Of a stretch of 24,247 bases of DNA, positions 1 through 24,247 are shown piece by piece. The first letter of the stretch is position 1. Every line of letters begins with the position of its first letter. Source of the stretch: a virus. The notes beneath the pieces are model-generated. The model had not been told where the DNA came from, searched no databases, and was given only the letters and a program-made list of their open reading frames with translations. The position numbers were made by a program, and so were the translations under genes. The DNA lies in IMG/VR virus record IMGVR_UViG_3300026483_000040, positions 1 through 24,247 of that record, one strand, 5' to 3'.

Positions 1-349
1 CGAAAATATCTTCCATACCAAGCACATTAAGGAGACGTTCATATGCATTATTATGAATTACTTCGACATTAGCCATAACATAGCCAAGATCTGTAATAGA
101 AGGGTGTGGAAGGTTCTGACCGACATTAGCCCAAAAAGTTTTTACTGCTACTTCAATCTGACCAATAGCAGATAAAGATCGAGTGACCATATCTCTCTCT
201 GTATCTGTTAAATTGACTTTGAAATCTTGAATATCAGACTGAAAATTGAACTCTTTATCAGTCCAAAATCCATTGTGCATGGCTGTAATGAACTCTTCGG
301 TCCAAGGATAGTGATCAGGTTTGCGGGAAATTTGTTCTTCGAATATCAT
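1..349 (-). CDS. nrdB: Ribonucleotide reductase class I small (beta) subunit, partial
   Basis: First 116 codons of NrdB; the 3' part lies beyond the window. The R2 subunit carries the di-metal/radical cofactor that activates the large subunit for reducing ribonucleotides to deoxyribonucleotides, feeding phage DNA synthesis. Visible support is the helix SAIGQIEVAVKTFW (about residues 60-73) and the metal-ligand segment ANVEVIHNNAYERLL, with the E96-x-x-H99 pair typical of R2 proteins. The residue aligning with the first metal ligand appears to be Glu66 rather than the Asp of E. coli R2a. The ATG at 347-349 gives MIFEEQISRKPDHYPW, a normal R2 N-terminus. A promoter-like sequence lies just upstream, so nrdB may be transcribed separately from the small late genes before it. 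Family assignment is secure; the subclass is not. Confidence 0.93.
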   Translation of the reverse strand, partial: MIFEEQISRKPDHYPWTEEFITAMHNGFWTDKEFNFQSDIQDFKVNLTDTERDMVTRSLSAIGQIEVAVKTFWANVGQNLPHPSITDLGYVMANVEVIHNNAYERLLNVLGMEDIF

Positions 350-357
350 TATGTACT

Positions 358-385
358 AATATATACATTTAGGTTAGGTTGTAAA
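358..385 (-). promoter_or_regulatory. Sigma70-type promoter for nrdB
   Basis: On the minus strand TTTACA (380-385) and TATATT (358-363) are separated by 16 bp, each one base from consensus. They lie in the 81-base gap before nrdB, about 9 bases from its ATG. The leader would therefore be very short, which weakens the call. Confidence 0.45.
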
Positions 386-430
386 GATAATAATACAATT
401 AAAAACACCATATTTATGATGCTTATTGTA

Positions 431-721
431 TTAATCGTTTGATGCTCTTTGACGAATCGATCTTAAAGCTCCAGTGGTAGAATCTCTCAGAACCACTACA
501 GCATCACGATTTTTACGGGCATAGTCATATATCTTCTTTTGGTCACTATCAGTTAAGTCAAGATATTTTGCCCATCTTTCGAACTTATTTCTTCCGCTTT
601 GAAATCTTCTAAAAACATCTGTTGGAACATCGAAATCGCGGTACTTTCTCTTTTTAACCATCAATGGTTTATCGGTCATAGCCACGGCTCCTGTTGTCAT
701 CTGTTCTTTTCTCTGATTCAT
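431..721 (-). CDS. Small basic phage protein of unknown function
   Basis: A 96-residue protein rich in Lys and Arg, with the core KKRKYRDFDVPTDVFRRF (about 23-40) followed by a predicted helical segment and a polar C-terminus. I do not recognise a characterised family, although similar small proteins occur near structural genes in T4-like marine phages (memory, not verified). Its ATG follows the stop of the preceding gene by one base (TAGTATG), so it is translationally coupled to the upstream unknown and is the last gene before the nrdB promoter. No signal peptide, membrane segment or cysteine is visible. The basic composition would suit nucleic-acid or virion binding, but that is a guess. 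Confidence 0.7.
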   Translation of the reverse strand: MNQRKEQMTTGAVAMTDKPLMVKKRKYRDFDVPTDVFRRFQSGRNKFERWAKYLDLTDSDQKKIYDYARKNRDAVVVLRDSTTGALRSIRQRASND

Positions 722-722
722 A

Positions 723-1304
723 CTAGAATGTTATATCGTCCTGTGTAATATATATACTTTGCTTGGTTTTCACATGATATCCTTTAAAGACTTTGACACC
801 AAAGACTTCTCCTATAGGTTCATGTTCTTCAACCATAACAACTGTATTACTTTTAGCTAAAAGTTCTCCATTTCTTAATGGTAGATCCTTTGTTAAAATG
901 AATGTTCCTTTACGGATCTTATTTAAATCCTCGGTTAGAAACCAATCTGTCGATTCAACAATGCAGTTTCCTTCTATTTCCATATCAGTGATCTCACTTA
1001 ATACCTTTGCGAGTCTCTTATCTGAAATATTACAATGCTCTTTAATCAAATATAATGCAGCGCCGTAGCGGGCGATTGTGCTTTTACCTAAAGGTATTTT
1101 CCCTAACAACCTTCTAATATTAAAGACTAGTTTATGGAATGTGTTGTATGCCGATTTCTCATCAGCAGTTTCAGGCTCTTTCAATTTCTTACCATCTTTA
1201 TCAACAATACCTCGCTTGAATGCATCCGTCTTTTCCCATGGCATCGTGAGCAGTCTAAGAAATCTTAGTGCATAAATAAAATCTGATCCTCTTAATAATC
1301 CCAT
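723..1304 (-). CDS. Conserved T4-like phage protein of unknown function
   Basis: A 193-residue protein starting MGLLRGSDFIYALRFLRLLT. The N-terminal half (to about 100) is helical, with a Lys/Arg-rich stretch NIRRLLGKIPLGKSTIARYG. The C-terminal half looks beta-rich and includes TGTF-like and VFKGYHVKTKQSIYITQDDI segments. Proteins with this N-terminus are common in T4-like cyanophages (memory), where they have no assigned function. It lies in a tightly packed set of small genes, 8 bases after the previous stop, and is coupled to the next gene. A TATAAATC sequence, one base from the late promoter motif, lies about 11 bases upstream of the start; this may be chance in AT-rich DNA. Confidence 0.75.
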   Translation of the reverse strand: MGLLRGSDFIYALRFLRLLTMPWEKTDAFKRGIVDKDGKKLKEPETADEKSAYNTFHKLVFNIRRLLGKIPLGKSTIARYGAALYLIKEHCNISDKRLAKVLSEITDMEIEGNCIVESTDWFLTEDLNKIRKGTFILTKDLPLRNGELLAKSNTVVMVEEHEPIGEVFGVKVFKGYHVKTKQSIYITQDDITF

Positions 1305-1312
1305 AGTATGAT

Positions 1313-1681
1313 TTATAATGATTGTAATTTCTTGGCCACATATAAGTCAGTGACAATGTCTTTTTTGTGTTCTGGATTTAGATAATTTAAATATATCAAA
1401 AAGGTCTTTATTGTTGGCCAGTGATTTGTTGAAACACGATAGAATAGCATTCTAGTGGCTGCTGAGATATCAAATACATTATATATTGTTATTATGTGAT
1501 TTAATAGAAGTCTTTCAGATATTATGCCCGTGGATTCATATTTCCTCAACAGACGATTAATATATTTAAATCTAGCTAAGTCTTCTTTAAAATCCTCAAT
1601 ATCTAAACATGCTGTATTTCTATAGTGTTTTGCAGCATATAATTCAAAATTCTCATTATTTAATTCATTAAATATCTTCAT
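1313..1681 (-). CDS. Conserved small helical phage protein
   Basis: A 122-residue, mostly helical protein beginning MKIFNELNNENFELYAAKHY, with a central KYINRLLRKYESTG helix and a hydrophobic, aromatic segment TFLIYLNYLNPEHKKDIV near the C-terminus. The pattern is familiar from a conserved unknown family in T4-superfamily phages (possibly Pfam DUF7207; the number is from memory). The ATG follows the TAA of the upstream gene by three bases, indicating coupled translation. No catalytic motif or membrane segment is evident; the hydrophobic stretch is interrupted by charged residues. Function unknown. Confidence 0.75.
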   Translation of the reverse strand: MKIFNELNNENFELYAAKHYRNTACLDIEDFKEDLARFKYINRLLRKYESTGIISERLLLNHIITIYNVFDISAATRMLFYRVSTNHWPTIKTFLIYLNYLNPEHKKDIVTDLYVAKKLQSL

Positions 1682-1684
1682 ATT

Positions 1685-1963
1685 TTAAAGAACGTAAAAT
1701 CTACCTCTTTCTACAACTTTTCCGCCATTTTCTTTAGCGTATTTTTTAGCTTGTCTTAGAGAACGAAAGGATTGAGGTTTATCACTTTCAGCTTGAACAA
1801 CTTCTCTTAACTCTTCAGTTTCTTCTTCAATGATAGGCTCACTGATTACTTCTCGTAGCTCTTCGATCAACACCTTTTTTGATTTACGACGGTCTAATTC
1901 GATATCGTATTCTCTGCCAAGATCTTCTAGTTTTTTCTTTGATAATTTTGTTAAATCTTTCAT
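1685..1963 (-). CDS. SAP / Rho N-terminal-like domain small protein
   Basis: A 92-residue protein. Residues 4-37 (LTKLSKKKLEDLGREYDIEL and the following KSKKVLIEELREV) have the helix-extended-helix pattern of SAP-like and Rho N-terminal domains, which bind nucleic acid. A Glu-rich linker follows, then a C-terminal segment SFRSLRQAKKYAKENGGKVV that may form a second small fold. I chose the ATG at 1961-1963 because it comes four bases after the upstream stop in the context TAAAGATATG, the same junction as at the nucleotidyltransferase-kinase gene (8166). An in-frame ATG at 1982-1984 and a TTG at 1991-1993 would overlap the upstream gene and add residues not needed for the domain. A nucleic-acid-binding role is inferred from the fold pattern only. 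Confidence 0.65.
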   Translation of the reverse strand: MKDLTKLSKKKLEDLGREYDIELDRRKSKKVLIEELREVISEPIIEEETEELREVVQAESDKPQSFRSLRQAKKYAKENGGKVVERGRFYVL

Positions 1964-1967
1964 ATCT

Positions 1968-2432
1968 TTATTTATCTTCGTCATATATTTCAACTGTGTG
2001 AATATCTTTAAAATTATATGCAGCCTTTGGTGTTGGTTGTTCTACTTCATGAATCTTACTAGATTCCTTTTTAGTCTTCATACTCTTAAGTCTTTCAACT
2101 TCCTTTTTCTTGATCTTAGGTAAGATCTTCTTAGCAATCTTCTTGATTGCAGCTTTCTTCTTTTCAACTTTTTTATCAACGACGGCTTTCTGTCCTGCTT
2201 CCAAATCTTGATATTTCTTATCTTTCAATATCTTGTTACGGATGATCTCCTTTGCAGCTTTTTCAGCTCTTTTCAGAATCTTCTCAGGTGAGGCTTTCTT
2301 CTTCATAGCAATAGCCTTCTTGCGTGCAATCTTTGGTGCAAGACGTTTCATGATTCGACCTCTTGCTCTTCTCTGAGAAGGTGTGAGAGGTTTCTCACTT
2401 AAATTGGTTAATGTTTTTTCTATAATATTCAT
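1968..2432 (-). CDS. Lysine-rich, histone-like conserved phage protein
   Basis: A 154-residue, extremely basic protein. The N-terminal part contains SQRRARGRIMKRLAPKIARK followed by AIAMKKKA, and long Lys/Ala helices run to about residue 125. The last 30 residues are acidic and polar, ending VEIYDEDK. The RRARGRIMKRLAPKIAR block recurs in T4-like cyanophage and related genomes (memory), where the family has no settled function. Charge and low complexity suggest DNA condensation or a role as an internal head or core component, but no clear prohead-protease site is seen in it. A purine-rich AGGAG lies 12 bases before the ATG, embedded in the end of the preceding gene. Confidence 0.75.
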   Translation of the reverse strand: MNIIEKTLTNLSEKPLTPSQRRARGRIMKRLAPKIARKKAIAMKKKASPEKILKRAEKAAKEIIRNKILKDKKYQDLEAGQKAVVDKKVEKKKAAIKKIAKKILPKIKKKEVERLKSMKTKKESSKIHEVEQPTPKAAYNFKDIHTVEIYDEDK

Positions 2433-2436
2433 ACTA

Positions 2437-2748
2437 TTATTTATCTCCTGGTAAACCTAACATCCATATAAGAGCACCGCCTAGAGCGGTGATAATTGCT
2501 GATACAAATGTCCAAGCAATGGATTTGATTGTTTTTAATGTTCCTTCAGCATCTGCTTGTTGTTGCTCAACCTGCCTTAATCGCTCTTCTTGAGCAACCA
2601 TTCGCTTTAAGATAATTCTTGTTGTTTCGTCTAGATTCGTAATCTTTTCTTCTGCTCTAGCAAGAGCAATGATAGCATCTGCCATCTTATCGATCTTTTC
2701 TTCGATCCTATCTAAACGAGTTTTTTCAGAAGAGTTCATATTCCCCAT
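2437..2748 (-). CDS. XhlA/holin-like coiled-coil protein with C-terminal membrane anchor
   Basis: A 103-residue protein with two parts. Residues 5-70 form a heptad-like coiled coil (KTRLDRIEEKIDKMADAI and EERLRQVEQQQADAEGTL). Residues 76-99 form a hydrophobic helix with small residues (WTFVSAIITALGGALIWMLG) and a short charged tail GDK. This layout matches XhlA-like haemolysin/holin accessory proteins and other phage membrane-anchored coiled coils, so a role in lysis or the membrane is likely but not proven. The start reads ATG-GGG-AAT-ATG; the second ATG (2737-2739) may be the true start, with GGGGAA as a close ribosome-binding site. The gene lies 17 bases after the late internal-protein module, consistent with late expression. 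Confidence 0.7.
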   Translation of the reverse strand: MGNMNSSEKTRLDRIEEKIDKMADAIIALARAEEKITNLDETTRIILKRMVAQEERLRQVEQQQADAEGTLKTIKSIAWTFVSAIITALGGALIWMLGLPGDK

Positions 2749-2765
2749 TGTAAGGTGTTTAGTTA

Positions 2766-4058
2766 TTATACTTTTTTCTTTCGGGTATATGTTTTGCTCT
2801 TTTTATCAAACCGCCAATCTTTCTTATTGAAGTTTTGGAAATTTTGAACTTCATCATACTCGTCAACTGTTAAAGTGTTTGTCTTTTCAAAATCAACTGA
2901 TTCACCAATTGTGTCTACTTCAGGTTGTTTATTAATGAAACGGGTGATATGTTTTTCATTTGGAACGATAATACTAAGACCAGATTTATCAATATTGAAA
3001 TCATATGAATTGAATTTGTTTCTCAATTTCTTCTGAAGTCTTAATGCAGCCGGTTTTGTTAAAGCCTTAACAACGACGCGGCGACCATCTTCTACACCTA
3101 TATTTTCTTTAATCGATTCAAGTTTAGCCAACTTGGATTTTAGCATCTTGATATACTTATCTTTTCCGCCGTATTGCTTAATCATTTTAGGCGATGGATT
3201 CTTAATCAAATCTTTTATAGATTTAATATCAAGATCTTTATCAGTTGATTCGAGTAACTTAAGTTCTTTCATTCGATCTTTTACAACAGATTTTGGTGCT
3301 TCCATACCGCTTGGAGCTTTAACACCAATAAGAGTTCCAAGGTCTTGTGTTAGATCAGCATTCTTAATTTTACCAGTTTCAATTGCTTTAACAATATTTT
3401 GTGCAACAGTTTTGCGTTGATTCTTCTTTACAGCGTCACTCATGATCACTATTCCATCAACCCAATTTCTTAAGGATTCTTCTCCCTTTTTCATAGAATA
3501 CATACCTTTATGAGTCTTAACTTTGATTGCTTCTTCAAGATCAGTAGATTCTTTAGCCATCACTCTCTGAGCAATTTTAACAAGATTTTCAATCTTGTCG
3601 TTTTCCATCTTCTTCTTGGTTGCAACACTGACCTTATCATAAATCTGACTGATAACAGATGCTGTCTGCATATCAATCATCTTTCCTCCGATCTTAGATG
3701 CTTGCTTATCTGAGACAATTGTTTTAATCTGATCAATCACAGAACCCTTACCTTCTTGAATCTGCGTCGATTCAACATAAGCATTCAATTCATACTTACC
3801 AGAATCCATACCATAGACTTGAAAGGCTAGTCTTTTCCTTGTTTCTTTACCATTCTTAGTAACTTTAACAATATATCTATTGGTCTTACCCTTACCTGGC
3901 TTTTTAGGTCCGGTTGAGACTTGATTGAACCAATCATCTTCATCAACTTCAAATCCTCTTTTCTTGGCAAGGTCTAATGCTGCTTTTGCAGCAGATGTAA
4001 ATGTTTTGTGATATAGAGGGTAATCACCCTCTTTCAAGTATTGTGAAAATGAAATCAT
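2766..4058 (-). CDS. Predicted packaged head protein with capsid-targeting N-terminus and protease sites
   Basis: A 430-residue modular protein. It begins MISFSQYLKE|G, matching the T4 capsid targeting sequence MKTYQEFIAE|A position by position. Segment 24-96 contains RGFEVDEDDWFNQVSTG and RYIVKVTKNGKETRKRLAFQ, an alpha-beta module I recall from other T4-like marine phages. Further matches to (L/I)-x-E|(A/S/G) lie at about 102/103 (IQE|G), 176/177 (ESTDLEE|A), 270/271 (LLE|S) and 386/387 (IGE|S), roughly between predicted modules. The tail is basic and aromatic. No enzyme motif is recognised. The gene starts one base after the polyprotein stop (TAATATG) and ends the late internal-protein cluster. 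Packaging and processing are inferred from motifs; short motifs can arise by chance, but the N-terminal match and the repeated ESxDLEEA linker make chance unlikely. Confidence 0.7.
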   Translation of the reverse strand: MISFSQYLKEGDYPLYHKTFTSAAKAALDLAKKRGFEVDEDDWFNQVSTGPKKPGKGKTNRYIVKVTKNGKETRKRLAFQVYGMDSGKYELNAYVESTQIQEGKGSVIDQIKTIVSDKQASKIGGKMIDMQTASVISQIYDKVSVATKKKMENDKIENLVKIAQRVMAKESTDLEEAIKVKTHKGMYSMKKGEESLRNWVDGIVIMSDAVKKNQRKTVAQNIVKAIETGKIKNADLTQDLGTLIGVKAPSGMEAPKSVVKDRMKELKLLESTDKDLDIKSIKDLIKNPSPKMIKQYGGKDKYIKMLKSKLAKLESIKENIGVEDGRRVVVKALTKPAALRLQKKLRNKFNSYDFNIDKSGLSIIVPNEKHITRFINKQPEVDTIGESVDFEKTNTLTVDEYDEVQNFQNFNKKDWRFDKKSKTYTRKKKV

Positions 4059-4059
4059 A

Positions 4060-6096
4060 TTAAAGTTCTCTTGTAAATTTATTGAATGTTTTAACTATTT
4101 TACTTGGCGCCCATGAAATGTCAACATTAGACTCTGCAATAAATGAATCAATTAACTTTTCATCTGATTCATTTACAGACAATTGAATTACTTTACGAAG
4201 ACGAAGTGTTTCAAGTGAAACAGATTCTTTCATCTCTTCACCCTTAGGTCTATCTTTAATGTTACTTGGGTAACGAATTTTCAAAGGATTGTTGGTTACA
4301 AAGATTAATTCGCCATCAGCATCTAGACCAGCCATAGTATAATTACCAGTCTTCATTTTAAGATTATTGAGAGGACCGAGTTTGATTGCACCAGGTCTCA
4401 CCTTAGAAATAAGAGGCTTGAGATTGTGTTTCTTAATAAGTTTTTCTCTTCTCTTCTGGTTACCTTTTGTTCTAATCCAAGCCTTCTCCAATTCTTTAAA
4501 TGGAAGAGTTGCTTCTTCAAGATCAACTGATTCTCCTAATACAGCATCTACACTTCCGCTTGGAACTGTCATTGGATCAGCCTTCATTTGCTTAAGACCT
4601 TTCTTAATAGCTTGAGCGCTATTGCTAGCTTTCACATCAACTGTTTGACCTTTAAAAAGTTTACCCGTTTTCTTAGTAATTGTAACTGTCCACCATTTAA
4701 CAGCTTCTTCAAGATCAACTGATTCTCCTAGTACAGCATCTACACTTCCGCTTGGTACTGTATTTGGATCAGCCTTCATTTGCTTAAGACCTTTCTTAAT
4801 AGCTTGAGCAGAGTTACTTGCTTTCACATCAACCGTTTGTCCTTTAAAGAGTTTACCAGTTTTCTTAGTAATAGTAACTGTCCACCATTTGACTGCTTCT
4901 TCAAGCTCAGTTGCTTCTTCAAGGTCATTTGATTCGTTATAAGCTGGTTTGATTGCAAGAAGTCCTTGTTTACTTTTTGGAACTTTAAGCTTATTGATTG
5001 CAAATTGTTTTGCGCCCCAAAGGTCTTTTGCATCTTTTTTCGTGATCTCTAATTTCTTTCCTTTAAAGATTGCTATCCAACCATCAGCTTCTTCAAGATC
5101 AGTTGATTCACTAGCGAACATCTTTCTAGCGCCTTTCATAAATGCATCAAATTCTTTTCTCTCTGCAGGGCTTAATTTAATCTTTCCTTTAAGAACATCT
5201 CCTAAGGTTTCTGGGTTTATGCGGCCGAGTTTCTTAGCTAATTTATCGAATGAATCTTCTTCAAGATCAATATCTTCTTTCATTGATCTTTTTTGCATCT
5301 CTCTTTTGATGGCTAAAATAACTGGCTTAGCAGCAGAACGTCCAACGTTTTTGAAGATGTCAAATAAATCTTTTAAATCTGAATCAGAGAGTTTAGCATA
5401 ATCTGCGGCTGCAGCTTCTACTAAATCCGAAATAATGCCATCAATGAAAAGATCATCGAGATCTTCTGATTCATCCATGTTCTTTGTGATCTTATCAACC
5501 ACATCTTTCTTCAGCTTGACTTTAAAGGTCTTTCCGCCGAATTCAAATTCTTTCTTACCATCTTTAGCAGCTTGTGCCAAAGCTCCCATAAAAGCTGGCA
5601 CATCTTCATCGATGATCGCTTTAGGTATAAAATTTTGTCTTTTCATATTAGATTCAGTTTTCCCATTGATTGATTGTTTTGGTGTATCTTTCCTATATTT
5701 ATAAGAAAGCTGTTTTGTACCTTCTTCTCCTGCACCACTTTCTACTGTAAATTTTTGATTAGTTGTTTTAAAATCTTTCTTCCTCATAACAGTCTTTGCT
5801 ACCAAATCTAATTCACCATTCTTATCTAGTTGTAGAACAAATGGCATATTAATATCTGTTTCCATATCATTGATAACGGCCTGCGCCCCTTGACCAAGTG
5901 AGGCTATTTTCTTACCGTATCTACGATATGACTGTTTAAATAGTCTTTGTATCTCTGCCGGTGTGATATCTTTTTTATTACGAGAATCATTCAATCTATC
6001 AAGGAAATGTCGAGTGAATTCAACATCTAGGCCAACCTTACCCCAAAGTTTGTCGGCAAATCTTTCGATTGAATCTAATTGTTTTTTGGTAATCAT
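4060..6096 (-). CDS. Modular polyprotein with LEE|A cleavage linkers and duplicated 64-residue module
   Basis: A 678-residue protein built from modules. Residues 1-118 hold a domain with EFTRHFLDRLNDSRN followed by ITPAEIQRLF and LDLVAKTVMRKKDF, a layout like BECR/RelE-type RNases (His-x3-Arg helix then beta strands); this is a weak inference. Residues 155-205 are an alpha-beta module (IPKAIIDEDVPAFMGAL, KEFEFGGKTFKVKLKK). Residues 337-390 are a W-x-AIFKGKKLEI/KVPKSKQGLLAI module. Residues 401-464 and 465-528 are a near-perfect tandem duplication. T4-type prohead protease matches lie at E227|A, E336|A, E394|A, E400|A, E464|A, E528|A and E655|S, mostly in an ESxDLEEA linker. Its ATG directly abuts the TAA of the kinase gene. 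Unlike its neighbours it lacks a clear N-terminal targeting sequence. Likely cut inside the prohead; the function of the pieces is unknown. Confidence 0.7.
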   Translation of the reverse strand: MITKKQLDSIERFADKLWGKVGLDVEFTRHFLDRLNDSRNKKDITPAEIQRLFKQSYRRYGKKIASLGQGAQAVINDMETDINMPFVLQLDKNGELDLVAKTVMRKKDFKTTNQKFTVESGAGEEGTKQLSYKYRKDTPKQSINGKTESNMKRQNFIPKAIIDEDVPAFMGALAQAAKDGKKEFEFGGKTFKVKLKKDVVDKITKNMDESEDLDDLFIDGIISDLVEAAAADYAKLSDSDLKDLFDIFKNVGRSAAKPVILAIKREMQKRSMKEDIDLEEDSFDKLAKKLGRINPETLGDVLKGKIKLSPAERKEFDAFMKGARKMFASESTDLEEADGWIAIFKGKKLEITKKDAKDLWGAKQFAINKLKVPKSKQGLLAIKPAYNESNDLEEATELEEAVKWWTVTITKKTGKLFKGQTVDVKASNSAQAIKKGLKQMKADPNTVPSGSVDAVLGESVDLEEAVKWWTVTITKKTGKLFKGQTVDVKASNSAQAIKKGLKQMKADPMTVPSGSVDAVLGESVDLEEATLPFKELEKAWIRTKGNQKRREKLIKKHNLKPLISKVRPGAIKLGPLNNLKMKTGNYTMAGLDADGELIFVTNNPLKIRYPSNIKDRPKGEEMKESVSLETLRLRKVIQLSVNESDEKLIDSFIAESNVDISWAPSKIVKTFNKFTREL
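4511..4894 (-). repeat. Tandem duplication, 2 x 192 bp, inside the polyprotein gene
   Basis: Units 4511-4702 and 4703-4894 encode two 64-residue modules that begin AVKWWTVTITKKTGK and end GESVDLEE. The proteins differ at one residue (ADPNTV versus ADPMTV), while the DNA differs at roughly 18 positions. One SNSA stretch uses AGC for serine in one copy and TCT in the other. Nearly all differences are silent, so the duplication is not recent and both copies are held under protein-level selection. The unit boundaries coincide with LEE|A protease motifs. Confidence 0.95.
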
Positions 6097-8166
6097 TTAT
6101 TTTTTGACAGGTTTCTCATGAACCCAACCTTTATCATTTAATCGATTGTGATCATCTTCAGTTTCAGCCCATTCTTTTTCACCAGTCTTTGGATCATACA
6201 TCCAATGTGACTTGAATTCAGATTCTTTCATGCCCTTATGCTTCTTCCATAAATCAGCATCAGCGGTTGTTCGAGTTTTTCCACCAGTAGCAAATGAATT
6301 GATTCTAGCATATCCCCACTGTTCTGGAGTTGTGCCAGGGCGATGTCCTGTTCTCCATGCCGCTACACCCCGATCAAATACCTTCTTGAGAATAGCATAA
6401 GAAATACCAGTCTTTTCTGCTTTCTTTTGAATACCTGTCTTAACATCTTCATATACTTCACCAAGTTGTTGCTTAATCCAATCTCTCGCAATCTTATTTC
6501 TTGGAGTTGCATTAGCAAACTTAATCATCTTCTTATAAGCATCAGTTGTTGCTTTCTGCCAATTGGCACCCTCGGAATTATCCACAATTACAAAGTTATC
6601 TTTGAAGAATGACTGGAATTTACCAATATTCTTCTGAACACCGTCCCACATAATCTTTACTTGTTTCGGACCGAGTGTTCGACTTCTCATTGAATCTCTT
6701 TTAACAGCAGTTTCTAGATCAGTGTTTACAAAAATCATACCTACATCATAACCAATTTCTTTTAGTTTGTTGGCTTGCTTTTTAATCTTCTCATAATCTT
6801 TGCCCGTTCCATCAATCACCAAGCCGAGTCGTCCCTGAATGTAAAGACTCATCTGTTTAGCAGTTAAAGACTTTGCCTTTGCACGAACCTCTTGTCCCTT
6901 TGGAGAGAAGATAAATTCTGGCTCCATCACTCCACCTGCTTTTTCGATTGCTTTTTCAAAGGCAGGATCAGAGTTCACCAATTTAAATCCTAGAGCACCG
7001 AGACCTGTCTTACCCACTGTAAATGATTTACCAGAGCCTGGGCCACCTGCAAGGAATACGGCTTTAAAGATTGCAGGATCATCTACACCCTCTTCTACAT
7101 TATCTTCGGCATCAATGATAGGGTTCTTATCTTCGCCAAACATATCTTTGAATTTCTTAGTATGTTTCGAAGGTTTTGTTTTAGCAGATGCATCACCAGG
7201 AGCTGCCTTATAAGCAGATGGATCATCATCAGATTTTGCGGCACCTTTCTTAAAGTGTGCTGCTCTCTTTGCTTTAGTGGACTTTGCCATCTCATCTCCT
7301 TCAGCATCCTTTGCAAAATACTTTGCGGGTTGAGAACCTTTCCTATCCTTAATATCCTTATCTTGTTTTACTTCGACAATCTTATTAAGGAAATATTTAT
7401 TGTCATCTGAGCCTACGATATAGTTTGTACATCTTTCTGCAACTGAATGAATCTCGCCCCTTAAGTTTAAGAATCGATCACCAACAAGGAATACCTCTTC
7501 AGCAATGTATCTCTCACGAATATTTGATGTCTTTAATTCAATATGCTTACGAAAATTAGTCATCTCCTTCAAACCCATTCTCTTCCTAAGAAGATTGAAT
7601 ACGGCTAATTTATCACCAAAGGATTTTGGAAGACCATTTGAGAATGATTGAAAATCACCTTCAATAGCAGCTGCTCTCATCTTAGAAGCAGACATGCCAG
7701 AAACATCATCTGCATCTGGATCACGATCTCCTGCAGACACAATTGAAATTCCTTCTGGAAAATCATAAAAGCCGTGACGAGCCTTAACACCATTATACTT
7801 GTTCAATAGAGATTTAAAATCTGAAATTCTATCAGCACCAACTACCATTGTGGCTTTTGTGTAACCCGCATTATAAAGATATACTAGTGCATCAATTGCA
7901 TTTTTAATCTTCTTATCATAGATGATGTTGCGACCATGTTTTGGAAAGATCTTTCTCATCAACATAACCTTCTCTTTATACTCAAGAGGATCTTTCTTTG
8001 GGTTATTTGATTGAGACGCAAATATTTTATAGTCATTCCCTATAGCGAGACTAGCTACTTTAATCAGAAGTTTCTCATGCCCGCGGGTCGGAGGGTTGAA
8101 GCGTCCAAATGTGAACACAACTGATTTTGAGTTTTCTTCATTAAACTGTTTAAATCCTTTAATCAT
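6097..8166 (-). CDS. Nucleotidyltransferase - zeta/PNK-like kinase fusion, predicted packaged protein
   Basis: A 689-residue fusion. Residues 14-200 are a cytidylyltransferase/NMNAT-like domain: FTFGRFNPPTRGH (TRGH 27-30 replaces HxGH) and SGMSASKMR (157-164), the ISSTxxR-like motif. Residues 218-268 look like a small beta barrel (VGDRFLNLRGEIHSV). Residues 276-345 are basic low complexity (KSTKAKRAAHFKKGA, KTKPSKHTKKFKDMFGE). Residues 364-530 are a P-loop kinase of zeta-toxin/polynucleotide-kinase type: AGGPGSGKS (373-381), D400, VIDGTG (450-455) and an Arg-rich lid near 490-496. Residues 578-640 (GISYAILKKVFDRGVAAWRT, GTTPEQWGYARINSF) recall a phage family I remember as DUF5824. The N-terminus MIKGFKQFNEE is a degenerate capsid targeting sequence; NVEE|G (356-360) precedes the kinase. 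Substrates are unknown; nucleotide, cofactor or RNA-end chemistry is plausible. Confidence 0.82.
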   Translation of the reverse strand: MIKGFKQFNEENSKSVVFTFGRFNPPTRGHEKLLIKVASLAIGNDYKIFASQSNNPKKDPLEYKEKVMLMRKIFPKHGRNIIYDKKIKNAIDALVYLYNAGYTKATMVVGADRISDFKSLLNKYNGVKARHGFYDFPEGISIVSAGDRDPDADDVSGMSASKMRAAAIEGDFQSFSNGLPKSFGDKLAVFNLLRKRMGLKEMTNFRKHIELKTSNIRERYIAEEVFLVGDRFLNLRGEIHSVAERCTNYIVGSDDNKYFLNKIVEVKQDKDIKDRKGSQPAKYFAKDAEGDEMAKSTKAKRAAHFKKGAAKSDDDPSAYKAAPGDASAKTKPSKHTKKFKDMFGEDKNPIIDAEDNVEEGVDDPAIFKAVFLAGGPGSGKSFTVGKTGLGALGFKLVNSDPAFEKAIEKAGGVMEPEFIFSPKGQEVRAKAKSLTAKQMSLYIQGRLGLVIDGTGKDYEKIKKQANKLKEIGYDVGMIFVNTDLETAVKRDSMRSRTLGPKQVKIMWDGVQKNIGKFQSFFKDNFVIVDNSEGANWQKATTDAYKKMIKFANATPRNKIARDWIKQQLGEVYEDVKTGIQKKAEKTGISYAILKKVFDRGVAAWRTGHRPGTTPEQWGYARINSFATGGKTRTTADADLWKKHKGMKESEFKSHWMYDPKTGEKEWAETEDDHNRLNDKGWVHEKPVKK

Positions 8167-8170
8167 ATCT

Positions 8171-9406
8171 TTATCTTTCCCAGCCTTTTATTACATCTTT
8201 GCTGAAGTTATTCATTGAAAATTCTAATCTATCAACTAATTTGACTGCACCAGAAGTAGTCTTATCAATAGCAACAAATCCTTCAGAACCTGTTACCTTG
8301 AAACCATTCTTAGTACGAACAAAGGTATCAAGTTGTTTTACCTTATCAAGTTTATTTATAATAAGAAGCTTAGCATCTACAATAGCATTCTGAAGCTCAA
8401 ATACAAGTTGAAGGTTCTTTCTATTCTCTTTTGAGAAGAATCTCATCAATTCTTGTTCCTTCTTATCAACACCTTCTTTACCCTTTGGCGATTTTCTCTT
8501 TGCTCTTTCCTTCTCAAATCTATCTTTGAACCAAATGAGAAGATCATTCACATGCTTTGCTGGTGAACCAATTCTTTCACCTTTTCGAACAAGACTATTA
8601 TTAAATGTTTCGAATTGACCAGCAAGTTGTGGATTATCTTGAATCTGTTTGAGTGTCGAACTCGCAATCTTCTGAAAGATTTTACCTGCATTACTCAATG
8701 CATCATTCACTTGTTTTGTATCGGTAGCGGATAAACTTGCCTTACCTGTCACATCTCTATATTCAGCATCTTGATACCAGATTGAAGGTTTCTTCTTTAA
8801 ACCTTTTAGATTAACACCATAGGATGCTTTCATTGAATGAAAATCCTTACCTTTATAAGTTGTGTGCCATACAACTCCAAGATTTGCCTTAGCGATCTGT
8901 TTACCTAAATCTGATTTAACAGGAATAGCATAAACAATTGTGTTTGGCTGGAATGTGTAGTAAGATTCTCCATCAATCGATTCCTTTGCAACATCACCCT
9001 TTGTGAACATGATATCACCTTGAATCACATCTTTAATACCAAGATCTTTCAATTCATTAAAGGCAACTACTAATTTCTCAGCAAGATCACCAGATGTATC
9101 AGCACGAACATCAGCCTCTGATTTATATACCTTAGGATCTTTATTGAAGATGCCTTTCTTGGCAACAAAGAATTGACCATCACTTGGATCGATACCCGCA
9201 AACACTGCTGGTGCTCCATCCCATTTTACAGTAACATCATAATTCTCATTACTATTGCCTGCCAACATATCTCTCATTGCTCTTAAAGCAAAGATGGCTT
9301 CTCTTGCACCTTTAACACCACCATAAATCACTCGGTCTTCCAAGTGTGTCATGTGAGTATTCTTACTCGATGTCGCTTCGGCTATAAATGTCTTAAATGA
9401 TATCAT
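8171..9406 (-). CDS. DUF6267-like protein with KxDG ligase-like motif and capsid-targeting N-terminus
   Basis: A 411-residue protein beginning MISFKTFIAE|A, an almost exact copy of the T4 capsid targeting sequence MKTYQEFIAE|A. The mature part starts with NTHMTHLEDRVIYGG and resembles a family widespread in T4-like cyanophages, which I recall as DUF6267. VTVKWDGAPAVFAG contains K61-x-D-G64, the nucleotidyl-lysine motif of ATP-dependent ligases and capping enzymes. It is followed in the expected order by VIQGDIMF (127-134, like motif III), NTIVYAIPV (IIIa-like) and LGVVWHTTYKG (IV-like). A covalent nucleotidyltransferase or RNA/DNA ligase is therefore possible, but GD instead of GE in motif III is atypical. 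The C-terminal 200 residues are helical and charged. The start overlaps the cupin gene stop by one base (TAATG). Confidence 0.75.
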   Translation of the reverse strand: MISFKTFIAEATSSKNTHMTHLEDRVIYGGVKGAREAIFALRAMRDMLAGNSNENYDVTVKWDGAPAVFAGIDPSDGQFFVAKKGIFNKDPKVYKSEADVRADTSGDLAEKLVVAFNELKDLGIKDVIQGDIMFTKGDVAKESIDGESYYTFQPNTIVYAIPVKSDLGKQIAKANLGVVWHTTYKGKDFHSMKASYGVNLKGLKKKPSIWYQDAEYRDVTGKASLSATDTKQVNDALSNAGKIFQKIASSTLKQIQDNPQLAGQFETFNNSLVRKGERIGSPAKHVNDLLIWFKDRFEKERAKRKSPKGKEGVDKKEQELMRFFSKENRKNLQLVFELQNAIVDAKLLIINKLDKVKQLDTFVRTKNGFKVTGSEGFVAIDKTTSGAVKLVDRLEFSMNNFSKDVIKGWER

Positions 9407-9963
9407 TATGGTGCCAATTTAATTTCAACTTGTTTTGGTTTTACTTTCAAATCTTTCTTTAGAAATTTGGTCAATTGTTTAACGGCGCTTTTATATGTTG
9501 ACATTGCTTTTGAAAAGAATGTATCTTGTTGCATTCCAATCATTCCACCAGAATCTAAAGATGCTTTATAGTCAAATGCCCATGTTCCTTCGCCCTTAGG
9601 TTGTTGTCCTCGATGTGAGAATTGCCAAGGTGTTAAATCAATTGCATAACCTTCTTCGAGTTCTTGTTCCTCACAGAATGTTTTAAACTTTTTCATAGGC
9701 TCTTCTATCTGTATTTTAAGTGGTGTAGTTCCTGCTTTATAGAGACGATGATATTCCATCTTAGACACATTAAGAATATCACCAGCTTCTAACAATTTTG
9801 GTATATCATTATCCATCTGAAACATCCATCCATCACCCTCTAATATTGTAATAACACGATCTACTCGATCACGATGCCAAACTAGTTCATCTGATTCAAT
9901 ATCTGATTCAAATATACGAATCTTTGTATTACCTTTTATTTTATCTGTATATGGTTTACTCAT
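9406..9963 (-). CDS. Cupin domain fused to an internal head-protein-like domain
   Basis: A 185-residue protein counted from the ATG at 9961-9963, which follows the previous stop by one base. An upstream in-frame start at 9987 would overlap the previous gene and is less likely. Residues 14-88 are a cupin-like beta barrel: ELVWHRDRVDRVITILEGDG with His and Glu/Asp, then GDILNVSKMEYHRLY with a second His, plausible metal ligands. Residue 90 then starts MKKFKTFCEEQ, which aligns with the capsid targeting sequence of the neighbour (MISFKTFIAEA), and six residues on is LEE|G, a good prohead-protease site. About 80 residues follow (GYAIDLTPWQFSHRGQQPKG to the end) with no recognised family. The gene looks like a fusion of a cupin with a former packaged protein, or has an internal start at 9694-9696 preceded by purine-rich AGAAGAG. 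The cupin ligand is unknown. Confidence 0.7.
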   Translation of the reverse strand: MSKPYTDKIKGNTKIRIFESDIESDELVWHRDRVDRVITILEGDGWMFQMDNDIPKLLEAGDILNVSKMEYHRLYKAGTTPLKIQIEEPMKKFKTFCEEQELEEGYAIDLTPWQFSHRGQQPKGEGTWAFDYKASLDSGGMIGMQQDTFFSKAMSTYKSAVKQLTKFLKKDLKVKPKQVEIKLAP

Positions 9964-9964
9964 A

Positions 9965-10498
9965 TTACCAAAAAAATGCACCTCCACCTTTTAAGCCAAG
10001 TTGTGATGCATATCTTGGAAGATTGCATGACCAGTAACCTGCTTTTGTTTTATCTTTCTTTGCTGCACAGTTGTGTCGAGCGGCAAAAGATTTTCTTGCT
10101 TCGGGATCATCAATCTTAGCTTTAAGACCTGATGTATCTCCGAATTGAACCTTGATTACATTACCCTTATCATTCTTCACATATACGTAAAATTTCTTCT
10201 TTCCACCTCTTTTAGGTTTATTCAATTCTACATCATCGCCTTTATATTCTGCTTCATTAATGAATGGATGGTCAAGTGGAACTTCTTCACCTTCGTAGAG
10301 ACCAAACTTACCAATGTCTGTTGACATAAGATATTCATCAAATTCATTCAAATATGTTGGGGCCGTAGCAGATTCTTTCATCTGTCTAGCATATTCAAAT
10401 AACTTATAATAGTTTTCTGAATGTGGACGAAAGATATTATGTGCGATGGGTATTTGATTCTCTCTATGGAATCTCAATGCTGCTTCTAGTTGATTCAT
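9965..10498 (-). CDS. Conserved Cys-containing phage protein, predicted processed head protein
   Basis: A 177-residue protein. The N-terminal region has IPIAHNIFRPHSENYYKLFE, a block common at the start of phage accessory proteins, then TDIGKFGLYEGEEVPLDHP. FINE|A at about 79-83 matches the prohead-protease consensus and would release a C-terminal domain of about 95 residues. That domain contains KPKRGGKKKFYVYVKNDKGN, DPEARKSFAARHNCAAKKDK, AGYWSCNLPRY and a terminal GGGAFFW. The RHNC-x11-YWSC pair could bind metal, though only two Cys plus nearby His are visible. I recall this C-terminal block from many T4-like phages (possibly DUF5872; unverified). It overlaps the upstream gene by one base (TAATG), so it is part of the late cluster. 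Molecular function unknown. Confidence 0.75.
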   Translation of the reverse strand: MNQLEAALRFHRENQIPIAHNIFRPHSENYYKLFEYARQMKESATAPTYLNEFDEYLMSTDIGKFGLYEGEEVPLDHPFINEAEYKGDDVELNKPKRGGKKKFYVYVKNDKGNVIKVQFGDTSGLKAKIDDPEARKSFAARHNCAAKKDKTKAGYWSCNLPRYASQLGLKGGGAFFW

Positions 10499-11880
10499 TA
10501 CTTTTCTTTTAATATTATATATGCGCTTGAATCTGATGTTGAACTACCTGCGTAATTCACAATCTGTGTAATAAATTGATCTGCTTTCTTGCCACCATCG
10601 CCAATCAGATTGAGAATATATAGACCACCAAGTTTACCGTGAATCCATATATCAGAATTTCTCTTAATCTTACCAAGCTCTTCAATGACATTTTCTTTTG
10701 AAATAGTCTTGTCAAATTTCTGAAGCATCGCAGTGAATTTATTAATTGCTTTTGAATTGCCAGCTGCTATTGCTTTAGCCTCTTTTCTGAGATCATTATT
10801 TTTAGGCAATCTCTTCTTATAGATTCTCTTTGCTGCATCTTGCATCACACCCCAAGATGCACCACCTCCACGAGCACCTTTACCTTTAATCTCTGCTTTA
10901 TGTGATCCAAATGCACTATTAGCTCTTAGATCAATCTGTCCACCCATAAAGGTTACATAATTTGCTTTAGATGTGTACCATTCACCTCTTGCAATGGCTT
11001 TGATATGACCACCACTAAATTTATAATCAGATGTTAGAGGTGGTCTTTCAATATTCTTCTCAACACCCTTAACACTCTTTGCGACTTTCTTCAATGAGAT
11101 ACCAACCAGTCTCTTTTGAAGATATAAATCGAGTATATCATCATTAAAGCTTTCAACTGTTGATGTATCAAGTTCTTTTACTTTAAAACCTTTTTCTGAT
11201 ACCCAAATATCACCAGGATTCCATTTATCATCTTTTAACGGTTTAAAATCATTGTTCTTAAAGGCTTGATCTTTCGAAGAATATAATTCTTTCATCACTT
11301 TATCATCTCTATGAAAAATCATATCACGTTCAATCAAATGATTTCTGATAGCATATTGAGCCGTAAGATATGAAGAAATCTTCCAACTCTCATCGATATT
11401 AAGAATTTCTTTGATAGATGTTTTTCCAACAGAAACCTGTTTAAATGCTTTGATGAGAACTTCATCAGTAAAGCTTTCCATTGGTTTATCATAACCAATA
11501 TCTAACATAGCAGCCATCCACACACACTGTGCAGATTCTCCGATTGCTGTATTGGCTGTACCACCACCTGCTCCAGCACCACCACCGAATTCTGGTGATT
11601 TCAATATATCTGAAGAAGAAATAGTCTTGCCATTAACACCAGAGAGTTGGAATGCTTTACCATCTCTTTTGAACTGTTCAATTGCATCTAAAGCACCTTG
11701 AACACTGGCAACTGTTATCTCTCCACCTTTATATAATTTTAAAGGGATTTGTTTTTTAATAAGATCACTGAGAATATCGAGTCGTGATTGACCTTTATTA
11801 GGACCACCTGTTGCAGGTTTCTTTAACTCTGCAGGTGTTAAGTTAGTGGCTTCTACTATAAACTCTTTGAAAGATTGCAT
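10498..11880 (-). CDS. Predicted packaged protein with PD-(D/E)XK nuclease-like core and capsid-targeting N-terminus
   Basis: A 460-residue protein from the second ATG (11878-11880): MQSFKEFIVE|A aligns without gaps to T4 MKTYQEFIAE|A, which decides the start. An ATG nine bases upstream (ATGGGAAACATG) is an alternative. Residues 25-100 are a module with SRLDILSDLIKKQIPLKLY, then a Gly-rich linker (FGGGAGAGGG). The central region has GESAQCVWMAAML (E115), WNPGDIWVS (D224) and, after a helix, RLVGISLKK (K264/K265). Glu in a helix, Asp after N-P-G, and S-x-K in a strand is the layout of PD-(D/E)XK restriction-type nucleases. The C-terminal part contains WGVMQDAAKRIYKKRLPKN and a beta-rich end. 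It is the first gene after tandem late promoters. Nuclease activity is inferred from motif order only. Confidence 0.72.
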   Translation of the reverse strand: MQSFKEFIVEATNLTPAELKKPATGGPNKGQSRLDILSDLIKKQIPLKLYKGGEITVASVQGALDAIEQFKRDGKAFQLSGVNGKTISSSDILKSPEFGGGAGAGGGTANTAIGESAQCVWMAAMLDIGYDKPMESFTDEVLIKAFKQVSVGKTSIKEILNIDESWKISSYLTAQYAIRNHLIERDMIFHRDDKVMKELYSSKDQAFKNNDFKPLKDDKWNPGDIWVSEKGFKVKELDTSTVESFNDDILDLYLQKRLVGISLKKVAKSVKGVEKNIERPPLTSDYKFSGGHIKAIARGEWYTSKANYVTFMGGQIDLRANSAFGSHKAEIKGKGARGGGASWGVMQDAAKRIYKKRLPKNNDLRKEAKAIAAGNSKAINKFTAMLQKFDKTISKENVIEELGKIKRNSDIWIHGKLGGLYILNLIGDGGKKADQFITQIVNYAGSSTSDSSAYIILKEK

Positions 11881-11905
11881 GTTTCCCATAAATTAATGAT
11901 AGTGA

Positions 11906-11923
11906 TATTTATATCTATTTATA
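11906..11923 (-). promoter_or_regulatory. Tandem T4-type late promoters (two TATAAATA)
   Basis: Two exact copies of the T4 late promoter element TATAAATA lie on the minus strand at 11916-11923 and 11906-11913, two bases apart, 26 bases or more upstream of the first capsid-targeted gene. T4 late promoters consist of this -10-like element alone and are read by host RNA polymerase with gp55, gp33 and the clamp. The upstream copy overlaps the last codons and stop of the metallopeptidase gene. Position and exact match make this a convincing late transcription start for the packaged-protein module. Confidence 0.8.
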
Positions 11924-12355
11924 AGATTTCCACTCTTCATATAGCACATTTGATCTCTCATATGTCTCTTTTTCCCATGGCTCATCACTTTTTAACTTAG
12001 TCCAATCAACTAATTCTCCCATCCATTTACACATCTTAGGTGATCGAATGAGATCAACTAACTCACCCCTAACATATTGTTTAACGTGTATCATTTCATG
12101 TGCGAGTGTATCATGAATATCATCTAAGGTTAAGGAAGAATCAATTCTAATTGTGAAATCTCTTGGGTTATGATTATTATCATTCCAAGAACAGTCACCG
12201 TAAAGACCTTCTTTATCGGCTAGATTCCTTATAAGTTCTATATCAACTTCAAGGTTCTTTAATCTAGGCATAAGTCTTTTAACATAAAAAAAGAAAGCAC
12301 TTTCAAGTTCAGATCTAATCTTCTGATTTGAACCCCTTATTGATAATGTAATCAT
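11915..12355 (-). CDS. Zinc metallopeptidase-like protein (HExxH)
   Basis: A 146-residue protein from the ATG at 12353-12355, one base after the helicase stop (TGATATG). A longer frame reading upstream into the helicase gene is rejected because of that junction. LDDIHDTLAHEMIHVKQYVR holds the zincin motif H86-E-M-I-H90. DEPWEKETYER (about 124-134) offers a third metal ligand in the usual downstream position, as in small SprT-like or related phage metallopeptidases. The N-terminal 60 residues form a helical/beta region containing Cys55. No signal peptide or membrane segment, so it acts in the cytoplasm, perhaps processing phage or host proteins during infection. Substrate unknown. It ends the replication-gene run; its last codons overlap the late promoters. 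Confidence 0.82.
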   Translation of the reverse strand: MITLSIRGSNQKIRSELESAFFFYVKRLMPRLKNLEVDIELIRNLADKEGLYGDCSWNDNNHNPRDFTIRIDSSLTLDDIHDTLAHEMIHVKQYVRGELVDLIRSPKMCKWMGELVDWTKLKSDEPWEKETYERSNVLYEEWKSYK

Positions 12356-12356
12356 A

Positions 12357-13730
12357 TCAAATCTTAAAGGTTGAGAAATCAGAATTGGATTGCGTTTGTG
12401 GAGTAGAATCTGATGAACCATCATTAGATAGATTCTGTGCAGAAGTTTCAACATCATACAATCTCATCTTGGCACGATCAATCCCAACGACGAATCTCTT
12501 GTTGGCTGTTGGATCATTATATCGATTCTTGAGTTGTTTAACCATGAGCTGATTCATACCCTCAAGCTGTTCAGTTGAAATAAGAGCGAGCATCAAGTCA
12601 CAAGTTGCAGGAAGACCGAATGATTCTGAAGTATCAGTAATCTCAACGTCAGAATTACCAAATCCAGTTCTTGTTACCTGAGTTGCAGACCAGATTGGTA
12701 CATTGAACTCAACAGCAAGTCCTCGAAGTTCCTCCGCGATTGCTTTAACAAAAGAATATGTATTGATAGATCCACCAAGACCTTTCATTCGTGAAGAAGC
12801 CGCAATATTAAGATAATCAATGAATATAACATCAGGTTTGAAGTCTTTCTTCAATCTAAGTTCATCAAGCAAGGCTCGGAAATGACCAGAGTGAGCAACA
12901 GCTGTTGGATATTCCTTTACAATCAGTTTACCATTAGTCTTTGATTGAATCTTCTTTACCTTAGAATCAAATAGGTCTTTGGGTAGATTCTCAATATCAC
13001 CGATATCAATATCAAATAGATTTGCATCAATACGTTCAGCTATCTTTTCTTCAGCCATTTCAAGTGTGATGTATAGAACACTCTTACCTTCAGATAATGC
13101 AGCGGCTGCAAAATGACACATGGCAAGAGATTTACCAACACCTGTGCCAGCAAGGATAATATTCAATGTCTTTCGACCTACACCACCCTTTGTGATTGTG
13201 TTGAGCATCTCAATGTCAAACGGCATCTTGTCTTCTTTCTTATGATAGAAAGCAAAACGTTCAGATGCATTTTCAATATAGTCGTGTCCTACATTAGAAT
13301 CAAAGGAAACTCCTAGTGCATCTGATAAAATTTCGGGGATTGCACCTTCAGCCTTATCTTTCTTTTTACCATCAATGATCTGAATTGATTCCATGATAGC
13401 AAGGTACACGGCTCGATCTTTACACCACTTTTCTGTAGAATCAATTAGCCACTGATCATCGACCTTTTCCTCTTTCTCTAATTCACGAATGAGGGTTAGG
13501 ACCTCATTCGCGTCACTCCGTGTGATATGTTCCGAATTCTGAAACTCAATTTCAAGAGCAGCAGAATTAGGTAGTTTATTATATTCACTTACAAACGATA
13601 ATATTAATTTATATACAGGTGCATTATGAGCTTCAAAGTATTCAGTCTTTAAGTGAGGTAATGATTTTCTTGTGAAGTCTTCATTGTATATTAAGTTATT
13701 AAGTATTATCGCTTGTAAATCTTTAATCAT
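12357..13730 (-). CDS. 41: Replicative DNA helicase, T4 gp41 / DnaB type
   Basis: A 457-residue hexameric-type 5'-3' helicase that unwinds DNA ahead of the fork and works with primase. The N-terminal region (1-150) is helical, as in gp41/DnaB. The RecA-like core has Walker A GTGVGKS (195-201), a catalytic segment VLYITLEMAEEKIAERIDAN, Walker B PDVIFIDYLNIA (about 299-310), and GLAVEFNVPIWSATQVTR, the DnaB motif with the polar Gln. The C-terminus has LKNRYNDPTANKRFVVGIDR, then a short low-complexity tail. Length is close to T4 gp41 (475). The start ATG overlaps the stop of the upstream small gene by eight bases, implying coupling. The order UvsX - small gene - gp41 is as in marine T4-like phages. 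Confidence 0.95.
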   Translation of the reverse strand: MIKDLQAIILNNLIYNEDFTRKSLPHLKTEYFEAHNAPVYKLILSFVSEYNKLPNSAALEIEFQNSEHITRSDANEVLTLIRELEKEEKVDDQWLIDSTEKWCKDRAVYLAIMESIQIIDGKKKDKAEGAIPEILSDALGVSFDSNVGHDYIENASERFAFYHKKEDKMPFDIEMLNTITKGGVGRKTLNIILAGTGVGKSLAMCHFAAAALSEGKSVLYITLEMAEEKIAERIDANLFDIDIGDIENLPKDLFDSKVKKIQSKTNGKLIVKEYPTAVAHSGHFRALLDELRLKKDFKPDVIFIDYLNIAASSRMKGLGGSINTYSFVKAIAEELRGLAVEFNVPIWSATQVTRTGFGNSDVEITDTSESFGLPATCDLMLALISTEQLEGMNQLMVKQLKNRYNDPTANKRFVVGIDRAKMRLYDVETSAQNLSNDGSSDSTPQTQSNSDFSTFKI

Positions 13731-14004
13731 CTTCGTTATTTTCGCCGTCTAATAATGTTGCTAGGATATCGCCAATCAGAGTTTTAAATTCTGTTGATTC
13801 ATTCAATTCTTCTATACTATACTGTTTATTTCCTTTGTCAATCTGAAACTTGAAACTTATAGTTGCTTGGTCTTCATCCATGTTTTCTTTTATAGAAACC
13901 TCACCATAGAAGTATACAACATCTTTATATTCACCATCTTGAATCTTGAAGCCGTAATAATCTACGTCTTCTTTTTCAACCATTGTGTACTTAGGAATCT
14001 CCAT
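13723..14004 (-). CDS. Small conserved protein between uvsX and helicase
   Basis: A 93-residue acidic protein from the ATG at 14002-14004, which overlaps the uvsX stop by 14 bases. An alternative ATG at 13981-13983 gives a shorter product. It looks beta-rich in the middle: VDYYGFKIQDGEYKDVVYFY then GEVSIKEN and ATISFKFQIDKGNKQYSI, with an acidic helical tail DILATLLDGENNEDD. A similar gene lies between uvsX and gene 41 in T4-like cyanophages (memory), suggesting an accessory role in replication or recombination. An acidic, basic-poor protein is more likely to bind protein than DNA. No recognised catalytic motif. Confidence 0.75.
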   Translation of the reverse strand: MEIPKYTMVEKEDVDYYGFKIQDGEYKDVVYFYGEVSIKENMDEDQATISFKFQIDKGNKQYSIEELNESTEFKTLIGDILATLLDGENNEDD

Positions 14005-15049
14005 CTTCAATTGTAGGTGTTGATTCGGAGATCATTGTAGTAGATGCAACTTTGAAGCGCTTCTGTACAAATTCCTTGAAGTCGGTTTTATCAAAGATGT
14101 TAGTCCAGAATTCCTCATTCATAGTTTGTGCCAAGCGAAGATTGCCAGTTAATTCATCACCAGTTGCAGGATTCTTGGCTTGATACCATCCATTTTTAGG
14201 TTTAACAACATATCCACCTTCCATAGCAACATCGACCAAGCCTGACCATTTCTCAATGCCACCTTCCCATGTGACACTAATTGGAATCTTAGATTTCTCC
14301 TTAACAAAGCGAGACTTCTCAATATTAATGATGAAGTTATAACCAGAAACTTCAGTTCCAGTCTTCTCTTGTCGGCGACCGATGATCCATACATTGTCAG
14401 CAGAGTACATCACACCTGTTCCACCAGAGACAACAGCCTTGCTGAACATCTCTTGAGTTTGATAAGTGTGATTGATAGCAAGTAGTGGAATATCATTTAA
14501 GGTGAGTGAAGGTGTAATCATGCGGAATAAACCCTTGAGTGCCTTAGCACGAGTCATATCTGCAACAGACTTCATATTCTCAGCATCGTCAACTTCTTTC
14601 TTAGATGCAATATTACCAATAGAGTCAATGACAATGATCACTTTATCTTTACGTTCGATCTCACCCAGTTGATGTACAAGATCGAATTTAAGTTCCTCGA
14701 TGTTTGTTACTGGTGTGTGTAGGACTCTACTTGTATCAATTCCAAAAGATTCAAAGTATGCTTGGGGTGAACCAAACTCTGAATCATAGAACATAAGAAC
14801 AGAATCTTCATGTTTCTTAAGATATGCGGCAGCCATCAATAGAGCAAATGAAGTCTTGAAGTGCTTAGATGGTCCCGCAAGAACTGTAAGACCAGAAGCC
14901 AGACCTCCATCGATTGAACCCGACAATGCTGTATTGATCATCGGTACTGGTGTTGATGTCAATTCCTTCTCCGAAAAGAGTTTAGATTCTGACAACACTG
15001 AGACTCCCGCTGAACGGGATGATTTTTTTAGTTTTTCTAATAGTGACAT
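13991..15049 (-). CDS. uvsX: UvsX RecA-like recombinase
   Basis: A 352-residue strand-exchange protein that forms filaments on single-stranded DNA, driving recombination, repair and recombination-dependent replication. Walker A is GPSKHFKTS (59-67), a T4 UvsX-type variant of the P-loop; Walker B is KVIIVIDSIGNIAS (about 135-148). The segment MFYDSEFGSPQAYFESFGID carries the catalytic Glu. Putative DNA-binding loops are AENMKSVADMTRAKALKGLF and QTQEMFSKAVVSGGTGVMYS. The C-terminus is acidic (ESTPTIEDGDS), as in UvsX. Length is close to T4 UvsX (391) but shorter. The ATG lies 17 bases after the mazG-like gene, and the next gene overlaps its 3' end. Confidence 0.96.
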   Translation of the reverse strand: MSLLEKLKKSSRSAGVSVLSESKLFSEKELTSTPVPMINTALSGSIDGGLASGLTVLAGPSKHFKTSFALLMAAAYLKKHEDSVLMFYDSEFGSPQAYFESFGIDTSRVLHTPVTNIEELKFDLVHQLGEIERKDKVIIVIDSIGNIASKKEVDDAENMKSVADMTRAKALKGLFRMITPSLTLNDIPLLAINHTYQTQEMFSKAVVSGGTGVMYSADNVWIIGRRQEKTGTEVSGYNFIINIEKSRFVKEKSKIPISVTWEGGIEKWSGLVDVAMEGGYVVKPKNGWYQAKNPATGDELTGNLRLAQTMNEEFWTNIFDKTDFKEFVQKRFKVASTTMISESTPTIEDGDS

Positions 15050-15066
15050 ATTATTATATATTATTT

Positions 15067-15417
15067 TTAGTCTTCATCTTTCACAAAGACACCATTCTCC
15101 ATCTTACCTGTTCGTTTCTTGATCACATTATATGCGGTTTCTAGACATTCGACAGAGTTAAATCCTACTAATTTAGATAAAATGATAATGGTGACTAACA
15201 TATCTCCAATACCATCTTCTACCTCAACCAAGGCTTCCGATCTTTTCACCTGCTTGTTCTGATCACCTTGGATAGAATCCAATAAAAGAAGAGCCTCACG
15301 TGTTTCATCGAGTTCTTCTTGAGTCTTACCAAGTTGTGTGAGTGCAGTAGCCTTATCGAGAATACCCTTGTCGGCTGCCCACTGATTTACTTTTTCTTCT
15401 AGTTGTTCGTAGTTCAT
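15067..15417 (-). CDS. mazG: MazG-like nucleotide pyrophosphohydrolase
   Basis: A 116-residue all-alpha NTP pyrophosphohydrolase. The metal-binding pattern is visible as QEELDETREAL (E34, E35, E38) and VEVEDGIGDMLVTIIIL (E65, D68, D72), the EExxE...ExxD signature of MazG-like enzymes. Such enzymes hydrolyse (d)NTPs or alarmone-like nucleotides to monophosphates. In marine T4-like phages they have been proposed to adjust the host stringent response or to clean non-canonical dNTPs; which applies here is unknown. Length matches single-domain phage MazG proteins. A promoter-like sequence directly precedes it, and uvsX follows after 17 bases. Confidence 0.88.
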   Translation of the reverse strand: MNYEQLEEKVNQWAADKGILDKATALTQLGKTQEELDETREALLLLDSIQGDQNKQVKRSEALVEVEDGIGDMLVTIIILSKLVGFNSVECLETAYNVIKKRTGKMENGVFVKDED

Positions 15418-15424
15418 TATAGTT

Positions 15425-15453
15425 ACTATATACTGTTTTCTGTTAATTGTAAA
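15425..15453 (-). promoter_or_regulatory. Sigma70-type promoter before mazG-uvsX
   Basis: On the minus strand TTTACA (15448-15453), 17 bp, then TATAGT (15425-15430), each one mismatch from consensus. It lies in the 39-base gap before the mazG-like gene and would drive mazG, uvsX, the small gene and the helicase. The distance to the ATG is short. Confidence 0.5.
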
Positions 15454-15456
15454 TAC

Positions 15457-15684
15457 TTATTTTAGTTTATTTGGACCCTTTGATACAAAGGGCATCTTAG
15501 ATTTTTCTCCAACATAAACCTGATGTGCAGCCTCATATTGGAGATTAAGAGCCACCGATTTGCCAATCACAACCTTTAGGAATTCCTTTGGTCGAAAGTT
15601 TAGGACTTCACCAGGAACATCCACATTAATATCTTCGCGGGTGACAACGCAAATGTTATCATATACTTCTTTTGTATCTTCCAT
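15457..15684 (-). CDS. Small hypothetical protein
   Basis: A 75-residue protein, MEDTKEVYDNICVVTREDIN onward, with an N-terminal beta-strand segment, FRPKEFLKVVIGKSVALNLQ in the middle and a polar C-terminus ending KGPNKLK. I recognise no family. It sits between the acetyltransferase and the mazG promoter, with about 90 gene-free bases upstream in which I see only AT-rich sequence and a 12-codon frame. Low-complexity bias and overlapping alternatives are absent, and the start ATG is clear, so it is probably a real accessory gene. Confidence 0.6.
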   Translation of the reverse strand: MEDTKEVYDNICVVTREDINVDVPGEVLNFRPKEFLKVVIGKSVALNLQYEAAHQVYVGEKSKMPFVSKGPNKLK

Positions 15685-15774
15685 TATAATTTTTATTTTC
15701 TTTCAAATGTTAGCTTCATGTACTTTACTTAGTTTTTTCATAGATTTGTTATTGCTTTTAATTGATATTTGATA

Positions 15775-16200
15775 TTACAGTATCTTCAATTTGTGACCAG
15801 TTATAGCTTCTTTGGTAGTCATACCGTTTGCTTTATAAAAATCTTCACTTGTTCCATGTGAATAGATATTTAATCTACCATATATGGAACATGCTTTCTT
15901 GAGGAGTCTAGAGCCAATACCCTTTCTACGTTGGCGAGGCATCACATAACATTGATATTCTTTTCTCTCGTGTCGATCATAAGCTAAGCCCCAGCCAGTA
16001 TATCGTTCTCCATCGTGAGCGATCATTAAATGTCCATAATCAAAATATAGACAACTCTCGAGCTGATCCTTTAAGACACTATAATCATTTCCATCATCAG
16101 CCGCGGCGGCCCGACTGAAGTTATTTCTGGAGCACCATTTGAGCACATCGGCAGGAGGCCACACTTTGGATAGGTCGTAAGTTCTAATATAGGTCTTCAT
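15775..16200 (-). CDS. GNAT-family N-acetyltransferase
   Basis: A 141-residue protein with the GNAT fold. The acetyl-CoA pyrophosphate-binding motif A is YVMPRQRRKGIGSRLLKKA (86-104, core R-Q-R-R-K-G-I-G), preceded by a strand GWGLAYDRHERKEYQCY and followed by LNIYSHGTSEDFYKANGMT, which matches the usual motif B region. Members transfer an acetyl group to an amine on a small molecule or protein; the substrate cannot be read here. It is controlled by its own consensus sigma70 promoter and lies in a patch of accessory genes separated by stem-loop/promoter cassettes, so it is probably expressed early, perhaps to modify a host component. Ribosome-binding purines (GAGAAAG) lie about 15 bases before the ATG. 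Confidence 0.82.
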   Translation of the reverse strand: MKTYIRTYDLSKVWPPADVLKWCSRNNFSRAAAADDGNDYSVLKDQLESCLYFDYGHLMIAHDGERYTGWGLAYDRHERKEYQCYVMPRQRRKGIGSRLLKKACSIYGRLNIYSHGTSEDFYKANGMTTKEAITGHKLKIL

Positions 16201-16233
16201 AATTTAGTAAATCTTTCTCAATCTTATGTATAT

Positions 16234-16262
16234 ATTATAATATATTTTGGTCATTTTGTCAA
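16234..16262 (-). promoter_or_regulatory. Consensus sigma70 early promoter
   Basis: On the minus strand perfect TTGACA (16257-16262), 17 bp spacer, perfect TATAAT (16234-16239). It drives the GNAT gene, whose ATG lies 34 bases downstream of the -10 box. Bases after the -10 box (ACATAAGATTGA) are nearly repeated at the promoter at 17212-17240, so the two belong to one cassette family. Confidence 0.85.
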
Positions 16263-16287
16263 CATATGGAAGTCATTGATGATCAAA

Positions 16288-16331
16288 GGGTTATGACATT
16301 ATCTTATATAAGATCTCAAAAGTCATAACCC
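16288..16331 (-). repeat. Stem-loop upstream of early promoter (PeSL-like)
   Basis: Perfect 10-bp inverted repeat: GGGTTATGAC at 16288-16297 and GTCATAACCC at 16322-16331. The loop contains a 14-base perfect palindrome ATCTTATATAAGAT (16301-16314). It sits between the stop of the 110-residue gene and the GNAT promoter. No T-run follows on the minus strand, so it is not a standard terminator, but it may protect or end the upstream transcript. Confidence 0.8.
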
Positions 16332-16347
16332 CTTAATTGTCAGAGAC

Positions 16348-16680
16348 TTACAATCCAGTCCATTGAGTATTGGACATATCATCCTTTAGGACATTTCCAC
16401 GAGCGAAGTTTCGAGCTGGGGCATTCCAGCTCGCTGCTTTAAGATAGTCACCATATTTAAACTTCTTATCAGTTTCACAGTTCACGATGAATGAGTGAGC
16501 CCCACCACCACTAATGATCTTGATATATTTGGCACCTACCTTGTAGCTGATCTTATTTGCGAAGTTTGTGCGCATCTCTTCGGCTATTTCAGAATCTTCA
16601 CTCATGAATTTATTATAATTCACTTTCATAGCCTCTGTAATTTTGGCGATGGCGTCGGTCATTTCTTTTGTAATTTTCAT
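16348..16680 (-). CDS. Conserved hypothetical protein (ARNFARGN motif)
   Basis: A 110-residue protein. Residues 1-45 are helical. The remainder contains VGAKYIKIISGGGAHSFIVN, KKFKYGDYLKAASWNAPARN and FARGNVL. The combination of a strand-rich core with KxGDxLKAAxWxAPARNxARGN is familiar from many phage and metagenomic small proteins (memory), with no assigned function. The ATG follows the previous stop after three bases (TAAATTATG), so it is cotranslated with the winged-helix-like gene. Probably an early accessory protein because of the promoter ahead of its partner. Confidence 0.72.
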   Translation of the reverse strand: MKITKEMTDAIAKITEAMKVNYNKFMSEDSEIAEEMRTNFANKISYKVGAKYIKIISGGGAHSFIVNCETDKKFKYGDYLKAASWNAPARNFARGNVLKDDMSNTQWTGL

Positions 16681-16683
16681 AAT

Positions 16684-17193
16684 TTATTTTACTAGGTGTT
16701 GTTCTACTGAGCGGAGGAGCACATCTGCCTTAGCCGTTATAAAAACATTTCCCTGTCCCTTTAATTGTTCAGCAGTGTTGCGATCAATAGGAAATTCAAG
16801 TCCATTGCTAGTGGTAACCAAAGTAAATAATTCTCCATAACCTTTGTAATCAATGATGTTCTTGATGGCAACGGGAGCTTTGATTTCCTCATCCTCATCC
16901 TTCTCTGTTTCATCAATGTAGATTTCCGATTTCCAAAGGGCGAAGCCAGTCTCAGAGTGACCAATTGTTTCTCCATTAGTCACAAGTAACCCTTTCTTGA
17001 CAAGGGAGGCAACGGTGCCTGGAATTGATTTCAGACTCGGATGAGTCATGTGGTCATAGATATACCCAGCATCGATGCAGTTACACCAAGTGTAAGTATC
17101 ATCAGCACATTCTGGAACTCCATAATTAAGAGGATTCATTTCATTTTGGGCAATGAGCTGAAGCACGGTTTTTTCTTTTTCAGTAATATTCAT
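16684..17193 (-). CDS. Hypothetical protein with possible winged-helix N-terminus
   Basis: A 169-residue protein from the ATG at 17191-17193; upstream in-frame starts would lie in the promoter. Residues 1-75 (NITEKEKTVLQLIAQNEMNP, then PGTVASLVKKGLLVTNGET) have the helix-turn-helix and wing spacing of small transcription-regulator-like domains. Residues 34-39 hold two Cys (TWCNCI). An acidic stretch ETEKDEDEEI separates this from a beta-rich C-terminal domain, DYKGYGELFTLVTTSNGLEF and onward. A DNA-binding role is inferred weakly. It is first in the operon behind a sigma70-type promoter whose -10 box ends only 18 bases before the ATG, giving a short leader. Confidence 0.7.
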   Translation of the reverse strand: MNITEKEKTVLQLIAQNEMNPLNYGVPECADDTYTWCNCIDAGYIYDHMTHPSLKSIPGTVASLVKKGLLVTNGETIGHSETGFALWKSEIYIDETEKDEDEEIKAPVAIKNIIDYKGYGELFTLVTTSNGLEFPIDRNTAEQLKGQGNVFITAKADVLLRSVEQHLVK

Positions 17194-17211
17194 AATCAAT
17201 CTTATATGTAT

Positions 17212-17240
17212 ATTATAACCTATTTTGATCATCTTGTACA
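17212..17240 (-). promoter_or_regulatory. Sigma70-type early promoter
   Basis: On the minus strand TGTACA (17235-17240), 17 bp, TATAAT (17212-17217). The sequence from -10 onward closely resembles that at 16234-16262, including ACATATAAGATTGA. It drives the 169- and 110-residue genes. Confidence 0.7.
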
Positions 17241-17302
17241 TAGAAATAACCTAGTGAGTATCAACGGGTTAGGACTTTTAATTATATGATACTCCAAAAA
17301 TC

Positions 17303-17368
17303 ATAAGTCGTTGACCATCAATAACTTAATCAAGTTCACTTCTCTTAGTATAAGTCGTTGACTATCAA
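17303..17368 (-). repeat. Two imperfect 19-base direct repeats
   Basis: ATAAGTCGTTGACCATCAA (17303-17321) and ATAAGTCGTTGACTATCAA (17350-17368) on the plus strand differ at one base and are 47 bases apart. A third, degraded relative (GTATCAACGGGTTAGGACTT) lies near 17258-17277, and a related block near 16280-16300 precedes the next promoter. Together they make up the 207-base gap between the primase and the next gene. Confidence 0.8.
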
Positions 17369-17397
17369 CAGGTTAGATCATTCTATTGATAGTCAAC
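17357..17397 (-). repeat. 12-bp stem-loop after the primase gene
   Basis: Perfect inverted repeat GTTGACTATCAA (17357-17368) and TTGATAGTCAAC (17386-17397), loop of 17 bases with an inner TAGA/TCTA pair. It begins 4 bases after the primase stop on the minus strand and precedes the early promoter at 17212-17240. No T-run follows, so it may be an mRNA 3'-end stabiliser or part of a PeSL-type cassette. Confidence 0.85.
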
Positions 17398-17400
17398 TGG

Positions 17401-18333
17401 TTACACATTCTTCATCGAGAAATCAATAGCCCTCGATGCTTCTAAGGTCAGTGGCCTATGTTTATACCATCCACCTGTATCATTATCAATCTCTTTGCAT
17501 AGCTTAGCAACATCATCTGGTGATATTGGATATTTGGCTCTAAGAGCCTTGGTTGAGATTGATACCATAATCTGATACATTTTATGATACCACCCACTAT
17601 CGGACATTGTTCTATATTCAGCAACTAGTTGTTTATTCACAAAGGGACAATCATGATATGAATCCCACTTAATACTCACATTTGTGAGTCTATCTTTCTT
17701 ATATTCTGCAATCTTAGCACGAATATGTTCAGGCATCTTATCTTGAAATGAGTTTTTAAATCCATTTACGAATGCATGCTTCTTCATTAATTCTGTAGGA
17801 TTTAGAAGTTCTTCTTTATGTGTGAAAATGAAATTATAAGCATTCGGATATTGTGCAGGAACATAATACATTCTACTCAAATCTTTTGTCTGTGCATCAC
17901 CTACCGAACCGAACTCATGATTCAGAGCATACCAGAAATGGCGAATCTTATCAGCAGGAACGGATTCAGTCAGAGGCAGAATCACACGAAACTTTGGCTT
18001 CTCCTTTGTTGAAGAAGCAGATGAATAACAAATGAAGTAGTTCTTTTTGAACTTCTCAATTGTTTCTTCAAATGTTCCATCATATTCATCTACATCGAGT
18101 GCGGCCCAACGATTCCATTTAATCACATTTTTATTTGCTCTAGTAGTGTCTTTCTCAAAACTGGCTGGAGTGATTAGCGGTGATCCATCTTTATATTCAC
18201 CTTTCTTTGGTTTATAACCAGGTTGTTTTGACAGATCATAGAGTAACTTCTCAAAAGTTTCAAGATAGTTAAAATCCATCTTGCGATGGGTCTTGTTATC
18301 GAATATGGACTTGAATAGTGTAAGAGATATCAT
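17401..18333 (-). CDS. Archaeo-eukaryotic-type primase (PrimPol/VirE-N-like)
   Basis: A 310-residue protein from the ATG at 18331-18333, one base after the stop of the clamp-tail gene. The catalytic pattern of AEP primases is visible: WAALDVDEYDG (D80, D82 metal ligands), YFICYSSASSTKEKPKFRVI (102-118; Ser and basic residues binding the nucleotide), and VGDAQTKDLSRMYYVPAQYP (144-163; third acid D146 or D151). The C-terminal 130 residues are helical with CPFVNKQL and WYHKMYQ segments, as in primase C-terminal domains. It would make primers for gp43, or a related priming activity, in place of or besides a DnaG-type gp61, which is not seen in this window. VirE-N-like plasmid/phage proteins are the closest remembered relatives. 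An early operon member, followed by a stem-loop. Confidence 0.78.
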   Translation of the reverse strand: MISLTLFKSIFDNKTHRKMDFNYLETFEKLLYDLSKQPGYKPKKGEYKDGSPLITPASFEKDTTRANKNVIKWNRWAALDVDEYDGTFEETIEKFKKNYFICYSSASSTKEKPKFRVILPLTESVPADKIRHFWYALNHEFGSVGDAQTKDLSRMYYVPAQYPNAYNFIFTHKEELLNPTELMKKHAFVNGFKNSFQDKMPEHIRAKIAEYKKDRLTNVSIKWDSYHDCPFVNKQLVAEYRTMSDSGWYHKMYQIMVSISTKALRAKYPISPDDVAKLCKEIDNDTGGWYKHRPLTLEASRAIDFSMKNV

Positions 18334-18334
18334 T

Positions 18335-18502
18335 TTAACCAAAGAATTGTTCTAAACTATTTTGTGGTTTCTTATATGTGATTCTGGTTCTTGGTCTTTT
18401 AGATCCATTAGCTTTCTTAGGAATAAAATGTTTGATACCTATCTTCTTGCCGAATTCAACCATAGACTCTTCATCTGGAAATCTAATTACTACTTTTCTC
18501 AT
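18335..18502 (-). CDS. 55-residue protein with sliding-clamp-binding C-terminal tail
   Basis: A short gene with a strong ribosome-binding site GGAGGTG (18507-18513) five bases before the ATG. It overlaps the upstream gene by ATGA and runs into the primase start (TAAAATG). The product begins MRKVVIRFPDEESMVEFGKK, becomes very basic (KKANGSKRPRTR), and ends NSLEQFFG. The DNA polymerase in this window ends VSLQDFFC, and T4-type polymerases and late-transcription factors end in similar SLxxLF/FF peptides that dock on the gp45 clamp. I infer that this small basic protein binds the clamp, perhaps as a gp33-like coactivator or a primase-coupling factor. The first 25 residues resemble the core of the upstream gene. 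Existence is well supported; function is not established. Confidence 0.75.
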   Translation of the reverse strand: MRKVVIRFPDEESMVEFGKKIGIKHFIPKKANGSKRPRTRITYKKPQNSLEQFFG

Positions 18503-18783
18503 ACTTCACCTCCATCAAACCAACGATGATCTACATCTTTATTATATGGTATATCTGGGTACCATGTTGATTTTGTTTTATCTGTTATTGGCATACCACT
18601 CTTTTCAATAAAATCCTGTAGATCTTCGTCAGTCTCAAATGAGAAATCTACAACAGCAAATGCATATTCTTGATGTGAATATTCAGGCATACCCCACCAT
18701 CCATGAAATGTATTTTCAATACCTTGTGATCTATCAAAGATATTGTTCTCTGTATCATTTGTATTTCTTACGTTCTTTTTCAT
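18499..18783 (-). CDS. Small conserved phage protein (KTKSTWYP motif)
   Basis: A 94-residue protein from the ATG at 18781-18783, which overlaps the glycosyltransferase stop as ATGA. The N-terminal 45 residues are polar (NVRNTNDTENNIFDRSQGIE). The core AFAVVDFSFETDEDLQDFIE, then SGMPITDKTKSTWYPDIP, is a compact alpha-beta domain common in phages and plasmids (memory), without known activity. The core aligns with the N-terminal half of the downstream 55-residue protein (VVIRFPDEESMVEFGKKIG), so the two may be distant paralogues. Its last codons (Gly-Gly-Glu) contain the ribosome-binding site of the next gene. Confidence 0.72.
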   Translation of the reverse strand: MKKNVRNTNDTENNIFDRSQGIENTFHGWWGMPEYSHQEYAFAVVDFSFETDEDLQDFIEKSGMPITDKTKSTWYPDIPYNKDVDHRWFDGGEV

Positions 18784-19724
18784 ACCCAATATTTTTCAAT
18801 TTCATTTGTTTCTTCTAAAGTTGGCTTCCTATATTCCATACCATATTCATTGATGCCCATCTTTGGAACAATGTGATCTTTATAGATAGGTTTCTGATTG
18901 AAACCAGAATAATCTACATGGTGATGCCAGCGGTTAAACTTCTTTGTGATTGTTGTGATATCTGGATGTTGATCTTGAAGAGATTTTGCGAAATCATATC
19001 GATCATCATAGTCTTTACCATCAGCATTGAAATTATAAACCTCTTCAGTATTACCACCCTTCATAGTAAGTGTGCCGATCTTTCCACATAGGAAGGCATT
19101 GAATAACATTGTGCAGTGTCTATCTTTCAAAATTCTTAATGATAAATCGGTATCCTCATTATATTGACCTCTCCATCTATGGTCAAGATCATTCGATAGA
19201 AGAATGCAACTATAGATCCGTGAGTTCAAATAATAAGGCTTTTTAAACACAGCATTCTCAGATGGAACAACGAAATATGAATAATTCATACCTGCCATCT
19301 TAACATTCTTATATCGATCAACGAAGTCTTCACAAGCACGAAATGTTGCACCTGTATTCACACGGCGGCGTCTATTGTTGTTGAATCGAAAGAAATCTCG
19401 AATATTATCATCTATAATCCAATGACGTTCATGTCCTGCTTTAATAGAATGTTCCCAAACAAAATTACGTGCTGGGATAGATCCACCAAGGAGTCCTGTT
19501 GCTTCACATCTCTTGGCATACTTAGGATTTTCTCTGAAATTTTTAGGTAATGTTAAAATCTTATTAGCATCAATATGCTTATTATAAGCCTCAAACTCTG
19601 ATTCCTCAATAACGATATAATAAGGAACATTCATCATCTCAAGTGAGCGCGATGTAAATCGTGTATCAGATCTTCCTTTAGAAATGATATAGATTGGATA
19701 TTTCGGTTGATTTAAATTAGACAT
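18780..19724 (-). CDS. TET-associated-type glycosyltransferase (TAGT-like)
   Basis: A 314-residue GT-A-like protein. Its signature blocks fit the TAGT family found in phages with hypermodified pyrimidines: KYPIYIISKGRSDTRFTSRS (8-27), NVPYYIVIEESE, SIPARNFVWEHSI (82-94), RHWIIDDNIRDFFRF (100-114, with the metal-binding D105-D106), LNSRIYSCILLSND (166-179), RGQYNEDTDLSLRIL (185-199) and TMKGGNTEEVY. Known family members are predicted or shown to glycosylate hydroxymethyl bases in DNA, protecting phage DNA from restriction. No TET/JBP dioxygenase or dCMP hydroxymethylase is in this window, so the acceptor base is unknown. The ATG is right at the expected transcription start of the promoter at 19731-19759, so the mRNA may be nearly leaderless. 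Confidence 0.8.
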   Translation of the reverse strand: MSNLNQPKYPIYIISKGRSDTRFTSRSLEMMNVPYYIVIEESEFEAYNKHIDANKILTLPKNFRENPKYAKRCEATGLLGGSIPARNFVWEHSIKAGHERHWIIDDNIRDFFRFNNNRRRRVNTGATFRACEDFVDRYKNVKMAGMNYSYFVVPSENAVFKKPYYLNSRIYSCILLSNDLDHRWRGQYNEDTDLSLRILKDRHCTMLFNAFLCGKIGTLTMKGGNTEEVYNFNADGKDYDDRYDFAKSLQDQHPDITTITKKFNRWHHHVDYSGFNQKPIYKDHIVPKMGINEYGMEYRKPTLEETNEIEKYWV

Positions 19725-19730
19725 GATATT

Positions 19731-19759
19731 ATAATATATTATGTGTTTATTTATGTCAA
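19731..19759 (-). promoter_or_regulatory. Sigma70-type promoter before glycosyltransferase-primase operon
   Basis: On the minus strand perfect TTGACA (19754-19759), 17 bp, TATTAT (19731-19736). A perfect TATAAT also occurs at 20-bp spacing. It lies in the 37-base gap between the two glycosyltransferase genes. The start codon at 19722-19724 coincides with the predicted +1 region, implying a leaderless or near-leaderless transcript. It would drive the glycosyltransferase, the two small genes and the primase. Confidence 0.6.
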
Positions 19760-19761
19760 CA

Positions 19762-20598
19762 CTAGAATAATGTATTCACTTGTGAATCTTTATATGCTTG
19801 TGACCACTTCACTGATGTTTTGCCATGATCTCTAAATCCACCTTGTATGCGATTACCACTCTCATCATAAAGAATTTTAAAATATTTTGGGTACATTGAT
19901 TGAATCAATTTATGATTCTCATGCACTTCATCAAATTCAGTTTGATCCCAATGAATACTCTTTTCTTTCTTGGATGCGATACTTTGATTAGCGAAGATAA
20001 ACTCATTACTTACACGATTACGATAACCACGAGATAATAGACCAATGATGAGTAGAACATCCTGCGCAACACGAACCTCATCAAGGCGCATCTCTTCAAT
20101 CTTATCGGCCCAGTCAGATCCATTGATCCAATAACATGAAGACATCGCACGATTATCTTCAAAGATATTATGAAACGGTGGATTATTTTGTTGTGCACAA
20201 CCACAGAATGTAATACCATTATCTAACCAATTATTATAGGTTTCAAACATCTCAAGTACATCATCTTCTGTACAAACTCTTGAAGATTTTTCCATATTAG
20301 AAACACCATTCCAATATTTAGAATTTCGGCGCTTGAAATGTAGATCATCATCTAACATCGCATATCTCTCATTTTTAGCGGTCTCATAGATAACCTTTCG
20401 AGTACGAGACAGTGCATTTTTAGTACCTATCTTAATATCTGGTTGAAGTACTAAATATTCAGCATCATAATTATATTGGTCACGCTCCCACTCTTGAACA
20501 ACAAACACGACTTTCTCTTGTAGTTCTCTAGGAAGATTATTGTATGTAACCTGATTATCTACTCGGCAGGCTGTTGGTATATATATCTTATCAATCAT
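19762..20598 (-). CDS. Putative glycosyltransferase (GT-A, DDD motif)
   Basis: A 278-residue protein beginning MIDKIYIPTACRVDNQVTYN, typical of phage GT-A-like enzymes. NALSRTRKVIYETAKNERYA leads into MLDDDLHFKRR, where D83-D84-D85 is a DxD-type metal/nucleotide-sugar site. The middle contains TFCGCAQQNNPP and MSSCYWINGSDW, and DEVRVAQDVLLIIGLLSRGY fits the acidic catalytic region seen near the end of such folds. It is one of two adjacent glycosyltransferase-like genes, between DNA polymerase and the TAGT-like protein. A second sugar or base-modification step on phage DNA is a reasonable inference. The ATG is 8 bases after the polymerase stop, in TATAATATG. The C-terminus SQVNTLF is only weakly like a clamp-binding tail. 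Confidence 0.72.
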   Translation of the reverse strand: MIDKIYIPTACRVDNQVTYNNLPRELQEKVVFVVQEWERDQYNYDAEYLVLQPDIKIGTKNALSRTRKVIYETAKNERYAMLDDDLHFKRRNSKYWNGVSNMEKSSRVCTEDDVLEMFETYNNWLDNGITFCGCAQQNNPPFHNIFEDNRAMSSCYWINGSDWADKIEEMRLDEVRVAQDVLLIIGLLSRGYRNRVSNEFIFANQSIASKKEKSIHWDQTEFDEVHENHKLIQSMYPKYFKILYDESGNRIQGGFRDHGKTSVKWSQAYKDSQVNTLF

Positions 20599-20606
20599 AT
20601 TATAAT

Positions 20607-23141
20607 TTAGCAGAAGAAATCTTGTAGTGATACTCGTTTCTCGTCGCTCCAGTTTAGTGTTTCAAGTATCATATTGAGAGGTTCAATAAATGACTTCTTG
20701 AATTGCAGTTCATAGTTTATATATTTGTTAAGGTTCAGCTCTTCTGGGAATCTTTCTTTGAAACCGAAGATATTCTCTTTTACAGGATTCGGTAACATAA
20801 GATGAATATATTTAATTTTATCACCATTATAGATTAGCTCATATTCCTTGTCAAGACCATTCTTCTTTACATGGTGATTATGAAGAAGAGCAGCACGAAC
20901 ATGCATAGGTGTCCCCTTCTGATAAATTACATCCTTGTCCATCCACTTGGTAGCATCAGATATACCACGTGGGAATGCAATCAAATCCGGTGATAATGTT
21001 TTGAAGTGTTCCTTGAATAGAGCAATAGCTTCTTGTGTCTTCTCTTCACTGCCACCCATAATAACCTTGAAAATCTCTTTCATGGCTATTCGACAGACTT
21101 GTGGTGTAGAAGATTTGATTGCTTCAATACCCATCATCTTGATCTTTGGCTCGGCATATTGTACACCTTCATTATTGTGTACATTCAGAATATATCGTTT
21201 CTTTGCTGTCCAAATACCACGATCTGCGATGGCTTCACGTTTCATTACCATTCGATCCGAATATGCATTAGTTCTCTTAGCATAGATGTCGAATGCTCGA
21301 TTAAGTGCGGGCTCAATCACTCTGTTACCAAACTCATCCAAAAACTTGACAGGATCTTTTGGTTTGAATTTATCGATGATATCCTTGGCTGTAATATAGA
21401 CAGAGTCAGTATCAATTGCGATAACACGATCTTTCAAATCTGATTCTTTGAGAAATTTCTGAATCTCTTCATTTACAGCCTTCTCTGCTGTACGAATAAC
21501 AGTCTGTCCAGTTAGTGTAACACCCTCAGCAATCTGTGGATCATAGTAGCGAAAGTGTTGATTGGCTATAGCTCCGTATAAAGAATTCAACAGAATCTTT
21601 ACCGACATCTGAAGTGTTTCATTTCTTGTCACTTCACGAATAAGAGATTGATTATCTTCATCTTTAGCCAACTGCTTCTTATATCCAATTGTCCTTTCTT
21701 TAATCTCGACACGCTTTGTATAGAGTTCTTCAACGATTTCTGGAATGATACCTTTGACATCTTTTCGATATACAGAACCATTACCAGCCATAGCAATTCC
21801 TTCGGGCGCTTTCTTATCTGTTCCTAATAGAACTTCTGGTACAACATTCTCCACGAATGAATAAGGAATTAATGTCTCGGGTGACATATTATTCTGAATA
21901 ATGATATTCGGATATAGTGAGTTCAAGTCAAAAGACATCACCCACTCAGACATACCCTTGACAACATCTTTTACATATCCGCCAGCAATGCTGTCCGTAC
22001 CAGATTTGATTATATATTCACTTGGTTTAAGTTGATTAAGACGTGGAACAGTCCTTTGTCTCATCAATCGACGATAGATAATTGAATCCCATATTGCAGT
22101 TGTACCAAGGGTATCTGTGTAATTAACACCACCGATATATGCTGTTGTAATAACCAGAGTAATCAAACCCATCTTTTCTTCGAATCTTTCAATTAGTTCA
22201 ACGTCTTTGATATTATAATCAACAAACATTTGGTAATCTGCATCATATAGATTTCTAAGAGAACCAACCTCAGAATAGTCGAGTTTCTTTTCACCAAGGA
22301 CAACACTGGCAATATGATTCAATGAGTATGATTCTTGATTGCCATATGTGTAAGCAAACTTCTTGAAGAGATCCATATAATCAAGTTGAGACACACCGGA
22401 TAGAGTAACCACTCGCTGAGAATTACCCATAAACTTTACTTCACCAATTCGAATAGAACCCCATGGTGATAGTCGTTTAGTATTCTGTTCACCTAGTAGA
22501 TGTGTCATTCTAGCGACCATATAAGGAATATCAAAGAATCTAATATTCCATCCTGTAATCACATCTGGTGTATTCTCTGGGTTGGCCCACCAGTCGATAA
22601 AATGCAATAGCATCTTTTCCTCGGAACCAAATTGCATGTAATCAATTTTTACATCAAGTTGTGATTGTGTCTCATCATATGGTTTTAAACCCCAGACACG
22701 ATATGTATCATCCTTTGAACTCTTGTATGCGATTGTAAGAATCTCATTAACAGGATTATCACAATCTGGAAATCCATCACCGAAGGCTGTTTCAATATCA
22801 ATGTTACCTATATCGACAAGGTCACGCTTGAAAGAAATCTCATTAGGGAATTGTGTCTGAATGAAAGCAGGCACATGTCGGGAGTTGCCATATATCTTAA
22901 ATGTACTAACACCGTCATATGTTCTGGCAAATTCATTTGCATCTGACATAGAATTAAATGTCATTGGATCAATCGGGGCCCGATCAAGTCCCTTGTACTT
23001 TGGATTCTGATGCTTAGAATCTAGGTAGTACGTAGGTTTAAATTTAACCTTTTGTTTTACTCTGTTTCCTTCATCATTATATCCACGATATAGAAGGAAG
23101 TTGGATTGTTTTTCAATAGATGTGTAGAAGCCTGTTATCAT
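20607..23141 (-). CDS. 43: DNA polymerase, family B, T4 gp43 type
   Basis: An 844-residue replicative polymerase with 3'-5' proofreading (T4: 898). Exonuclease motifs: ExoI IDIE (D115-E117), ExoII VITGWNIRFFDIPYMVAR, ExoIII YNIKDVELIERF. Polymerase motifs: A, MSFDLNSLYPNIII; B, KILLNSLYGAIANQHFRYYD; C, VIAIDTDSVYI (catalytic DTD). The C-terminal peptide VSLQDFFC is the sliding-clamp-binding tail, comparable to SLxxLF tails in T4-group polymerases. All key acidic residues are present, so it should be active. It is preceded by a terminator and a consensus promoter containing a palindrome, so transcription is probably independent of hsp20. The order regA-hsp20-43 differs from T4, where 43 precedes regA. 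Confidence 0.98.
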   Translation of the reverse strand: MITGFYTSIEKQSNFLLYRGYNDEGNRVKQKVKFKPTYYLDSKHQNPKYKGLDRAPIDPMTFNSMSDANEFARTYDGVSTFKIYGNSRHVPAFIQTQFPNEISFKRDLVDIGNIDIETAFGDGFPDCDNPVNEILTIAYKSSKDDTYRVWGLKPYDETQSQLDVKIDYMQFGSEEKMLLHFIDWWANPENTPDVITGWNIRFFDIPYMVARMTHLLGEQNTKRLSPWGSIRIGEVKFMGNSQRVVTLSGVSQLDYMDLFKKFAYTYGNQESYSLNHIASVVLGEKKLDYSEVGSLRNLYDADYQMFVDYNIKDVELIERFEEKMGLITLVITTAYIGGVNYTDTLGTTAIWDSIIYRRLMRQRTVPRLNQLKPSEYIIKSGTDSIAGGYVKDVVKGMSEWVMSFDLNSLYPNIIIQNNMSPETLIPYSFVENVVPEVLLGTDKKAPEGIAMAGNGSVYRKDVKGIIPEIVEELYTKRVEIKERTIGYKKQLAKDEDNQSLIREVTRNETLQMSVKILLNSLYGAIANQHFRYYDPQIAEGVTLTGQTVIRTAEKAVNEEIQKFLKESDLKDRVIAIDTDSVYITAKDIIDKFKPKDPVKFLDEFGNRVIEPALNRAFDIYAKRTNAYSDRMVMKREAIADRGIWTAKKRYILNVHNNEGVQYAEPKIKMMGIEAIKSSTPQVCRIAMKEIFKVIMGGSEEKTQEAIALFKEHFKTLSPDLIAFPRGISDATKWMDKDVIYQKGTPMHVRAALLHNHHVKKNGLDKEYELIYNGDKIKYIHLMLPNPVKENIFGFKERFPEELNLNKYINYELQFKKSFIEPLNMILETLNWSDEKRVSLQDFFC

Positions 23142-23152
23142 AATATAGTAGT

Positions 23153-23180
23153 ATTATATCACAGTGATGTGATATGTCAA
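23153..23180 (-). promoter_or_regulatory. Consensus sigma70 promoter of gene 43
   Basis: On the minus strand perfect TTGACA (23175-23180), 16-bp spacer, perfect TATAAT (23153-23158). The polymerase ATG (23139-23141) is 12 bases after the -10 box, so the leader is very short. A palindrome fills the spacer, which suggests regulation. Confidence 0.85.
23156..23175. promoter_or_regulatory. Operator-like palindrome in the gene 43 promoter
   Basis: Perfect 8-bp arms ATATCACA (23156-23163) and TGTGATAT (23168-23175) around a 4-base centre. The site spans the spacer and overlaps the last bases of the -10 box and the edge of the -35 box, where a bound repressor would block RNA polymerase. No regulator can be named. 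Confidence 0.55.
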
Positions 23181-23214
23181 ATTAAAAGATCCTCTTTACT
23201 TCTGGCGAAAGAGG
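23181..23214 (-). terminator. Rho-independent terminator after hsp20
   Basis: On the minus strand a 7-bp stem CCTCTTT (23208-23214) / AAAGAGG (23191-23197) with a 10-base loop is followed by ATCTTTTAATTT. It lies 14 bases after the hsp20 stop and immediately before the polymerase promoter. The stem is moderately AT-rich and the T-run is interrupted, so termination may be partial. Confidence 0.7.
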
Positions 23215-23228
23215 GAAAGACCAACAGG

Positions 23229-23666
23229 TTATTCTACCAAGAATTCTGGCTTTGAATTTATAGAGAAGCTCTTTGGTTTCTTCTCTTCTGGGATATTCTT
23301 TTCAAGATATACCGAGAGAATACCGTCTACAAGAGCTACCTCTTTCACTTCGATATATTCACCAAGTGTGAACTTCTTATCGAATTTACGTGTAGCAATA
23401 CCTTTGTGGATATATTCTTTATCACCATTTAGATCAACATCTTTAGATGCGATAGTGAGAATATTCTGATCTTGTTCAACTGTAAGATCTTTCTCACCGA
23501 AACCTGCAACAGCAATTGCAATTTCGAATTGGTCATCATCATGCCTCACTACATTGTGAGGTGGATAACCAGATGGTTGTGTGCTTTGTTTTTCGAGTCT
23601 ATCAAAAATAGAATCGAGACCTACTGACCAAGTTGAGCCTGGCCATTGATATGTTGCTTTTGTCAT
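23229..23666 (-). CDS. Small heat shock protein Hsp20 (alpha-crystallin)
   Basis: A 145-residue ATP-independent holdase chaperone. The N-terminal arm (1-35) contains WSVGLDSIFDRLEKQ. The alpha-crystallin domain covers about 38-128, with NVVRHDDDQFEIAIAVAGFG, KDLTVEQDQNILTIASKDVD and the GILSVYLEKNIPEEKKPKSF strand. The C-terminal tail carries FSINSK, similar to the I-x-I dimer-docking motif. hsp20 is a regular member of marine T4-like phage genomes, where a role in capsid or tail assembly under stress has been suggested. The ribosome-binding site is the strongest in the window (AGGAGG at 23676-23681) and appears sequestered by an upstream CCTGCCT hairpin, pointing to post-transcriptional, possibly temperature-dependent control. 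A terminator follows. Confidence 0.95.
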   Translation of the reverse strand: MTKATYQWPGSTWSVGLDSIFDRLEKQSTQPSGYPPHNVVRHDDDQFEIAIAVAGFGEKDLTVEQDQNILTIASKDVDLNGDKEYIHKGIATRKFDKKFTLGEYIEVKEVALVDGILSVYLEKNIPEEKKPKSFSINSKPEFLVE

Positions 23667-23675
23667 TTATTTGTT

Positions 23676-23691
23676 CCTCCTATTAGGCAGG
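23676..23691 (-). promoter_or_regulatory. Candidate RNA thermometer sequestering the hsp20 ribosome-binding site
   Basis: In the mRNA, CCU-G-CCU (23685-23691) can pair with the whole Shine-Dalgarno AGGAGG (23676-23681) across an AAU loop: six pairs with one bulged G. A bulged G in the anti-SD strand is the hallmark of ROSE-type thermometers of small heat shock genes. The stem is short and unaided by flanking pairs, as expected for a structure that melts easily. Inferred from pairing only. Confidence 0.5.
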
Positions 23692-23701
23692 TTATGTGTT
23701 G

Positions 23702-23746
23702 TGAGACCCCGAAGGCATCTCATTCAAGATCACAACGTGTGATCTT
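23702..23746 (-). other. Two hairpins in the hsp20 leader, one with a UUCG tetraloop
   Basis: Hairpin 1 (23726-23746): 9-bp perfect stem AAGATCACA / TGTGATCTT with a CGT loop, 10 bases after the regA stop. Hairpin 2 (23702-23722): stem TGAGA / TCTCA plus a CC(UUCG)GG top, the very stable tetraloop common in T4-group intergenic RNAs. No T-run follows, so they look like mRNA processing, stability or folding elements rather than terminators. They give the hsp20 leader a three-hairpin layout. Confidence 0.7.
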
Positions 23747-23756
23747 AAAATTTTAT

Positions 23757-24179
23757 TTATACACCTTTAACATTACCGATGGAATATTTTGATTCTAAAT
23801 TCCATTCGCGCTTATCTCTATGTGATATAATTTTAATGTGTCTTAATGTTGTTTTATCCTTTGCTTGATCTGGATTTACGATATTCAACAATCCCCAATC
23901 TGAGAGAAGCGTTGTTATTGAATTGCGTCTACAGACATCGTCGTAGGTTAAATTGGATGGCTTACCATCTAACATGAAAAGTTCTTTGAAATGAACAATG
24001 AAATACATACCTTGTTTATGCAAAATATGACAACTTTGAAATAGTGTGTTATGTTCTTTCTTCGAAGATATTCCTATTCGAGTTAGTGTCTCTTTAATTT
24101 TAAGGAAATCGTCTGGTTCTTCGAGAGATATCTCTAGCATTTTACTAGGATCCCATTTTACTAGTTCTTGGTCATTCAT
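23757..24179 (-). CDS. regA: RegA translational repressor
   Basis: A 140-residue RNA-binding protein that represses translation of early phage mRNAs by binding near their start codons. The match to T4 RegA is direct: MLEISLEEPDDFLKIKETLT, RIGISSKKEHNTLFQSCHIL, GMYFIVHFKELFMLDGK, RRNSITTLLSDWGLLNIV, and ISHRDKREWNLESKYSIGN at the end (T4 ends KYTIGN). T4 RegA (122 residues) begins at the position of Met14 here, so the ATG at 24138-24140 may be the true start; the extra MNDQELVKWDPSK could be real or leader. Neither start has a strong ribosome-binding site. A 16-bp inverted repeat and a TATAAATA lie just upstream. The stop is followed by the structured hsp20 leader. Confidence 0.95.
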   Translation of the reverse strand: MNDQELVKWDPSKMLEISLEEPDDFLKIKETLTRIGISSKKEHNTLFQSCHILHKQGMYFIVHFKELFMLDGKPSNLTYDDVCRRNSITTLLSDWGLLNIVNPDQAKDKTTLRHIKIISHRDKREWNLESKYSIGNVKGV

Positions 24180-24231
24180 GTGTCTAATATTATAATTACA
24201 TTGTTAAAGTATTATTTATAATATTAGACAC
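24180..24231. repeat. 16-bp perfect inverted repeat upstream of regA
   Basis: GTGTCTAATATTATAA (24180-24195) and TTATAATATTAGACAC (24216-24231) are exact reverse complements separated by 20 bases. The near arm abuts the ATG at 24177-24179. Each arm contains TATAAT or ATTATA, and the far arm overlaps a TATAAATA. The repeat could be a transcriptional operator or form a large hairpin over the regA start. Confidence 0.85.
24213..24220 (-). promoter_or_regulatory. T4-type late promoter element before regA
   Basis: Exact TATAAATA on the minus strand, 34 bases upstream of the first regA ATG. It falls between and partly within the arms of the inverted repeat. A late or continued supply of RegA would be plausible, but an 8-base AT-rich motif can occur by chance. 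Confidence 0.45.
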
Positions 24232-24247
24232 TTTCGCCTATTACTTA

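Follow-up and report, generated by a model that had tools for sequence, protein, structure and literature searches.

Putative capsid targeting tags and shuffled modular proteins joined by predicted protease sites in a probable late gene island of a marine T4-like phage

Introduction

Which proteins does a T4-like phage carry inside its head, and can they be recognized from their genes? The question is raised by 24,247 nucleotides of DNA (IMG/VR record IMGVR_UViG_3300026483_000040, positions 1-24,247; hereafter the window) from a marine, T4-like virus infecting bacteria, in which we examined mainly the block 2766-11880. Virions of the marine and freshwater cyanomyoviruses S-SM1, S-SZBM1, S-SCSM1, S-CREM2 and S-CRM01 contain NMNAT/cytidylyltransferases, kinases, a SAM hydrolase and a Cas9-like nuclease, and the accessible portions of the papers describing them make no mention of a targeting tag and treat packaging as unexplained or as possible carry-over. 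The original prediction for the window was that several enzymes bear the capsid targeting sequence of the T4 internal proteins IPI, IPII and IPIII (MKTYQEFIAE↓A, cut by gp21; arrows mark cut sites, known or predicted).

Results

The five strings taken for tags were all found on the minus strand where they had been placed, and the description of one as degenerate and another as internal proved correct, both having clean counterparts in relatives. The features of the block and its neighbor are as follows.

11906-11913 and 11916-11923, minus strand: two T4-type late promoter boxes (TATAAATA); in relatives, too, the tagged first gene has the box upstream
11851-11880, minus strand: putative capsid targeting tag MQSFKEFIVE of the 460-aa protein (profile score, relatives)
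10501-11850, minus strand: predicted mature part of the 460-aa protein, phrog_1462, of unknown function, 49.3 kDa, pI 9.5
9965-10498, minus strand: 177-aa protein with site FINE↓A (10253-10264), then basic module Q (9968-10252)
9406-9987, minus strand: 193-aa ORF with weak cupin part, site ELEE↓G and basic module R (9409-9651)
9667-9696, minus strand: internal tag-like string MKKFKTFCEE (MKKFKTFCEEQ) in the preceding ORF; in contig L030 its counterpart is a separate gene with a clean tag (MKTFKEHTIEEEQELEEGYAIDL)
9377-9406, minus strand: putative capsid targeting tag MISFKTFIAE of DUF6267 (profile score, homologue alignment)
8174-9376, minus strand: predicted mature DUF6267 with RNA-ligase-like motifs KWDG, EGFV and KLVDR
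8134-8166, minus strand: degenerate tag MIKGFKQFNEE of the nucleotidyltransferase; clean in relatives (MKSFKQFNEE, in MKSFKQFNEES)
6100-8133, minus strand: NMNAT/cytidylyltransferase-like, zeta/PNK-like kinase and DUF5824 protein (Pfam)
Residue 359 of this protein, before 7089, minus strand: possible protease site NVEE↓G
4029-4058, minus strand: putative capsid targeting tag MISFSQYLKE of the 430-aa protein (profile score, relatives)
1968-2432, minus strand: protein of module U, very basic with a net charge of about +30; its tag, clean in relatives (e.g., MISFSTFLFEKPLTPQQR), is degenerate in the window

The 460-aa ORF has its first ATG at 11889 (ATGGGAAACATG), and the tag begins at the second, 11880, which is likely the true start because GGGA precedes it. 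Three window genes have an aromatic residue at positions 4 and 7, a hydrophobic one at 8 and Glu at 10 of a 10-residue N-terminal propeptide. Scored with a position-specific matrix derived from other sequences, their clean tags (MQSFKEFIVE, MISFKTFIAE and MISFSQYLKE) reached 28.0, 24.6 and 17.1. Scores as high were found for about 5e-6 to 9e-6 of 214,817 internal 11-mers; the threshold was passed by no further gene of the window.

A tag profile trained only on the DUF6267 N-termini of metagenomic relatives ranked ipIII, ipII, gp61.1 and ipI as the top four of 275 T4 genes. The strongest conservation in this profile includes positions 4, 7 and 10, then 8, and in T4, according to the accessible part of the mutant study (PMC9026906), changes at 4 and 7 affect capsid targeting and those at 8 and 10 affect processing; this match lends support to capsid targeting. 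Alignment of N-termini across related phages, suggested as a check on the original prediction, found the tag conserved, with F4 and E10 nearly invariant among DUF6267 homologues and an adjoining stretch of variable length. In 80 related contigs the tag was present on 165 of 1122 sense ORFs versus one of 973 antisense ORFs, and it is shared by at least 17 unrelated mature protein families; the ungapped profile misses tags one residue shorter or longer, such as MRFRQFIIEA in S-SZBM1. The tag ends in agreement with the consensus at which the relatives' own capsid proteins are cleaved: their aligned gp23 regions read FLTE↓T, FLSE↓A, FLGE↓I and LLGE↓A, and their gp22 contains SLEE↓G, ELEE↓A and TLEE↓A. 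Chance occurrence of the tags was considered and rejected on the rarity of the matrix scores and the sense-to-antisense imbalance, and shared ancestry of the tagged proteins on the number of unrelated families.

Virion proteomes of related phages, as far as the published lists are accessible, connect the tag with the particle. Tagged homologues of the nucleotidyltransferase are present in virions of all four phages examined (S-SM1, S-SZBM1, S-SCSM1 and S-CREM2). All four tag matches of S-CREM2 are in its virion proteome (p = 0.002), a SAM hydrolase and a kinase among them, and the virion kinase of S-CRM01 is tagged too; one of two profile matches is on the virion list of S-SCSM1 and neither of two on that of S-SZBM1. 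The authors of the mass spectrometry caution that carry-over is possible in CsCl preparations. Because the tag statistics and the tagged homologues in relatives' virions agree, we consider the predicted capsid targeting of the tagged proteins well supported. The central claim, a T4-type targeting sequence on several enzymes, thus emerges strongly supported by blind recovery of T4 proteins, orthologues, unrelated families, the cleavage consensus and relatives' virions.

The promoter motif TATAAATA occurs six times in the window, always on the coding strand, and in the 80 relatives its strand ratio is 202:10, which by sequence points to late expression. Tandem late promoters had been proposed ahead of all the genes; two boxes do precede the first gene, but the others would be served only by read-through.

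The functions proposed for the tagged enzymes fared unevenly. Both domains of the nucleotidyltransferase-kinase (ORF 6097-8166) lie above Pfam cut-offs: PF01467 at 25 bits versus a gathering score of 21, with an HxGH-type signature (GRFNPPTRGHEKLL), and PF06414 at 37.2 bits versus 22.3, with the P-loop GGPGSGKS. The kinase may be of the zeta or of the PNK type. The ligase-like protein is DUF6267, whose sequence contains the motifs of the covalent nucleotidyltransferase (RNA/DNA ligase) superfamily (KxDG as motif I, EG(F/V)V as motif IV and K in motif V), with K61, D63, G64, E375, G376, V378 and K389 invariant in 31 sequences. Structure comparison gave RNA ligases as its leading matches over residues 62-216, but with Z under 8 (1xdn, 6.5; T4 Rnl2, 6.2); Foldseek gave no match at E <= 0.001, and a sequence search against the PDB returned nothing useful. 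The cupin match is present but weak (E 0.008). For the 460-aa protein, "nuclease-like" found no database support and remains unproven, since the PDB sequence searches gave nothing useful; a PD-(D/E)xK-like pattern (DIWV...ISLKK in the window, PKTDI...SLK in Melnitz, HTVC008M and S-SM1) is only a lead.

The original prediction had missed the internal protease-type sites and shuffled build of two ORFs, 4060-6096 and 2766-4058.

4060-6096, minus strand: predicted 678-aa modular polyprotein, modules K-N-L-M↓B↓A↓A↓C-D, without a clear N-terminal tag
5089-5112, minus strand: predicted protease site SESTDLEE↓A
4915-4938, minus strand: predicted protease site NESNDLEE↓A
4897-4914, minus strand: predicted protease site ATELEE↓A
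4705-4728, minus strand: predicted protease site GESVDLEE↓A, separating the two copies of module A
4513-4536, minus strand: predicted protease site GESVDLEE↓A
2769-4028 (ORF 2766-4058), minus strand: 430-aa modular protein after its tag, modules E-F↓G-H-I-J
3531-3554, minus strand: predicted protease site KESTDLEE↓A

What is new here is that these two predicted proteins are shuffled mosaics of modules joined by a prohead-protease motif, ESxDLEE↓A, and this combination of internal sites and shuffling may be what counts most in the block. The modules are of about 30-110 aa, mostly basic, and reshuffled between phages, with 55 distinct module strings among 120 proteins; the predicted mature fragments are basic almost without exception. 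The window cluster contains nine protease-type sites versus 0.7 expected, and the remaining window none. When modules were called from 25 defined seeds, which were set partly between sites, the distribution of sites between linkers and modules was 113:0; an additional out-of-sample test gave 54:0 (p = 6e-14). A reversed-motif control found no instance inside modules, but it is weak because its three instances are too sparse. The linker Leu codon is CTT in 49 of 50 cases versus 37% elsewhere (p = 2e-20), and linker DNA is conserved even at synonymous positions. In 91% of contexts the joint is followed by A, G or S, and module Q is directly preceded by (LIVMF)xE↓(AGS) in 18 of 20 distinct contexts that differ in upstream sequence. 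Single-linkage clustering of all between-site segments merged everything into one family and was dropped. Module A had no match among the named phages. AlphaFold modeled the 678-aa protein with a mean pLDDT of 46, too poorly to reveal folded modules or disordered linkers. In S-SZBM1, according to the accessible proteome, the neighbor of the nucleotidyltransferase (S-SZBM1_139), which looks modular, is a virion protein. The window is a 24-kb genome fragment without head genes, gp21 and gp23 included; the gp21 prohead protease was found in the genomes of C48C1, Melnitz, HTVC008M and Syn9.

Discussion

The sequence evidence is probably best explained by a late-expressed island of internal head proteins occupying 2766-11880 and 1968-2432. 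The N-terminal 10-residue tags, MxxF(K)x(F/Y)(I/L)xE, would act as capsid targeting sequences that bring each protein into the prohead core, where a gp21-type prohead protease would then cut the tag off after its Glu. We infer that polyproteins are encoded here, namely the 678-aa and 430-aa proteins as well as smaller ones, which the same protease would cut at the ESxDLEE↓A linkers during head maturation, so that one gene would yield several small head proteins; recombination at the linkers would exchange modules between phages. Once mature, the RNA-ligase-like enzyme, the NMNAT-like/kinase protein and the small basic modules would stay in the head and enter the host along with the DNA, where, as infection begins, they would most likely act against host defences or in the repair of damage. 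The locus suggests that the virion carries a cargo assembled from interchangeable small proteins. Counting against this explanation, the 678-aa protein has no clear tag to take it into the head, the window fragment contains neither gp21 nor gp23, and not all profile matches of S-SZBM1 and S-SCSM1 are on the virion lists. One could envision more specifically a multi-effector payload built as a polyprotein, its 23-bp linker serving at the DNA level for recombination and at the protein level as the place where the prohead protease cuts, and its modules freed inside the maturing head and then injected; to this we give an even chance.

Many protease sites need not mean retained products, because T4 gp21 also cuts gp22, gp67 and gp68 to short fragments that leave the head, as the accessible literature describes. 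The tagged enzymes may thus be packaged while the modular proteins form a scaffold-like prohead core that is shredded and exits without delivery to the host, and the same LEE↓A/G motif in gp22 of Melnitz and C48C1, together with the untagged 678-aa protein, would fit such a core. We nevertheless think this unlikely: the sites are confined to linkers in both placement tests rather than spread along the chain, the modules are conserved, basic and reshuffled, as opposed to an acidic scaffold, and S-SZBM1_139 is a virion protein, if its appearance reflects module homology. Cleavage itself is predicted from sequence alone, and recombination could by itself explain why linker DNA is kept at synonymous positions, so ESxDLEE might be a flexible acidic or DNA-exchange joint in a stable, uncut multidomain protein. 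That the joint ends in the prohead-protease consensus of relatives' gp22 and gp23, that A, G or S so regularly follows it, and that module Q retains such an end behind differing upstream sequences make an uncut protein distinctly improbable. It is very improbable that the N-terminal motif is no packaging signal but a chance resemblance, an inherited helix or a mark of abundant late proteins carried over into preparations. Carry-over was raised by the mass spectrometrists and some tagged genes are missing from the accessible virion lists, but the near absence of antisense matches, the at least 17 unrelated families, the blind recovery of T4 internal proteins and the four of four in S-CREM2 all argue for a signal.

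The predicted internal head proteins resemble those of T4 in tag length, spacing, key positions (4, 7, 8 and 10) and Glu at the cut, and in late expression (here by sequence) and a basic mature part, one profile finding both. Unlike the single, small T4 proteins, however, the cargo here is unrelated and much larger, comprising enzymes and multi-module proteins with internal protease-type sites. Polyvalent proteins, as presented in the accessible part of Iyer et al. 2017 (PMC5512222), likewise have many domains per chain, extensive mosaicism and predicted packaging and delivery, and their authors too draw the polyprotein comparison. Several domains per chain in mosaic architectures were found here as well; however, a Pfam search of the cluster proteins found none of the hallmark domains (MPTase, ART, ParB/DdrB, PBECR and others), and we therefore do not file them as polyvalent. 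The modules here are also small and basic, and their linkers would be cut by the prohead protease, whereas those polyvalent proteins that are processed are described as using embedded peptidase domains. In giant phages, according to the accessible reports, the prohead protease trims packaged, ejected proteins at x-x-E (SPN3US gp245, phiKZ gp175), as predicted here, but what it removes there is a long propeptide, in contrast to the proposed series of retained modules between sites.

The tag provides a sequence rule for T4-like phages, abundant marine ones among them, that predicts which of their proteins ride inside the particle. It predicts one more T4 internal protein, gp61.1, and offers an explanation for the standing puzzle of NMNAT-like enzymes, kinases, SAM hydrolase and Cas9-like nuclease in cyanophage virions. 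Should the proposed cutting of the modular proteins take place, tailed phages would load several small cargo proteins per gene by means of polyproteins whose joints also provide an exchange system, and, if the payload reading is true, modules would be freely shuffled between phages and released only in the maturing head. The literature accessible to us, which covers subscription journals thinly, contains no prior description of such a tag in marine T4-like phages and no prior report of head polyproteins joined by protease sites. Beyond the proteins of cyanomyovirus virions, the window adds a clean-tagged DUF6267 and the predicted modular polyproteins.

Results

The window, a contig of 24,247 bases, comes from a marine T4-like myovirus and covers part of its genome. 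Its ORF list includes recognisable genes for Hsp20, UvsX, DNA polymerase, a gp41-type helicase and part of a ribonucleotide reductase subunit, and no head genes. Homologues of its DUF6267 protein are present in 455 phage records, the nearest named relatives being phage C48C1 (57% identity), the Methylophilales phages Melnitz (50%) and Stenotrophomonas phage DLP_6 (45%). Of 224 confirmed IMG/VR stretches, 80 were retained. The block under study contains the following features, a tag being a 10-residue N-terminal sequence resembling the T4 capsid targeting sequence MKTYQEFIAE|A, with the predicted cut after Glu.

Features of the gene block at 2766–11880
11880, minus strand: tag of the 460-aa protein
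9965–10498, minus strand: 177-aa protein
9406–9987, minus strand: ORF with a cupin-like part; internal tag-like string at 9696
9406, minus strand: tag of the DUF6267 protein
6097–8166, minus strand: nucleotidyltransferase-kinase; degenerate tag at 8166
4060–6096, minus strand: 678-aa modular protein
4058, minus strand: tag of the 430-aa modular protein

An ORF check found all five N-terminal strings of the original prediction in place. A position matrix, with the N-termini of DUF6267 proteins in metagenomic loci as its sole training set, was run over whole genomes. Only three window genes exceeded the threshold, with scores reached by about 5e-6 to 9e-6 of internal 11-mers, and the top four of 275 T4 genes were ipIII, ipII, gp61.1 and ipI, so that a signal learned from marine phages recovers classical T4 internal proteins. 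The motif is conserved across related phages: information content peaks at positions 4, 10 and 7, followed by 5, 8 and then 2 or 6, and this holds for DUF6267 as well as for the remaining tagged genes. Amber-suppressor work in T4 assigns residues 4 and 7 to targeting and 8 and 10 to processing (PMC9026906). Across the 80 related loci, the tag is carried by 165 of 1122 sense ORFs versus 1 of 973 antisense ORFs, and by at least 17 unrelated mature-protein families. The tag end, F(I/L)xE|A, matches by consensus the predicted cleavage motifs of relatives, both in the gp23 region corresponding to the T4 cleavage site (C48C1 FLTE|T, Melnitz FLSE|A, HTVC008M FLGE|I, DLP_6 LLGE|A) and in gp22 of Melnitz and C48C1 (SLEE|G, ELEE|A, TLEE|A). 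By these testable features the window tags are T4-type capsid targeting sequences and, compared at the sequence level, would work alike. The third-ranked T4 gene product, gp61.1 (54 aa, MKTFKEFIKED...; NC_000866 18966–19130, 367–531 in our T4 stretch L143), adjoins gene 61.2; it is predicted to be an internal protein of T4 and appears not to have been annotated as one.

The proposed tandem late promoters were borne out in part, in that two TATAAATA boxes lie upstream of the first gene only. In the 80 relatives such boxes favour the coding strand by 202:10 and mostly lie between -25 and -41 relative to the first, tagged gene. Given the boxes and their strand bias, the block looks like a late island within the replication region. 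Directly upstream of these promoters, and overlapping the helicase gene, an ORF at 11915–12457 resembles a SprT-like metallopeptidase (weak Pfam match).

We scanned all S-CREM2 genes with the tag matrix and compared them with the virion table of PMC10665884. All four matches above threshold (a cytidylyltransferase, a hypothetical protein, a SAM hydrolase and an APH/ChoK-like kinase) appear in it (hypergeometric p = 0.002 against 50/235). A Cas9-like nuclease and two small proteins of these virions have tag-like strings, below threshold or internal; the nuclease, gp12 (7704–10313 in the S-CREM2 stretch L147), carries RFASFMAEAAV near its N-terminus and may be packaged through the same signal. 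In the published virion lists, one of two S-SCSM1 matches is a virion protein (NMNAT, MKSFLQFLKEA) and neither of two S-SZBM1 matches appears; the S-SZBM1 virion cytidylyltransferase starts MRFRQFIIEA, one residue too short for the matrix. Together the three phages give 5 of 8 matches in virion lists versus roughly 1.4 that we estimate from base rates. The S-SM1 T4-GC190 cytidylyltransferase, detected in virions (PMC3037559), starts MKKFSAFLNEA, and the S-CRM01 kinase, which PMC10665884 reports as a virion protein, starts MISFDQFLSEK. A strongly tagged protein of about 107 aa (MKxFKxFxSESVNISGDFNGNLY; S-SZBM1 122311–122640 and S-SCSM1 stretch L218 716–1036, SSCSM1_30), near the terminase gene in S-SCSM1, is in neither phage's virion list.

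The ORF at 4060–6096 contains the prohead-protease-type sites ESTDLEE|A, ESNDLEE|A, TELEE|A and two ESVDLEE|A, between which lie two 64-residue copies of one module, identical at 63 of 64 residues. The window cluster holds nine such sites versus 0.7 expected from shuffling, and the rest of the window none. Relatives carry the same modules in different orders and different genes: 25 seed modules gave 55 distinct module strings from 120 proteins, and module A has nine different neighbours on its left and six on its right. Strict sites numbered 113 outside modules and none inside (19,203 and 18,723 residues, respectively). Because seeds had been drawn partly between sites, the count was repeated with seeds fixed on 14 contigs fetched afterwards, giving 54 outside and none inside (p = 6e-14). 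A site forms the left boundary of module A in 25 of 25 homologues, and (LIVMF)xE|(AGS) directly precedes module Q in 18 of 20 distinct contexts despite differing upstream sequence. Flanking preferences that the search pattern did not impose are E at -7 (68%) and S at -6 (49%). Predicted fragments are basic (pI 8.8–10.0), except the cupin part, the acidic start of the 177-aa protein, the tags and one six-residue piece.

Discussion

Most likely, the block is transcribed late in infection from T4-type late promoters, with tagged proteins entering the prohead core, where the prohead protease would strip the tags and, at ESxDLEE|A, split modules apart; the mature basic pieces would stay with the DNA and be delivered at the next infection. 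The tag and site-placement steps are supported by the sequence features; cleavage, retention and delivery in this phage we infer by analogy with T4, where the GmrSD restriction system is inhibited by IPI, and one E. coli strain cannot be infected without IPIII (PMC9391042). No clear tag is seen on the 678-aa protein, a weak point for its proposed entry into the head; homologous pieces carry a tag elsewhere (e.g., MIQFKEYLEIG in the related stretch L009). The structure model of the 678-aa protein was uninformative.

Alternatively, the many sites could belong to a component of the core that the protease shreds and the head expels, for which T4 gp22 is a precedent; that the sites fall strictly in linkers, and that the modules are basic, makes this the less likely reading. 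The Leu codon is CTT in 49 of 50 distinct linkers, versus 37% in the remainder of these proteins (p = 2e-20), the Ser codon is always TCN, versus about 68% elsewhere, and synonymous positions of GAATCNNNTGATCTTGAAGAAGC are conserved across different contexts (window 3531–3554, 4513–5112 and related loci). This points to recent common DNA ancestry of the linkers, as expected from module exchange by recombination there, although repeated duplication could also produce such codon uniformity. Polyvalent proteins (PMC5512222) share the mosaic build, but a Pfam search of the window modular proteins found none of their hallmark domains, and where processed polyvalent proteins are said to use an embedded peptidase, the window proteins would instead be released by the prohead protease. 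We thus regard it as an evenly balanced question whether the modular proteins are a recombination-shuffled, protease-released effector polyprotein.

The slot at 10498–11880, flanked by the helicase gene and DUF6267, is occupied in different phages (stretches L030, L044, L053, L056, L063, L083 and L085) by several proteins that are unrelated to one another and for the most part tagged; on this comparison, it is a hypervariable cargo position. The ORF at 9406–9987 fuses a cupin-like part to a tagged basic module, whereas L030 and other stretches encode the two separately; translation may also begin internally at 9696, though no good ribosome-binding site was seen there.

As to function, the nucleotidyltransferase-kinase assignment held, with ORF 6097–8166 above Pfam cut-offs for CTP_transf_like, zeta toxin and DUF5824. 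DUF6267 has invariant residues within KWDGAP, EGFV and KLVDR; for its suggested ligase-like nature the fold comparison is only suggestive, residues 62–216 of the model (pLDDT 70.6) matching RNA ligases best, with Z up to 6.5. A tagged HAD-like protein in the related stretch L021 (123–728, MLSFKTYLSEG...) resembles, below the cut-off, the HAD domain found in RNA-repair proteins of the Swiss Army Knife type, and together the domains of these three proteins hint at nucleic-acid repair.

Follow-up and report, generated by a model that had tools for sequence, protein, structure and literature searches.

Gene content of the window and organization of the array proteins

The window analyzed here comprises all 24,247 bases of an IMG/VR record. 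It is a genome fragment that, as read from its open reading frames (ORFs), presumably encodes a DNA polymerase of the family B type, a UvsX-like recombinase and a gp41-like helicase. Judged by sequence, it has the gene content of a T4-superfamily marine phage. Neither gp21 nor gp23 was recognized among the ORFs of this 24-kb record. On the minus strand, positions 1968-11889 hold a gene cluster, several members of which begin with a T4-type capsid targeting sequence. Two adjacent members of the cluster are modular proteins of 678 and 430 residues, here termed arrays, whose parts are listed together with the neighbouring genes in Table 1.

Table 1. Array proteins, their linkers and modules, and neighbouring genes of the cluster (a slash separates P1 from P1')
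Feature	Position	Strand	Remark
Lys-rich protein	1968..2432	minus	by eye, resembles a module that follows LGE/A inside phiN3 gp356
Adjacent second array (430 aa) with five sites	2766..4058	minus	modules recur elsewhere
Linker ESTDLEE/A (residues 170-177) of second array	3528..3551	minus	
N-terminal T4-type leader MISFSQYLKE/G of second array	4029..4058	minus	
678-aa modular array protein	4060..6096	minus	ORF; site excess; modules also found elsewhere in other orders
Module M02 (PFKELEKAW...) plus helical C-terminal part containing IAE/S (P1 E655)	4063..4512	minus	
Linker ESVDLEE/A (P1 E528)	4510..4533	minus	pLDDT <50 at residues 522-530
Module M01 copy 2 (residues 465-528)	4513..4704	minus	
Linker ESVDLEE/A (P1 E464)	4702..4725	minus	pLDDT <50 at residues 457-464
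Module M01 copy 1 (residues 401-464), β-β-α-β	4705..4896	minus	pLDDT about 80-88
Linker EATELEE/A (P1 E400)	4894..4917	minus	
Linker ESNDLEE/A (P1 E394)	4912..4935	minus	
Linker ESTDLEE/A (P1 E336)	5086..5109	minus	
LVE/A site (P1 E227), start of ADYxKLS module	5413..5424	minus	
N-terminal domain (residues 1-120)	5737..6096	minus	
NMNAT-like / P-loop kinase / DUF5824 protein, leader MIKGFKQFNEEN	6097..8166	minus	
DUF6267 protein, leader MISFKTFIAE/A	8171..9406	minus	PF19782, 4e-106
Protein with INE/A directly before EYKGDDVELNKPKRGG module	9965..10498	minus	
phrog_1462 protein, leader MQSFKEFIVE/A	10498..11889	minus	distantly homologous to the virion protein ORF90 of S-SCSM1

From the N- to the C-terminus, the 678-aa protein consists of an N-terminal domain (N-domain), four modules with the signatures KxxFIPKxxxDEDVPAFMGALAQAAKDG, ADYxKLS, FDKLxKKLGRINP and DGWIAIF, two copies of M01, and M02. 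It begins with MITKKQLDSIERF, and no capsid-targeting leader was found at this N-terminus. The N-domain occurs in many T4-like phages, either by itself, behind a leader, or as part of a fusion with other proteins of the virion cluster. At positions 6094-6099 the NMNAT-like ORF ends with TAA and the ATG of the array follows immediately in the same frame, so that a single stop codon separates reading frames of 689 and 678 residues; in L048 the NMNAT and the N-domain form one ORF.

Sequence analysis revealed nine matches to [LI]xE[ASG] in the 678-aa ORF, with P1 at E227, E336, E394, E400, E458, E464, E522, E528 and E655, compared to a mean of 1.5 in composition shuffles, only 0.02% of 5000 of which reached nine or more. 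The first-pass annotation had counted seven; the repeated sites that it reported are borne out, and its five LEE/A sites lie exactly at E336, E394, E400, E464 and E528. The ESxDLEEA linker that it assigned to the 430-aa neighbour is also present, as ESTDLEEA at residues 170-177, and four further matches bring that ORF to five against 0.7 expected. Two LEEA sites of the 678-aa protein bound a 64-residue tandem duplication, and these two are thus partly interdependent; taken by itself, the number of sites is therefore modest evidence, and the comparison with relatives carries the case. A chance motif or composition effect was considered as the source of the sites and rejected. A gene-calling artefact was rejected as well, the frame being uninterrupted and identical in the loci L005 and L006.

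Among the neighbouring genes, the homologue of ORF 9965-10498 in the complete phage C48C1 has LTE/A in place of INE/A, behind the leader YIDE/G. In the distant T4-superfamily phage phiN3, gp356 (L003:4543-6351) joins parts that are NMNAT-like, Lys-rich, DUF5824-like and related to the N-domain into a single chain, in which LGE/A precedes the Lys-rich part; it represents a second, independent fusion of virion-cluster proteins.

Module shuffling in related arrays

Three scans of IMG/VR yielded relatives at about 130 uncultivated viral loci, from which we collected 49 non-redundant array proteins of 247-1007 residues with repeated seams. The arrays were split at the seam peptide and the pieces clustered by reciprocal coverage; single-linkage clustering, in which modules merged through uncut segments, was dropped. 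This gave about 48 recurring module families, mostly of 35-110 residues, the order and number of which vary from array to array. At least two different upstream neighbours were identified for 27 of these families, and as many as 12 for M01 (VKWWTVTITKK). Beyond the N-domain, the arrays had zero matches in 50,697 phage records, and M01 was absent from the genome_contigs collection of bacterial and archaeal genomes. The arrays of L045, L069, L095, L126, L042 and L143 carry a second type of N-terminal leader, M-x-(I/L)-x-D-x-x-T-x-x-(V/L)-A-x-A-V-x-x-(V/I), which is unlike the T4 capsid targeting sequence and is a candidate alternative head-targeting signal.

In the related arrays too, the seams between modules carry the E-S-x-D-L-E-E/A peptide. 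To avoid circularity, breakpoints were defined without the motif, as the ends of local alignments between arrays at an identity of at least 75%. A strict [LI]xE[AGS] site was found within 10 residues downstream of 53% of the left ends, compared to 13% at random, and at 50% of the right ends, compared to 9%; this excess of four to six times chance was unmatched in 1000 randomisations. An earlier version of the test with loose BLAST settings had given a weak excess only and was redone with stricter ones. Modules start at the motif in 74% of cases versus 7.5%, a count that is partly circular because the modules had been defined by splitting at the motif, and for this reason we relied on the motif-independent test instead.

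The residue profile upstream of profile-found modules, which shares part of this circularity, has Glu at P1 in 271 of 375 cases, Leu or Ile at P3 in 217 (with some Val) and Ala, Gly or Ser at P1' in 264. Within modules, no depletion of [LI]xE[AGS] was seen, with 46 occurrences against 38 expected, but many of the 46 are genuine seams or leaders that the mask had failed to cover; with module profiles as the mask, the count is 62 against 24 expected and includes seam residues. Some seams are off consensus, such as ESVEE/A in G034, with Val at P3, and the variants LEE/D and LEE/M.

Equivalence of seams and processed leaders

Several modules are found behind an N-terminal leader in one protein and behind an internal linker in another. 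The YPLYHKTFTSA module follows MISFSQYLKE/G in the window and TIGEATDLEE/A inside the array of L014. M01, which follows ESxDLEE/A in arrays, forms a 68-aa single-module gene behind MKTFKEIRNE/G in L138 and lies behind MMTFSQMRE/A, inside a longer reading frame, in L144. Similarly, DUF6267 follows MISFKTFIAE/A in the window but is internal in L016, behind FKSRLDE/A after the N-domain. The ADYxKLS module lies behind the N-terminal leader MNIKEQEIIEKYLSE/A in L042, with similar leaders in L020 and L043, and module M10 lies behind MFTFLQYLKE/A in L020. The N-domain itself bears leaders in L021, L036 and L037, those of L036 and L037 qualifying as capsid targeting sequences.

In T4, gp21 cuts after L/I-X-E, and the leaders of the internal proteins (IPs) are cut there; for the IPIII leader, targeting depends most on residues 4 and 7, and processing on residues 8 and 10 (PMC9026906). 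The array linkers correspond to the processing half of such a leader, and the aromatic targeting half is absent. A single gene of 68 aa, starting MRSFKEIRE/AKTK..., lies in the portal-gp21 slot of the capsid operon of G034 (L151:1226-1432); it is an internal protein made of a leader and one module.

Structure and selection of the modules

The AlphaFold2 model of residues 391-678 predicts that each M01 adopts a compact β-β-α-β fold with a pLDDT of about 80-88, whereas residues 457-464 and 522-530, corresponding to two of the LEEA linkers, are predicted to be disordered, with a pLDDT below 50. At 0.33, the overall pTM of this model is low, which is to be expected when domains are joined loosely. 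The tandem copies of M01 differ at 17 nucleotides, 13 of them at third codon positions, and in a single amino acid. Over 24 distinct copies, the median dN/dS of M01 is 0.13, showing that the module is under strong purifying selection. About three quarters of the module families have a pI above 8, the median module pI being 9.6.

Searches of Pfam and PHROGs and a fold search against the PDB returned nothing significant for the function of the modules. The best resemblance of M01 is to the eukaryotic ribosomal protein eL20, at an E-value of only about 0.03, and the model of the N-domain had zero matches in the fold search. The 678-aa protein as a whole matched no Pfam family and only PHROGs of unknown function, and no peptidase or effector domain was recognized in it.

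Head-gene context and virion-associated relatives

Both gp21 (PF03420) and gp23 (PF07068) are encoded in four array-bearing contigs (G022, G025, G028 and G034). In G025, the genes run in the order portal gp20 (PF07230), array, a paralogous small gene, gp21 (PF03420), the gp22 scaffold (PF25623) and gp23. In its first 48 residues, this array is related to the small gene found in the portal-protease slot of G025 and other phages; judged by position, this slot would be the place where T4 has gp67/gp68. G025 gp21 carries YITE/A near its N-terminus, and G025 gp23 carries VLSE/A at the likely end of its propeptide. By position, L129 has an arrangement like that of G025, with other modules. An array occupies the slot between gp20 and gp21 in G025 and L129, but not in the window.

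Relatives of the genes next to the arrays have been detected in virions. NMNAT-like proteins are present in the virion proteomes of the cultured T4-like cyanophages S-SCSM1 and S-CREM2 (PMC9602691, PMC10665884). In the matching cluster of S-SCSM1, ORF89 to ORF93, ORF95 and ORF97 are annotated in the phage record as virion proteins. The S-SCSM1 NMNAT (ORF91) shares 40% identity with that of the window over 250 aa and begins with MKSFLQFLKE/A, and its S-CREM2 counterpart begins with MKNFSSFLTE/A.

Proposed processing of the arrays and alternative explanations

The first-pass annotation had read the 678-aa protein as a polyprotein cut by the prohead protease, in contrast to the single-cut internal proteins of T4. 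The polyprotein reading is partly supported, by the shuffled modules with seams at the site, the equivalence of these seams to processed leaders, the disordered linkers between folded modules, a gp21 of the right family beside the array of a relative, and the virion-associated relatives of a neighbouring gene. The contrast holds for the IP cargo proteins only, as T4 gp22, gp67, gp68 and Alt set a precedent for cutting at several sites. T4 Alt is cut twice. On balance, we consider it probable that the 678-aa and 430-aa proteins are concatenated internal-head proteins, which gp21 would cut into small cargo domains.

We propose that each array consists of small folded modules, most of them basic, strung together, and that the joining peptide (ExxDLEE/A and variants) corresponds to the half of a T4 capsid targeting sequence that directs processing, with Leu/Ile at P3, Glu at P1 and Ala/Gly/Ser at P1'. 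The chain would be built into the prohead core, entering via the leader in the second array, via a core-type N-terminus in G025, or by another route in the 678-aa protein. For this last protein, which has no leader and lies in a window where gp21 and gp23 were not recognized, entry into the head is inferred. At head maturation, a gp21-type phage protease would cut the linkers, and several small domains would be left beside the DNA; their probable fate is ejection into the host, as for T4 IPI or Alt. With a shared linker, modules could be duplicated, lost or swapped without upsetting folding or release, and the arrays could thus evolve as cassettes. More tentatively, the arrays may form a combinatorial cargo system, in which small effectors that can replace one another, possibly IPI-like anti-defence proteins, are carried in one chain, separated by the head protease and co-injected, with the linker acting as the recombination seam.

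The main alternative is that the arrays are core proteins made to be destroyed: gp21 would cut them at many sites, the pieces would exit before DNA packaging, and the modules would serve assembly. Consistent with this, the small core-protein gene that lies between portal and gp21 is lengthened by an array in G025 and L129, and T4 gp22, gp67 and gp68 are cut several times, with most fragments leaving the head (PMC9026906, PMC5694885). However, the modules are diverse, folded units on which strong purifying selection acts, and they also occur singly behind capsid-targeting-like leaders, which is the architecture of retained internal proteins. Moreover, the majority of arrays belong to the NMNAT/DUF6267 cluster, relatives of which have been detected in mature virions. 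A destroyed core protein is thus a rather unlikely explanation.

Codon usage bears on a second alternative, in which the array stays uncut like beads on a string, the linker being a flexible hinge and a short DNA homology for exchange, and its match to the gp21 site a by-product of descent from leaders. In the 60 strict linkers, the Leu codon is CTT in 57 (95%), compared to 39% in the array background and 48% in control LxE. The core CTT-GAA-GAA-GC is nearly frozen as DNA in the strict linkers of positions 2766-6096 and of related arrays, whereas conserved codons inside M01 have no such conservation at the DNA level. Part of the linker conservation therefore lies at the DNA level, which suggests short recombination homology or recent spread; the predicted disorder of the linkers would also suit a hinge. 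Yet many seams vary in codon or residue (IEE, LQE, LKE, LDE, VEE) and still keep the hydrophobic P3, the P1 Glu and the P1' Ala/Gly/Ser, so that selection at the protein level is likely as well, although the two levels are not fully separable. In addition, the seams match the leader cleavage positions of single-module proteins, and exposed LEE/A linkers should be cut in a T4-like head with gp21. These points make an uncut chain distinctly improbable.

A cytoplasmic multidomain protein that is never packaged, with sites of no relevance, would fit the leaderless 678-aa ORF and the virion proteomes so far devoid of arrays (array-bearing phages being known from sequence alone), but is very improbable in view of the T4-type leaders on the adjacent array and neighbouring genes, the leaders borne by the N-domain in L021, L036 and L037, and the G025 array in the prohead core slot.

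Comparison with known systems

The machinery behind the proposed polyprotein, namely gp21, the capsid targeting sequence and internal proteins, is already known. Like the arrays, T4 IPI, IPII, IPIII and Alt have small, basic, compact domains behind an L/I-x-E/A peptide, in their case processed by gp21. The T4 internal proteins are diverse and host-specific, a diversity common to the array modules, and mature IPI* has 76 residues (PMC3012670), close to the size of an array module. However, each T4 IP is encoded by a gene of its own and has one propeptide and a single N-terminal cut, whereas the arrays have many modules per chain and several internal seams, each at a module boundary; their linkers also lack the aromatic targeting residues of the T4 IP leader. 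The 678-aa protein has the gp21 consensus (L/I-X-E followed by A/G/S) without the N-terminal targeting sequence, which is present in the 430-aa array.

T4 gp22, gp67 and gp68 resemble the arrays in having several gp21 sites per chain, and the arrays of G025 and L129 lie in the portal-gp21 slot, but these T4 core proteins are cut into fragments, most of which are expelled, whereas the arrays consist of conserved, shuffled folded modules. In the head proteins of SPN3US and phiKZ, a short x-x-E motif likewise provides repeated prohead-protease sites per protein (PMC10052503, PMC5694885); there the several cuts trim a long propeptide that is discarded, in contrast to sites lying between conserved modules along the whole chain.

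The nearest published idea is that of polyvalent proteins (Iyer et al. 2017, PMC5512222), which share with the arrays a multidomain organization and domain shuffling, are thought to enter the host with the DNA, and were likened to polyproteins by the authors (PMC5512222). They differ in having large recognizable enzyme domains and sometimes an embedded peptidase, neither of which was found in the 678-aa array. Our literature search found no description of internal-protein-like modules concatenated into shuffled polyproteins.

If the proposed processing is correct, the arrays would represent a phage cargo polyprotein of exchangeable cassettes cut by the capsid protease. Such a polyprotein solution is otherwise known from eukaryotic viruses. 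Dozens of uncharacterized small modules would then share a predicted fate, first the head and then the host, and could be tested as first-strike anti-defence proteins, while the linker would offer a ready-made tag to release several cargo domains per chain in T4-type particles.

Additional features of the window and a related contig

Positions 9406-9987 encode a cupin-like part followed by an internal leader-like MKKFKTFCEEQELEE/G, possibly an internally cut fusion or a misplaced start codon. At 11915-12457, a small protein with a HEMIH (HExxH-like) motif, a possible metallopeptidase, overlaps the helicase ORF by about 100 bases. In the array-bearing contig G034, positions 59189-69718 (L174) encode a 3509-aa protein with Tyr-rich short repeats (YxGxYxSxY), which is probably a tail or fibre protein.
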